DNA from: Bacteroidales bacterium
GTDB taxonomy: Bacteria > Bacteroidota > Bacteroidia > Bacteroidales > UBA7960
Reading direction: 5' to 3'
Assembly: GCA_003559735.1 (NCBI GenBank)
Contig: PWKN01000084.1
Coordinates: 1-59,201, forward strand
Length of the DNA: 59,201 nt
The position numbers and the translations under genes were made by a program. Below, in pieces: positions 1 to 59,201 of this stretch (position 1 is the stretch's first letter; the number at the start of each line of letters is the position of its first letter). Under the pieces are notes generated by a model. That model searched no databases. It saw only the letters and a list, made by a program, of their open reading frames with translations, and was not told the DNA's origin.

Positions 1-181
1 CAAAAAAAAACCGTGAAAACATATTGTCCCCACTTCTCTAAAATTGACGGGTCTGCTTCTGTCTTTGTTTGGCCTCCCATTATGTCAATGAGCTTTCTAT
101 TTTTCCCCCTTTGGGGAGGGCAAAGATAATACTTTTTTTAAAAACAATAATCTCTTTTTGAAAAAAACCAGCAAGAAATGA

Positions 182-1147
182 TCACTCAAGAAAGGCATCC
201 ACCAGTTGTTCGACAGAGATGTCTTCTGCTTCTGCCTTGAAGTTCCTTACCACGCGGTGCCGCAGGACGGCATATGCAATGGCATTTACATCTTCGATGT
301 CAGGTGCGTATTTGCCATTCAGGGCTGCATGACATTTTGCCCCGATGATCAGGTATTGCGATGCACGCGGACCAGCGCCCCAGTGGATATACTCATTGGC
401 CATATGATGTGCCTTTTCTGTATTGGGACGCGTTTTTGAAGCAAGGTCAACTGCATATTCCATCACATGGTCAGTAACCGGCACCTTTCTTACCAGATCC
501 TGGAAATACAGGATCTCCTCCCCTTCCATAACGATATCCAGATCAACGACTTTCCCTGAAGTTGTGCTTTTCACCACATCAATCTCCTCTTTAAATGAGG
601 GGTAGTCGAGATATACATTGAACATAAACCTGTCGAGCTGGGCCTCCGGCAGGGGATAAGTCCCTTCCTGTTCAATAGGATTTTGTGTGGCAAGTACGAA
701 GAAAGGCTCATGCAAGCGATAGGTGTTGCCGGCTGCGGTGACAGAACGTTCCTGCATGGCTTCCAGCAGTGCCGACTGAGTTTTTGGTGGTGTTCTGTTG
801 ATCTCGTCAGCCAGGATAATATTCGCAAACAACGGGCCTTTAACAAACCGAAAGTTACGGGTTTCGTCCAGTATTTCAGTGCCAATAATGTCTGAAGGCA
901 TCAGGTCGGGTGTGAACTGAATACGGCTGTAGTTCAATCCAAGCACTTTTGATATGGTGTTGACCAACAATGTTTTTGCCAATCCCGGCACACCTACCAG
1001 CAAACAGTGCCCTTTGCTGAATATTGAGATAAGTACATTTTTCACCACAGCATCCTGCCCGATAATTACCTTGGCAATTTCACCCTTTAGTGATTGGTAC
1101 TTCACAGCCAGTGCATCCAGTGCTTCAACATCCGAAGAAAAATTCAT
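182..1147 (-). CDS. MoxR-family AAA+ ATPase
   Basis: A 321-residue cytoplasmic AAA+ ATPase of the MoxR class, normally a chaperone-like factor that helps mature or activate partner proteins. The Walker A motif GVPGLAKT lies near residue 52 and the Walker B/MoxR motif ILADEINR near 110; a sensor-like ATQNP follows near 153, and the C-terminal lid domain ends the protein. Length is typical. It is the last gene of a same-strand run behind the SurA-like gene (27-nt gap), so it is probably cotranscribed with guaB and the folding factors. The usual DUF58/VWA partners are not seen; only 181 nt remain downstream in the window. The family assignment is secure; the client is unknown. Confidence 0.95.
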   Translation of the reverse strand: MNFSSDVEALDALAVKYQSLKGEIAKVIIGQDAVVKNVLISIFSKGHCLLVGVPGLAKTLLVNTISKVLGLNYSRIQFTPDLMPSDIIGTEILDETRNFRFVKGPLFANIILADEINRTPPKTQSALLEAMQERSVTAAGNTYRLHEPFFVLATQNPIEQEGTYPLPEAQLDRFMFNVYLDYPSFKEEIDVVKSTTSGKVVDLDIVMEGEEILYFQDLVRKVPVTDHVMEYAVDLASKTRPNTEKAHHMANEYIHWGAGPRASQYLIIGAKCHAALNGKYAPDIEDVNAIAYAVLRHRVVRNFKAEAEDISVEQLVDAFLE

Positions 1148-1174
1148 AACAAAAGATAAGTTTAACCGTCAAAA

Positions 1175-2527
1175 CTACTGCAGCCATTGTATGTCAAAGT
1201 CGCAGTCTTTATAATCATCATGTATGGATATATAGGTGCTTTTTAATCTTCTTTCCACCCATTTCCTGATTGCTTTTCCTCTTTTTTCCTGCAAGGCCAG
1301 TCTTTGTATAAAATCATAATCCTGCTGAAGATTGGCCCGGTGGGGGTCAACACGTTGCCTGACCGTAACAATTTTATAGGCAGGCTGACCTTCATCTGTC
1401 ATTGTTTGTATGGGCCTGGATATTTCCCCTTCCTCCAGGCGATCAACGACGAAGAACAAATTTGGGTCCATTTCCTCTGTTTTAAACCGGGTTGTTCCTG
1501 TATAAGGATTCAGGATGGTACCTCCAGCCCGTCCGCCAGGGTGGTCGGAAAACCTTCTTGCAGCTTCCGCAAATGTCATCTCATCTCTCATGATAAGTGT
1601 GCGTATGCTATCCAGCTTGCTCCTTGTTTGCTGTTCCACTTCGGGCGACACCTTCGGGCGCATTAACAAATGCCTGACATTGATTTGTTCCCCCCTTCTT
1701 TCGATCAGCTCAATGATGTGATACCCTGATCTGGTTTCCACGATTTCAGAAACCTCTCCCGGCCGGAGGCTGAAGGCAACCGCCTCAAATTCCGGATGAA
1801 GCTCGCCCCGTGAGTAAAAACCCAACTCACCCCCCCGTCGTGCCGAACCGGGATCGTCAGAGTAGAGGATGGCCAGTGTTCTGAAGCTCTCCCCATCAAT
1901 GATCCGCTGGCGAAAGCCCTCCAGCCTTTCTACCACCTCATCGATCTCTTCCTGTTCTATTTCCGGTTCGATCAGAATTTTTGCCAGTGTCATTTCGCTC
2001 TCAACCATGGGGATTTCCTCCTCCGACAGGTTGTCAAAAAAGGCTTTGACCTCGGAAGGGGTTACATTGACATTTTGTGTAATCTTAGACTCCATCCGCT
2101 GGCTGATCAACTGTTCCCTTATTGGATCCCAGAATTCCTCCCTGAGTTCTTCCACCGACCTTCCATAGTATTCTTCCAGCCGTTCGCGCGATCCTATCTG
2201 CTGGATAAAAAACCGAAGCCTCCGTTCAATTTCCTGCTCAATCTGCGAGTCGCCTACTTCCACGCTGTCAATCATCGCCTGGTTATACAGCAGCTTCTGG
2301 AACATCACGTCATCCAACAACACACAATAAGGGTTCGCACCAAGGTTTACTCCCTGGGCCTCTGCCTGACGCCTGTGGTCAAACAGATCGGATTGCAGAA
2401 TGGCGCTGTTGCCAACCACTCCAATGACCTGATCAATAACAACATGTTCCTGGGCATGCACCTGGGGAGAAAGATGGTTGGCTGCCAGAAATATGACAAT
2501 AAGAATATATGCCGGTAATTTGTTCAT
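1175..2527 (-). CDS. SurA-like periplasmic peptidyl-prolyl isomerase
   Basis: A 450-residue periplasmic folding factor with a cleavable N-terminal signal (hydrophobic stretch LPAYILIVIFLAA, then VHAQ). The N-terminal SurA-type chaperone region spans roughly residues 30-170. Two parvulin (rotamase) domains follow at about 177-270 and 277-385, recognised by the YSDDPGS/GGELGF and RFSDHPGG/GGTI signatures. SurA-like proteins escort outer-membrane beta-barrels through the periplasm. It is the third of three consecutive PPIase-like genes, 16 nt downstream of the rotamase-less protein at 2544-3425, which suggests one envelope-biogenesis operon. Confidence 0.93.
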   Translation of the reverse strand: MNKLPAYILIVIFLAANHLSPQVHAQEHVVIDQVIGVVGNSAILQSDLFDHRRQAEAQGVNLGANPYCVLLDDVMFQKLLYNQAMIDSVEVGDSQIEQEIERRLRFFIQQIGSRERLEEYYGRSVEELREEFWDPIREQLISQRMESKITQNVNVTPSEVKAFFDNLSEEEIPMVESEMTLAKILIEPEIEQEEIDEVVERLEGFRQRIIDGESFRTLAILYSDDPGSARRGGELGFYSRGELHPEFEAVAFSLRPGEVSEIVETRSGYHIIELIERRGEQINVRHLLMRPKVSPEVEQQTRSKLDSIRTLIMRDEMTFAEAARRFSDHPGGRAGGTILNPYTGTTRFKTEEMDPNLFFVVDRLEEGEISRPIQTMTDEGQPAYKIVTVRQRVDPHRANLQQDYDFIQRLALQEKRGKAIRKWVERRLKSTYISIHDDYKDCDFDIQWLQ

Positions 2528-2543
2528 ACGATAAGAATATTAC

Positions 2544-3425
2544 TCAAAAATATGTTTCGATTTTGCTGGCTTCGATAGCCTGGTTGAAAAACTCCCGCCG
2601 TTTGCTCTCGATAAACTGTTTTTTTCTGTGGTTAAGAATGAGCATCCGGATATTGTCACGCTCAAAATCGAGCGGTGAAACATCTCCTCTTAGGCGGTAT
2701 TCATAGATGTATAAAAAGTAACGATAATAATCATCCGTTATTTCCGCAAAGCGGTTGTTTTGCAAATAGGTCGCCTGGTTATTTATGTTTAGGGGCATGT
2801 CAATTAACAGCTCCCTGAAAACCATCCATGCATCTTTTCCCAGGTAATAGACCGCTGCATTTTCAAGGCAATAATTTTCCAGCCTTTCCAGGTCATCGCT
2901 GTTGTCAGACCTGTACAGTGAGCGGACAACGTTTTGGTTTGGGACATTCAAAGGCAGCTTGATATAATTGGCCCGCACAATATTGTCCCTGAGCAACAAA
3001 TGGGATATGTTCTGTTCATAATACTGCCCGATCTCCTCAGCGGTGACCACTGTATCCATTTCCGTCCGCGCCAGTTCACTTTCATAGGCGTGAATAATGA
3101 GTGCATTCCTGTAGTCGGCTATCCGTGCATCAAAGTTCATTTTGTGATCAGGCAAAGTCTGTTTCGCATGATGCACAAAGACCTGCTGGGACACCCACCT
3201 GTCAACATATCGCTGGATGATGGCAATGCTGTCTTCCGGACTGGCATTTTGGGGGATGTGTTCCCTGATATCTTCAAGATAGAGGCGGCTGTTATAGGCT
3301 TTTGCAAGCAATGTGTCTTCATGGCGCAGTTCGAAAAGAGTGCACCCGCCCAGTATAAGGACAAGGGCCACGAGCCACGCCTTATACAATCCTTTCTGCA
3401 TGAGCAGATCAAACAACCCTTGCAT
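2544..3425 (-). CDS. SurA/PpiC-related lipoprotein without a parvulin domain
   Basis: A 293-residue predicted lipoprotein (lipobox LGGC near residue 28 after a hydrophobic segment). After the anchor it has helical segments resembling the SurA/PpiC N-terminal chaperone domain (IIQRYVDRWV-type helix, and a TAEEIGQYYEQN segment that in PPIases directly precedes the rotamase domain). The GG-D/F-S-containing parvulin core is not seen. It sits between two genuine parvulin PPIases, 11 nt behind one and 16 nt before the other. I infer a partner or degenerate paralogue that keeps the chaperone function. The ATG at residue 9 (3401) is an alternative start. Confidence 0.75.
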   Translation of the reverse strand: MQGLFDLLMQKGLYKAWLVALVLILGGCTLFELRHEDTLLAKAYNSRLYLEDIREHIPQNASPEDSIAIIQRYVDRWVSQQVFVHHAKQTLPDHKMNFDARIADYRNALIIHAYESELARTEMDTVVTAEEIGQYYEQNISHLLLRDNIVRANYIKLPLNVPNQNVVRSLYRSDNSDDLERLENYCLENAAVYYLGKDAWMVFRELLIDMPLNINNQATYLQNNRFAEITDDYYRYFLYIYEYRLRGDVSPLDFERDNIRMLILNHRKKQFIESKRREFFNQAIEASKIETYF

Positions 3426-3436
3426 AATCCATTTTT

Positions 3437-5167
3437 TTAATCAAAACGAATGGTTTCCAAAATCTCTTCGTCAACATACACGGAATATTTATTCCTGAGT
3501 TCCTCAATCCACCGTTTTTCGAGGTAATTCTGGTAATCAGCAATCACCAGTCCACGTACTTCCCTCATTTCCTCAGCATCATAGCGGTCTTTATTGGCTT
3601 CGAAGAATGCCCTTAGTCCGTCACTGTCAGCAGTTGCCCTCGACCAGACTTCCTGGTCGGTTATCTCGAACAACAGGATGCCGTCGTGGTACTCCTGCAT
3701 CACCCTTTTAAATTCGGGATATTTTTCTTCCAGTCTTTCGTTTTCATAAGCCAGGATATGCTCTTTTACAAACTCATTGTATAGCCTGTACACATAACTT
3801 GCAATGTTTTCCGCATCCTGATTTCTCTGCTTTTCATAAAGAAATTTGGCGAAGTCCTGCTGTCCCATGACCTTTGAACCGAAACTGATCAGTTGTTTGT
3901 CGAGTCCGCCGGCCTCTGTTTTGTCCCATTCACCCCGGAAAACCGATTCATCCACCACCTCATAAAAATCACGCAGGGCATTTATATCATATGTAAAACC
4001 ATACTCTTCTTTCAGCCTGTCAATGACGACTGTTTCAGAAAGCCGGGACCGGGCATCACGCTCGATCCTTCTTTTCAAATTCTCATATGCTTCATCAAAG
4101 GATGGAGGTGGGGTTTTTTCAATCAATTTTATAATGTGCCATCCAAAATCAGATCGTACCGGGGGTGAAATATCACCAGGTTCATCCAGGTCATTGATTG
4201 CCTCGATAAACTGAGGCACCATGCGGTTGCTGTTGAATGCCGGCATCTCTCCTTTGCGTTGCCCCGATTGCCTGTCGTCCGAATACTCTGCGGCCAGCTC
4301 ACCAAAATCTTCGCCGGACAATATGCTCTTGTAAAGATCATTGATCTGTTGTTCTTTTTCAATCAGTTCATCTTCTTCTGTACCATCGGGGGTCATCAGC
4401 ATGATGTGTGCCACCCTTGCCGTTCCCATTGCAGGTTGCCTGTTTACAACCTTCACAAGGTGGTACCCAAAGCTGGTCCTCACAGGCAACGAGATCTCTC
4501 CGACGGGTGTGTTATAGGCAGCTGATTCGAACGGGTATACCATATTGAGCGCAGAAAAATAGCCAAGGTCACCTGCATTGCCTTTGCGTGGCGGACGGTT
4601 GCCTGTTGCTTCCGTATCACGTGCGTGGGTATCGTCAGAGTATTCTGTGGCCAGACCGGCAAATGATTCTCCATCCAGGGCACGCTGCCTTAGCTCCATT
4701 ATTTTATTGTACACCTCCAGTGTGTCTTCAGGTGGGGCATACGCATCAAGGTTGATCAGCAGGTGAGAAGCCCGTATGTCGTATTGCGATCTTTCCCAGG
4801 CTTCCCTGACCAATGCTTCAGTAACCTCCCTGTCTCTCAGGTATTGCTGGGCAAGCTGCTGCCTGTACCCCTGCAGCTCCTCTATAAAACTTTCGTTGGT
4901 ATCCAGTCCGAGGGACCTGGCCTCTCTTACCTTTAACCTGAAATTGATATACATTTCAAGGTATTCATCAACTTCCTTGGGGTCGTTTACCATCAGATCG
5001 AGGTTGTTTCTCCGGTATATCTTTTCAAACTCGGAACGTGTAACCTCACTGTCTTCAATCCGCAGCAGCACAGGATCATCATGCTGCTCAACGACCAGCG
5101 GCGTTGTGGTTGCACAACCATAAACAAACATTGACAGAATAAAGAAGCGCATCATTTTCATATACAT
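3437..5167 (-). CDS. Two-domain parvulin PPIase lipoprotein
   Basis: A 576-residue lipoprotein PPIase (lipobox VYGC near residue 18). Two parvulin domains sit at about 135-245 and 253-365, each with the typical S-DD/G-LGYF or GEMPAF and FGYH/FGWHII motifs. The C-terminal ~200 residues are helical, charged and carry no recognised domain. It should act in the periplasm on outer-membrane or exported proteins. It lies 19 nt downstream of guaB and 11 nt upstream of the rotamase-less paralogue, inside the same minus-strand operon. A start at the second in-frame ATG (5161, MKMMRFF) is equally plausible. Confidence 0.92.
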   Translation of the reverse strand: MYMKMMRFFILSMFVYGCATTTPLVVEQHDDPVLLRIEDSEVTRSEFEKIYRRNNLDLMVNDPKEVDEYLEMYINFRLKVREARSLGLDTNESFIEELQGYRQQLAQQYLRDREVTEALVREAWERSQYDIRASHLLINLDAYAPPEDTLEVYNKIMELRQRALDGESFAGLATEYSDDTHARDTEATGNRPPRKGNAGDLGYFSALNMVYPFESAAYNTPVGEISLPVRTSFGYHLVKVVNRQPAMGTARVAHIMLMTPDGTEEDELIEKEQQINDLYKSILSGEDFGELAAEYSDDRQSGQRKGEMPAFNSNRMVPQFIEAINDLDEPGDISPPVRSDFGWHIIKLIEKTPPPSFDEAYENLKRRIERDARSRLSETVVIDRLKEEYGFTYDINALRDFYEVVDESVFRGEWDKTEAGGLDKQLISFGSKVMGQQDFAKFLYEKQRNQDAENIASYVYRLYNEFVKEHILAYENERLEEKYPEFKRVMQEYHDGILLFEITDQEVWSRATADSDGLRAFFEANKDRYDAEEMREVRGLVIADYQNYLEKRWIEELRNKYSVYVDEEILETIRFD

Positions 5168-5186
5168 TTTTTTTATTGTTAACTGA

Positions 5187-6671
<1,485 letters not shown>

Positions 6672-6679
6672 TTAATCTG

Positions 6680-6687
6680 CAAAAGTA
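6680..6687 (-). promoter_or_regulatory. Bacteroidota -7 element for guaB operon
   Basis: On the minus strand the sequence reads TACTTTTG, matching the TAnnTTTG -7 consensus of the primary sigma factor in this phylum. It ends 24 nt before the guaB ATG. I see no good TTTG at the -33 spacing, so the assignment rests on the -7 box and its position. Confidence 0.55.
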
Positions 6688-6791
6688 TGAAAAATATGGG
6701 AGAGAAATTTTGTAAAAAAATGTAAAAAGATGGGGTTTGGTGATCATAGATCTGTTGATAAAGATGTTTTTGATAATCAGCTCATTCGATT

Positions 6792-6820
6792 CATTGCTCC
6801 CCGGCGGACCGGACTCAATG
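6792..6820 (-). terminator. Weak hairpin downstream of the T9SS type B gene
   Basis: CATTG pairs with CAATG and an inner CCGG pairs with CCGG around a short loop, about 33 nt after the stop of the gene at 6853. There is no clear T-run after it on the minus strand, so a terminator role is only a possibility. Confidence 0.25.
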
Positions 6821-6852
6821 ATCTTTTATGACAAATAACCTGATATGATCTA

Positions 6853-8460
6853 TTAACGTATAAGATAGACCACACCTCTTTTTTCGCCGGGTTCTACACC
6901 AGGTGTAGTGGGGGTGTATCTGATATGATACCAATAGGCCCCTTCAGGCGCAAGTCCCCCGTTATCCATTTGCCCGTCCCACTCGCGATTACTGTCGCCC
7001 GAGAAAATCAGCAGCCCATTGCGGTCATATATGGTCAGAATGTAGTCCGCATCAAAACCTACAAAGCTAGGGTAAAATTCGAGGTTATCAGGCTCTCCGA
7101 CCCGGGGACGAAAGGCATTGGGAATATTGATCACCGGATCAATGGCAAACACTACTTCGTGTGAATGGAATTCCTCCCCTCCCTCTTCACCCTTCATGCG
7201 GAACCGCATCTCACCAGCGAGGGGCAGTTCGCCGGACAGATCGTGGGTGTACGGGCTGTCGATATCCGTTGCACCATCCTGGTAAGCGCTTTCTCCTGGC
7301 AATATTTGCTGCAATGTGTAATTGCCGGCAGGAGGCACCCGTTCAAAACGAATGTCAACAGTAAGCTGGTCGTCCGAAAATTCAGAGATCTCCGCTGCAA
7401 ACCAAAGCGTTGATACGGGGTCGGAAACAACAGCGGGCTCCGGACAAACCTCGTCTTCATCCATCACGTGCGCTTCCACATGATAATGCCATGGAGCTGC
7501 ATCCAGGTCTTCCACTGCATCGGCAAATTGAAGTGCATTGTTGCCGGGGTCCATAAATCCCTGCCCAACCTGTTCAGGATCAGCACCAGGCGCACTCCGG
7601 CGCATCAACCGGTATTCGTAATCAGTATAAGAGCCATCTGCGGCTATGCGGACAACCACCTCCTCCTCGGGAGTGACATCCACCAGCTCGATGCGCAGGT
7701 CATCGAGCACAGGCCAGTAAATGGTTTTTTCAAGGGCGTTGGAACTGGAAAACAAACCTTCCTGTTCAGCCTCATCAGAAGCAGCAGCCCTGATCCGAAA
7801 GGTGTATTCACCCGGCTCCGGAACCGTAATGGCGACAGAGTCCTGTCCAACGGCCACACTTTCCAGTACTTCACCATTGGCAACGACCTGGTAAACGGCA
7901 AAGGGGATCTCCTCCCCAGGTTCGTCCGGGTCATTTGCATACTGACTGTGTGTCCAGACACGGTATTCGTCCCACATGAACCCGGCCATATGGGTACAAT
8001 TATCGAATGTTACAGACTTTAGCTGTATCGTTCCATGTATAAGGGTAAAAGCGTCAGCACCCAGACCATCTTCATCAAGTGCCAGATACATGCGGTACGG
8101 GTCAGGGTAACCGGCAGGTACGTCCACCGTGTGAATGTATTGGTCCGCCCCCCCCTCTTCCCATGGAGTCAGTCCGTCTTCAACCCTTAATTGCTCAACA
8201 GTTTCAAAAGTCTCTCCGTCAAACAAGTTAAAATCGATCTCTCCATCCGTCACTCCTGGATCCAGTTGAAACACCACATGCAGCAGCCGGTCGTCAAGGG
8301 TGTCAATACTCAGCTGAACGAGCGAAATAGCCCCGTCATATACTTTGTAACCACTGGCAAGAGCCCCCCTGTTGTTCACCAACAGGAACAGCACGATGGC
8401 TGTCAGAACCAGGGAAAGTCCAAAATCTTTAACCCATGCAGTGAATATTGACTTCTTCAT
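6853..8460 (-). CDS. Secreted protein with gliding-motility (T9SS type B) C-terminal domain
   Basis: The start is placed at the ATG at 8460 (MKKSIFTAW), because a membrane-spanning signal segment (LSLVLTAIVLFLL) follows directly; the ORF-track start at 8538 adds 26 residues with no support. The mature region is acidic and looks like beta-sandwich or fibronectin-like repeats. The C-terminus, with VINIPNAFRP and the closing YDRNG-LIFSG-S-EWDG-MDNG and YWYHI pattern, is the CHU_C/gliding-motility-associated domain that directs type IX secretion. Function of the passenger is unknown. It ends the M16/M16/T9SS minus-strand run, 112 nt behind the M16-like gene if the internal start is used. Confidence 0.82.
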   Translation of the reverse strand: MKKSIFTAWVKDFGLSLVLTAIVLFLLVNNRGALASGYKVYDGAISLVQLSIDTLDDRLLHVVFQLDPGVTDGEIDFNLFDGETFETVEQLRVEDGLTPWEEGGADQYIHTVDVPAGYPDPYRMYLALDEDGLGADAFTLIHGTIQLKSVTFDNCTHMAGFMWDEYRVWTHSQYANDPDEPGEEIPFAVYQVVANGEVLESVAVGQDSVAITVPEPGEYTFRIRAAASDEAEQEGLFSSSNALEKTIYWPVLDDLRIELVDVTPEEEVVVRIAADGSYTDYEYRLMRRSAPGADPEQVGQGFMDPGNNALQFADAVEDLDAAPWHYHVEAHVMDEDEVCPEPAVVSDPVSTLWFAAEISEFSDDQLTVDIRFERVPPAGNYTLQQILPGESAYQDGATDIDSPYTHDLSGELPLAGEMRFRMKGEEGGEEFHSHEVVFAIDPVINIPNAFRPRVGEPDNLEFYPSFVGFDADYILTIYDRNGLLIFSGDSNREWDGQMDNGGLAPEGAYWYHIRYTPTTPGVEPGEKRGVVYLIR

Positions 8461-8572
8461 TTGCTGCTTCTTTTTTGTGTTGCCGGGAAAGCCGTGCAAC
8501 AAAAAGGTTTTCTTTTTCAGGACGAGCCAATGAAACAATTATTGCATCGTACCTACGTTTATCCCTTCCTGG

Positions 8573-9853
8573 TTATCGCCCTACAACCACTTCCATCATG
8601 CCATCCTCCTGCAGGTAATCACTGGCGGTTTCCATGATTGTTTCCGGTGTAATGGTTTTGAGTGTTTCCAGGTAATCGTCGTAATGCGTAAAATCAAGTC
8701 CGAACACCAGCAACTCCTTAAACCTGTCGCCCTGTGCAAACGGCCCGTCAAAGGAGCGGAGGAAGCTGCCCGACAGGTAGTTTTTCAGACTTTCCAGTTC
8801 ATCGTGTGTGGCAGGGATGGAACGCAGGTTTCTGAGTTCGCTGTATATTTCCCCAAGAGCCTGTTGCGCAACCTCTGTACCAACCTGTGTGGCGATGAAA
8901 AAATAGCCGCTGCGCATCAGCGAAATGATGCCCGAATTGATGCCATAGGTAAATCCTTTATCCTGGCGGATGTTTTGCATCAGTCGTGATCCAAAATATC
9001 CACCCAGGAGGGCGTTTGTGATCTTAAACCGGTGATAGGCCGGGTGGGTCCGGTTAAAAAGCTGCTTGCCGATGCGTAGCGCCGACTGCAGGGAGTCGGG
9101 CATTTCGAGTTTCACCTTCCGGCTACCGGACGTCAGCATCGAATAAGCGGGAAGCTGCTTTTCCTGTTCTGACGCTACCGGCCTGGTGTTGTCAAATGCC
9201 TTTGCTGTCTTTTTTTCCATATCACGCGGCACACGACCCGACACAATGCAAAAAGCATTTCCGGGAATGAACCAGCGCCGGTGAAACTCCTGCAGGTCTG
9301 TCCGCCTCACCTTGTTAAAATCGTCAGTTTTTACCCTGTACCCATATGGGTGCTGTTCACCATAAACCAGTTCTTTAAAATACGACCGTGCAAGGTGCTG
9401 CACTTTCTTTTGGTTTATGATATGTATTTGTTGCCGGTTCTTCAGAAAAGAATGCATTTCATCTTCAGGGAATACCGGATCGTTTATGATGTCTGCAAAC
9501 AGTTCGAGTACCGGATCAAGGTGTTTGTTCAGCACGAACAGGGCAACCGACACGATATCATTTTGTGCCTCCACTTGCAGATGTGCACCGTAATAGTCGA
9601 GCAGTCCGTTGATCTCCCGGCGGTTTTTTGTCCCGGTTCCGCCACGCAGCAGATGGGAAACAGCAAACGATACAAGTGGTCTGGACTCGAAGTAGCTGCC
9701 TGCATAAAACACCATTTCAACCTTCACGAAGTCCTCCGTACCCCCTTCCATTAAGTATAACGGCATCCCGTTCCCCAGCCGGATCATCTTTGGGTGGATA
9801 TAGGGGATTGTTGTGGTTGTGCTGGTTGCCGGCGGACTCTTTCTGTCAATCAT
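8573..9853 (-). CDS. M16 family metallopeptidase-like protein, non-catalytic subunit
   Basis: An M16 (pitrilysin/insulysin clan) protein. The ORF track starts it at 10045, but its first ~60 residues overlap the upstream M16 gene by 131 nt and look non-homologous. The ATG at 9853 (MIDRKSPP) leaves a 61-nt gap and puts the conserved LGNGMPLYLMEGG beta-strand near the N-terminus; the ATG at 9934 is a second option with a 20-nt overlap. The zinc motif HxxEH is absent: the position reads AVSHLLRGGT. The C-terminal M16 half is intact (RQDKGFTYGI). Together with the upstream gene this matches the active/inactive two-gene arrangement of processing-peptidase-like M16 proteins. Confidence 0.88.
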   Translation of the reverse strand: MIDRKSPPATSTTTTIPYIHPKMIRLGNGMPLYLMEGGTEDFVKVEMVFYAGSYFESRPLVSFAVSHLLRGGTGTKNRREINGLLDYYGAHLQVEAQNDIVSVALFVLNKHLDPVLELFADIINDPVFPEDEMHSFLKNRQQIHIINQKKVQHLARSYFKELVYGEQHPYGYRVKTDDFNKVRRTDLQEFHRRWFIPGNAFCIVSGRVPRDMEKKTAKAFDNTRPVASEQEKQLPAYSMLTSGSRKVKLEMPDSLQSALRIGKQLFNRTHPAYHRFKITNALLGGYFGSRLMQNIRQDKGFTYGINSGIISLMRSGYFFIATQVGTEVAQQALGEIYSELRNLRSIPATHDELESLKNYLSGSFLRSFDGPFAQGDRFKELLVFGLDFTHYDDYLETLKTITPETIMETASDYLQEDGMMEVVVGR

Positions 9854-9914
9854 TTCTTTGTTTGCGCTATTAGGAATATTTATGTTAGTGTGTTCGACTT
9901 TGTTTGAAAACCTG

Positions 9915-11168
9915 TCAGGTACCGGAATTGCCATAGTGCAATACCGACATGTTTTCACGCCTGAATATGCTGCAGGCAACCTGTTTGATCTCTTCTGCCG
10001 TAACACGGTCATAGACTGCCGTTTGTTCATTGTATAAGGCAGCATCGCCTTGCAGCTCGTAATATGCCAGGTTCATGGCCTTGGCCATCACGTTGCTGTC
10101 AGAAAATGTACGGGCGGCCTCCACCCTGTTTTTTACTTTTTGTAATTCTTTGCCAAGCACCCTGTTTATTGTAAGATCAGCGGCTTCCTTGCAAAGCATG
10201 TCCTCTGCCCCGGCAGGGTCTGTTCCATGATGAGGCTTCCCTGTAATAACAAAGAGTCCGGGATCAATATTCCCCGTTATATATGCATTTACCTCACTGA
10301 ACACTTTCCGGTCGTACAGAAGTCTCTCAGGAAGTCGCGCCGACTCACCGTTTGAAAGGATATCACTGATCAGGTCAGCGGCATGGAAGTCCTTATGAGA
10401 CCTGGCGCACATATGAAATGCCATGAATATCTGGTGTTGGGGGACATCCCTGTTCACAGTGAGGCGTTTTTCTGATTGCTGTGCTGGTTCAGCGGGGAGC
10501 TGCCGCTGAAGAACCTTGCCCGGCAGAATGTCTCCAAACCATTTTTCTGCAAGGGCAAACACTTTATCTGCTTCCACGTTGCCTGCTACAGACAAAATTG
10601 CGTTTGCAGGCTGGTAATACATGCTGAAAAACCGCTTCACCTCATCGAGACTGGCATCCCTGATATGAGCGACCTCCCGGCCAATGGTTGCCCAACGGTA
10701 GGGGTGTACTGAATAAGCCAGCTGCCTCAGCAGCAGCCAGGCATCGCCATAGGGCTGGTTCAGGTAAGACTGCCGGAACTCTTCCGTTACCACATTTTTT
10801 TGAGTGTCCAGAATTTTATCTGAGAAATCGAGTCCGGTCATCCGGTCTGATTCCAGCCAGAAAGCGGTTTCAAGATTCCGTGCAGGCAGGTTCAGGTAAT
10901 AATTGGTTATGTCGTTGGTAGTAAACGCATTGTTTTCACCTCCTGCAAGTTGCAGGGCATAATCGAAACGGGGGATGTTCGCAGAACCCTCAAACATCAG
11001 GTGTTCAAACAGGTGGGCAAAGCCGGTCCTGTCAGGATGCTCGTCACGCGCCCCCACGTCATAGAGCACATTTACCGCTGCCATGGGGGTTGTCTGGTCG
11101 CGATGCACAACAACCCGCAAACCATTTTTAAGACGGTGTCTGTCGAAAGAGATCATGCTTCTGTTCAT
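9915..11168 (-). CDS. M16 family zinc metallopeptidase, catalytic subunit
   Basis: A 417-residue M16 peptidase with the inverted zinc motif HLFEH at residues 52-56 and the downstream Glu in NVVTEEFRQ, so the zinc site is complete. No signal peptide is visible, which suggests a cytoplasmic peptide- or presequence-degrading enzyme. It precedes the non-catalytic partner (gap of 61 nt or small overlap depending on that gene's start). Alternative start at residue 5 (11156). Substrate is unknown. Confidence 0.94.
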   Translation of the reverse strand: MNRSMISFDRHRLKNGLRVVVHRDQTTPMAAVNVLYDVGARDEHPDRTGFAHLFEHLMFEGSANIPRFDYALQLAGGENNAFTTNDITNYYLNLPARNLETAFWLESDRMTGLDFSDKILDTQKNVVTEEFRQSYLNQPYGDAWLLLRQLAYSVHPYRWATIGREVAHIRDASLDEVKRFFSMYYQPANAILSVAGNVEADKVFALAEKWFGDILPGKVLQRQLPAEPAQQSEKRLTVNRDVPQHQIFMAFHMCARSHKDFHAADLISDILSNGESARLPERLLYDRKVFSEVNAYITGNIDPGLFVITGKPHHGTDPAGAEDMLCKEAADLTINRVLGKELQKVKNRVEAARTFSDSNVMAKAMNLAYYELQGDAALYNEQTAVYDRVTAEEIKQVACSIFRRENMSVLHYGNSGT

Positions 11169-11387
11169 TCATTTGTTTTTGACCACCAACAGTCAAACCA
11201 CATCATTATATAAACGCCGGCTTTTGCAAGTAACCGGTTATCCTGCAGTCCCACAAAAGACCACACACGTATCTGGTCGTATGTCATTGCCTTCATGATC
11301 CATTACCCTGCAGGATCATATGCTGTTTCTTCCCGTCACGGACATCCCGTTGCGTGGAGGTGCCTCCGGACAAAGTTGGCAGATCTG

Positions 11388-12944
11388 TTAACGCCATACA
11401 AATATGTCATCCTTGTCGCGCGGACGCCGGTGGTCGAGCCACTCGAAGTTTTGCAACAGCCGGTCATCGGCAGGCAGGTCTTCGGGCGGGTACAATGTGG
11501 CTTCCGGCTGGCGTATGAACTGGATGCCGGTGACTTCCGTACCATCTACAAAAATGATGATATTGGAAGATATTGCCTTGTTGATGCCCGCCAGACCGCC
11601 ATCCTCCTCCCTGATAAAAAAAATGGTCTCACCATTTCCGTCAACATCCACCCGCCACAGCGCGTTATCCCGGAAATGGCCTACCATGGTACGACCTTTC
11701 ATCTGGTTATATCCCAGCGTATCTTCTTCGGAAATGATAAATGCCGCATCGTGCAGTTGCACCCACTGCACCTCATCTTCAGTGGTTTTTATCTCAATCC
11801 GTTGAGCGGTAAGCTGATACATTTCTGACCACAGAACTGGATCGTGATACATATAAATTGTGGAATCGGCCATCTGGTATACAATGGAATCGCTCAGACC
11901 CTGAAGGTCAGTGCGGTAAAACCGGGCGCGGTGATAGGCAAACAGCTGCCGTTCATCTGTTTCCTCATCATAGACAGAACGCAGGGTATCTGCATGGAGG
12001 AACAAGCTGTCGTTTTCGGCGATCATGATAAACATGGCCTCTTTTGTTACCACCGAGAGCCCTTTGTCTTCAAAATGTTCAGCAAAGTGTCCGGTGATTA
12101 CCGCATTCTCAATACTATCGCGTATCACCACGTTATTCACAGCCCTGCCGTAAGCCGCATTCCTGTCATAAAACACCGAATCGCCCGTCATTGATTGTTC
12201 TTTATTGGTAAAGAATGCATCGCGGCTAAACCGTGCGATATCATTTCGTGTATCGTACCACCCGTTGCGGCAGAAAATGGTATTTTCATCGCTGACAATG
12301 GTAGTGGGACCAAAGAAATAGGCAATTTCTGATGCCGTGTTATACATCATGGTATCGGTCTCCATGGTATAATCCGGATTGACCAGTACCACATCATCGC
12401 GAAAGAAGAATTCTTTTTCATCAGCAAAATAGAAGCCCCAGATACTGGTGAGCACATTATCAGCATCCACTATCCTTCCGCCATCAATATAGTTGGCGGT
12501 ATTCTTTTCCAGATCGTATTCAAGGTATTCGGTATAGAGGGTCATCTGGGGATCTTCCATGCGTACGTTTCCGGTAAGTTCTGCCCATCTCCTGTTTCCA
12601 TCATAAAACAGCTCATCACCAAATATTGTCACAGTATCGCTCACCTCAATGACAATATTGCTGAAAGCGCGCAGGTTATTGGCCTCTGAATACAGGTAGG
12701 CACTGTCGCAATACATTTTGGTGTCTTCGTGGATAAACACCACATCATCGATCAGCCTTCGCACATCCTCGCCAATACGCCGGTCAAACTGGATGCTTCC
12801 TGCCTGCCAGTCGATCGGTGTCCTTTCATCATCAGCCAAAGCCGGTGGCAGAACAGCAGCAAGACAAAGCAATAAAAAAAATATGCGGATCACCAGTTTA
12901 TTCTTTGTTGAATTGACTGTAACATGAACATCCAAATAATGCAT
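11388..12944 (-). CDS. OstA-like (LptA/LptD N-terminal domain) envelope protein
   Basis: A 518-residue exported protein with an N-terminal signal (IRIFFLLLCLAAVLPPALA). The mature part consists of repeated beta-strand units typical of the OstA/LptA jellyroll family: a target such as MYCDSAYLY, then GDELFYDG, LTGNVRMEDPQMTLYTEYLEYD, and further related units along the protein. OstA-fold proteins bridge or bind LPS lipid A during transport to the outer membrane. This is the Bacteroidota OstA-like type lacking the C-terminal LptD barrel. It sits 219 nt upstream of the M16 pair on the same strand. The role in LPS transport is inferred from the family. Confidence 0.85.
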   Translation of the reverse strand: MHYLDVHVTVNSTKNKLVIRIFFLLLCLAAVLPPALADDERTPIDWQAGSIQFDRRIGEDVRRLIDDVVFIHEDTKMYCDSAYLYSEANNLRAFSNIVIEVSDTVTIFGDELFYDGNRRWAELTGNVRMEDPQMTLYTEYLEYDLEKNTANYIDGGRIVDADNVLTSIWGFYFADEKEFFFRDDVVLVNPDYTMETDTMMYNTASEIAYFFGPTTIVSDENTIFCRNGWYDTRNDIARFSRDAFFTNKEQSMTGDSVFYDRNAAYGRAVNNVVIRDSIENAVITGHFAEHFEDKGLSVVTKEAMFIMIAENDSLFLHADTLRSVYDEETDERQLFAYHRARFYRTDLQGLSDSIVYQMADSTIYMYHDPVLWSEMYQLTAQRIEIKTTEDEVQWVQLHDAAFIISEEDTLGYNQMKGRTMVGHFRDNALWRVDVDGNGETIFFIREEDGGLAGINKAISSNIIIFVDGTEVTGIQFIRQPEATLYPPEDLPADDRLLQNFEWLDHRRPRDKDDIFVWR

Positions 12945-13062
12945 TTATTGCAATGGCATCATTCTCCCGGCATGTTTTGCCTGCAAAAAGCCACCGGTTT
13001 TTATGGGCCGGGCATTACCCTGTCGTTATTGGCCTAACCTACCTTATACATAAAGTATTTCC

Positions 13063-13088
13063 CTCAAAAGGAAAAAGCCGCGCTTTTT
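13063..13088 (-). terminator. Intrinsic terminator of the AGCS transporter gene
   Basis: On the minus strand AAAAAGC-GCG-GCTTTTT forms a short hairpin running into TTTTTCCTTTT, 22 nt after the AGCS stop codon. Its position and T-rich tail fit a rho-independent terminator, though the stem is AT-heavy. Confidence 0.55.
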
Positions 13089-13109
13089 GGGGGACTGCGT
13101 TATTCACGA

Positions 13110-14831
13110 TCAATAAGATTTTTCACCGGGATGTTCTTCCCTGAAGCCTTTCCAGTAGTCCCTGATCGTATGTTTGATCTCTTTGTGCATTAACAAAATA
13201 CCAACAAGGTTTGGTACCGCCATCAGTGCAATGGTTATGTAAGATACGGCCCATACGATGGTGGTATCGGAGAAAGAGGCAACAAAAAAGGCCAGCACAT
13301 ATAAGATGCGGTAATGGAGAACATATTTCACCCCGAACAGGTAGGTAACCGACCTGTCGCCGTAATATGACCAGGCAATTGCTGTTGAGAACGCAAACAG
13401 CAGCAATCCGATGGCAACAATATACTGGCCAAAATTGCCAAGGAAGCTGCGTGTATAGGCTTCGGCTGTCATTGGAGCGCTATGGATCAGTGATTCTCCG
13501 CTCAGCCTGACCCTGAAGTTTTCTTCATCCAGTCTGCCATTTTCAACGACTATTGCACCGGTAAATTTTTCACCCTGGAAGCTTACCCTAACATTTTCTG
13601 CAATGGAACGGGCATGCAGAATGGTGATCTCCTGGTTTTCCTTTTCTTGGATCACACCATCAGCCACATTCAGGGTTCCTGTATAGCGAAGCAACTGGCT
13701 ACGGCCGTCAAAGAAATGAAACAGGCGGTCTACATGTTCCGGGTCAGTCTCATCATAGTGGCCAGCCAATATGATCTGGTCAGCACGCTGAAAGTCGTTT
13801 TCGACTTTGTCTTTCCAGACGCCCGATGACAGCAGGACCAGTCCGGTTAGCGTACAAATACATATTGTATCAATAAAAGGTTCGAGCAGCGCAACGATCC
13901 CTTCCGACACCGGTTCGTGCGCCCGGGCAGCTGAATGTGCAATGGGAGCCGATCCCTGGCCAGCCTCATTGGAAAACAGTCCGCGGTTTACTCCCCTGTT
14001 GAAGGCATAAATGATGGAAGCACCCAAAAAGCCGCCGGTGGCAGCCGTCCCGGTAAACACATCCGAAAATATCGATACAATGGCCGGTATTATATTGTCG
14101 TAATTGTAAGTAAGGACTGCTATTGCACCCAGTACGTACAACAGGGCCATGGAAGGCACCAGGCGTGAGGTTACCTGTGCAATGCGCTTGATCCCCCCCA
14201 GGATAACGAATGCAAGCAAAACAGCCAGGATGGCACCAATAATGATTGGCGGAATGCCAAAGGTAGCATACATCGCACCGGCAATGCTGTTTATCTGGGG
14301 CATATTGCCCGTTCCTACAGATGACAGGATGGTTGCAAGGGCAAAAAAGGCACCGAGCCATTTCCCGGTATTGATCACTTTTTTGTTGGGCAACGTAATA
14401 TTGAGGCGTTTTTTCATAAAATACATCGGTCCGCCTGCTATCTTCCCCTCATCATCAACCTCCCGGTATTTGTGGGCGATGGTCACCTCCACAAACTTGG
14501 TGGTCATCCCAAGCATTCCGGTAACCAACATCCAGAAAAGTGCTGCAGGTCCGCCCAAATGAATGGCCAGCGCGACCCCTGCGATGTTCCCGGTCCCAAC
14601 GGTACCCGACAAAGCCGTTGTAAGCGCCTGGAAGTGGGATGTGTCTCCAATATCGGTAGATCTGTCATACCGGCCGGTAACCACCCGCAGCGCATGCCTG
14701 AAATACCTTATTTGCGGGAATCCGAGATATAGGGTAAAAAACAGCCCGGTAAACAGCAGCAGGTAAACAAACCAAGGGCCACCACCAATATAACCATCGA
14801 GCATTACCAGAAAATCATGTACCTGTTCCAT
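13110..14831 (-). CDS. Sodium:alanine symporter family (AGCS) transporter with soluble insert
   Basis: An inner-membrane Na+- or H+-coupled amino-acid symporter of the AGCS family. Signatures include TVGTGNIAGVA near residue 83 and NRGLFSNEAGQGSAP near 287. The ORF-track start at 14846 is a TTG; the ATG at 14831 (MEQVHDF) is preferred. Family members are usually about 450-540 residues; this one has a ~110-residue hydrophilic beta-rich insert (about residues 347-460 of the ORF-track numbering) between the segment LEPFIDTICICTLTGLVLL-like helix and the later LLLFAFSTAIAW helix. It is followed by an NSS-type transporter gene on the same strand. Substrate is inferred as alanine or glycine. Confidence 0.93.
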   Translation of the reverse strand: MEQVHDFLVMLDGYIGGGPWFVYLLLFTGLFFTLYLGFPQIRYFRHALRVVTGRYDRSTDIGDTSHFQALTTALSGTVGTGNIAGVALAIHLGGPAALFWMLVTGMLGMTTKFVEVTIAHKYREVDDEGKIAGGPMYFMKKRLNITLPNKKVINTGKWLGAFFALATILSSVGTGNMPQINSIAGAMYATFGIPPIIIGAILAVLLAFVILGGIKRIAQVTSRLVPSMALLYVLGAIAVLTYNYDNIIPAIVSIFSDVFTGTAATGGFLGASIIYAFNRGVNRGLFSNEAGQGSAPIAHSAARAHEPVSEGIVALLEPFIDTICICTLTGLVLLSSGVWKDKVENDFQRADQIILAGHYDETDPEHVDRLFHFFDGRSQLLRYTGTLNVADGVIQEKENQEITILHARSIAENVRVSFQGEKFTGAIVVENGRLDEENFRVRLSGESLIHSAPMTAEAYTRSFLGNFGQYIVAIGLLLFAFSTAIAWSYYGDRSVTYLFGVKYVLHYRILYVLAFFVASFSDTTIVWAVSYITIALMAVPNLVGILLMHKEIKHTIRDYWKGFREEHPGEKSY

Positions 14832-14892
14832 ATATGTTTTTTTCAAATTGATTTTTTCCTGCCAGGATCAACAATGCTGTATTATATGCGTA

Positions 14893-16338
14893 CTACAGAC
14901 TTTTTATTAATCCGATACCATTGAGGAAAATAATTGCAATGGCAATGGGAGCAAGAAAACGAATTATAAATAGAAACACTTCAAACATTTTAAGTTTCAA
15001 TACCCTGATCCTGGTATAATCCTCGTCAGTTCGTGTATCCCGGGTATAATATCCGATCATAAACACCATCAGTTTCAGTATACCCATATTTGTCATTTCG
15101 TCTTTTACCTGCGATTGTTTCATGTACCATCCCACAAAAACCACAATCAACAGTCCGCCAAGCGGCAACAGCACATTCGATGCAGTAAAATCCAGTACAT
15201 CAAAAATATTCCGGTTGCCCAGTGAAACATGCTCAAAAGTACTCCACGACAGTGTGCAGAAAATACCCACGAAGGCAGCAGCCACAACAGTTATGATCGT
15301 TGCACCGGGTCTTTTTATGCCAAACTCTTCGGTCAGAAATGCCACCACCACCTCCATTATAGAAATGGAAGAGGTGAGGGCAGCAATTGAAAGCAGGACA
15401 AAGAATGCAATAGAAACGACATACCCGCCCGGCATTTGCTGAAACACGTTCGGCAGCACCATAAAAATCAATCCCGGTCCCCCTTCTTCGGGCAACATGC
15501 CCAGTGCAAACATGGCAGGAAATATAGCCACACCAGCCATTATTGCAATAATGACATCGGCAAGGGACACCTGAAACGAGGTAACCGGCAGGTTGGTCCT
15601 GTCAGGAAAATAAGAAGCATAGGTAATCAGCGCACCCATGCCGATACTTAATGAGAAAAATGCCTGACCCAGTGCACTAAGCACAACGGTGGAACTGATC
15701 TTGGAAAAATCCGGATTAAACAAAAATGTCAGTCCGCCAACCGACCCGGGCAATGTCAGTGAGCGGATGCACAGACTGATCAGCAGCAAGACCAAAAAGG
15801 GCATCAGGATTTTTGAATATTTTTCAATCCCTTTTTTAACCCCGGAGATAATAATGATGGCGGTGAGCAAAATAAATATGATCTGCCAGAAGACAGGAAA
15901 TGCCCCTGAGGTCTGGAAAGATACAAATATCTCTGTAACCGTCAATGCATCTGCCCCTTTAAAGCCATTGACCACGCTAAGGTAAACATAATGCAAGGTC
16001 CAGCCTGCAATGGTGCTGTAGAAGGCCAGAATTACAAACGCCGCAACAATCCCGATAATCCCCACAACCGGCCATAGTGTCCGCGGTGCAATCTTTTTAA
16101 ACGCCCCAAACGCATTCCGTTTTGCATTTCTTCCAATAACAAACTCCGACAGCATAACAGGGATTCCCAGCAACAATACAAAACCAAGATATATCAATAA
16201 AAAAGCGCCCCCCCCACTCTCTCCCACAACATAAGGGAAGCGCCAGATATTACCCAGTCCGATTGCAGACCCTGCGGCAGCACAAACAATACCGAAACGG
16301 CTGGCAAACCCATCACGGCTTTCTTTACCCACAGACAT
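14893..16338 (-). CDS. Neurotransmitter:sodium symporter (NSS) family transporter
   Basis: A 481-residue LeuT-fold sodium-dependent amino-acid transporter. The first helix carries the unwound sodium/substrate motif AAGSAIGLGNIWRFPY, and the protein has about 11-12 membrane segments, as in short bacterial NSS members. It stands 61 nt upstream of the AGCS gene on the same strand, so the two amino-acid symporters may be cotranscribed. Substrate cannot be read from the sequence. Confidence 0.95.
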   Translation of the reverse strand: MSVGKESRDGFASRFGIVCAAAGSAIGLGNIWRFPYVVGESGGGAFLLIYLGFVLLLGIPVMLSEFVIGRNAKRNAFGAFKKIAPRTLWPVVGIIGIVAAFVILAFYSTIAGWTLHYVYLSVVNGFKGADALTVTEIFVSFQTSGAFPVFWQIIFILLTAIIIISGVKKGIEKYSKILMPFLVLLLISLCIRSLTLPGSVGGLTFLFNPDFSKISSTVVLSALGQAFFSLSIGMGALITYASYFPDRTNLPVTSFQVSLADVIIAIMAGVAIFPAMFALGMLPEEGGPGLIFMVLPNVFQQMPGGYVVSIAFFVLLSIAALTSSISIMEVVVAFLTEEFGIKRPGATIITVVAAAFVGIFCTLSWSTFEHVSLGNRNIFDVLDFTASNVLLPLGGLLIVVFVGWYMKQSQVKDEMTNMGILKLMVFMIGYYTRDTRTDEDYTRIRVLKLKMFEVFLFIIRFLAPIAIAIIFLNGIGLIKSL

Positions 16339-16636
16339 ATGTAAAATTGATTATGTTTATCATGTGTTCATCCACTATTGATCTTTTCTATCACGGTCGG
16401 CCGGAAGCCGCCATGCGCCCATAATACAACTGTCTTTTCTCCTGTTTCCTGGCTCTGTTCACCATCAAAACAACCCTTCATGGTGTTGTCGTTCAGAACA
16501 AAGGCCAAAAATATAAAATAATGGTCAAAAATCAACAACAGATGGTTATTTTGCCTCAAACAAATTATTTTTTATATGTAATGCATGTTTTTTATTTCTT
16601 TTTTTATATTTTTATGGACAATATCAATTTTTGATC
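16339..16636. promoter_or_regulatory. Divergent promoter region, NSS transporter / HHH protein
   Basis: AT-rich intergenic region between diverging genes. A minus-strand TATTTTTG (CAAAAATA at 16506-16513) fits the TAnnTTTG -7 box but lies ~168 nt from the NSS start. T-runs near 16565-16615 precede the plus-strand gene. The 63-residue ORF on the minus strand here has no recognisable features. Confidence 0.35.
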
Positions 16637-17392
16637 ATGTACAGCAATCCTGTAAAAGACTGGTTTTATTTTACACGGCAGCAACGAAAAGGGATGGTGG
16701 TATTGACCGTGATCATTTTCGCAATCCCGCTGACTGCGCGAGTTATTGAGGATTACAGGCAGCCGCACCAGGCAGACACCGAACGTTTTCAGGAGGCGAT
16801 CATGGCATTTGAGCAACTGGAGGCATCTGTCTTGCTTCCCTCGCGTGAGCAGGCGAATGCAGACCATACGGGAGGCTTGCAGAGGGAAAGATCCGGGGAC
16901 ATGCCAGGAGCTCTTGCCAGGGAAGCGGACAAACCAAAAAATACTGAAAAAGGTGTTTCGCACACCATGTCATCCGGTACAGGCACCCATCCTGTGATGG
17001 TGAATATCAGCACGGCCGACACAACTGAACTGAGGCTCGTCAGGGGAATCGGTCCTGTTTTTAGCCGGCGCATTGTGCGTTACCGTGAATTGCTGGGCGG
17101 GTACCATTGCATCACACAGTTACAGGAAGTGTTTGGCATTGACAGTCTGCGTTATGGGGATATCAGCAACCAGGTAACTGCCGACAGCATCCACATCAGG
17201 AAAATGGATGTCAACCAGGTGACCTTTCCCGATCTTTTAAGGCACCCGTACGTAGACAGAAGAATTGCCACTGCCATAATCAACCTGCGTGATCAGCACG
17301 GACCATTTGCATCGGCAAAAGAGATCAAAAGATCATATATAATTGATGAATGCCAGTGGCAACGACTGGCACCCTATTTATCACCTGAATAG
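16637..17392 (+). CDS. Membrane-anchored ComEA-like helix-hairpin-helix protein
   Basis: The ORF-track start at 16631 is a TTG; the ATG at 16637 (MYSNPVKDW) is two codons later and preferred. A single N-terminal membrane helix (MVVLTVIIFAIPLTA) is followed by a polar linker and, from about residue 125, tandem helix-hairpin-helix DNA-binding motifs: VNISTADTTELRLVRGIGP is the ComEA-type hairpin and MDVNQVTFPDLLRHPYVD a second unit. ComEA proteins bind incoming DNA at the membrane; in Bacteroidota this family is common and the role is unproven. It is followed 145 nt later by the superoxide dismutase gene on the same strand. Confidence 0.88.
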   Translation: MYSNPVKDWFYFTRQQRKGMVVLTVIIFAIPLTARVIEDYRQPHQADTERFQEAIMAFEQLEASVLLPSREQANADHTGGLQRERSGDMPGALAREADKPKNTEKGVSHTMSSGTGTHPVMVNISTADTTELRLVRGIGPVFSRRIVRYRELLGGYHCITQLQEVFGIDSLRYGDISNQVTADSIHIRKMDVNQVTFPDLLRHPYVDRRIATAIINLRDQHGPFASAKEIKRSYIIDECQWQRLAPYLSPE

Positions 17393-17537
17393 ACACGCTT
17401 GCAAGTCAGGTGTTTCCTCAAATGCCAAAGCCGTTTGCACCAGAAAGAACAGCAAACTGAACAAAACAAAAATCATATTGTTGTCTTTATAAAGTCTAAA
17501 TTAAAAATAACCCGGAACCCCAAAAAAACAAATTGTT

Positions 17538-18275
<738 letters not shown>

Positions 18276-18311
18276 CTTATCAGCAACGATAAGGCTGATG
18301 AGTGATGACAT

Positions 18312-18350
18312 CCGGCAGCATTGTTCCATACATGCTGCCGGTTTTTATTT
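18312..18350 (+). terminator. Intrinsic terminator after superoxide dismutase
   Basis: CCGGCAGCAT and ATGCTGCCGG form a perfect 10-bp stem with a 10-nt loop, followed by TTTTTATTTT. It lies 37 nt after the stop of the plus-strand gene, and the AAAA on the other side may also serve the converging response-regulator gene. Confidence 0.85.
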
Positions 18351-19097
18351 TAAAAGGTCTTCCATGACCGGCAGCCGGTTGACCGGTATCCTGAATTCAT
18401 ACTGATATCCGTCTTTCTGCAAGATGCATTTTCTTGAAAGTCTTTTTAACCCTGTCAGGTACTTTAAATGGATGATCGTGTTTCTGTTGATGCGCATGAA
18501 TGACTCTTCTGGCAAGCGCTGTCCGATGCTCCCAATATTCATGATAACCGTATGATACTGATCCTTTCCGGTATAAACCTGTGTAAAATGGTAGTCGGCC
18601 ACAATATAGATGATGTCATCCAAATGGAAATTCCTGTAACCACTGCTGGTGTTCAGTTTAATGATGTTACCCACCTGATCTGACTCCAGCAGCTGTTTGT
18701 AGTTTTCAGCCAGGCCGGTATGGGCATAGGTGATGGAATACCGCAGCAATGCCTGGTACAGTTCAAGTTTTTCGACAGGTTTCAGTATATAATCAAAAGC
18801 GGCATGCCTGATCGCCTCAATGGCATACTTTTCATATGCTGTAACAAAGATCACGCTTGGCTCAAACCCGGCCTCACTGATCTCGCGCAATACGTCAAAG
18901 CCACTTTTTCCAGGCATCTGAATATCAAGAAACAACAGATCCGGCTTTTTCTTCAGGATCTCTTCAGCGGCCGTCATCGGATCCGTAATTTCTGCCAGCA
19001 CGCGGATCCCTTCTTTTTCCTTCAGCAGACTCTTGAGCATTTCCACACTGTGCCGTTCGTCATCAACAATAGCTACATTAATTCTTTTTCCAACCAT
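18345..19097 (-). CDS. LytTR-family response regulator
   Basis: A response regulator with an N-terminal CheY-like receiver (acidic pocket VDDE near residue 11, phospho-acceptor Asp in LFLDIQMPG, Lys in ILKPVEK) and a C-terminal LytTR DNA-binding domain (about 145-250; IIYIVADYHFTQVY, SFMRINRNTIIHL). The ATG at 19097 is chosen over the track start at 19118: it lies one nucleotide after the kinase stop and has AGGAG about 10 nt upstream, whereas the longer start places that AGGAG inside the gene. It is translationally linked to the LytS-type kinase at 19099-21192. Confidence 0.95.
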   Translation of the reverse strand: MVGKRINVAIVDDERHSVEMLKSLLKEKEGIRVLAEITDPMTAAEEILKKKPDLLFLDIQMPGKSGFDVLREISEAGFEPSVIFVTAYEKYAIEAIRHAAFDYILKPVEKLELYQALLRYSITYAHTGLAENYKQLLESDQVGNIIKLNTSSGYRNFHLDDIIYIVADYHFTQVYTGKDQYHTVIMNIGSIGQRLPEESFMRINRNTIIHLKYLTGLKRLSRKCILQKDGYQYEFRIPVNRLPVMEDLLK

Positions 19098-19098
19098 C

Positions 19099-21192
19099 TT
19101 ATTGTTTCTCCTTTGCATATTTAATTGTTACGATAACCTGAGTTCCCAAAGCATTGCCATCGGCATCATACAGGTCACTGACCTCCTGGGTGATTGCGTC
19201 TTTGTACTGTTTGTGAAACAGGGCATAATAATCCTGCATCATTTCCAGTCCCATCTGTGTCGACAACCTGTTCTTCCGGGCGGCCTCCATTCGTCCAACG
19301 CCATTATCGGTGACCTTTATTGTAAGCCGGTTAAAATTTTGCTTCAACAGAATGTATATGCGCCCTTCCCCCTTCTTGTGCGTTAATCCGTGTTTGATGG
19401 CATTTTCAACATATGCCTGGATGATCATTTTCGGCACATTCCGGTCAAGGTCCACCCCGTCAGCTACCTCTAATTCAGCAGTAAAGGCATTGCTGAACCG
19501 CATCTTTTCGAGCGCAATATAGTCTTCGCAAAATTCAATTTCTTCCCTCAGGGTGCGGTGCACTGATTCGGCCGACAACAGCAGGTTTCGGTGTAAACGG
19601 GCATAACAGCGGAGATAATCGGCCGCCATATCGGTTTCTTTTTCCCTGATCGTATGAATTACTGCGTTGATCGCATTAATGGAAAAATGCGGATTGAGCT
19701 GGTTCCCGACCAGACTGAGTTGCAGTTCGGTGATCTTCTTCTCCGTACGGATCTTTTTTCTCATCTGCTCTCTTTGTATCTTGCGGCTCAACAGGGAAAA
19801 CCCAAGCAAGCCGGCATAGACCGATGCATAATATACATAACCCAGGTAATAAGCCTGGTTTGCACGGTAACTGAACATATAATGATCCGTGTCTATTTGC
19901 AAACTGATCAGAGGGGGTGCGTCTGGCTGTTCTATGTAGGACAAGATTTCCCTGGAACGTCGCGAAAGGTTTGAGCAAATTTCCACCTCCACATAATTGC
20001 TCATCCGGTGGTTGACCACAAGTACACGGCCCAATACTCTTTGCACGACAACGGCCTCCTGGTTCCCGTCACCCGTAAGGTCTCTGAACATGTTGAAGTG
20101 CATGCCACCCAGCGAAAGATCATCAAACATACGCTTCTTTGTAAAGTCTCTGTCAAACACAAACGTCCCTTTTCTCTCGTCTGTTATTGCGATGACCTGG
20201 TCCCCATCATCCATCAGCATTATGTTGTTTGCCCTTAGGTTGAATATTTTTTTACCAACCGGTTGTCCGCCTGCATCAAAAAAATAAACTCCACTGGGGT
20301 ATTCATTGTTTGAAGTCAACTCCAGGGCCGCAATAACAGGACCTTCATCGTGTCGAATGACCACCGGACGAAAATGGTTGGCCCTTCCCGGAAATTCGAC
20401 AGGCTCAAACAAAAAATCAAGATCCTGATCCAATACCATCAGCCAGTTGCTGAAATCGTGGTATGTGTGTTCCAGGGGCGATACATTCGCCGTCGCCCTG
20501 CCATGCAGAAACAGTTCATTCACTCCATTCCCGGTAATATCGCCCTGGTATATTGCGTTGAGGTTGTAGTACGCTTCAGGCGACCGCATCAATGTGTCAT
20601 GTTTTACTGAATAAGCGTACACCCTCCTGGGGTAGACTGTAAATCCGCCGTTTATTGCAAAGATCAGCTCATTGTACCCGTCGCCCGTCAGATCGTCCAT
20701 CACAGCCGGGAGTATCCGTATATCAAGTCTTCTTCCCACCGGACCAATACGGGTGATGAACCGGTTGGCTATTCCGGGATCAGCATGATCCAGATCGTCG
20801 ATCATATGTAAAAAGATGCTGTCGTTTGACAAGGTAAACAAGAACAGTTCCTTTTTTCCATTGCCATTATAATCGCCAGTCATGGGAAGTGATTGGGGAA
20901 AGATCAGGTTGCCAATTTCCCCGTGGAGGTTCCATTGATGATACACCACGTTCCGGTGGTCATATACGGTAACGGCAGTATAATGATCCTGCTCCTGGAT
21001 GATCACCCGCTCCGAAAATCCGTCACCGGTAAGGTCTCCGTACCATACAAAATCAGTTTCCCGTATTTCCTGTCTGCCTGTCAGTTCGAGGATATAGCGG
21101 TCAAAGCTTACCGGTATGGCAGCCATAATGATAATGGCCGGAATTACTGGCAATACAAATGGGTGAACAAAAAACCGCAACAGCCTTTTCAT
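19099..21192 (-). CDS. LytS-type sensor histidine kinase with FG-GAP/propeller sensor
   Basis: Start set at the ATG at 21192 (MKRLLRFF); the first 14 residues of the track ORF add nothing. After one membrane helix (residues ~28-45 of the track numbering), a ~400-residue extracytoplasmic region carries five Dx(T/N)G(D/N)GxxE loops (at about 67, 120, 181, 232, 385) typical of calcium-binding FG-GAP/VCBS beta-propeller blades. A second helix (about 460-480) leads to a His_kinase (PF06580-like) domain with NPHF (His 516) and an HATPase with VENAIKHG and DNGVGR. It is followed directly by the LytTR regulator. The ligand is unknown; the propeller suggests sensing of a surface protein or glycan. Confidence 0.92.
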   Translation of the reverse strand: MKRLLRFFVHPFVLPVIPAIIIMAAIPVSFDRYILELTGRQEIRETDFVWYGDLTGDGFSERVIIQEQDHYTAVTVYDHRNVVYHQWNLHGEIGNLIFPQSLPMTGDYNGNGKKELFLFTLSNDSIFLHMIDDLDHADPGIANRFITRIGPVGRRLDIRILPAVMDDLTGDGYNELIFAINGGFTVYPRRVYAYSVKHDTLMRSPEAYYNLNAIYQGDITGNGVNELFLHGRATANVSPLEHTYHDFSNWLMVLDQDLDFLFEPVEFPGRANHFRPVVIRHDEGPVIAALELTSNNEYPSGVYFFDAGGQPVGKKIFNLRANNIMLMDDGDQVIAITDERKGTFVFDRDFTKKRMFDDLSLGGMHFNMFRDLTGDGNQEAVVVQRVLGRVLVVNHRMSNYVEVEICSNLSRRSREILSYIEQPDAPPLISLQIDTDHYMFSYRANQAYYLGYVYYASVYAGLLGFSLLSRKIQREQMRKKIRTEKKITELQLSLVGNQLNPHFSINAINAVIHTIREKETDMAADYLRCYARLHRNLLLSAESVHRTLREEIEFCEDYIALEKMRFSNAFTAELEVADGVDLDRNVPKMIIQAYVENAIKHGLTHKKGEGRIYILLKQNFNRLTIKVTDNGVGRMEAARKNRLSTQMGLEMMQDYYALFHKQYKDAITQEVSDLYDADGNALGTQVIVTIKYAKEKQ

Positions 21193-21263
21193 AATTTGCG
21201 AATTTAGGCAATATATCGTTATGATGCCATACATCGGTAGGACTATGAAAAAAAATGCGGTGT

Positions 21264-24233
21264 TCAGTCGAACAACGAAGTCATCTCCCCGGCACTTAGT
21301 CCCGGTACGAACTGCTCTGCCTGCACCAGGGAGCCAGCAATGCGCTGTTTTTTCTCCTGCAGCCTGGTGATCTTTTCCTCCACCGTGTCTCTGCTCAAAA
21401 ACCGGTACACAAAAACGTTCTTTTCCTGTCCGATCCGGTGTGCCCTGTCCACCGCCTGCATCTCAGCTGCGGGATTCCACCATGGGTCGATCAGGAACAC
21501 ATAACCAGCAGCAGTAAGGTTCAGTCCGACACCCCCCGCCTTTAATGAAATCAGGAATACAGGCACCTCTTCTTTTTCAAAGGTCCTGATCACCTCTTCC
21601 CGCTTCCTTGTAGAACCGGTAAGTTTGACATACCGAATGTCCGACTGTCTGCACCATAGTTCAAGCAGCTCCAGATGGGTTACAAAAGAAGAAAACACAA
21701 GCACCTTATGGTTTTCAGCCACTACTGTGGACAGCCTGTCGGTGATCGCCTCAAACTTCCCGCTGTCGCCGTCATAATTGTTGTCGGCCAGACGGGGATG
21801 GTTGGCAATCTGGCGCAACTTCATCAGCGCCTTCAGCAGCATCATCTGTTGCCGGGATTTTGCCTGTTTATCATGTATGGCTTCCATCACAAAATTCCTC
21901 AACCGCGATTTTTCTCGCTCATACATGCTTGCCTGCACGTCAGTCATATCACAAAAGATCCTGGTCTCCGTAACAGGAGGAAGCTCAGGAGCCACCTGGT
22001 CTTTTGTGCGGCGCATTATATACGGACGGATGATTTTGTATAACTGCTCAGCCTCAGGTGCTTCCGGGTCCTTTTCAACAGGCATGCTGTAGTGTTGCTG
22101 AAAAGACCTCAATCCGCCAAGCAACCCCGGATTGGCAAAATGCATCTGTGACCAGATATCTGCAAGGTTGTTTTCAATGGGCGTGCCGGTAAGGGTCAAA
22201 TGATGATACCCCTTCAGGGCAAAGGCAGCCCTGGCGCTTTTTGAGTGTGGATTTTTGATATGCTGACTCTCGTCAAGAATGATATAACCGAATGTTATTT
22301 CTTTCAGGATGTCAACATCGTTTCGCAAGGTACCGTATGTTGTGAGTATAACATGGCATGCATCCAGTTGATCCGGCGTAAGCTTACGCGCAGAACCGGT
22401 ATAGATGATCCGTTTCAGCCACGGCGAAAACCGGTTGATCTCATTCTCCCAGTTATGAACAATGGAAGCAGGCATTACAATCAGTGCAGGGGGCTTTCCC
22501 TTTTCTTCCTGCCGGTACTGATCAGGCTCTTCAATGATGCCGGGATGATCATTGGCTTCTTCCCCGAAAAGGCTTAACTGCACTCCACTAACGGCAGCAT
22601 CACCTGCAGTCTTTCTTTTCATATCGTCACCTGCATCGGCAGACATATAATAGGAAGAGAGCAAGGCAATCACCTGCAGGGTTTTTCCCAGCCCCATGTC
22701 ATCGGCCAGGATTCCACCCAGATGCTCCTTTGCCAATTTTTTCATCCAGCAAACCCCCGACACCTGATATGGCCGCAATGCAACATCCTGCAGCCTGGGT
22801 GCCGCAAAGGATGTCTCAGCTTCCAGTGTATCGGAAAGATCTTTGGCCTCTGGCAGGTCAAAGTGATCAAGCAATCCATAATGGTGTCTCTCCAAACGAA
22901 ACTGACCCTCTTTTGTCTGTGCATGAACCATTAATCCCTTATACCGCTCAAACCATTCTTCAGGAATGAGCAGTTGCTCCCCCGTCGGCAACATATAAAC
23001 CTGACGGCGATGCAGTATGTGCTCTTTCAGATCCATAAAAGGGATTTCCGTGTCGCCCACCCTGATCAGTATGTGCAGATCAAACCAATCAGTATAGTGG
23101 TAGTTTCGCAAAACAATTTCCGGCCTGGTCAATACGAAACGGTTGCCATCTTCCTGCTGTTCGATCACAAAGCCGGATCGCTCCAGGAAGGTTTTGTTAT
23201 CCAGAATAAAGGAAACCACTGCCTCCTGTGATCTCTGATCGTTTTTCAACCGGTAAAAAGCCCCGTGTTTTTCAAGTGGCAGCGCCAACAGCTTTGCGGT
23301 CATTTGTTTCTCTTTCTCCAGGTCGCGATGAAACCGCCTAAAAGTGAAGTCCGTTTCATCGCTTTCAAGGGCAGTGAACGTTGTTTGCGTATTGTTGGCC
23401 AGTACCCGGCGGTCACCGTAATCAAAACACAGCATGAAACCATAACAGCCCTGCCAGTCCATCTCCACCAGCAACTTTGCCGCAGGATCCAATGTAAGGT
23501 CAATCATCTCAAACCCGTCAGCCTTGATGTCAACCCGGTTGGCAACCTTACGGATAAAACCATTGAAGTATTGTTTTTCAATATGTTTTGGAATATGGAT
23601 CTCTCTCTTCAGGAGAAATGGTTTCAACAGCTTGCCACTGATATTGGGATCAAAACGCATCAGCCGGTTGTCGTGCACCAGGTGGCATGCTTCCACTGTC
23701 AGTATCAGTGTACCGGGCAAATGCAGATCGATCTCCTCATTTTCGCACAATACCTCAAGGGTATACAAGGTACCATCCTCTTTCCGGTCAAAATGCAGAA
23801 TGAGCTCCGGCTTTCCCTGCAGAATACTTATCTTGTTTTCGGGGTAGAGGTTGGGCCACGCCGGACGACCATCAAAAATTTCTATGTCGTGTTCGCGCAT
23901 GACCTGTATCATCCGGTCGGTTTGTTTCCAAACATAAGGCATGAGCACATGATCGATCAGGTTTTTTTCCGCTGTCTTGAAAAATGTTTCCGTACTGACC
24001 TTCTTTTTTGAAAAACGGACGGCAAGCTGACCCGGATCGATGTTGGTGCTGAGGTCAAACAACTCCCTGAAACAAGATTCATCGTCATCAAATTTGTCCG
24101 CCCGCTGCGCCGACAGCAATCCGGCCACGGTAAGAAATCCCGGATTATCCTTCCGGCAAACACATGGCACAAGCACACAACCCAGATGGGGAGACTCTTT
24201 TATTACACCAGCGATCACTACATTTTTTCCCAT
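21264..24233 (-). CDS. SNF2-family DEAD/DEAH-like ATPase/helicase
   Basis: A ~989-residue SNF2/Rad54-type ATP-dependent DNA translocase. The N-terminal ~480 residues resemble the bacterial SNF2 helicase-associated region. The ATPase core begins with Q-like RPYQVSG and Walker A DDMGLGKT (~residue 519), then DESQHIKN (motif II) and the C-terminal helicase lobe ending in VDRAHRIGQ (motif VI). The track start at 24248 is TTG; the ATG at 24233 is preferred because a good promoter element ends 13 nt upstream of it and overlaps the TTG start. The DNA or RNA polymerase partner is not identifiable. Monocistronic. Confidence 0.94.
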   Translation of the reverse strand: MGKNVVIAGVIKESPHLGCVLVPCVCRKDNPGFLTVAGLLSAQRADKFDDDESCFRELFDLSTNIDPGQLAVRFSKKKVSTETFFKTAEKNLIDHVLMPYVWKQTDRMIQVMREHDIEIFDGRPAWPNLYPENKISILQGKPELILHFDRKEDGTLYTLEVLCENEEIDLHLPGTLILTVEACHLVHDNRLMRFDPNISGKLLKPFLLKREIHIPKHIEKQYFNGFIRKVANRVDIKADGFEMIDLTLDPAAKLLVEMDWQGCYGFMLCFDYGDRRVLANNTQTTFTALESDETDFTFRRFHRDLEKEKQMTAKLLALPLEKHGAFYRLKNDQRSQEAVVSFILDNKTFLERSGFVIEQQEDGNRFVLTRPEIVLRNYHYTDWFDLHILIRVGDTEIPFMDLKEHILHRRQVYMLPTGEQLLIPEEWFERYKGLMVHAQTKEGQFRLERHHYGLLDHFDLPEAKDLSDTLEAETSFAAPRLQDVALRPYQVSGVCWMKKLAKEHLGGILADDMGLGKTLQVIALLSSYYMSADAGDDMKRKTAGDAAVSGVQLSLFGEEANDHPGIIEEPDQYRQEEKGKPPALIVMPASIVHNWENEINRFSPWLKRIIYTGSARKLTPDQLDACHVILTTYGTLRNDVDILKEITFGYIILDESQHIKNPHSKSARAAFALKGYHHLTLTGTPIENNLADIWSQMHFANPGLLGGLRSFQQHYSMPVEKDPEAPEAEQLYKIIRPYIMRRTKDQVAPELPPVTETRIFCDMTDVQASMYEREKSRLRNFVMEAIHDKQAKSRQQMMLLKALMKLRQIANHPRLADNNYDGDSGKFEAITDRLSTVVAENHKVLVFSSFVTHLELLELWCRQSDIRYVKLTGSTRKREEVIRTFEKEEVPVFLISLKAGGVGLNLTAAGYVFLIDPWWNPAAEMQAVDRAHRIGQEKNVFVYRFLSRDTVEEKITRLQEKKQRIAGSLVQAEQFVPGLSAGEMTSLFD

Positions 24234-24245
24234 AACAGCAAACGA

Positions 24246-24275
24246 CAAAATTACGCTTTTTCAATGGCCGGCAAA
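24246..24275 (-). promoter_or_regulatory. Promoter of the SNF2 gene
   Basis: On the minus strand TTTG (24272-24275), an 18-nt spacer and TAATTTTG (24246-24253) match the Bacteroidota consensus TTTG-N19-TAnnTTTG within one base of spacing. The predicted start of transcription falls only a few bases before the ATG at 24233, so the leader would be very short, and the TTG start at 24248 could not be on this transcript. Confidence 0.65.
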
Positions 24276-24370
24276 GGCAAAAGTCATTTCGGTCAGGGAA
24301 ACCAACAAAAATATGTCAAAGATTGCCGGAATTTACTTCGAAGAACATACTGGCTAATCCATTTTTTACC

Positions 24371-24378
24371 TAAATTTG
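24371..24378 (+). promoter_or_regulatory. -7 element for the TM2/DUF2752 pair
   Basis: TAAATTTG matches TAnnTTTG and lies 59 nt before the TM2 gene ATG. No convincing TTTG at -33 spacing. Confidence 0.45.
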
Positions 24379-24437
24379 ATCTGTGCGGACAAAGCACGCT
24401 GCTACCCATTATTCTTACACCAAAAATCAACAAAAAC

Positions 24438-24776
24438 ATGGAAGAGAACAAAGTGGAATTGTTTATCATGATCAAAGGCAAGTATTTCAGGAATTACCAG
24501 TTGCCGGAAATCAGGGATCGCATGAAAAAGGCCGACGCTTCAACACAGGCGGTTATTCAGACATTGGATTTCAAAGAGCCGACGATCATGCTGGTTGTAT
24601 CCATACTTGTTGGCCAGCTGGGTATTGACCGTTTTATGGTCGGTGATACCGGACTGGGTATTCTGAAGCTGATTACGTGCGGCGGACTGGGAATATGGAC
24701 GATTGTAGACTGGTTTTTGATCATGGGGATAACAAAAGACAAAAACATGGAGAAACTTCAACCATTCCTCTACTGA
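24438..24776 (+). CDS. TM2-domain membrane protein
   Basis: The track ORF runs from 24186, but the first 84 residues are translation of the intergenic region; the ATG at 24438 (MEENKVELF) follows a candidate promoter and gives a 112-residue protein. After an N-terminal hydrophilic segment, two membrane helices (MLVVSILVGQLGIDRF and LGILKLITCGGLGIWTIVDWFLI) with the GxxGxDRF and DWF motifs form a TM2 domain. Function of prokaryotic TM2 proteins is unknown. Its stop overlaps the start of the DUF2752 gene (TGATG), indicating translational coupling. Confidence 0.9.
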   Translation: MEENKVELFIMIKGKYFRNYQLPEIRDRMKKADASTQAVIQTLDFKEPTIMLVVSILVGQLGIDRFMVGDTGLGILKLITCGGLGIWTIVDWFLIMGITKDKNMEKLQPFLY

Positions 24777-25201
24777 TGACAACCAGCAGGAACACATTGT
24801 ACGTGACGGCAACCATACTCTGCCTGTCGGGATACCTGTATTTACTGGTGATCTATGTTCTTCACCAGGTTTATGGTATTGATGCCTTTGGTGTGTGCAT
24901 GATGAAAGGACTCACAACCATCCCTTGTCCCTCCTGCGGATCGACCGGTGCCATTTTTTCCCTGTTAAAGGGTGATGTGCAAGGCGCCCTTACCCACAAT
25001 CCGATCGGACTGTTTCTCGCGGTCATCATGTTCATAACCCCGGTTTGGATTACCCGGGATGTATTGTTCAAAAAAGAAACGTTCTGGAGGTTTTACCAGG
25101 AAGTGCAGACATTGTTCAGAAAAAAAACAATCGTTGCGGCTTTTGTTCTTTTGGTTTTGGCAAACTGGGCATGGAATATTTCAAAGACGTTTCCCCTTTA
25201 A
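24776..25201 (+). CDS. DUF2752 membrane protein (first copy)
   Basis: A 141-residue integral membrane protein. The ATG at 24776 overlaps the TM2 stop codon (TGATG), so the 174-residue track ORF start inside the TM2 gene is not used. Three hydrophobic segments surround the DUF2752 signature: CPSCGSTGAIF near residue 47 plus HNPIG downstream, the Cys-pair motif characteristic of the family. Biochemical role unknown; the paired cysteines could bind metal or be redox-active. The next two plus-strand genes include a second DUF2752 copy. Confidence 0.88.
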   Translation: MTTSRNTLYVTATILCLSGYLYLLVIYVLHQVYGIDAFGVCMMKGLTTIPCPSCGSTGAIFSLLKGDVQGALTHNPIGLFLAVIMFITPVWITRDVLFKKETFWRFYQEVQTLFRKKTIVAAFVLLVLANWAWNISKTFPL

Positions 25202-25304
25202 CCTGCCTTGTTCTTAACGCAGAATGACAATGGTTCGCATTGCCAGATTGGTTCACTGCAAGGAAGAGGCTGTTTTGTGGCGGGACAAATAATTCATCTT
25301 TCTG

Positions 25305-25335
25305 TTTGAAAAGTGGAATATCTCATGTAACTTTG
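25305..25335 (+). promoter_or_regulatory. Consensus promoter of the DUF4190-like/DUF2752 pair
   Basis: TTTG (25305-25308), exactly 19 nt, then TAACTTTG (25328-25335): a perfect match to the Bacteroidota TTTG-N19-TAnnTTTG promoter, 42 nt upstream of the ATG at 25377. Confidence 0.8.
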
Positions 25336-25376
25336 ATTGGAACTTAATGCTGAATAATCACAAAAAAAACAAGTGT

Positions 25377-26120
25377 ATGGAAGAAAATGAAAAAAACCAG
25401 GAACAACAACAAACACCGCCTGCCGGTCAGGTTCCTGTCTCCCCGAAAACCACAGCCGGACAAGGTTTTGGAATTGCGGGGATGGTAGTTGGCGCCATCG
25501 CGCTCATCGTTGCATTCATTCCCTGTGTTGGTGTAATTGCCATTGCACCGGGTGCCATCGCGGTAATTTTATCGGTTATCGGATTGATACAGGCCAACCA
25601 GAACAATGGTGCAAAAGGACTGATCATCGCCGCCCTCGTTATCTCTATCCTGGCAACCACCATTGCAGCCATCTGGGGTATTGTCATCGGTGGTGTAAGC
25701 CGCGACAAGGACATATGGCGCGACAGGGTGGAACAGGTGATTGAAAGTGCTGGTGAGGAATCGTTTCGTGAATTGGGGACATCGATCCAGGCCCTGGGGA
25801 AAGAGCTTGAAAAGACATTTGGTGATATGGAAAAATTTGATCCTGAATTGTATGACTTTGGAGATGAAATTACCGATGAGGAGTTTGATAAGGTGATGGA
25901 GGAGTACGAAAAAGTGGTCAGAGAGCTCGCAAAGCTTGTCCAGGAGGTTGAAAAGGGAGAACTGGCCGCACTGGTCACCTATTCAACCGTATCGATACGT
26001 GCAGCTTCTCTTGCAGCCACCCTGGTCAGAATTGGTCCGAAACTTACCGATGAACAAAAGCAGCGATTTGAAGAGGTGACTGCAAAATATGAGAAAGTAC
26101 TGGAGGAAATTGAAGAGTAG
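25377..26120 (+). CDS. DUF4190-like membrane protein with C-terminal helical domain
   Basis: Start set at the ATG at 25377 (MEENEKNQ), the tenth codon after the track start, which fits the promoter at 25305-25335. A Gln/Pro-rich cytoplasmic N-terminus is followed by two long hydrophobic segments with GIAGMVVGAIALIVAFIPCVG and GLIIAALVISILATTIAAIWG, the DUF4190 pattern. A ~140-residue acidic coiled, soluble domain completes the protein. No catalytic motif. It overlaps the second DUF2752 gene by 32 nt, which suggests coupled translation. Function unknown. Confidence 0.85.
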   Translation: MEENEKNQEQQQTPPAGQVPVSPKTTAGQGFGIAGMVVGAIALIVAFIPCVGVIAIAPGAIAVILSVIGLIQANQNNGAKGLIIAALVISILATTIAAIWGIVIGGVSRDKDIWRDRVEQVIESAGEESFRELGTSIQALGKELEKTFGDMEKFDPELYDFGDEITDEEFDKVMEEYEKVVRELAKLVQEVEKGELAALVTYSTVSIRAASLAATLVRIGPKLTDEQKQRFEEVTAKYEKVLEEIEE

Positions 26121-26508
26121 GGACAGATCAGCACATCCGTACCTGATCATCAACCTGTTGTTTGGCGCGTTCATCCTGCTTGTATTCCTCTACGCATGGG
26201 TCTTTCCCCCTGAACCCGGGAGCCACCCGTTGCCATGCATATACACATTGGCCACAGGTGAGCCTTGTGCTTCCTGTGGCCTGTCAAGGGCATTATCACA
26301 CATCGTAAGAGGGGATTTTTCACAGGCTGTGATAACAAACACTCACAGCATGCGGATATTTTTGTTTTTCGTTGTCCAACTCTTTATGCGAACAGCAGTC
26401 TCTGTGATCTGCATCAAAAACATTCTCAGCATCCAGAAGCTGGCAACAGCTGATGCTGTTTTTTCTGCCGCCTTATTCCTGTATTCGTTCGCTCCGTTTC
26501 TGTTGTGA
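26089..26508 (+). CDS. DUF2752 membrane protein (second copy)
   Basis: A 139-residue paralogue of the DUF2752 protein at 24776. The family motif reads CASCGLSRAL here (compare CPSCGSTGAI in the first copy), followed by HSMRIFLFF. Three to four hydrophobic segments. Its ATG lies inside the 3' end of the DUF4190-like gene (32-nt overlap). Two diverged copies with different partners (TM2 in the first operon, DUF4190-like in the second) point to parallel small membrane complexes, which is inference. Confidence 0.88.
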   Translation: MRKYWRKLKSRDRSAHPYLIINLLFGAFILLVFLYAWVFPPEPGSHPLPCIYTLATGEPCASCGLSRALSHIVRGDFSQAVITNTHSMRIFLFFVVQLFMRTAVSVICIKNILSIQKLATADAVFSAALFLYSFAPFLL

Positions 26509-26574
26509 GTAATTATCAAACCAGAACAACCCATACCCGGATATGTCGTGCATGAATAAGCAGGTTGGCAAAGG

Positions 26575-28101
26575 TTAGTAAGCGGGACAATCAACTCTTC
26601 GGGGCGGGAACAAACAATTCCCCTTGAATAGTCCGGCCTGCAGACTCATATAAAAATCCATGCCGGAAAAAGCACCCGCATTGACCAGTCCGCCAAGGTT
26701 GTCTGTCCCCAAAGTAAGACTGCCGATCCTCACCGCTAATCCGGCCTGTGGTTTCGAATAATTATATAATCCAAGGGGAATGCTGAATTCAAAGTCGCCG
26801 AATGTATACCGGGGGATAATTCCCAGGTAGGGCGGACGTGCGATCGTGTTGTTAAAAATACCGATGGACTGAAACCCAATGGCATGGAAAAACAGGTTAT
26901 CATTCACCCTGTAATCGAACTGCACGCTTACTGAAGCAGGCAGTCCGATATCAAAATGCTGGTCGCTCAGAACAACCCCTCCGGCAGGGTCGAAATATTC
27001 ACGTATCTCATTGACCATTTTGTCAATGTTCTCCCTCGCATCCTTATCGAAAGAACGACCGTGTTTGTTATGAACATCATTGAAGTCAACCTGCCGGAGG
27101 TTTTCATTGAAACTGATCCGGCCGGCGTCAATGAGTGATACGCCAATTCGGTAGCGATAAGGGACATACTCGTTGTTGCAAGGCCTGTTTTGCTGTCCGA
27201 AACGGGTGTTGCGAACAATCCGGCGGATCCGGCGGTGTCCGGGATCATGCAACGGCTTGCTGTACAAAAGGCCAGCATCAAAAGAGAACCCTCTGCCCAC
27301 GAACAGTCCATTCGGAAAAAACGTTGAATTGTCTTGATAATCAACAGGAAGAGAAAAGTTGGCCTGGGCTGTCATTGCATGCACCAGAAATCCGTCGTTA
27401 TCATTGTCTTCATATTCAAGATGATCGTTTTGAAACAGGAATGCATGTGTGCCACGGTTTACTTTCACACTGACACCCAGTGCAAGCTGGTGATGTGCCA
27501 GATCGCTCAGCAGGGTGGCATATGATACATTCCATTCCATCCAGCTCACCGATCCAAGTGAAAATTGCTCTTCATGAGCATAGCGGATATCCTGCTGTGG
27601 CAATTTGCCATAAATGACTGCATGGGATGAATGGCCGGGCAGTTTGTCAAACGATACCGCACCCCGCCATGTTTGTCCCACGGCAACAGCATGTGACCCA
27701 AACGAAAACATCACCGAAGGTAACGCAAGCCGGAAATGCATGTATGCATCCAGGGGGCCACTTGCGTTGGTCTTTTCAAGGAAAGACCCAGGTTCATCCG
27801 GATCCGCATTGGAAAGCATACCCCCGAAGTCGCGCAAAAACAGATTGCCCCTGAAATGGTCGCGGGGAATTTGAACCACATTGTTCTGAATAAAGAACTG
27901 ACCGCTTATCAGTCTGACCTCAAGATATTTTTCAGACAATACCATTGCCGCAGGATTGACAGCAGCCTTGCTGGTCCCCGAAAAGTCGCTCACCACCAGA
28001 CCGGCCATATTTTGCCCGGAAGCCATAAAGGGCAGAGCGAGTAAAACCCACCAAACAACCGGAAAAAAAAATTTCTGTATTCTCCAATACATATAACCCA
28101 T
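26575..28101 (-). CDS. DUF5723-like predicted outer-membrane beta-barrel protein
   Basis: A ~508-residue exported protein (signal with VVWWVLLALPFMASGQ, then mature residues). Start is the ATG at 28101 or 28092; the track start at 28104 is a TTG. The mature part is rich in alternating-hydrophobic strands and has the GTSKAAVNPAAM segment seen in DUF5723 outer-membrane proteins near the N-terminus. No enzymatic motif. Function unknown; possibly a barrel that fits with the downstream TonB receptor region, but the two are separated by ~250 nt and a strong terminator. Confidence 0.7.
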   Translation of the reverse strand: MGYMYWRIQKFFFPVVWWVLLALPFMASGQNMAGLVVSDFSGTSKAAVNPAAMVLSEKYLEVRLISGQFFIQNNVVQIPRDHFRGNLFLRDFGGMLSNADPDEPGSFLEKTNASGPLDAYMHFRLALPSVMFSFGSHAVAVGQTWRGAVSFDKLPGHSSHAVIYGKLPQQDIRYAHEEQFSLGSVSWMEWNVSYATLLSDLAHHQLALGVSVKVNRGTHAFLFQNDHLEYEDNDNDGFLVHAMTAQANFSLPVDYQDNSTFFPNGLFVGRGFSFDAGLLYSKPLHDPGHRRIRRIVRNTRFGQQNRPCNNEYVPYRYRIGVSLIDAGRISFNENLRQVDFNDVHNKHGRSFDKDARENIDKMVNEIREYFDPAGGVVLSDQHFDIGLPASVSVQFDYRVNDNLFFHAIGFQSIGIFNNTIARPPYLGIIPRYTFGDFEFSIPLGLYNYSKPQAGLAVRIGSLTLGTDNLGGLVNAGAFSGMDFYMSLQAGLFKGNCLFPPRRVDCPAY

Positions 28102-28295
28102 CAAAACCCCTTAACCCCTTGTCTGGTGTTGTTGCAAACAAGAGAATGTCACCATTTACACCAGTAAAACGGTACAAGTGCGCATAAAATATGTGCCGGA
28201 CAAAATTAACCGAATTATTCTGATTGGCGCAATGCATCAACAACCATGGCAACCCCTGTTTGGCGACATGCTGTTTTTGGGTTATACCCGGCACA

Positions 28296-28334
28296 CTATA
28301 AAAAAACCGTTCCCCTCTGAGAGTGGAACGGTTT
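28296..28334 (-). terminator. Intrinsic terminator of the TonB-dependent receptor gene
   Basis: On the minus strand AAACCGTTCC and GGAACGGTTT form a 10-bp stem closed by an 11-nt loop, running into TTTTTTT. It starts 24 nt after the receptor stop codon. Confidence 0.85.
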
Positions 28335-28357
28335 GTGTTCGTATTCCCATACTGCTA

Positions 28358-31300
28358 TCAGAAGATATACCGAATACCGATCTGTGCCCTCCAGGTCTGG
28401 TCGATATTGATGATGGTACGGTATGTCTCAGATGGTAGTCCGTCTGTGCCCGCCACAGTATTTAACCTGTATTCCGGTTCATTTGTGGCTGCATTTCTTC
28501 CTGCATAATTCAGCAGTGCGCTTTGCCACACCATCTCTCCGACACCCCACTCGCTGTTGATCAGGTTGACCAGGTTAAGAATATCGGCAGTGATCTGTAT
28601 CCTGTGGTTTGACGGCAATCCGGGCAAGGCAATATCTTGTGCAACGCGCAGGTCGAACCGGTGCAACCACGGCAACAAAGCCCCATTCCGCTCGGCCACA
28701 CGTCCCCGGTTTGCCTTCAGGTAATCATCCTGTTCAATATATGCATCAAGAATATTCCACTGCTCCTGGGCACTAAACAAGACCTCTCCCTCATCACCGG
28801 TAATATCGAGCAGGTTGATCTCGCTTGCATTGTTGGGGATATACATCAGCCTCTGTGCCCTGTCGCCAAAGTTCCCCGAATATACATAACTGAACCTGCC
28901 TCTTTCACCACCGTTATAAAAGAGCGATATGGTTGTAGGGTATTTGTCGGTAATCCGACTGGTATTGTATGATACATAAGCAACAATACGATTGGGCTGG
29001 TCGAAGCGACTGTAACCCATTTCAGGATTGTTACGGTCTTCTGCAACCACAGCGGGCCATAATGAAGCCGCCTGTGACCCGCCAATCAGTCCGTAATCCC
29101 TGCTCATACCCCTTGTATAGGCTACGCTCATGTATATGCCATTGTCAAATTCCTTTTGCACCTGTGCGGTGATCGACCAGTAATACCCCTTGTTGGTATT
29201 GGTAAGCATCATTACCTCGTTAAAGTCAGGATTATCTCTATAGCTGGTAAAATACGGACGTTGGTCCACTCCGCTGAAGGTTCCTGCAGGCTGGTTCAGG
29301 TTAATATTTTGTGCCAGCGGACTGTTAAAGTCACTGGAATAGATTGCCTCAATGGTACCGGTAAAATCAAGGGGAAGGCGGTAGTCAGCGGCAATATTGG
29401 TACGCCATACTTGCGGGAACCTGAAATTGGGATCTGTTATGTTAATGTCCTCGGATACCTGTGCCTCCAGGTCATCCCCGCCGGGCTTGTATGCCGAAGG
29501 ATCAGCCTGGAACCCCTGCCATGAAGGTCTTCCAGCCACCCCCCATTGGTTTTCATGCCAGTACTCATTGCCATCAGCATCTTCACGCAAATCCCACCTG
29601 TCCCAGCCGGTCAACCCACGGGTCACCCCATTGGCTGAAACCTGGTTGGAAATCCATACAAACGGAATCCTTCCTGAGAAAAATCCGCTTCCGCCACGCA
29701 GGCGAAGGGTGTTGTCGCCATGCACATCATAATTGAACGACAGTCTGGGAGAGATCAGTGGCCGCACTTGGGGCAATACACTTACATCGGGTGCAATCCT
29801 TCTATCTGGATTACCGGGGTCGGTGAAATGTTGTGACGGATCCGAAAAGATGTCGTCATACCTCGGGTTATTGGGCAGATCTATGGGAAAAAACGGAAAG
29901 TCAACCCTTAGTCCGGCAGTCACCACCAGGTCAGGATTAACCTGGATCTTATCCTGGAGGTATACCCCAAATTGTCCGAATGCGGTTGCATCCATAGGCA
30001 GGTCTTGCGGCCCCTCATAGGAATAGCTGGTTGCAAATCCATCAGGAACGGCATCCTCTTTACGATCGATCACCACATCCAGAAAGTTTTGGTATGTATT
30101 GAACCTGTAAAAGGTATGTGCGTTGGGGTTGAATGCATTATCAAAGGTCATGTATTCAAAGTTCATACCGGCAGTAATGGTATGTCTTCCCATAAAGACC
30201 GAGAAGTTATTGGTAATATTGAAAATGTCGTTTGCCAGCAGGTTGCCCACTGTATACAATTCGTTGCCCAATGCAAAATAGTAAAGCGGGGTTCCCAGTT
30301 CGGCCGGATTCCCATTTTCATCAACATCTCCGGGTTTCGGACCGTTCCACTCCAGCACCTCTATGAAAGGGAAGGTCTCGCCTCCGGGCACACTGCGCTT
30401 CGGATCCTCAACAGAGGTAAATCCAATGTTGAGGTTGTTGGCAAACCGCGTCCCAAAAACCGAGTTAAGCTCAGCCACCAGTGAATTTACATTGTTATCG
30501 ACAGAATAATTGGCATTGCGGAATGTGAGGGCCTCTACACCTGTCCGGAAGGTGTTCCGGTAACGGGTAACATTCCGCACACTGTTCCCGTTAATGTTCA
30601 CATCCCTGAAAGCCTGGAAGTGATTGTAACGGATTGAGGCACGGTGGTTGGGATTGATATTATAGTCGAGCCGGAAATTCAGCCTCAGTCCTTCGTTGCC
30701 AAAGGAGTAATTCTCATAGGCACCTGTTTCGTAGCCATACAGGCTCATCATCTGTTCGCGAACGAAATCCATATCAGATGCCTGAACCCTTGAAACAGTA
30801 ACCCCGTCAGGCTCCAGACCCGGTCTTGCTGCCAGGCGATTGTCACCGGGCGCTGACCTGTCTTCCTTTTCCACACTAACAAAGAAAAAGAGCCGGTCGC
30901 GAATTACGGGTCCGCCTGCACTCGCTCCAAAGATCCTGGTGTATGCTTCATCCAGCGAAAAAATATTGTCACCGATTTTGTCACCTGTAAAATTTTCATC
31001 ACGATAGTACGTATAAACACTACCGCGAAAAAAGTTTGTGCCACTTTTTGTGATGGCATTCACATTGGCCCCTGTAAATCCTCCCTGGCGGACATCATAC
31101 GGTGCAATGCTGATCTGGATCTCTTCGATGGCCTCCATGCTGATCGGGTTGGTACCGGCAAACTGTCCGGATCCAAGGCCAAAGTTGTTGTTGTAAATGT
31201 TCCCATCGACAGTATAGTTGTTAAAACGGTTGTCACGTCCAGCAAAACTTGATCCGTTGCTCAGCGGACTCAACCTGGTGTAATCTTCAATGGTTCTTGA

Positions 31301-31765
31301 TATGGTGGGCATTTGCTGAATCCTTTCGGTGGTAAGGTTGGTGGAAGCACCTGTGCGGTCGGCGTTCATCACCGGATCGAGCAAGCCAATAACAACCACT
31401 TCATCCAGGATCATTCCCGTCTCTGGCAGCATAAACAGAAGTGTTCGGCTCTCACCAAGAGCGAGGCGGACATTGATGACCTCATCGGTTTCAAAACCAA
31501 CATAGGAAGCCCTTACGGTATAGGGGCCGCCCGTTCGGACGTTGGGAAGGTTAAAACGCCCATCCTCACGAGATACCGTACCGTACTCTGTACCCGATGG
31601 TTCATGTACCGCCACCACATTGGCATTTTGCAAAGGCAGATTGTCATAGGTCATCACCATACCCTCAATGGCTGAAGTGGTAACACCCTGTGCATACAAT
31701 TTATTTGGCCGGTCATTCAGGACAAGCACGGCCAGTAAAGTCAACACTGCAACGATTATTCTCAT
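28358..31765 (-). CDS. Oar/OmpA-type TonB-dependent receptor
   Basis: A large outer-membrane receptor of the Oar-like group. Start at ATG 31765 (MRIIVAVLTLLAVLVL) fits the signal peptide; the track start at 31807 adds 14 residues and would put the ATG almost at the predicted transcription start. The N-terminus has a carboxypeptidase regulatory-like Ig fold (residues ~35-115), then a plug with LDEVVVIG (TonB-box-like) and a ~950-residue barrel ending in a C-terminal Phe. Substrate unknown. No SusD partner is adjacent, so this is not a PUL receptor. A strong terminator follows. Confidence 0.93.
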   Translation of the reverse strand: MRIIVAVLTLLAVLVLNDRPNKLYAQGVTTSAIEGMVMTYDNLPLQNANVVAVHEPSGTEYGTVSREDGRFNLPNVRTGGPYTVRASYVGFETDEVINVRLALGESRTLLFMLPETGMILDEVVVIGLLDPVMNADRTGASTNLTTERIQQMPTISRTIEDYTRLSPLSNGSSFAGRDNRFNNYTVDGNIYNNNFGLGSGQFAGTNPISMEAIEEIQISIAPYDVRQGGFTGANVNAITKSGTNFFRGSVYTYYRDENFTGDKIGDNIFSLDEAYTRIFGASAGGPVIRDRLFFFVSVEKEDRSAPGDNRLAARPGLEPDGVTVSRVQASDMDFVREQMMSLYGYETGAYENYSFGNEGLRLNFRLDYNINPNHRASIRYNHFQAFRDVNINGNSVRNVTRYRNTFRTGVEALTFRNANYSVDNNVNSLVAELNSVFGTRFANNLNIGFTSVEDPKRSVPGGETFPFIEVLEWNGPKPGDVDENGNPAELGTPLYYFALGNELYTVGNLLANDIFNITNNFSVFMGRHTITAGMNFEYMTFDNAFNPNAHTFYRFNTYQNFLDVVIDRKEDAVPDGFATSYSYEGPQDLPMDATAFGQFGVYLQDKIQVNPDLVVTAGLRVDFPFFPIDLPNNPRYDDIFSDPSQHFTDPGNPDRRIAPDVSVLPQVRPLISPRLSFNYDVHGDNTLRLRGGSGFFSGRIPFVWISNQVSANGVTRGLTGWDRWDLREDADGNEYWHENQWGVAGRPSWQGFQADPSAYKPGGDDLEAQVSEDINITDPNFRFPQVWRTNIAADYRLPLDFTGTIEAIYSSDFNSPLAQNINLNQPAGTFSGVDQRPYFTSYRDNPDFNEVMMLTNTNKGYYWSITAQVQKEFDNGIYMSVAYTRGMSRDYGLIGGSQAASLWPAVVAEDRNNPEMGYSRFDQPNRIVAYVSYNTSRITDKYPTTISLFYNGGERGRFSYVYSGNFGDRAQRLMYIPNNASEINLLDITGDEGEVLFSAQEQWNILDAYIEQDDYLKANRGRVAERNGALLPWLHRFDLRVAQDIALPGLPSNHRIQITADILNLVNLINSEWGVGEMVWQSALLNYAGRNAATNEPEYRLNTVAGTDGLPSETYRTIINIDQTWRAQIGIRYIF

Positions 31766-31826
31766 TTTGTAATTGTTTTTGTTAATAACTGAAAGGAGTG
31801 GAAACATGTTTTTTCACATTTCGCTG

Positions 31827-31834
31827 CAAAAATA
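31827..31834 (-). promoter_or_regulatory. -7 element for the Oar-like receptor
   Basis: Minus-strand TATTTTTG matches TAnnTTTG, with GCAG following, 61 nt upstream of the chosen ATG at 31765. No clear -33 element. Confidence 0.45.
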
Positions 31835-31951
31835 GATAATCTGCAAATTTTCCATTACCCGATCAGGCATTATTAACAATGATTTAATATGGAGCTGGCA
31901 GGTTCCCCTTAGCGGACACCCGGATCCTGTATTATTTATCCGCGATCAGGA

Positions 31952-34348
31952 TCATTCTGCTTGCAGGTTTTCTGCAGGGTTTTGTCTTGCTGCACTGGTT
32001 GAAACGGACAACACGGTTAGAGAAGCTATGGACACAATGACCAGCAGCGGCAAAACGATATGTTCAGCCCCTAACTGTATCCGGTAAGGATAGTTCTCAA
32101 GCCATCTGTTCAGACCAAGAAAAGTCAGTGGCATGGCAACCAGGCCGGCATAAATGACCCAGCGGATGAACCCTTTCAGGAGCATGAGGTTGATGGCCGG
32201 AACCGTTGATCCGAGGACTTTCCTGATACTGATCTCTTTTCGTTTATGGTTTACCATAAAAGAGGTCAGTCCCAGCAAGCCAAGGCATGAAATAACCATG
32301 CACAATACAGAGAACCAGGTAAACAATCTGAATATGTTATTCTCAGACCTTGTCTGTGCATGCAATATCTCTTCAACAAATCTTGCATTGTAATAATGAT
32401 CAGGAAAGAATTCCATGAAGTCCGCCTGGATCCTTGCCATCAATCCTTGGGGATCGTTGCTGCTGTACCGTAACACAACAGTGTGCATCTGGTCAGCAAG
32501 ATAGAGATAAACTGCCGGTTCAATCTGGTTATGCAGCGAATAGTAATGGTAATCGCTGACCACCCCGATAACGGTAAGTGCACCATGATCGGGGTAACGG
32601 GAATTTACAAACCTTTTTCCGACAGGGTCATCCCATCCCAATGCCATAGCTGTTGATTCATTGATAATGATCGCCTGGTAAGGGTCGGTTCCCGAATCGT
32701 GACTAAAGTTCCTGCCGGCAACAATATCCATTTCCATGGTTGGGAAAAAACCGGGGTTTACAAATCCGTACCTCACCATCTGGCGGGTATTCAATGAATC
32801 ATCGACCTGAATATCACCCTGGGTTCCGGCTACTCCGTTGTAACTACTGGCTATCCCTGCCGATACCACACCAGGGATCCCCTTTAATGATTCGGCAAAC
32901 AAGGACATTCTTTCGTAAGCGGCTCCAAACACAGGAATTGTTAAAACATTTTCAGGATTGTACCCACGGTCTTTATTGTTCATATACTGCACCTGGCTCA
33001 TCACCACGATAGTGGCCATCAGCATGGCAGCGGTCATGGCAAACTGGAATATGACCAGGCTTTTCCTAAGCCAGGCGCCTGTTGGCTGACCTGACACAGA
33101 TTGTGATTTAAGCACCTCTGTTGCCTGGAATCTTGACAGGTAGAGTGCCGGGTAAAACCCCGACAATACCGATATGACCAGTATAAGCGCCACCAGGCCA
33201 ATATTAAGCAGCGGGTTGGTCATAAAGTTTATCTCCAGGCTGGTCCTTAACAAAGCATTTAATTCGGGAAGCAATAACTCAACAATGATCAGGGCAAAGA
33301 TCACCGATACAGTGGTCAGCAGCATGGCCTCACCGATAAACTGGATCGACAGCTTGCTCCGTCCCGCTCCAAGCACCTTGCGCATACCAACTTCCCTGGC
33401 CCTCTTTGATGCATTTGCGGTTGACAGGTTGATGAAATTTATGGATGCAATCAGCAGGATCAGGATTCCCACAAAAGTGAAGACCACAACGTTATTGACA
33501 TTGCCTTCATGTGTCCTCAAATGAAACTTCAGATGGCCAGAACGCAGGTATATGTCCGCCACATTCTGCAGGTAAAAAGTAATGGGCATTGCAAAGGCAT
33601 CCGACGTTTCTTCCAGTGATCCGGCATAATGGTTGTTAATGGCCTTTTCAGCATTGGAAACGGATGATCCGGTTTCAAAAACAAGGTAGGTCGATACAGA
33701 ATTGCTGCGAAAATTGCTCAGAAAAGGATAGTCCGCCTCAACAGTAGACAGGGAAAGTATGATGTCTGGATTCCAGTGAGAATTGATGAGCTCATTATCA
33801 TAAACAGCAACAACTGTATATAAGTGGTCTCCATTTCTAAACGTTTCGCCTGCAACCCGTTCCCTGTTATACAGCCTCAATGCGGTTTCTTTACTGATAA
33901 AAGCATGACCCGGGTTGTCGAGGCGAATACCGGGATCAGTGGAATGGTATTCAGGCAACCCCATATGCTGAAGTACATGTCCTTCAGCATAATAAATGTG
34001 TGTGAAACGAAACACCTCATTGTTTGCCTTGACAGTAGACTGGGGTCCCCTCATAACACGGAAAACATCCTCAATGTCAGGCACATGGTCAAGGATGAAA
34101 TCCGTCCAGGCCCCGCTGGTATATGCCACGTGCTGCACATCCAAACCCCTTGGTTCCTGAATGCCAACAAGGCGATACGTTTGCTGGCTGCGGGGAATAT
34201 GCCTGTCATACGACAACTCGTTTTGCAGGTATAGGGCGATCAGCAAAAATGCTGCGATGCCGGTGGTTAATCCCACAATGTTGATAATGGCAAATGCATA
34301 GTTTCTGACCAGGTACCTGACACTTGTTTTAAGATAATTATAAAACAT
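31952..34348 (-). CDS. MacB/FtsX-type ABC transporter permease
   Basis: A 798-residue permease with the MacB_PCD-FtsX-MacB_PCD-FtsX arrangement usual in Bacteroidota: one N-terminal helix, a periplasmic domain, three helices with the ARMxxREVGMRKVLGA motif (~residues 320-335), a second periplasmic domain, and a closing FtsX triple with RKEISIRKVLG. Such permeases pair with a separate LolD/MacB-like ATPase and move lipoproteins, peptides or antibiotics, or transmit mechanical force. No ATPase gene lies nearby in the window. It starts the minus-strand side of a divergent region with pirin. Confidence 0.93.
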   Translation of the reverse strand: MFYNYLKTSVRYLVRNYAFAIINIVGLTTGIAAFLLIALYLQNELSYDRHIPRSQQTYRLVGIQEPRGLDVQHVAYTSGAWTDFILDHVPDIEDVFRVMRGPQSTVKANNEVFRFTHIYYAEGHVLQHMGLPEYHSTDPGIRLDNPGHAFISKETALRLYNRERVAGETFRNGDHLYTVVAVYDNELINSHWNPDIILSLSTVEADYPFLSNFRSNSVSTYLVFETGSSVSNAEKAINNHYAGSLEETSDAFAMPITFYLQNVADIYLRSGHLKFHLRTHEGNVNNVVVFTFVGILILLIASINFINLSTANASKRAREVGMRKVLGAGRSKLSIQFIGEAMLLTTVSVIFALIIVELLLPELNALLRTSLEINFMTNPLLNIGLVALILVISVLSGFYPALYLSRFQATEVLKSQSVSGQPTGAWLRKSLVIFQFAMTAAMLMATIVVMSQVQYMNNKDRGYNPENVLTIPVFGAAYERMSLFAESLKGIPGVVSAGIASSYNGVAGTQGDIQVDDSLNTRQMVRYGFVNPGFFPTMEMDIVAGRNFSHDSGTDPYQAIIINESTAMALGWDDPVGKRFVNSRYPDHGALTVIGVVSDYHYYSLHNQIEPAVYLYLADQMHTVVLRYSSNDPQGLMARIQADFMEFFPDHYYNARFVEEILHAQTRSENNIFRLFTWFSVLCMVISCLGLLGLTSFMVNHKRKEISIRKVLGSTVPAINLMLLKGFIRWVIYAGLVAMPLTFLGLNRWLENYPYRIQLGAEHIVLPLLVIVSIASLTVLSVSTSAARQNPAENLQAE

Positions 34349-34686
34349 ATTACAATGTATTTATATGAATTTCAAGGTCATAATGGACAAACAAACGGAT
34401 GATCATCGCATGGCCCGGCTGTATTTGACGGATGCACAACAGTCCGGATCTTACCATTATAAAACACAAAGCCAAAACATAAACACTTGTATAACGAGTC
34501 CAAAAAACATGCCTGCTGTTGCAAATATCTATTAATGTATGGTTTAAACAATTATACATACGTGGGTTCGATTGCAGTGTGTTCAATTACGTACATTCCG
34601 TGCCTGAAACCGTACATTACCAGCAAGCCCTGAAAAATAATGATTATCTTTGATAATAACTATAACCTCCTAATGAGCCTGGAACA
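34349..34686. promoter_or_regulatory. Divergent regulatory region, FtsX permease / pirin
   Basis: 338 nt between diverging genes. A -7 box TATCTTTG lies at 34645-34652, 34 nt before the pirin ATG. A direct repeat CGTACATTCC / CGTACATTAC (34590-34599 and 34611-34620) has a 21-nt period, two helical turns, and sits where an activator or repressor would act on the pirin promoter. No small gene or RNA is seen. Confidence 0.5.
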
Positions 34687-35706
34687 ATGTACAATAAACT
34701 CATTCAGAATGTAAAGCCACTGGAATTCATGTGGCCGGTCAGCAATCCTTTCCTGTTTTGCGTCCACCACCTCGACCACTACCCAAAGGGCAATGACGAA
34801 ATGGGTCCGGCGGCATCACTTGCTGGTCGTTTTATCGGACAGGATTTTACCTTAAAGGATGGCTGGCGCATGTATCACGGAGAGCGCATTCCCGGTTTTC
34901 CCGCGCATCCCCACAGGGGTTTTGAAACAGTAACCATTGTAATGGATGGCTTTGTCGATCATTCCGACAGTCATGGTGCCGCCGGAAGGTATGGCATGGG
35001 TGATGTGCAGTGGATGACGGCTGGTGCAGGTCTTCAGCACTGCGAGATGTTCCCGTTGCGCAATACAGACCAGGCAAACCGCCTGGAGCTGTTTCAAATC
35101 TGGCTGAACCTCCCCGCAAAAGACAAATTTGCCGAACCGCACTTTAAGATGTTGTGGTCAGAGACCATCCCCCTGGTGAAGGAAAAGGACGAAAAAGGCC
35201 GGAAAACAGAGATCAAGGTATATGCCGGCAGCTATAAGGATTTTTCCGCACCCGGTCCGGCACCAGATTCATGGGCCGCCAACAAAGACAACGGTGTGAA
35301 TATATGGACCATACAAATGGAGGCGGGTGCTCAGTGGACCATTCCTGCTGCTTCAACTGAAATGCAACGCATGCTCTATTTCTATAATGGAACGGCAATC
35401 CGTGCTGCCGGGATGGATATATCGCCGGGTCATGCCCTTGAGCTGCTGGCCGACCAGGAGGTACACCTGGAAGCAAGAGGTGATAATGCCAGACTGCTGC
35501 TTTTGCAAGGGATGCCCATTAGTGAACCGGTTGTTCAGCATGGCCCTTTTGTGATGAACACAGCCGATGAGATCAGGCAAGCCATTCATGACTACCGTGA
35601 AACGCAATTTGGGGGATGGCCATGGGACAAATATGATCATGTGCATCCGCGTGCGCAAGGCAGGTTCGCCTTGTATGCAAACGGAAACAGGGAGGAGCCC
35701 GGTTAG
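34687..35706 (+). CDS. Pirin-family cupin protein
   Basis: A 339-residue double cupin. The pirin N-terminal metal-site signature reads HPHRGFETVT near residue 77, and the second part of the site is QHCEMFP (usually QHSE). Pirins bind Fe and act as quercetinases or transcription cofactors; the substrate is not evident. The Cys in QHCE replaces the common Ser but leaves the His/Glu ligands. It converges with the cyclase-family gene on the other strand (17-nt gap). Confidence 0.93.
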   Translation: MYNKLIQNVKPLEFMWPVSNPFLFCVHHLDHYPKGNDEMGPAASLAGRFIGQDFTLKDGWRMYHGERIPGFPAHPHRGFETVTIVMDGFVDHSDSHGAAGRYGMGDVQWMTAGAGLQHCEMFPLRNTDQANRLELFQIWLNLPAKDKFAEPHFKMLWSETIPLVKEKDEKGRKTEIKVYAGSYKDFSAPGPAPDSWAANKDNGVNIWTIQMEAGAQWTIPAASTEMQRMLYFYNGTAIRAAGMDISPGHALELLADQEVHLEARGDNARLLLLQGMPISEPVVQHGPFVMNTADEIRQAIHDYRETQFGGWPWDKYDHVHPRAQGRFALYANGNREEPG

Positions 35707-35723
35707 CGGCACGCTTTTAAGGA

Positions 35724-36515
35724 TCACACCATCGCGATGATTCGCAATGGTGCACCACTGCCCCCCCTTATTTTCATGGGAAGTGCTATGATAAAGCTTC
35801 CGGTGGCGGGCATATGATCCAGATTTGCAACATTTTCAATAATGATGATGTCTGCTGCGCACAGGACCTGGTGTGCCTTAAAATACTCAGACTGTCCGCG
35901 GTCAATACTTGGGGTATCCAGACCTATGGCATTGATCTGCCTGTTTGCAATCAGCCACGTGGCCGCATCAGGATCAAGTCCGGGAAAACTCAGGTGCTGA
36001 ACGGCTTCCTCCCCCTGCAGATCGGTCCCCGTATATTGTAAGGGATCGGGCCAGAACTGGCCATAACCGGTATGAAGCAATACAATGGCCTTATCCGGAA
36101 TCCTTCCGTTCAGCCTCTCCCATTCCTCAAAATCGGCAACCCCAACCAGGTAATCCCTGTCTGACAGCGCTTTTTCTGAGACATCAATAACCACACCCGG
36201 ACCCATAAGCCGGTCCAGCGTAATTTGTTCGACGGTCATGCTCTCCGGACTGCCAAAATGCAGTGGTGCATCCAGATGGGTGCCGCCATGCTCCTCGGCA
36301 GAGAATACAAAAGAGGCATAAAAATACCCCTTACCAGTCATGCCGTAAAAAGCTGTGTCTTTTGTAAAAGGCTTGCCTGTTGGCCAGTAAACAGCATCCT
36401 CATCAAAAGGATGACTTAAGTCAACCCACTGTGCGTTCATCAGTGTCTGCACAGTGTCCTGCTGTCCGCACGCCTGCAAAAACAGCACAATAACTAAAAT
36501 GAACATGTTTCTCAT
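35724..36515 (-). CDS. Cyclase/kynurenine formamidase-like lipoprotein
   Basis: A metal-dependent hydrolase of the cyclase family (kynurenine formamidase-like). The signature HGGTHLDAPLHF (HxGTHxDxPxH) supplies the metal ligands near residue 85. The ATG at 36515 gives an N-terminal lipoprotein signal (VIVLFLQACGQQ); the track start at 36542 adds nine residues. A lipid-anchored, exported cyclase-family enzyme is less usual than the cytosolic forms, so a role in tryptophan catabolism should not be assumed. It overlaps nothing and is 43 nt downstream of the TIGR02757 gene. Confidence 0.88.
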   Translation of the reverse strand: MRNMFILVIVLFLQACGQQDTVQTLMNAQWVDLSHPFDEDAVYWPTGKPFTKDTAFYGMTGKGYFYASFVFSAEEHGGTHLDAPLHFGSPESMTVEQITLDRLMGPGVVIDVSEKALSDRDYLVGVADFEEWERLNGRIPDKAIVLLHTGYGQFWPDPLQYTGTDLQGEEAVQHLSFPGLDPDAATWLIANRQINAIGLDTPSIDRGQSEYFKAHQVLCAADIIIIENVANLDHMPATGSFIIALPMKIRGGSGAPLRIIAMV

Positions 36516-36558
36516 GGGAGGTATGGATTTGTTGTTGATCATTCAAAAGTACGTGATT

Positions 36559-37386
36559 TTATCTGAATTTTTCAAATACTCCCATCCCAAAAAGGGCAAA
36601 ATCGTATTTTACAGGATCACCAGGGTCAAGCTTCCGCAACTGTGCAGTAAGCTCCTCCACGGCTTTCCAGTCGTTTTGCTTCCGTTTTAGCAGACCCAGA
36701 CCACGGGCAACTCTGCCGGAGTGTATATCCAGCGGACAATACAGGTGTTCAGGACCAAATGAGTTCCATATGCCAAAATCCACCCCTGCATGATCCTTCC
36801 GGATCAGCCAGCGCAGCATCATATTCAGCCGTTTGGCCGCCGAACCCTTACCGGGGTCACTCACATGTTTTTGGGTGCGTCGTGCATGTGGTATGCTGAA
36901 AAACACATCCCTGAAATGGATGATGGCAGCCTTGATTGAACATGCCTGTCCGCCATTGCCTCTATCACCCTGCAGGTCAGATAGCGATCCGGCGGACCTC
37001 CCCGTGGCCCCTTCGTGAAACACACGTTCCATACCGCCATGGTGCAGGTATATGTTTTTCAGTGCAAACAAGAAAGTGTCCAGGTCGTCCTCATTGAATG
37101 TGCGGTGAACAAACCCGCGGAATGTACTTAAGTCCCTCGAGGAAAAATTCCGGATAAACGACGCAGGGTCATAATCCATCAACATCATCAGTTGCATGCC
37201 ACTTTGCACAATGCTTTTCCGGTTGCCCCATGCAATGGTCGCAGTTAAAAAAGCAGCTACCTCCCGGTCTTCCTTGTCTGTAAACTGATGGGGAACAAAT
37301 ATGGGGTCATCTTGTATAAAAGACTGACGGTTATATAACCCTGCCTTTGCTTCCAGCAGATCTTTCAATTGATCAGGTGTATTCAT
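36559..37386 (-). CDS. TIGR02757-family protein
   Basis: A 275-residue cytoplasmic protein of the TIGR02757 family, common in Bacteroidota and related phyla. Conserved-looking elements are ETKAG-like LLEAKAGLYN, the ATIAWGNRKSI segment, and the final HSGRVARGLGLLKRKQNDW. No catalytic motif is identifiable to me. It sits upstream of the cyclase gene on the same strand. Confidence 0.85.
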   Translation of the reverse strand: MNTPDQLKDLLEAKAGLYNRQSFIQDDPIFVPHQFTDKEDREVAAFLTATIAWGNRKSIVQSGMQLMMLMDYDPASFIRNFSSRDLSTFRGFVHRTFNEDDLDTFLFALKNIYLHHGGMERVFHEGATGRSAGSLSDLQGDRGNGGQACSIKAAIIHFRDVFFSIPHARRTQKHVSDPGKGSAAKRLNMMLRWLIRKDHAGVDFGIWNSFGPEHLYCPLDIHSGRVARGLGLLKRKQNDWKAVEELTAQLRKLDPGDPVKYDFALFGMGVFEKFR

Positions 37387-37739
37387 GCGTCAAAATAAAA
37401 ACCGGACTGCATCGAACCCAGGTGCTTGTTTTCGCATAAAGGATCAAAGTCAGGATCTTAGCTGAAGCGGTCAATTCCATGGCAACAGAGCCAAAAACGC
37501 CCCTGGTATCTTCATAAGAAAATACCACAATGGAATGCATGGCTTTGTAAAACTCACGGTGGGTCATCACACAAAGATAGTGATTGTTTCTTACATATTT
37601 TTTCTACTTTTGCAGATTATTTAGTGTCTGTCCATTTGTTCAATCAACATCCCCTTTGCCATGAATATCCGGGTATTGTTTTGATCATCAGACCCGTATC
37701 AATGGCATCCCAGACAGATCATTAACCGGCAACTTTAAT
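37387..37739. promoter_or_regulatory. Divergent intergenic region, TIGR02757 / dehydrogenase
   Basis: 353 nt with no supported gene. A 65-codon minus-strand ORF (37373-37570) overlaps the TIGR02757 start and has no family features. The dehydrogenase promoter lies at 37584-37612, leaving a ~120-nt leader. I see no tRNA or known riboswitch in the leader. Confidence 0.5.
37584..37612 (+). promoter_or_regulatory. Promoter of the dehydrogenase/GH88 operon
   Basis: ATTG (37583-37586), 18 nt, then TACTTTTG (37605-37612) followed by CA. This matches the Bacteroidota -33/-7 promoter with one base change in the -33 box. Confidence 0.65.
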
Positions 37740-38774
37740 ATGAAGACAGCCCTGCTTACAGGCATCAGACAAATACAGGTCACTGAAGCTCCTGAGCCAT
37801 CCATCGTCAATGACCATGAAGTAAAGATAAGGGTGCACGTTGTCGGACTTTGTGGTTCTGACATTCATTATTATGTCAATGGCAGGATAGGGAGCCAGAT
37901 GGTGCGGTATCCTTTCCCGGCAGGCCACGAGTGTGCCGGTGAAGTCGTCGAAGTTGGGAACGCCGTCACCCGGGTCAAACCAGGCGACCGCATCGCCGTT
38001 GAACCAGCCATGTCCTGTTTTGACTGTGATCAATGCCTGAACGGTCGTCCGCATACCTGCAGACATCTTCGCTTCCTGGGATGCCCCGGACAGGCAGGTG
38101 GTTGTCTTGCTGAATACATTGTTATGCCTGAGGCCAGCTGCTTCCCCATCCCACAAAAAATGACAATGGATGAGGCCGCATTATCGGAACCACTTGCCAT
38201 TGGCATGTATGCGGTAAAACAGTCGGTGCCAATGCAAAAGACAGCCATTGGCATACTGGGATTTGGTCCCATTGGCATGAGTGTCATGCTGCCGGCCCTA
38301 TCCAGAGGCGCTTCAACAGTTTATGTAACCGACAAGATCTCTGAGAGGTTGCAGCGGGCCGAACGACTGGGTGCATCCTGGTCGGGAGATCCGCAAAAGC
38401 AGGATGTGGTCGGTGCGATCCTTGAATTGGAGCCGAAAGGACTGGATGTGGTGTTTGAGTGCTGCGGACAGCAGGAGGCCATGGATCAGGCTGTTGACCT
38501 GCTCCGGCCGGGAGGAAAGATCATGATCATAGGCATTCCTGAAGCCGGCAGGTGGTCATTCAGTGTTGACAAACTAAGGCACAAAGAGATAACCATCAAC
38601 AATGTCAGAAGACAAAACCATACCCTGCAGGAAACCCTTGAAGCCATTGAAACCAGTCTCGTTGACCTACAACCAATGGTCACGCACCGGTTCTCCCTTG
38701 ACCAGATCAAGGATGCTTTTGACCTGGTGGCCGCTTACGGCGATGGCGTTATGAAAGCCATGATTGATATGTAA
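37740..38774 (+). CDS. Zinc-dependent polyol/sorbitol-type dehydrogenase (MDR)
   Basis: A 344-residue medium-chain dehydrogenase/reductase closest in pattern to sorbitol/xylitol dehydrogenases. It has the catalytic-zinc segment GLCGSDIHYY and GHECAGEV, the structural-zinc cysteines CFDCDQCLNGRPHTC, and the NAD-binding fold with GFGPIGMS near residue 180. In a uronic-acid utilization setting it would oxidise a polyol or uronate-derived sugar; the exact substrate is unknown. It is followed 54 nt later by GH88 on the same strand. Confidence 0.9.
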   Translation: MKTALLTGIRQIQVTEAPEPSIVNDHEVKIRVHVVGLCGSDIHYYVNGRIGSQMVRYPFPAGHECAGEVVEVGNAVTRVKPGDRIAVEPAMSCFDCDQCLNGRPHTCRHLRFLGCPGQAGGCLAEYIVMPEASCFPIPQKMTMDEAALSEPLAIGMYAVKQSVPMQKTAIGILGFGPIGMSVMLPALSRGASTVYVTDKISERLQRAERLGASWSGDPQKQDVVGAILELEPKGLDVVFECCGQQEAMDQAVDLLRPGGKIMIIGIPEAGRWSFSVDKLRHKEITINNVRRQNHTLQETLEAIETSLVDLQPMVTHRFSLDQIKDAFDLVAAYGDGVMKAMIDM

Positions 38775-38828
38775 CCGTTTGGATTTTTTATTGTATATTG
38801 ACAACCTGAACCATTAAATGATTAAGCT

Positions 38829-40034
38829 ATGAACAACATGTATTTTCGCATCATCCCATTGGGATTCATGATGGTCTTTATTTCATGCAAACAGGAAACA
38901 CCCCCGTTTGACACCACCACATACCTTGATTTCGCAGCAGAACAGGTGGCCAGGGCAGTTGAAGCCCATGAAGATCCTTACCGGCTACCCAGGAACATCC
39001 CCGACGGAAAAAAATATTGGGAGTTATCCAGCGTATCTGGTTGGACATCCGGTTTCTGGCCCGGCATACTTTGGTACATGTATGAATACACCGGTGATCA
39101 GACCTGGGCAGACCGTGCACACGAGCGCAATATGCCCATAAGCCAGATCCTAAAAAATGACTACAAGGATCATGACCTGGGGTTCCAGTTTTTTTGCAGC
39201 TTCGGGAATGGGTACAGACTGACGGGCAATACACAATACAAGGATTTCATCCTTCAGGCGGCTGATCAGCTTGCTGAGATGTACCACCCGGTTGCCGGCA
39301 CCATATTGTCATGGCCCTTTGCCATAGAAAGGTATGAGGCCCCGCACAATACCATCATCGACAACATGATGAACCTGGAGCTGCTTTTCTGGGCAGCCAA
39401 AAACGGGGGGGATCCCGCATATTATGACCTGGCCGTTACCCATGCCACCACTACCCTGAAAAACCAGCTTCGCGATGACCACTCCTCCTGGCATGTTGTT
39501 GCTTATGACACCATCACCGGTGAGGCGGTTCAAAAAGTCACCCATCAGGGATTTGCCGATGAATCCATGTGGGCCCGTGGTCAGGCCTGGGGCATATATG
39601 GTTTTGTGATGACCTACCGGGAAACAGGCATGGAAAAATTCCTGGAAACAGCAAAGAATATGGCATCGGTCTATCTTGACAGACTTCCTGATGACCTGGT
39701 GCCTTACTGGGATTTTGACGACCCTGAGATCCCCAATGCACCGCGCGATGCTTCGGCAGCTGCCATCACCGCTTCTGCTTTGCTGGAACTTTCAACCCTT
39801 CTGGAAGATAACTCAGAGTCAGTTTTCTACAGGAGCAAAGCCGTCAGCATGCTGCAGTCGCTTTCAACCGCATACCGGTCAGACGGAACCAATGTGGCCG
39901 TGCTGAATCATTCTGTAGGCCATCTCCCTGCCAGCTCAGAAGTGGACATCCCGATTATTTATGCAGATTATTATTACCTGGAAGCCCTGTTAAGGGAGCG
40001 GGCCCTGCAGGGTCAGCAATCCACCGGATTCTGA
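38829..40034 (+). CDS. GH88 unsaturated glucuronyl/glycan uronyl hydrolase lipoprotein
   Basis: A 401-residue GH88-family enzyme that removes 4,5-unsaturated uronic acid from the non-reducing end of lyase products by vinyl-ether hydration. Signal and lipobox are FISC near residue 20. The alpha/alpha-barrel signatures include DHDLGFQFFCSFG (catalytic Asp region), IDNMMNLELLFWA, and WARGQAWGIYGF, followed by the DIPIIYADYYYLEAL C-terminal element. It lies in the operon with the dehydrogenase and faces the convergent isomerase gene. The pairing with a nearby lyase-like protein supports a uronate-containing substrate. Confidence 0.94.
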   Translation: MNNMYFRIIPLGFMMVFISCKQETPPFDTTTYLDFAAEQVARAVEAHEDPYRLPRNIPDGKKYWELSSVSGWTSGFWPGILWYMYEYTGDQTWADRAHERNMPISQILKNDYKDHDLGFQFFCSFGNGYRLTGNTQYKDFILQAADQLAEMYHPVAGTILSWPFAIERYEAPHNTIIDNMMNLELLFWAAKNGGDPAYYDLAVTHATTTLKNQLRDDHSSWHVVAYDTITGEAVQKVTHQGFADESMWARGQAWGIYGFVMTYRETGMEKFLETAKNMASVYLDRLPDDLVPYWDFDDPEIPNAPRDASAAAITASALLELSTLLEDNSESVFYRSKAVSMLQSLSTAYRSDGTNVAVLNHSVGHLPASSEVDIPIIYADYYYLEALLRERALQGQQSTGF

Positions 40035-40059
40035 GAACCAGGTTGAAACGACCTGGTTT

Positions 40060-40971
40060 TTAACGCCCGGCCCTGACATCTTCAATCTGTTGCTGAAGGG
40101 CGGCAATGGCAATGGGCAACTCCGTTTCAAAGTCTGACCAGCTGGCTTCGATGGAAATATGTCCGGCGTAGCCGATCTCTTTCAATGCACGCAGGTAAGG
40201 TCTGAAATCATCTCCTGCAATACCAGGAGCTGTGCGGTTATCTCTCTCTGCAATATGGATATGGTGCACATAACCGGCAGCCATCAGGATATGATCGGCG
40301 GGTTCATCCTCCCTGAGCATATGGAAAAAATCGCATAAAAGACGGATATGCGGATGGTCAGCCATTTTTACAATCTCAAGTCCCTCAACCACCGTATTGA
40401 TAAAGTTAACTTCTCCCCTGTGCAATGGTTCAACCACAACATATACGCCATATTTCTCTGCCACCGGCCCCATCTGTTTAAGGAGATCAACAAACTGCAT
40501 TTTTGCCAGTTCGGGGTCAAATCCCTCAGGGATGCGCCTGGAACCACCACTTCCAAATACGATCGACTCAACACCGGCCATCTGTGCCCTCCTGAATGCA
40601 GTATCGGCATATGCAATGATCTCCGGATGGGCTGCTTCAGGTCCCACTGACTTCAGGTGCCCGGGGATAAACACATTCAATGCCAGCACCGGCAGTGAAG
40701 AAGCCTCAAGGCGTTCCAGGTTCTCTGAAAACACCTCATGCGACTCAAATGGGATAATAAACCGCTGGAGGTTTTCTTCGATAAAATCATAGCCCATATC
40801 CGCCAGCAATGCATGATTGTCAAGGGATGTACATACGCCTATTTTTTCAAGGAACGGGGGTTGGCCTTCCCTGTTTCTGCCACTGCAGGCTGATACCAAA
40901 ACAACGACAAGGATGATCAGAATAGATTTGGTCAGTGTCCCTGCATCTCTTTCGATCCATATGTCTTTCAT
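40060..40971 (-). CDS. Exported sugar isomerase/epimerase-type TIM-barrel lipoprotein
   Basis: A 303-residue AP-endonuclease-2/xylose-isomerase-like TIM barrel. Metal-site elements are VVVEPLHRGEVNF, LLCDFFHM and SIEASW, in the order expected of sugar epimerase/isomerase enzymes. An N-terminal lipoprotein signal (ILVVVLVSAC) makes it an exported, membrane-tethered protein. A minus-strand -7 box TATTTTTG (40994-41001) precedes it by about 23 nt. Substrate unknown; context suggests a uronate or uronate-derived ketose. Confidence 0.82.
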   Translation of the reverse strand: MKDIWIERDAGTLTKSILIILVVVLVSACSGRNREGQPPFLEKIGVCTSLDNHALLADMGYDFIEENLQRFIIPFESHEVFSENLERLEASSLPVLALNVFIPGHLKSVGPEAAHPEIIAYADTAFRRAQMAGVESIVFGSGGSRRIPEGFDPELAKMQFVDLLKQMGPVAEKYGVYVVVEPLHRGEVNFINTVVEGLEIVKMADHPHIRLLCDFFHMLREDEPADHILMAAGYVHHIHIAERDNRTAPGIAGDDFRPYLRALKEIGYAGHISIEASWSDFETELPIAIAALQQQIEDVRAGR

Positions 40972-40993
40972 TGTTACATATTTTTATTGTCCG

Positions 40994-41001
40994 CAAAAAT
41001 A
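40994..41001 (-). promoter_or_regulatory. -7 element for the isomerase-like lipoprotein
   Basis: Minus-strand TATTTTTG matches TAnnTTTG with G/C after it, 23 nt upstream of the ATG at 40971. No well-spaced -33 element. Confidence 0.45.
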
Positions 41002-41187
41002 AAGAATTCTCTTGCCAAATTTAATTAAAGTCTGTCGATATAATCAAGTGTATTAAGGGCATGCACGAAAACAGGTGGTTCCTGTCAATTGTGTGATCAA
41101 AGTGCGCCGGTCCTTTGCCGGGAACCCACTGATGTTTCCGTAGCAACAAGGTTTCCTGGCCGGCAGCAATCAGTGAGGCAATCCGGT

Positions 41188-43209
41188 TCAATCATCCCGG
41201 TTCGACAGAAATTGCGGCTCAGTTCCTGAGTAATCGATGCGATACAATAAATGATCGATTTCAACTGACAATATACCTTCATTCAACCTGAGTTGCGGAC
41301 CATCATATACAGGCCACAACCCTTCCAATTGTACGCGGCTTCCGTTGACCGACCATTCGGGTATTTTCCCATAACCCTCACCGCAAGGCCATTCGGGTTG
41401 TTTCCACTCTGCAGCAAAAGTGACAACCTGTTGTTCAACAGGCCCGTATCCCCAGTCATAGGTCGCTTCTGTAAAGCATCCATCTGTGTTGAATGTTACA
41501 GACAGACTGTCTCCTGTAACAGATACATAGCCAACCTGGTATGTTTCAGATAATGCGGATCTGTCAATACGTCGTTCACTGAGACAGGTTGCAACAAAGT
41601 CATCAAATCCATTGTGCTCTGATGCATCCGCCACCTCCAGTATGAATCCGCATGCATTTCCTGGCTCAGCCTGATCAACAAGAATTTTCCTGTTGTCCAG
41701 ATACAAGGGCTGGTCAGTAACCTCACTGCCATTGGATAAATAATATATGGCAAGATAAACGTTCCCCAGATCCGCAAAACAGGCATTGTCATGAAACACC
41801 AGGTTGGCAGATCCGGGCAGGTTGATAAAGCTTTTGTTTTCTGCTATGATATTGCCGGCAAAATTGACCACGTTCGGCTTGTCATCACCCGGGAACCTCA
41901 ATGAAAAATCTCTTTGCCAGTCAAGCTTCCACTGGTCAACAATACTGCTAACCTTCCTGATCAGCTCACCCGCATTGGAAGGGGTACGTGTGACCTGTGC
42001 CAGAACATTTTTGTGTTGCGCAAACTGTGTCCATGGGTTTGCGGTACCCCCGGACCACACCTCATGAAACCGTCCGTTACCGGAAACCATCACCGGATGG
42101 TCATCGTCTGTCCTGGAAACCAGTTTCCAGTTAACGATCTGATAGGTAGAACCAGTCCAGCCACCGTAAGGACTGACTGCCGTACCCAGAGTGAAATTGT
42201 TGTGTACATAATAGAATTGCCTTACAAACGATTGCTCTTCAAACAAATAAGAAGGCTTGCTCCCTGTGGTCCATGAAGGTTTATCAAATTGCTTTTTCGC
42301 CAGTCTTACTATGGCTTTATTCGGAAAATAATTGCTTGTAACGGCATGCATTGACTGGATGTATTCTCCACCGGTACGGGTAAAGGGCAGGCTGTCACTT
42401 TGGTTTCCAAACCATAGCCAGCAAAGGTATTCGGTTGCAGAACTGTATTCATCCCGCACGCCCCTGCCTCTTTTCTCACTGCCTCCGTACGCCCCCCAGC
42501 TGTAATGCAAAGCCGATTCAGCTGCGTAATAATCGAGCACTGCGCGTGCCATGTCACGAACTTCCTGATCATTTGCAAAATCATACAGGTTCAGCCACCC
42601 AATGATATGATACGTCTGGTATATGCTTGAGTTCCACTCCCCTGTCCCTTTACGGTAAATCATGGAAGACCATTGCTGTATCCATTCTTTCATAAGGGCA
42701 AGTTTTTCTGCGGCTTCAGGAAAAAGGTCAGGGTATTCGAGGGCATGCTGGGCATAAAGATAACCCGATGTTCGTTCCATGTTGATATGGTTTTCTGTCC
42801 CTTCAGATGTCCATGGGTTATGGCTGTCAGTACGTTCGAACACTTTTTCCAGGAGCAGGATCCGGTTTTTGTAAATGGCAGGGGCATCAGGATACAAGGA
42901 CATCAGCCTTGCCATCCCTGCCAGGGTAAAATGAAATGGACTGCGGTGCTTTAATTGATCGATCCATGAGTTGGCAAGGGAGTCACGAATCCCATATTTT
43001 TCGAACCTGGCCATCACTTTTGGCCAGTAGAATTTTTCCGGATCTGGAATATTCATAGAGGGCAGAACATAATGATCCGCCACGAAGTCTGTCAAAACAG
43101 AGGCCCTTAACAGGAATCCCGGATCGCGCTCATTGACGGAGCGGGTCTCCAAGGATGACAGGCAGGAAATTAAATGAATACAAATGGATAATATGATGAT
43201 TCTATGCAT
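41188..43209 (-). CDS. Secreted alpha/alpha-toroid polysaccharide-lyase-like protein (family unassigned)
   Basis: A 673-residue exported protein (signal IIILSICIHLISC). The N-terminal ~370 residues are helix-rich with Trp/Tyr/Asn/His-rich motifs such as SEGTENH, SSIYQTYH, RDEYSSATEY and YVHNNFTLG, and the C-terminal ~300 residues are beta-rich. This is the layout of alpha/alpha-toroid plus beta-sandwich polysaccharide lyases (PL8-like group). I do not recognise the exact family. Next to GH88 and upstream of the isomerase it fits the enzyme that makes unsaturated uronyl ends. Could also be a hydrolase of similar fold. Confidence 0.7.
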   Translation of the reverse strand: MHRIIILSICIHLISCLSSLETRSVNERDPGFLLRASVLTDFVADHYVLPSMNIPDPEKFYWPKVMARFEKYGIRDSLANSWIDQLKHRSPFHFTLAGMARLMSLYPDAPAIYKNRILLLEKVFERTDSHNPWTSEGTENHINMERTSGYLYAQHALEYPDLFPEAAEKLALMKEWIQQWSSMIYRKGTGEWNSSIYQTYHIIGWLNLYDFANDQEVRDMARAVLDYYAAESALHYSWGAYGGSEKRGRGVRDEYSSATEYLCWLWFGNQSDSLPFTRTGGEYIQSMHAVTSNYFPNKAIVRLAKKQFDKPSWTTGSKPSYLFEEQSFVRQFYYVHNNFTLGTAVSPYGGWTGSTYQIVNWKLVSRTDDDHPVMVSGNGRFHEVWSGGTANPWTQFAQHKNVLAQVTRTPSNAGELIRKVSSIVDQWKLDWQRDFSLRFPGDDKPNVVNFAGNIIAENKSFINLPGSANLVFHDNACFADLGNVYLAIYYLSNGSEVTDQPLYLDNRKILVDQAEPGNACGFILEVADASEHNGFDDFVATCLSERRIDRSALSETYQVGYVSVTGDSLSVTFNTDGCFTEATYDWGYGPVEQQVVTFAAEWKQPEWPCGEGYGKIPEWSVNGSRVQLEGLWPVYDGPQLRLNEGILSVEIDHLLYRIDYSGTEPQFLSNRDD

Positions 43210-43326
43210 GGAATTTGTTTTAATTGTTACTTGCCGGGAGAGGAATACGTTTTATGAAATCGTGGTGCGGACCATGCCCCGTATGTTGTTCCTGATATAT
43301 CATGGGTCATATACGGCACCTCTAAA

Positions 43327-43359
43327 CAGAGGGCCGCCCGGTAAAAGGCAGCCCTTCTG
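43327..43359 (-). repeat. Imperfect hairpin similar to the terminator at 43519
   Basis: CAGAGGGCCGCC and GGCAGCCCTTCTG can pair with one mismatch and one bulge. It shares the GGGC-GCCC/GGCAGCCC core with the hairpin at 43519-43548. No good T-run follows on the minus strand, so a repeat element or leader structure is as likely as a terminator. Confidence 0.35.
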
Positions 43360-43518
43360 TTCTACAAAAACCAAAACCCAACACTATGTTAACTGAAAAG
43401 ATAGTTCATGATAGCAATTCAAAATTAAGCAAATATTCTAACCTTAACCGGTAGAATCGTCGCATTTTGTATGTATTTCTGTATCAGAATTGTTTTTTTT
43501 TACCTGAAATGGTGAAAT

Positions 43519-43548
43519 AAAGGGCTGCCCGGGTTCGGGCAGCCCTTT
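43519..43548 (-). terminator. Strong intrinsic terminator of the T9SS surface protein gene
   Basis: A perfect 13-bp stem (AAAGGGCTGCCCG / CGGGCAGCCCTTT) with a 4-nt loop, about 42 nt after the stop codon, followed on the minus strand by ATTTC. Confidence 0.85.
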
Positions 43549-43590
43549 CGCTTTATATTAACCAACACAAGGTATGAAAAAACATAATGA

Positions 43591-45654
43591 CTAATACTGA
43601 ACGATAAAGCGTTTCACAGAACGTTGCGTTTTGTCTTTCACCTCAATGAAATAGGATCCGGGATTCAAACCGGTTAGGTTGATCTCGTGAGAAACTCTTG
43701 AGGTATCCTTCGTTATGGTTTCAAACCCTACCACACGTCCGTACATATCAATCACCGTAATATATACATTGCCTGCATGGCTGCTTTCAAACTCAAGAGT
43801 GATCCTGTCCTTTGCCGGATTTGGGTAAAGATTCAGCATGTCCTCTGCAACTGAATGGTCAGGAACATCAACTGGATCACCGTGTGCAAGGATACCGATG
43901 GCATAATAACCGGTTTGGATGTTTTCCACCTCAAAATTCACAAGGAGTTCATCAACCATTGCCGTCACACCAAGATCTGTCCAGTTTTCATCAGCAGCAT
44001 CTTCCTTATACCACAATTTATATTCTGCACTGGGCTCAGATTCCAGTCCGGCAGCCTCAAAGTCAAAACCAACGGTCACATCTGCATCCGTTCCTGTGGT
44101 TTGCAGGTACCAGAACCGAGACCAAGATTTGCCATCGTTGTCATCATCGATTTCTGCACCGTTATGACCCGCAATCACAAAGTCACCATCTGCAGCAAAT
44201 CCATCGGCCGACAATTGCAGCGCCCCACCTGAGCCAAACAGGTGTGATTCACTTGAAGCACCGGCAATATCTTCAGTCTGGCCAACACCGATAATATCAT
44301 AAATATAATCGGTATGGGTATACATGAGGCCATTATCCAATTCAAGTCCGTATTTCGCAGCCAGGTAGTTCTTGACAAGTTTTGTCTGCGCATTGTTTAC
44401 ATCAGAGTTGAACATTACGATCTCAGCCACGTCTATGGGCTGGAAGCCTCCAATGATCACAGGGGAGTGAACACTCTGTACCGGTCTTGCATACGCCGCA
44501 CTGCTTTTCAATACCCCATCAGTGATAAAGGTTGCAAGTCCGTGGTTGCTGTTCAGGTTCACATTCACGATATAATAGTCCTCATCGTTGAATTCATCAA
44601 TGCTTTTCAGGAATATATCCCTGGCAATGACAAACTGCATTTTATTGGGATTGGCACCCCCGTCCATTTCAAGCACGTAAGCGGCTTGTGCGGGTTGGTT
44701 CCTGATATCCCTTTTCTGGAACAAGGCTGCAAAATCTCCGAACATCTGGTTGCGTTTTACAACCATGAAAATGGAAATACCTGCACCGCCATCGAGGTTA
44801 TCAGCATCGTCAACAACAAGAATCCTGTTGTCTCCTTCAGCACCTGCCTGGCTGCCAAAATGAACCACCGGCCAGTTATTTAGTCCGCCAGCTACAAAGC
44901 TTGGTGCTGGCTTCCAGTTCTCACCGGTATTTTCAATGTTGCTGTCCACCATCGACTCATCATTATGCGCATGGTTCTCATTTCCTGACATGTCACCCCA
45001 ATGGTGAACCTTGCCTCCGTCTTCCACATCGGTGATGTCATGTGCCCTCAGCCAGAGAGACAATTCCGGCTGGCCATCGCGTGAAAGGTCTGCAAAACCA
45101 ACTCCTCCAGGCCCAACACCCGGTGCCGGCATGGTCTGCACGACATCATAAAACGCTTCGACCACCTCCGTTTCAAACGTAAAATCATCGTTGTACGCCT
45201 GGGCACGTATCAGGGTTGGTTCGGTCAGGATCAGCGGTTCTTCATAGATAGCCGTTGGTGCTCCCCCGTCATCGGAATACCTGATCACAGATCCTTCAGG
45301 CTCCACCTCGATCGTGACCATCACGCTGCCCTGGTATTTTACCACTGGTGTCGGACTGAATTGTGGCAAGCCTACCGGTGTAACGTGATATGTTTTGGAT
45401 GTCACGATACTCGGCAGAAGGTCGTCGGCATAAGCAATTGCCCTGATGGTAAAAGATTTATTCTCTGACTCAGCTGTCAGTGTTATGGGGGTGTCACCAT
45501 CATAGGGGGTACCATCTTCTTCTGTCGGGTCATCACCGTTAATGGTATAATATATACTGGCACCAGCCAGTTGGTGTTGACAGCGATACATCAACCGAAC
45601 GTATGTGACGGTCATCCCTGGGTGCAAAAGCAACAGGTGCCACCTGTGGTTCAT
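43591..45654 (-). CDS. C-terminal part of frameshifted T9SS surface protein
   Basis: The homologous frame begins near 45570, just after the CTGGCTGG duplication; the upstream 28 residues of the track ORF are out-of-frame read-through. From there: a chitobiase/hexosaminidase C-terminal-like domain pair (IYYTINGDDPT, then SVMVTIEVEPEGSVIRYSD), a LamG-like/concanavalin-type domain (~230-470; LSLWLRAHDI, VVHFGSQAG), a beta-rich region and a Por secretion-system (T9SS type A) sorting domain at the end (NLYPNPAKDRI, GLNPGSYFI). It completes the protein encoded by 45539-48862. A functional full-length product would need the 4 bp removed or a programmed frameshift. Confidence 0.85.
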   Translation of the reverse strand: MNHRWHLLLLHPGMTVTYVRLMYRCQHQLAGASIYYTINGDDPTEEDGTPYDGDTPITLTAESENKSFTIRAIAYADDLLPSIVTSKTYHVTPVGLPQFSPTPVVKYQGSVMVTIEVEPEGSVIRYSDDGGAPTAIYEEPLILTEPTLIRAQAYNDDFTFETEVVEAFYDVVQTMPAPGVGPGGVGFADLSRDGQPELSLWLRAHDITDVEDGGKVHHWGDMSGNENHAHNDESMVDSNIENTGENWKPAPSFVAGGLNNWPVVHFGSQAGAEGDNRILVVDDADNLDGGAGISIFMVVKRNQMFGDFAALFQKRDIRNQPAQAAYVLEMDGGANPNKMQFVIARDIFLKSIDEFNDEDYYIVNVNLNSNHGLATFITDGVLKSSAAYARPVQSVHSPVIIGGFQPIDVAEIVMFNSDVNNAQTKLVKNYLAAKYGLELDNGLMYTHTDYIYDIIGVGQTEDIAGASSESHLFGSGGALQLSADGFAADGDFVIAGHNGAEIDDDNDGKSWSRFWYLQTTGTDADVTVGFDFEAAGLESEPSAEYKLWYKEDAADENWTDLGVTAMVDELLVNFEVENIQTGYYAIGILAHGDPVDVPDHSVAEDMLNLYPNPAKDRITLEFESSHAGNVYITVIDMYGRVVGFETITKDTSRVSHEINLTGLNPGSYFIEVKDKTQRSVKRFIVQY

Positions 45655-48600
45655 AGTTCAGGGTGAGATAGCTGCCCCTCCATTCCCTGCCTGACAACCA
45701 GCCGCGGTTACCCGGCGTAGGCTCCGCACCTTTGGCAACAAGGGTAACGTATTGCTTGCCGTCATCGATGGCTGCATTGATATAATCGGTAAAAGCAGGA
45801 CTCGACAGCATCATCCACCGGCCACCGCGCAGCAATGTGCCGGTCAGTAAAACATTACCACCAACAGCTGGCTTATTGTTCCAGGTGATCTCATATTCAT
45901 CCCAGTCGACATCCGATGCACCAAATACCTCAAAGTCCATCTCAGTGAAGTCGACAGGTGTTTCGTTATGGATGGCTCCATATACATTCAGTGAAGCGGA
46001 AACAGTCTCATCATAGGCCCCGGAAATATCGTACTTGAAAAAGATCCATTTTGAAGCCTCGTTTTCATCATCATTGATCAGGTGCTGATCAGCAAGATCG
46101 CCGAAGTTTGTATCTCTTTCCCCTTCAACCTGCGAAACATAGGCATCGGCAACCACTTCCATGGTTTGCACAGGAGGTGGAACGGTGTAATCAAAGATCA
46201 GGCTGGTCGCTTGCGGCCGCCATTCACGTCCGGCCATCCACAACCTGTCACCCGGGGTATTGTCTTTCCCTTTCAGAACGAAAGAGACGTGGGTCCGCCC
46301 TTCGCCTACTGCTTCATTGATGTAATGGGTAAGCAGGTCGCTTTCCCAGGTAACCGCCTGCCCGGCACCAAACCATGTCACATTCTCTTCTATTAATCTG
46401 ACGCCAGCGTCAGGTTTGTTTTCCCAGTTGATTTCCATTTCTTCCCATTCCTGATCTTCAACGGCAAATACATCCACAAAGAAATCCTCTCTTTGGGTAC
46501 CGGAGTCATGCTGGGCAATATATGCCGTCAACTTCACCGCACCAGCTGCGGCATCGGCCACCTCGCTGATATCAAACCTGAGGAAGGTTTCTTTGCTGGT
46601 GCCATCGTCGGCTCTTCTGATGCCCATATCGGCAGCGGCACCAAAATTCTCTGCAGGATCTTCCTCTTTCACAAAGGCATCAGCCACCACATAGATGGTA
46701 TCTGATTCGAGCGGACTGCGCAGGGTGAGTTCCAGTTGCGGACCCCAGTCACCGTCACCTTTGCCACCAATCCACTGCAGATCACCGCCATCACCGCTTT
46801 TGTATTCCAGTCCAAAAGCAACCTCGGCTTTTCCGAACAAAGTGTGGTCGTTGATGTAATTCACAAGGTTGTCGCCTACATTGTCATATACCAGTCTGGC
46901 TGAACTTTGCACCTTCTCGACAGTTGCCAGTTCACCTGAGCTCGATGGCTTGTTATTCCAGTTTGTTGTTGCACGGGAGAAATCAGTTCCTGCCCTGGTC
47001 AGCTTGATGACCATTGTTTTGTCAGCAGCCATTGACCCACGCGTAGAGAATCTGGCGTCTACAATTTCCATACCTGCAATATCACCAACATTGAATTTGA
47101 CAAAAGAAATGGTTTGTTCTTCTTCTGTCTTTCTAACGAGCAGGTTGCTGGCATGAAATGCTTCTGCAGTATTTTCAGGCTCATGCTCAAAAACGACTGC
47201 ATCATCAGAAGCAAGACTGTTGTACCCGTATTCAAGTACCAGTTCAAGCATGGGTCCCCAGGCACCATCACCCATACCGCCTATCCAGTTCAGGTCAGCG
47301 CCGTCACCATCTTTGAATTCAAGGCCAAACGAAACAACAGAGGCACCAGATGCCAGCTTCCCGTTGATGTAGTTGTTCAGTTCATTGCCGTTGGGCACGA
47401 AGGTCTTTCGACCCGAGTCACTATCATACAAAACTGTAGCCAACTCGCCCGATGTGTTTGGCTTATTGGTCCAGTTTGTAGTCTCCCTTGAAAAGTCATC
47501 CCCCGACCTGGTGAGCTTAACCGTCATGGTAGATCCCGAAGCCATTGATGACCGGGTTGAAAACTTAACGTCTCTGACCACACGCCCGGAGAAATTGCTG
47601 ATGTCGAACTGTACAAAGGAGATGGCCTGCGCGTCATCCTCCTTGCTGTAAACAAGCAGGTTCGAATTATGGAAAAAGCTTGCAGTCTCCTCAGGTTCGT
47701 CAGAAAAAGCAATGGCATCAGCAATGGCAAAAGCGGAAGTGTTTTCAGTGTCGGGTACAATATTCAGTATGGGACCCCAGGCACCATCACCTCGTCCGCC
47801 AATCCAATTGCCCGCATCCAGATCACCTCCGTCATGCTGCATGCCAAACACGATCACTTCCCTGCCTTCAGCCAGCACCTCATTGATGTAATTGACGATG
47901 CCATTGTTTACAGCCTCATAGGGCATCCTGTCAGAACTCGTGGTATACTCTTTGGCTCCGATGCGGCCCGACATCCCCGGCTTATTGTTCCAGTTTGTGC
48001 TGGTCCGGCTGATCTCGGTTCCGGAAACACGCCTTAACTGAACCTTATTGACCGTTTCAGGCTTGCTGGTACCACGGGTTGAAAACTCAGCAGAAGCAAC
48101 TTGCTTATAGGCCATCCCGGGGAGTTCAAACTTGACGAAAGAGACTGCTTCAGTAGCGTCATCGATACGGGTTACCAACAAGTTGCCGGCATGGAAGTCT
48201 GCACCGGTTTTTTCAGGATCTTCCTTAAAAGCCACGGCATCATCGGCGGGATAGAAGGCCATGCCCCTGTCCAGTTCGATCATCAGCTCCGGACCCCAGG
48301 CACCATCGCCACGGCCACCAATCCAGTTAACTGCATCCAGGTCACCTTCTTTATATTGTATTGCAAAGGCAATTTCGGTCGACCCATTAATCAGCTCTTC
48401 GTTGATGTAATCAACCAGGCGGTTGCCCTCTGGCGTATAGGCTCTTCTCCCTGAATCAGTTGTGTACACCTTGGTTCCCAGTTCCTGTCCGGTCGAAGGT
48501 CTGTTCGACCAGTTGGTCGTATCCCGGTGGAAGGTCGTACCAGCCCTTCTCAACCGTATGATGGTCTCCGTATCAGGCTTGGCTGTCCCACGGGTAGAGA

Positions 48601-48862
48601 ACGAAGCATCGGTCACGACGCGGTTTGCAAAGGCACTGATGTCGAATTTGACATAGGAAAACACGTGCCCCTCTTCCGTCATATTGGCCAGAATATTGCT
48701 GTTGTGAAAGGCACTCGCAGTGGCCTCCGGATCAGCCTCAAACACGACGGCATCACCCGAAGCATACATGGTGACTGCCTGCGCATGCACGTTCGATCCG
48801 AACAGCAGCAGCATAACAGCAGTCACGATTAACCCTTTAAAAGTAAATGTTCCATTTTTCAT
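45539..48862 (-). CDS. N-terminal part of frameshifted repeat-rich surface protein
   Basis: A 1107-residue ORF with a signal peptide (FKGLIVTAVMLLLFGSNVHAQ) and six consecutive ~170-residue DNRLRE/CBM96-like beta-sandwich units. Units 1-4 (about 32-197, 202-369, 377-545, 548-714) are closely related, each with TTNWxNKP, YIN and WIGGxGDGxWGP; units 5-6 (722-892, 901-1071) are the classical type. The ORF ends 36 residues later, after VDVSLSTP, where a chitobiase C-like domain should begin. The rest is in another frame at 43591-45570. T9SS-exported adhesin or glycan-binding protein. Confidence 0.85.
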   Translation of the reverse strand: MKNGTFTFKGLIVTAVMLLLFGSNVHAQAVTMYASGDAVVFEADPEATASAFHNSNILANMTEEGHVFSYVKFDISAFANRVVTDASFSTRGTAKPDTETIIRLRRAGTTFHRDTTNWSNRPSTGQELGTKVYTTDSGRRAYTPEGNRLVDYINEELINGSTEIAFAIQYKEGDLDAVNWIGGRGDGAWGPELMIELDRGMAFYPADDAVAFKEDPEKTGADFHAGNLLVTRIDDATEAVSFVKFELPGMAYKQVASAEFSTRGTSKPETVNKVQLRRVSGTEISRTSTNWNNKPGMSGRIGAKEYTTSSDRMPYEAVNNGIVNYINEVLAEGREVIVFGMQHDGGDLDAGNWIGGRGDGAWGPILNIVPDTENTSAFAIADAIAFSDEPEETASFFHNSNLLVYSKEDDAQAISFVQFDISNFSGRVVRDVKFSTRSSMASGSTMTVKLTRSGDDFSRETTNWTNKPNTSGELATVLYDSDSGRKTFVPNGNELNNYINGKLASGASVVSFGLEFKDGDGADLNWIGGMGDGAWGPMLELVLEYGYNSLASDDAVVFEHEPENTAEAFHASNLLVRKTEEEQTISFVKFNVGDIAGMEIVDARFSTRGSMAADKTMVIKLTRAGTDFSRATTNWNNKPSSSGELATVEKVQSSARLVYDNVGDNLVNYINDHTLFGKAEVAFGLEYKSGDGGDLQWIGGKGDGDWGPQLELTLRSPLESDTIYVVADAFVKEEDPAENFGAAADMGIRRADDGTSKETFLRFDISEVADAAAGAVKLTAYIAQHDSGTQREDFFVDVFAVEDQEWEEMEINWENKPDAGVRLIEENVTWFGAGQAVTWESDLLTHYINEAVGEGRTHVSFVLKGKDNTPGDRLWMAGREWRPQATSLIFDYTVPPPVQTMEVVADAYVSQVEGERDTNFGDLADQHLINDDENEASKWIFFKYDISGAYDETVSASLNVYGAIHNETPVDFTEMDFEVFGASDVDWDEYEITWNNKPAVGGNVLLTGTLLRGGRWMMLSSPAFTDYINAAIDDGKQYVTLVAKGAEPTPGNRGWLSGREWRGSYLTLNYEPQVAPVAFAPRDDRHIRSVDVSLSTPTGWCQYILYH
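45563..45570. other. CCAG tandem duplication causing a frameshift
   Basis: On the minus strand ACTGGCTGGTGCC contains CTGG twice in a row. Reading through without one CTGG gives STPTGASIYYTING, the normal start of a chitobiase C-like domain, and the total length 43591-48862 minus 4 is divisible by 3 (1756 codons). So the duplication alone explains the split. Confidence 0.85.
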
Positions 48863-49150
48863 AAGCGGTAAGATTTTTGGTTTGGTAATGTTAATCTAAA
48901 AAAGAAAAAATCGTTGAATTTTTAGCCAATCAAATGTAAATCCAAATGTTCCTTACCACGTGTAAATCTGTCCCGAAAAATGTAGACATTCGTCCCTTAA
49001 AATATTCCCGCAACACAGAAGGCATTGTCCGGTTCCCATTGGGGTCATTTCATTGTGAGATAATTTTTACGGACTATTGGGACGAACGTACAAATGGATA
49101 AAGGCCCGCTTATAGTATATTTGTTCTGTTCATAAAAATCCTGATACAGC
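48863..49150. promoter_or_regulatory. Divergent region with operator-like repeats upstream of SusC
   Basis: 288 nt between the T9SS protein (minus) and SusC (plus). TGTAAATC occurs at 48935 and 48961; TTCGTCCC (48989-48996) and GGGACGAA (49079-49086) form an inverted pair, each accompanied by a TGTA half. A -7 box TATATTTG is at 49116-49123, 27 nt before the ATG, with no -33 TTTG, as for an activator-dependent promoter. Confidence 0.55.
49116..49123 (+). promoter_or_regulatory. -7 element of the SusC/SusD operon
   Basis: TATATTTG matches TAnnTTTG, 27 nt upstream of the SusC ATG. The -33 position reads AATG, not TTTG, so an activator bound to the repeats upstream is likely needed. Confidence 0.6.
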
Positions 49151-52100
49151 ATGAGACGATCATTTATCACACTTGCATTGATCACATTTTTCAGTCATTA
49201 TCTGCTTGCACAGCAGCTTACCGTAGAGGGTACAGTCCTTCATTTCGAGGGGAATCTACCCATTGTGGGTGCCAGTATCATCGAAAAAGGTACAAGCAGA
49301 GGCACCACGACAAACAGTGAGGGCCGCTTTACCCTGACCGTTCAGGAAGGCGCAGTGCTGCAAATCAGTTACGTTGGCATGTTCACCGAGGAGGTCCCTG
49401 TGGTGGATGAAGATCCAATAACTGTGATTATGATACCCACCGTTGAAGAGCTTGATGAGATCGTAGTGATCGGTTATGGCACACGAAAACGACGCGACAT
49501 TATCGGGTCGGTTTCATCAGTGAGCGGAGAGGATCTTCACGCCCTGCCTTCTGCTTCTATAACCTCAGCGCTCCAGGGACGGGCTGCCGGGGTTCAGGTT
49601 ACCAATACCAGTGGGGTGCCGGGGTCACAGGTAAACATCAGGATCAGGGGTGAAAGCTCCATCAGCATCAACAACGCTCCTTTGTGGATCATTGACGGGA
49701 TGCCTGTCTATTCAGGCGGTGGACTGGAGCGTACGATTGGCTCCACCAGCCAGGACCCCATGTCGATGTTGAACCTGAGCGACATTGAATCCATTGAGGT
49801 GCTGAAAGATGCAGCGGCCACATCAATATATGGCTCACGTGGGTCAAACGGTGTGATCCTTGTAACCACCAAGTCAGGCAGACGGGATGCAGGAGGTACG
49901 AATGTGAATTATTCAAGTGGCTTCACCACCCTGAACAGGAAGCCCGAAGACATCGGTTTTACCAACACGGAAGAGTGGTTCAGCCTGGTTGACCGGGCAA
50001 GGGCCAACTCTGGTTTGCCTCATTTTGATCCTTTCGATATCATCAAGTTCTACCGTGACGAACCGGTGGCCATGCTCAGCCGCGAACAAGCAGAAAAGAT
50101 CAATACCGACTGGTTTGATCAGATATTGCGGACAGGCTCATACCATGACCTGAATGTGTCGAGTTCAAGGGGTGGTGAGATGGGCTCCTTCTACCTCTCA
50201 CTCAACTACAATGATACCGAAAGCATCCTCAAGGAGAATTACTTCAAACGTTTCAGCACACGTGCCAACTTTGACTTTAATCCCGTCGACAACCTGACAG
50301 TAGGCTCCAGGCTTAATTTTTCATTTACCGAGAATACCCGTGTTGCACAGCAGGTTGGCGGAGCCATCGGAGCTGGTGGCGGGGGTGCGAATGCAGGCTG
50401 GGGTAATGCAAACAGGGTTTCCCTCCCCTGGTTTCCCATTTATAACCCAAGCCACCCGAGCGGCTACTGGAACCCCATGTCGGGGGCGAACCTGGTAGCC
50501 AGTGTTGACCCCAACAACCACCACGATGTGGTTGAACAATACAGGGGACTTGGCAGCATTTTTCTTGATTACAACGTGCCGTTCATCACAGGGTTGAACA
50601 TCAGGAGTGAAGCCGCAGTTGATTTCATCCAGAACAATAGCGTATACTGGGTTACAGAATACTTGCGTGAACTTGGATCCTATGCGGCCGACAGGGCTGT
50701 GACCAGGAAGAGCTTCAACTATAATATATATGGAAACTTAAACCGTGATTTTGGTGATGGCCATAACATACAGGCGACATTCGGTGCCGAATGGCAGACC
50801 GTGAGCAGGTATACCAGGAATATGTCTGGCCAGAACCTGTCCGGCACCTACAAACAACTCGGCAACCCGGCCGATTACCTGGAAATTTTTTCCGGACTTA
50901 ATGAGGAGGAATACCTGTTGGGATACATTGGCAGACTGGATTATAAATTCAGAGACAAGTATTATGCCGGTGTGAGCCTGCGTCGTGACGGCTCCTCAAA
51001 GTTCCTGCCCGAAAGGCGCTGGGAGATCTTTCCTGCCTATTCACTGGGCTGGATCATCTCCGATGAGGATTTTTTTACCCCCCTGTGGGTCGAAATGCTG
51101 AAGCTCAGGGGCAGCTATGGGCGGACAGGCAACAAAGACATCAATCCGAACTTGTTCCAGACCAACTTCACCAACAACAGGGCACACAGGTACGGAGCGC
51201 CAACACTTATTCCGGGTGGGTCGCGCATTTCCAACCTTGGCACGCCCACGCTGACATGGGAAACGACCAACAGTTATGACGTGGGCATTGACTTCGAGAT
51301 CTTTCGTAGCAGGATCAGTGGCTCGCTTGCATATTACCTCCAGGATGTGGACGACCTGCTGTTGTTCTCAATGCTGCCCCAGTCATCGGGTGTTAACGGT
51401 GTCTGGAACAACATTGGGAACATGCGCAATCACGGACTGGAGTTCTCTCTCTATTCTACCAATGTGCACAGACCGGAAAGTGCTTTTCGCTGGACAACAG
51501 ATTTTAATTTCAGCACCAACAACAATGAGGTGCTGAGCCTGACGCCCATGCTTGACCGTGATGGCAGGGGGGTCGAAAGCGGGGGAACCATATCGAGAAC
51601 CGGCGGCAGACTATGGGCATGGTATATGGCAGAGTTTGCCGGAGTGGATCCGGAAAAAGGGGTGGATATGATATATGAAATAGACTATGCACACTGGCAG
51701 GCAACCGGCGAAACAATAAAAACAGGGAGACTGATACCCGCCACCCAAACCAACCTGGCCCGCAACAGGATGATCCTTGAAGACAAAACACGTTTGCCAC
51801 GCTTCACAGGAGGAATGACCAACAGAATTGAATACAGGGGTTTTGACCTGAATATCCTGATCACCTTTTCTGGCGGACATTATATATATGACTATGAAGA
51901 AAAACGCACCACCATGGTTCAGTACGGGCAGGTGCTGCTCAGAAAAGATATGCTGGAGAACACGTGGGAGAATCCTGGTGACAATGCGAAATACCCGATG
52001 CTTACATGGGATTCGCAATATCCCTGGGGTTGGGATATCGACAAACCCAATCCTGAGTGGACCGGTGATCCTGACCACCCCCTTGCCACCGGTTACTGGG

Positions 52101-52387
52101 TTGGAGGTCCTGATAGCGGCATGACATACGGATACAACAATGAAACCAATTCGTATTCCAAATACCTGTATAAAGGGGACTACCTTCGCGTGCAAAACAT
52201 TGAGCTGGGTTACCGTTTCCCCACAACGACCACAACAAGGCTGGGGTTACAGGGATTGAGGATCTATGGGTCTGCATCAAATATGTTCTTGTGGACCAGG
52301 GAGTATACAGGCTGGGATCCTGAAACCGGTGGGGGCGTGCTGCCACCACTCCGTGCATTTAATATCGGTGTATCAGCTCAATTCTGA
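49151..52387 (+). CDS. SusC/RagA-type TonB-linked outer membrane transporter
   Basis: A 1078-residue SusC-family transporter that imports oligosaccharides with TonB energy. The signal (ITFFSHYLLAQ) is followed by a carboxypeptidase-regulatory-like domain (~30-105), the SusC signature IVVIGYGTRKRRDI, plug motifs LWIIDGMPV and DAAATSIYGSRGSNGVILVTTKSG-like, and a large barrel. It is directly followed by SusD (115 nt), defining a PUL core. No anti-sigma or STN domain is seen, so it is not a FecA/HTCS-type sensor receptor. Confidence 0.97.
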   Translation: MRRSFITLALITFFSHYLLAQQLTVEGTVLHFEGNLPIVGASIIEKGTSRGTTTNSEGRFTLTVQEGAVLQISYVGMFTEEVPVVDEDPITVIMIPTVEELDEIVVIGYGTRKRRDIIGSVSSVSGEDLHALPSASITSALQGRAAGVQVTNTSGVPGSQVNIRIRGESSISINNAPLWIIDGMPVYSGGGLERTIGSTSQDPMSMLNLSDIESIEVLKDAAATSIYGSRGSNGVILVTTKSGRRDAGGTNVNYSSGFTTLNRKPEDIGFTNTEEWFSLVDRARANSGLPHFDPFDIIKFYRDEPVAMLSREQAEKINTDWFDQILRTGSYHDLNVSSSRGGEMGSFYLSLNYNDTESILKENYFKRFSTRANFDFNPVDNLTVGSRLNFSFTENTRVAQQVGGAIGAGGGGANAGWGNANRVSLPWFPIYNPSHPSGYWNPMSGANLVASVDPNNHHDVVEQYRGLGSIFLDYNVPFITGLNIRSEAAVDFIQNNSVYWVTEYLRELGSYAADRAVTRKSFNYNIYGNLNRDFGDGHNIQATFGAEWQTVSRYTRNMSGQNLSGTYKQLGNPADYLEIFSGLNEEEYLLGYIGRLDYKFRDKYYAGVSLRRDGSSKFLPERRWEIFPAYSLGWIISDEDFFTPLWVEMLKLRGSYGRTGNKDINPNLFQTNFTNNRAHRYGAPTLIPGGSRISNLGTPTLTWETTNSYDVGIDFEIFRSRISGSLAYYLQDVDDLLLFSMLPQSSGVNGVWNNIGNMRNHGLEFSLYSTNVHRPESAFRWTTDFNFSTNNNEVLSLTPMLDRDGRGVESGGTISRTGGRLWAWYMAEFAGVDPEKGVDMIYEIDYAHWQATGETIKTGRLIPATQTNLARNRMILEDKTRLPRFTGGMTNRIEYRGFDLNILITFSGGHYIYDYEEKRTTMVQYGQVLLRKDMLENTWENPGDNAKYPMLTWDSQYPWGWDIDKPNPEWTGDPDHPLATGYWVGGPDSGMTYGYNNETNSYSKYLYKGDYLRVQNIELGYRFPTTTTTRLGLQGLRIYGSASNMFLWTREYTGWDPETGGGVLPPLRAFNIGVSAQF

Positions 52388-52502
52388 TGAACAAACCACT
52401 GGCATCAAAAACAAATGGGCAAAAACCATCCATATGAGAAATAAATGATCGCACAGCAGGCGCTGTGTGAACCAAAAACATAACCATCATAAACACAATC
52501 AT

Positions 52503-54125
52503 ATGAACAACATTTTGATCAAAATCACCGGATTCTTATTCCTGATGACTGGCATAAGTGCCTGTGATCATGATGATTTTTTTGAATTGACCAATCCGCC
52601 TGAATTCCCGTGGTTAAACATCACGGAGTTTGAACGGGCGGCTGTATCGCCCTATAATTATTCATTTTACTCTGACTGGGGAGGCCATTTTTTCATGGGC
52701 GACCGGGTGATCATGGACGGACTGACCGACATCATTTACCATATTCCGGGATCATCGGCCAACTATCCTGTCAACGAGGTATATAACCGGCAAACCAATG
52801 TGGAGATCCAAAGGGCCAATGTGTCATTTGCGGCCGGCTATCGTTCCATAGGCTTGATCAATGCAGCCCTGGATTTTTATTACGGGGAGGATGAGAACCC
52901 GTTCCCCCAGGCAAGTGCTGCCGACATTCAGCACAACCTGAAGCGTATTGTCGGTGAGTTGCATTTTATGCGCGCTTATGCCTACTTCCACCATACCCTG
53001 AGACATTGTCCCGCCCCGGGCGATCCGGAATTTGAGACCGAAAAGATCCTGCCGCTCCGATTGGATTTTACAGATGCTGAAGCTGCTTTGAATGCAGAAT
53101 TCGTCACCACAAGTGCCATCTATGATGTCATCCTTGAAGACCTGAATATTGCCATTGACATGCTGCCCGAAGGTTTTATTGACGGACTGCATCACCCGTC
53201 ATACCAATACGGCCGGGCAAACAGGTTTGTGGCAAGGGCCATATTAAGCAGGGTATTGTTCCGTCTTGGCAAATGGGACGAGGCGCTGCAACAGTTAAAC
53301 ATCATCATTGATGAGAGCGGCGACCGGTTCAGCCTTGATCAGGACCCGATCGAGGCTTTCAACCGCAGCGATGCATCAAAGGGCAATGAAGTGATCTGGA
53401 AGGCATTGTATTACGACAATGAAATGGGGCATTCACCCGCTGACGCTACCCTTTTTACCTTTCTTGATTACCGTGCCATTAATGGCGGGCATGGTGAATA
53501 CTTCCGAAGATCAACCTGGCATACCTATTCAATGACCAACAGTGTAGCCAAACAGTTCGGCTGGATGGACGAGGAACTGAACGAAACCGATGCCGCCAGA
53601 AGGGATAAACGCTACCAGCAAATATACCACCGCCTGGAAGGAAACAGGGGTAACCTCCTTGATGACCCGGGTGTATATGAGCAACAGTATACCAACGTAA
53701 AAGAACCGCGGATCTGGAATGACAGGTATTTTCGTGCGCCCGACGGTCAATACAGCAATGTGCCTGTAGTGCGGCTGGCAGAGATGTACCTGACACGCTC
53801 CATCATCAGGTATGAAAATGGCAACCACCAAGGTGCTGCAGATGACCTGAACATGGTACGCCGGCGGGCATGGGATGCAGATGTTGCCGGGATTGAATAT
53901 GATGCTTCTGAGGAGTTTGTCACCACTGCAACCATTACCAGCGACATGATCCACCTGGAAAGGATGAAAGAGCTTAGTTTCGAAGGGGATCGACTCTATT
54001 ACCTCCAGGCATTACGACTTCCGCTCCCGCCGGGTGACAGGGAGGGCATTGCGGAGATTCCTTTCCCGCATACCGGACTGTACTGGCCGATCCCGCAACG
54101 CGAACAGGACTTCAGACTGAATTAG
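52503..54125 (+). CDS. SusD/RagB-family surface glycan-binding lipoprotein
   Basis: The ATG at 52503 gives the lipoprotein signal (FLFLMTGISAC); the track start at 52467 adds 12 residues. A ~540-residue SusD-like protein that binds glycans at the surface and lids the SusC barrel. The alpha-helical TPR scaffold is visible in RANVSFAAGYRSIG, LMRAYAYFHH-like and RMKELSFEGDRLYYLQ segments. The residues after Cys are acidic (CDHDDF), fitting a surface lipoprotein export signal. The end overlaps the convergent FISUMP gene by 4 nt. Confidence 0.97.
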   Translation: MNNILIKITGFLFLMTGISACDHDDFFELTNPPEFPWLNITEFERAAVSPYNYSFYSDWGGHFFMGDRVIMDGLTDIIYHIPGSSANYPVNEVYNRQTNVEIQRANVSFAAGYRSIGLINAALDFYYGEDENPFPQASAADIQHNLKRIVGELHFMRAYAYFHHTLRHCPAPGDPEFETEKILPLRLDFTDAEAALNAEFVTTSAIYDVILEDLNIAIDMLPEGFIDGLHHPSYQYGRANRFVARAILSRVLFRLGKWDEALQQLNIIIDESGDRFSLDQDPIEAFNRSDASKGNEVIWKALYYDNEMGHSPADATLFTFLDYRAINGGHGEYFRRSTWHTYSMTNSVAKQFGWMDEELNETDAARRDKRYQQIYHRLEGNRGNLLDDPGVYEQQYTNVKEPRIWNDRYFRAPDGQYSNVPVVRLAEMYLTRSIIRYENGNHQGAADDLNMVRRRAWDADVAGIEYDASEEFVTTATITSDMIHLERMKELSFEGDRLYYLQALRLPLPPGDREGIAEIPFPHTGLYWPIPQREQDFRLN

Positions 54126-55276
54126 TCTTTTACACACCTTACATTAAGTCCGAATAACTTGGAACGGTTGGTGGCATTCATAAACGGTGTGTCTTCTGTG
54201 ACATAGATCAGATGAGCGTTGTTTGGGTTTGTGGATAGTTCACTGCTGGTCCAGAACGAGGCTTGTGCCGCACGCACATACACTCCGTAACCCCAGTTGC
54301 CGGTAAACAATGCATTAAATCCTGAACTGCTTTCCGCTCCCTTCATTTTTGCACCGGCAAAGGTACCTGCTCCACCATTACCGGGAACGGCAAGCCACTG
54401 TTCCAGCTCCGCATATTCATCCCGGGTGGGGATATGCCATCCTTCCGGACAAACACCCTGAATTTGCTGGTCTGATGAGGTTGCTGCCTCCGCTCCATTC
54501 ATGGCCGCATACCAGGTATAGTGTGCTCCTTCTTCCTGCTCGCAAAACAGACCCTGGCAAAAACGGCCCTCTATGGGAACCAGGTCGGGATAAGGTGAGT
54601 CCGGCCGGTGCTGTGTGCGCAGGTTTTCAGCCATCCAGCATTGATCGCCAATAACCACTGTTGGATACAAATGACCGTCAATGTCCATAATACTATCCTG
54701 TCCGCACACAAACTCAGGTTGATTGATAACCACCGCTCCTTCCGTCTCAGTCATGAAGGGATCACCAGAGTCTCTGACAACAACGGAATATTGTCCGGCA
54801 AACAACCCCTCAACAGAAGGTGTGGTTGCACCCGTACTCCATTGATAACTGTAAGGTGGTGTACCCCCGGAGGCATTTACAGACACAGCCCCGAGTGGTT
54901 TCCCGTAAAGGGGAACATGTGTTACCTGGAAATCCAGGTCGAGAGGCACCGGTTCGGGCTGGGAAACCTTTACCGATGACTCAAAGAACGAAGAACCGTT
55001 CCTGCCATAGATCATTCTTACCCAATAATCGCCGGCATGAAGTCCACCGACAGACTGTGTTGTGTCTCCGGTATTCCAGAAAAAATAGAATGGGGGTTCG
55101 CCTCCATTGATGACCAGGTCAATGGACCCGTCATTGGCGTTATATGCACTGGCATCCTGGACCACAAAGTCAACCTGGGCGGGGTCCGGATGTTCTTCTT
55201 CCTCCTCGCATGAGGAGAGGATGAATACGGGGATAACCAGAGATAATGTCAAAATAAAATAACCAATACGTTGCAT
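54122..55276 (-). CDS. FISUMP-domain surface lipoprotein with SprB-type repeats
   Basis: A ~384-residue lipoprotein (lipobox LSSC followed by EEEEE, a surface lipoprotein export signal). Two SprB-like repeats (about 38-100 and 115-180; NGGEPPFYFFWNTGDTTQSV, SGGTPPYSYQWSTGATTPSV) are followed by a C-terminal FISUMP domain (IGDQCWMAENL, GWHIPTRDEYAEL, FWTSSE, GLNVRCVK). Start at the ATG 55276; the track start at 55282 is TTG. It sits on the opposite strand inside the PUL, convergent with SusD (4-nt overlap) and divergent from the beta-helix gene. Likely a surface glycan-binding protein; function inferred. Confidence 0.88.
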   Translation of the reverse strand: MQRIGYFILTLSLVIPVFILSSCEEEEEHPDPAQVDFVVQDASAYNANDGSIDLVINGGEPPFYFFWNTGDTTQSVGGLHAGDYWVRMIYGRNGSSFFESSVKVSQPEPVPLDLDFQVTHVPLYGKPLGAVSVNASGGTPPYSYQWSTGATTPSVEGLFAGQYSVVVRDSGDPFMTETEGAVVINQPEFVCGQDSIMDIDGHLYPTVVIGDQCWMAENLRTQHRPDSPYPDLVPIEGRFCQGLFCEQEEGAHYTWYAAMNGAEAATSSDQQIQGVCPEGWHIPTRDEYAELEQWLAVPGNGGAGTFAGAKMKGAESSSGFNALFTGNWGYGVYVRAAQASFWTSSELSTNPNNAHLIYVTEDTPFMNATNRSKLFGLNVRCVKD

Positions 55277-55315
55277 AGCCAATCAGCTTTTCAATTTGTA
55301 ATTTATAAAATCTTC

Positions 55316-55323
55316 CAAAAGTA
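55316..55323 (-). promoter_or_regulatory. -7 element for the FISUMP lipoprotein gene
   Basis: Minus-strand TACTTTTG matches TAnnTTTG, 40 nt upstream of the ATG at 55276. No well-spaced TTTG at -33. Confidence 0.4.
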
Positions 55324-55439
55324 AAAGTAAATCATAAACCCATGTGGCATGTGGAAAATCGTACCAAAGTGACAAACCATTTATCCCAACAAGCCGTAAG
55401 GTTGACAGGGCTAAAATTTTACAAAATTACCTCATAAGT

Positions 55440-55483
55440 GGGACAAAAATCAACGGGTCGTCCCGCACCGTACCATATATTTG
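55440..55483 (+). promoter_or_regulatory. Operator-like inverted repeat and -7 box for the beta-helix/GH42 operon
   Basis: GGGAC (55440-55444) and GTCCC (55460-55464) form an inverted repeat spaced 15 nt, with a second CGTCCC core, and a -7 box TATATTTG (55476-55483) follows. The box is identical to the one before SusC. The -33 position is occupied by the repeat rather than TTTG. This is the region between FISUMP (minus) and the beta-helix gene (plus). Confidence 0.5.
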
Positions 55484-55617
55484 TACTTAGGCAAGGGTTG
55501 CTGCCCTCCCAGACTGACCCGGCGAGTCCGGCAGGTGATCGGATGGCCGGGGAAACCGCCAAATAAATCAAAACCTTGCATCCTGTAACTATACGATGCT
55601 TTAATAATCATAATTGT

Positions 55618-57546
55618 ATGTTTATGAAAAAAATGATCAACACCCTTTACTGCAACAGAGGTCTGGCATTCGCGAACAGACTGTTTTTTGTACTGTTCAT
55701 TGCAATGGCCAGCGTAATAACCTTTGCCGGCGAGAATCCTTTCCGTCAGATCGATACATCGCTGATGCCTTATGGCAATCACTTTGAGATATGGGAGCAG
55801 CCACAGCACCCGGTACGGACTTACTATGTAAGTCAGGAACATCCCAATGCATCTGACCAGAATCCCGGCACGCAAGATGCCCCGTTTCTCACCATCAGCA
55901 GGGCTGCCGAGGTACTCCAACCCGGTGAAACCGTACTGATTGGAACGGGCATTTACCGCGAAACGGTGACCCCGCCAAGGGGCGGAAGTTCGCCTGAAAA
56001 GATGATCGTATATCAGGCCATGCCTGGTGCCAAAGTAATGATCAAAGGTTCTGAAGTCCTTGACCGGGACGGATGGCAAACATCGCGTGGCTGGCAGGTA
56101 GGGGGACGTGATCACTATGGGGTCATCCCCGACAGCATCCTCGATGCCGTATATCAATACGACCTGCACGACATTGAATTCAAGGGATACAATCCCTTTG
56201 GCATGGTCAACCTGATGGTTGACCAGACACACCTTGATTATACAAGGGTAAAGATGGAATCGCATTTCAAAAAACGCGGATTGGTTTTTGTTGACGGGCA
56301 GATCCTTGAACAGGTAGCCAAACCTGTTGAGTTGACTGGCAAACAACATGGTGCCTATTGGGTTGAACACAACGGCTTAAGGATCCATGTCAGGTTTCCT
56401 GACGGGAAAGTACCTGAAACTGCAAAAGTAGAGATCACCACCAGGGAACAGTTGTTTGCCCCGAGAAAATATGGTCTGGGGTACATCAAGATTTCAGGGA
56501 TCCATTTCGCCCATGCGGGAAACGGCTTCCCGGTACCGCAACGGGGCATGGTGTCTTCCAGCCGCGGTCACCATTGGATCATCGAAGATTGCGTGATTGA
56601 ATGGGCCAACTCGCTCGGAGTTGACCTGGGAAACGAAATGTGGAATACCACCGTTGGACCGCAGGTCGGCCACCACATTTTCAGGCGAAACATCATACGG
56701 AATTGCGGGGTTTCCGGACTCCAGGGTCAGCGGGGTATGTATTACCTGGTTGAGGATAACCTGTTTGAAAACATCGGCTGGCATGATGTGGAACATGGAT
56801 GGGAGTCGGGCGCCATTAAACTGCATTTATCCAGGCATACTTTGATCCGGCGAAATGTCTTCAGAAACATTGTACACGCACCCGGAATATGGCTCGATTA
56901 CCTGGCCAGCGAAAATTGCAGGATCACACAAAATGTATTCACAGGAATAACGACAGCCAGGGGGGCCATTTACATTGAAGTGAGCCGTAAGAAAATGCGT
57001 ATCGACCACAATGTTTTTCACGGACTGAGAAGTCAATACTGGATCAGCGGGGACTATGGAGCAGGAGGAAGTGCCTTGTATACCGATGGATCAGACAGTC
57101 TTCGTTTCGACCATAACCTGGCATTCGATATCGAAAATACCGGGTTCGGTGCATATGCGAATCCCGGAAGGATCTTAGCCGGACGTGGTGGCACCGACAG
57201 AAATCATGAAGTGATCCGTAACATTTTTGTCGACTGCCGCAAACATGCCATCGAGTTTCCCAACGAACACCATTTTTCTAATTTCAATGTTTTCTCAGAT
57301 ATGCCTGCCGGATACCTGAAGCTCAGATACCCCGAACCAACGCTGCTGCTTGACATCAAAGCCTGGCAGGATTATTATCATTGGGAAAAGAACGGACGCT
57401 ATATACCTGGTCTGCGTTTCAATATAGACCCAGACAACCTGCTGCTGACAATCCGGTCTGGTGTAACACTACCAGAAGGATATGGCCCCTTTAAGGATGC
57501 ATTGGAACCTGGAATGATCCTGAATATTGATCCAAGGAACAATTAA
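55618..57546 (+). CDS. Secreted right-handed parallel beta-helix protein
   Basis: The ATG at 55618 (MFMKKMINTLYC) precedes a signal (RLFFVLFIAMASVITFAG); 55624 (MKKM) is equally plausible, and the track start at 55576 is inside the promoter leader. The mature N-terminus YYVSQEHPNASD with GTQDAPFLTISRAAEVLQPGETVLIGTGIYRE-like pattern is the DUF1565/pectate-lyase-like start of carbohydrate-active beta-helices. Repeated HHWIIEDCVIEW, HHIFRRNIIRNCG and HTLIRRNVFRN turns follow. I compare it to GH141-type or PL beta-helices; the exact family is open. It is 11 nt upstream of the GH42-like gene. Confidence 0.85.
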   Translation: MFMKKMINTLYCNRGLAFANRLFFVLFIAMASVITFAGENPFRQIDTSLMPYGNHFEIWEQPQHPVRTYYVSQEHPNASDQNPGTQDAPFLTISRAAEVLQPGETVLIGTGIYRETVTPPRGGSSPEKMIVYQAMPGAKVMIKGSEVLDRDGWQTSRGWQVGGRDHYGVIPDSILDAVYQYDLHDIEFKGYNPFGMVNLMVDQTHLDYTRVKMESHFKKRGLVFVDGQILEQVAKPVELTGKQHGAYWVEHNGLRIHVRFPDGKVPETAKVEITTREQLFAPRKYGLGYIKISGIHFAHAGNGFPVPQRGMVSSSRGHHWIIEDCVIEWANSLGVDLGNEMWNTTVGPQVGHHIFRRNIIRNCGVSGLQGQRGMYYLVEDNLFENIGWHDVEHGWESGAIKLHLSRHTLIRRNVFRNIVHAPGIWLDYLASENCRITQNVFTGITTARGAIYIEVSRKKMRIDHNVFHGLRSQYWISGDYGAGGSALYTDGSDSLRFDHNLAFDIENTGFGAYANPGRILAGRGGTDRNHEVIRNIFVDCRKHAIEFPNEHHFSNFNVFSDMPAGYLKLRYPEPTLLLDIKAWQDYYHWEKNGRYIPGLRFNIDPDNLLLTIRSGVTLPEGYGPFKDALEPGMILNIDPRNN

Positions 57547-57557
57547 AACCAGCCACC

Positions 57558-59201
57558 ATGAAAAAAATAAGGAGTCAGCTTGTCACGATCATTATTCTTA
57601 TCCTGGTTACTGGCTGCAAAACCGAGCATGACAGATCAGGAGATACGGGTTTTCAAAACAACAAGAGGTCGGTTTATGATGTGCAGGCCCGCAACGGAGA
57701 TGACCCGTTTCTGACTCGTTTATACTGGTCGCTCAATGATTCCCCTATGCAGCAGAAATTAAGATCACTCAAGCCATTTCCGGTTGGGGTGGTCTATTAT
57801 CAGCAACGTGGAGATGATCTGGAAGCAGCCAGAAAAGAATTCAGAACGATCCATGACCTTGGATTTACCGCCCTGAAACAGGTGGAGCTCAAAGCCCCTT
57901 ATAACTCACCAGATTTCAGGGAACAAGTGTTTCATGCAGCCCTTGAGGAGGGCATCTCTCCCTGGTACTACGGCAGGGCTGGCTGGCAAACCATTACCCA
58001 GGAATTGATCGATTCGCTGGGTATTGCCCTTGAATTAAACTGCAATAACTTACCTGCAATACAAAACCATCCCAGGATGATTGAATTCCAGGATAACAAA
58101 CTTCACGAACGTGTTGACAGGATGAAACATAAACCACCAAGACCTCCAGGCATGGGTGAACCAGGGCGCAACTCCCCATTCCTTCCCGACCGGTTAATTC
58201 CGCATTTTGCAGATTGGCTGAGTGATGCCTATGGAGATATTGAAACACTAAAATATGCCTGGAACCATGGTTATACTGATTCACCTGTAATAAACAGTTT
58301 CATGGATGCTGCACAACTGATGCGTGCCCGTTCTGTTGATGAGTTTGGAAATCGCTGGGGCAATATGTCATGGGAGTTCAGGAGAATGCGCGATGCCATG
58401 CGCTTTCAGGCCGACCTGATCATCGCGAATTATAACGAAGCCATGCAGATCCTTTATGATTGGGACCCGGAAGAACCAGAACGAACCGGGGGTCACCAGA
58501 TCTTTGAAAACCAGGCAATCAATTCGTGGGACCTTGAAGCGCAGGCTAAAACAGCTGCTCTTGGTGGCTCCTTCTACGCATCCATCCATCTGACCCACCA
58601 TTTTTTTCTTCTCGATGGCGAAATCACCCACCCGGTTTATATGCAGTCACGCATTGTGGCCGACATGTTCAAAGGAGGATGGGCAGCCACCTGGGAATCG
58701 ACAGGAGGTCCGACGCAATGGAGCGGTCATCATCACCTTACCGTCGACGGTGACCTGATGAAACAGCTGTTTCTGTCATATATTGCCGCGGGACTCAAGG
58801 GTATTGGTATCTGGATGTGGAACTCCCGTGGTGAAGGTTGGGAGGCTGGAGAGTATGCTCTGTGCGACATCCAGGGAGAGCCTACGGAAAGGGCCATCGT
58901 TGCAGGCCGGTTGTCTGAAATACTTCAGGAACAGCGGTTTGAGCTGTGGGACGCACTTGATGAACCTGTGGTTGGGATATTGTATTCCTGGGAAAACGAG
59001 GCAATGCTTGGACGATTATCTATGGGGTTATACCAATTGTCCACGCCCGTTTATGAAACCAATCGCGACCGCATGTTCAGGCAACTACACTCAGAAGGAA
59101 GAATTGGCATGTCAAGGGCACTGATGAACCACCAGGTGCCATTTGAGTACCTGACAGACAGGGATGTGGCAGCCGGACTGGCCCACCGGTACCCCATTAT
59201 A
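57558..59201 (+). CDS. GH42-like beta-galactosidase lipoprotein (3' end beyond window)
   Basis: Not in the ORF track because it runs off the window end without a stop (548 codons seen). ATG at 57558, 11 nt after the beta-helix stop; lipoprotein signal IIILILVTGC. The catalytic TIM-barrel region begins near VGVVYYQQRGDD and continues with a possible acid/base Glu in MGEPG, the LSDAYGDIETLKYAWN segment, and the proposed nucleophile WESTGGPTQWSG. After ~420 a trimerisation-like domain begins (VGILYSWENEAM). GH42 enzymes cleave terminal beta-galactose (or related). It completes a beta-helix/GH42 operon. Confidence 0.85.
   Translation, partial: MKKIRSQLVTIIILILVTGCKTEHDRSGDTGFQNNKRSVYDVQARNGDDPFLTRLYWSLNDSPMQQKLRSLKPFPVGVVYYQQRGDDLEAARKEFRTIHDLGFTALKQVELKAPYNSPDFREQVFHAALEEGISPWYYGRAGWQTITQELIDSLGIALELNCNNLPAIQNHPRMIEFQDNKLHERVDRMKHKPPRPPGMGEPGRNSPFLPDRLIPHFADWLSDAYGDIETLKYAWNHGYTDSPVINSFMDAAQLMRARSVDEFGNRWGNMSWEFRRMRDAMRFQADLIIANYNEAMQILYDWDPEEPERTGGHQIFENQAINSWDLEAQAKTAALGGSFYASIHLTHHFFLLDGEITHPVYMQSRIVADMFKGGWAATWESTGGPTQWSGHHHLTVDGDLMKQLFLSYIAAGLKGIGIWMWNSRGEGWEAGEYALCDIQGEPTERAIVAGRLSEILQEQRFELWDALDEPVVGILYSWENEAMLGRLSMGLYQLSTPVYETNRDRMFRQLHSEGRIGMSRALMNHQVPFEYLTDRDVAAGLAHRYPII

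Follow-up and report, generated by a model that had tools for sequence, protein, structure and literature searches.

SSR phase variation, as in Neisseria, breaks reading frames at short tandem repeats in surface-protein genes, and a published screen for phase-variable repeats set its minimum at 3 copies where the unit is 4 nt long and at 6 for homopolymers (PMC5084427). Perfecting of an imperfect inverted repeat is the signature of quasipalindrome template switching, a process described in E. coli (PMC7202029). The gene considered here belongs to the CBM96/DNRLRE family, whose founder has been described (PMC9971899), and lies in a stretch of 59,201 nt (the window) that spans positions 1 to 59,201 of contig PWKN01000084.1 of the Bacteroidales bacterium (UBA7960) assembly GCA_003559735.1, a fragmented draft of 295 contigs.

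Within this window, a gene for a T9SS surface protein is divided between two ORFs, here called A and B (Table 1), which occupy different frames and overlap by 116 nt, with ORF B open in the +1 frame. ORF A runs into a stop codon shortly past the junction (45539-45541), and the listed start of ORF B (45654) sits in sequence that codes in the other frame, so a native start is missing from ORF B, as is a signal peptide. Across the ORF A part (45539-48862), Pfam family PF24517 matched six CBM96 stretches, and no catalytic domain was recognised in this T9SS protein. The preliminary description had credited both halves with good codon use and intact domains, including a signal at one end and a sorting domain at the other. 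A codon-preference score trained on the window's other genes bore out the first point, being equally positive on the two sides of the site (0.265 and 0.271 per codon), with the favoured frame changing from A to B within ~100 nt of it. The CBM96 repeats and the sorting domain, the latter matched by both Pfam and TIGR04183, were likewise recovered, while the signal-like start was judged by eye; it occurs only in ORF A and the sorting domain only in ORF B, although the orthologues carry both ends in a single frame. The break lies where a domain begins, not in a linker. In the sequence as deposited, the loss of frame is genuine.

Table 1. Features of the split gene, its junction and its surroundings, with the orthologues recovered
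Feature	Location	Strand	Description
ORF A	45539..48862	-	1107 aa; six CBM96/DNRLRE domains after a signal-like N-terminus; frame lost close to 3′ end
ORF B	43591..45654	-	687 aa; chitobiase/Fn3-associated domains, Pfam-less region, T9SS type A sorting domain
T9SS sorting domain (Por_Secre_tail)	~43600-43830		in ORF B
4-bp tandem pair of CTGG	45563..45570	-	CTGGCTGG; exactly where the DNRLRE-repeat ORF loses frame
TGG with single extra base	45567..45569	-	one T or one G, placements indistinguishable; from orthologue alignment
Perfect 6-bp inverted repeat	45556..45571	-	ACTGGC-TGGT-GCCAGT, 4-nt loop; complete only with the extra base
673-aa protein	41188..43209	-	downstream of the split gene
SusC/RagA-SusD pair	49151..54125	+	divergent; same glycan-utilisation-type locus as the split gene
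Orthologue L022	SKQJ01000354.1		Bacteroidales MAG, isolate CSSed162cmA_420; 1749 aa
Orthologue L023	G033:C302		same family; 1760 aa
Orthologue L024	G030:C96		same family; 1760 aa

We searched for orthologues in 118 genomes, comprising the source genome and relatives, then in the 47 family genomes, and lastly by scanning the species genome collection. Three were found: two belong to genomes from this family and the third to a Bacteroidales MAG whose isolate prefix, 'CSSed', presumably stands for soda-lake sediment; the gene was present in 0 of the 20 congeners searched. Identity to the split gene is 61-67% at the protein level and 63-66% at the nucleotide level, and every orthologue is a single open frame of 1749-1760 aa. 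The preliminary description had named homologues that are always split at this point as an outcome that would count against its reading; among the related genomes, 0/3 are split.

In the nucleotide alignment, each of the three orthologues has a single gap column at the junction, so that the window carries exactly one extra base, an indel of +1 and thus not a multiple of three. The minus strand around 45570 reads TCAACACCAACTGGCTGGTGCCAGTATATA, and the same sequence, LSTPTAGASIYYT, results whether the T or one G of the affected triplet is dropped. This 1-nt repair yields PTAGAS, as in two of the three orthologues, which read STPTAGASIYYT or TTPTAGASIYYT (STPTAGAS or TTPTAGAS); the third reads STTTANATIYYT (STTTANAT). 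The preliminary description had instead seen a 4-bp tandem duplication. The octamer CTGGCTGG does lie at the frame break, at 45570-45563, and removal of one CTGG does reopen a frame of 1755 aa (5268 nt, divisible by 3), but the product reads STPT-GAS (STPT-GASIYYT), one residue short of the orthologues, where a normal chitobiase C-like domain start had been proposed. When motif spacing was compared among the loci fetched, the spacing longer by one residue recurred in all recovered chitobiase/Fn3-associated motifs, including the second such domain of the same protein.

The tandem pair is also unexceptional as a sequence feature. Four-bp tandem pairs number 234 across the whole window against 231 expected, which is chance level; the octamer itself occurs four times with both strands summed, and 2.7% of computed random single insertions in the gene create such a pair. 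We found no second copy of the junction in the source genome. A single +1 insertion accounts for the sequence with one change, from which the 4-bp pair follows; as far as these sequences can tell, the pair is a coincidental by-product of a 1-nt insertion. A 4-bp duplication would, strictly, still be possible if the direct ancestor lacked the alanine codon, ancestral codons being drawn here from three orthologues only, at 63-66% nucleotide identity. Normally, then, this is very probably a single gene of ~1756 aa, encoding a T9SS-exported multi-CBM96 surface protein, that has been interrupted by a single-nucleotide insertion.

The two halves are similarly conserved relative to the orthologues (identity 0.61-0.67 for the N-half and 0.62-0.66 for the C-half), and alignment with all three revealed no further stops or frameshifts in either. 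Equal conservation and the lack of a second lesion indicate that the change is recent, whether it arose as a mutation or as an artefact. The view in the preliminary description that one gene has been split is supported, with a recent lesion as the cause, and both a recent change and an assembly error are retained as candidates. Granting the +1 insertion, we favour a real, recent null allele, which probably arose as a spontaneous frameshift in the sampled population. Such an allele would give a truncated protein without the sorting domain, together with a distal part that has the sorting domain but no signal peptide. Because the export signal and the sorting domain lie in different frames, T9SS surface display should fail, as inferred from the domain layout. 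The lesion is an ordinary single-gene frameshift.

The alternative that survives best is an error of consensus or assembly, in which the extra base does not exist in the organism or a minority strain has been collapsed into the draft; we regard this as a substantial possibility, if a less likely one than a null allele. The fragmented state of the draft and the intactness of all three orthologues are compatible with it, as is the presence of GGC within an inverted repeat, both being cited as Illumina sequence-specific error contexts (PMC4787001). The same study measured Illumina insertion errors at ~3e-6 per base, a rate that speaks against an error here if the platform was Illumina, and the site contains no homopolymer. 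To gauge the background, we compared sampled stretches of the source genome (506 kb, of which 140 kb were homologue-covered) with a congener and other relatives. Across the ~140 kb of homologue-covered DNA, this was the sole frameshift found; the consensus is therefore not generally indel-prone, and the lesion is isolated.

If the null allele is real, the extra base may have originated by template switching at a short quasipalindrome, since it perfects an imperfect inverted repeat. Without it, the left arm of the repeat is one base short (taking the inferred ancestral base), and the hairpin is absent from all three orthologues. As single-stranded DNA, the hairpin has a predicted energy of -6.3 kcal/mol (z -1.87). 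A perfect inverted repeat of this kind arises from 1.7% of random insertions in the gene, so the perfect repeat alone does not establish the mechanism. We offer this origin as a plausible suggestion, one made post hoc from short arms and a hairpin that is not conserved.

The remaining explanations make the break functional. The preliminary description had raised slipped-strand phase variation, in which the CTGG tract toggles the surface protein, and a two-unit repeat at the frame break of a surface-protein gene, where losing one unit would reopen the frame, invites that reading. Two units nevertheless fall short of the published cut-off of >=3 for 4-nt units, the GG at the site is far below the homopolymer cut-off of six (PMC5084427), and no tandem array lies in or near the gene. 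The repeat is also missing from 3/3 orthologues, losing a unit would make this turn one residue shorter than in any of the orthologues, and a share of random +1 insertions yields a tandem pair anyway, which together make phase variation very unlikely. True gene fission, with the halves now separate functional genes, is about as improbable: both frames are open and well conserved, yet the distal ORF lacks a native start and a signal peptide although its T9SS sorting domain depends on export, none of the three orthologues is split, and the break lies at a domain start. Programmed +1 ribosomal frameshifting, which would make two products from one mRNA and had likewise been suggested, could draw on the long overlap of open frames and the coding signal kept in both halves, but we give it hardly any credence, as all three orthologues use one frame with no conserved frame change, no prfB-type stop-codon slip site lies around the junction, and the hairpin completed by the extra base is missing from the orthologues. 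Scarcely conceivable, finally, is a reversible switch in which hairpin template switching or CTGG-copy slippage turns surface display of the glycan-binding protein on and off within the population; if true, it would amount to contingency switching without a conventional repeat tract.

The split gene's 673-aa downstream neighbour matched nothing in Pfam, NCBIfam or PDB sequences, and its structure prediction had a mean pLDDT of 40.7, too low for a fold search; by impression only, it may be an alpha-toroid polysaccharide lyase. This neighbour is strongly conserved, with 59-61% identity across the loci found, and adjoins the CBM96 protein in all three orthologous loci. The two proteins occur together here and in two genomes of another genus, and in 0/20 congeners. 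Because the neighbour accompanies the gene in each locus and the 20 searched congeners lack the gene, the locus appears to be a patchily distributed accessory one. The CBM96 T9SS protein and its neighbour also adjoin the divergent SusC/SusD pair, and this arrangement (41188-54125) suggests an accessory, possibly transferred, glycan-utilisation locus. We rejected mis-binning of the contig, as its IMP dehydrogenase most resembles those of congeners (82-89% identity, ranking top, versus 76-82% to other genera). A second candidate split gene, the overlapping ORFs at 8573-10045 and 9915-11168, was also rejected, each having its own M16 peptidase domain pair. The window contains no Rfam matches.

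Annotation should merge the two ORFs into a single frameshifted gene. More broadly, a 1-nt indel can produce a short tandem pair where a frame breaks, a case that only orthologue alignment distinguishes from a duplication, and an 8-bp motif is insufficient for cataloguing a locus as phase-variable. As a member of the CBM96/DNRLRE family, the protein shares the domain of the founder (PMC9971899) in six stretches; here, by comparison, they form part of a T9SS cargo with several domains, none of them recognised as catalytic, and its binding is putative. The locus resembles SSR phase variation (PMC5084427) in that a surface-protein gene loses frame at a short tandem repeat, and differs in having two unconserved units and an underlying change of 1 nt rather than a repeat unit. 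With quasipalindrome template switching (the Ripley model, the E. coli thyA hotspot and lacZ reporters; PMC7202029) it shares a small perfecting indel, whereas here the arms are only 6 bp and the process is deduced in retrospect from a single case. Spontaneous +1 frameshift pseudogenes and null alleles of bacterial surface proteins combine the same small insertion with an otherwise intact gene and intact orthologues, and the present allele shows no difference from them.
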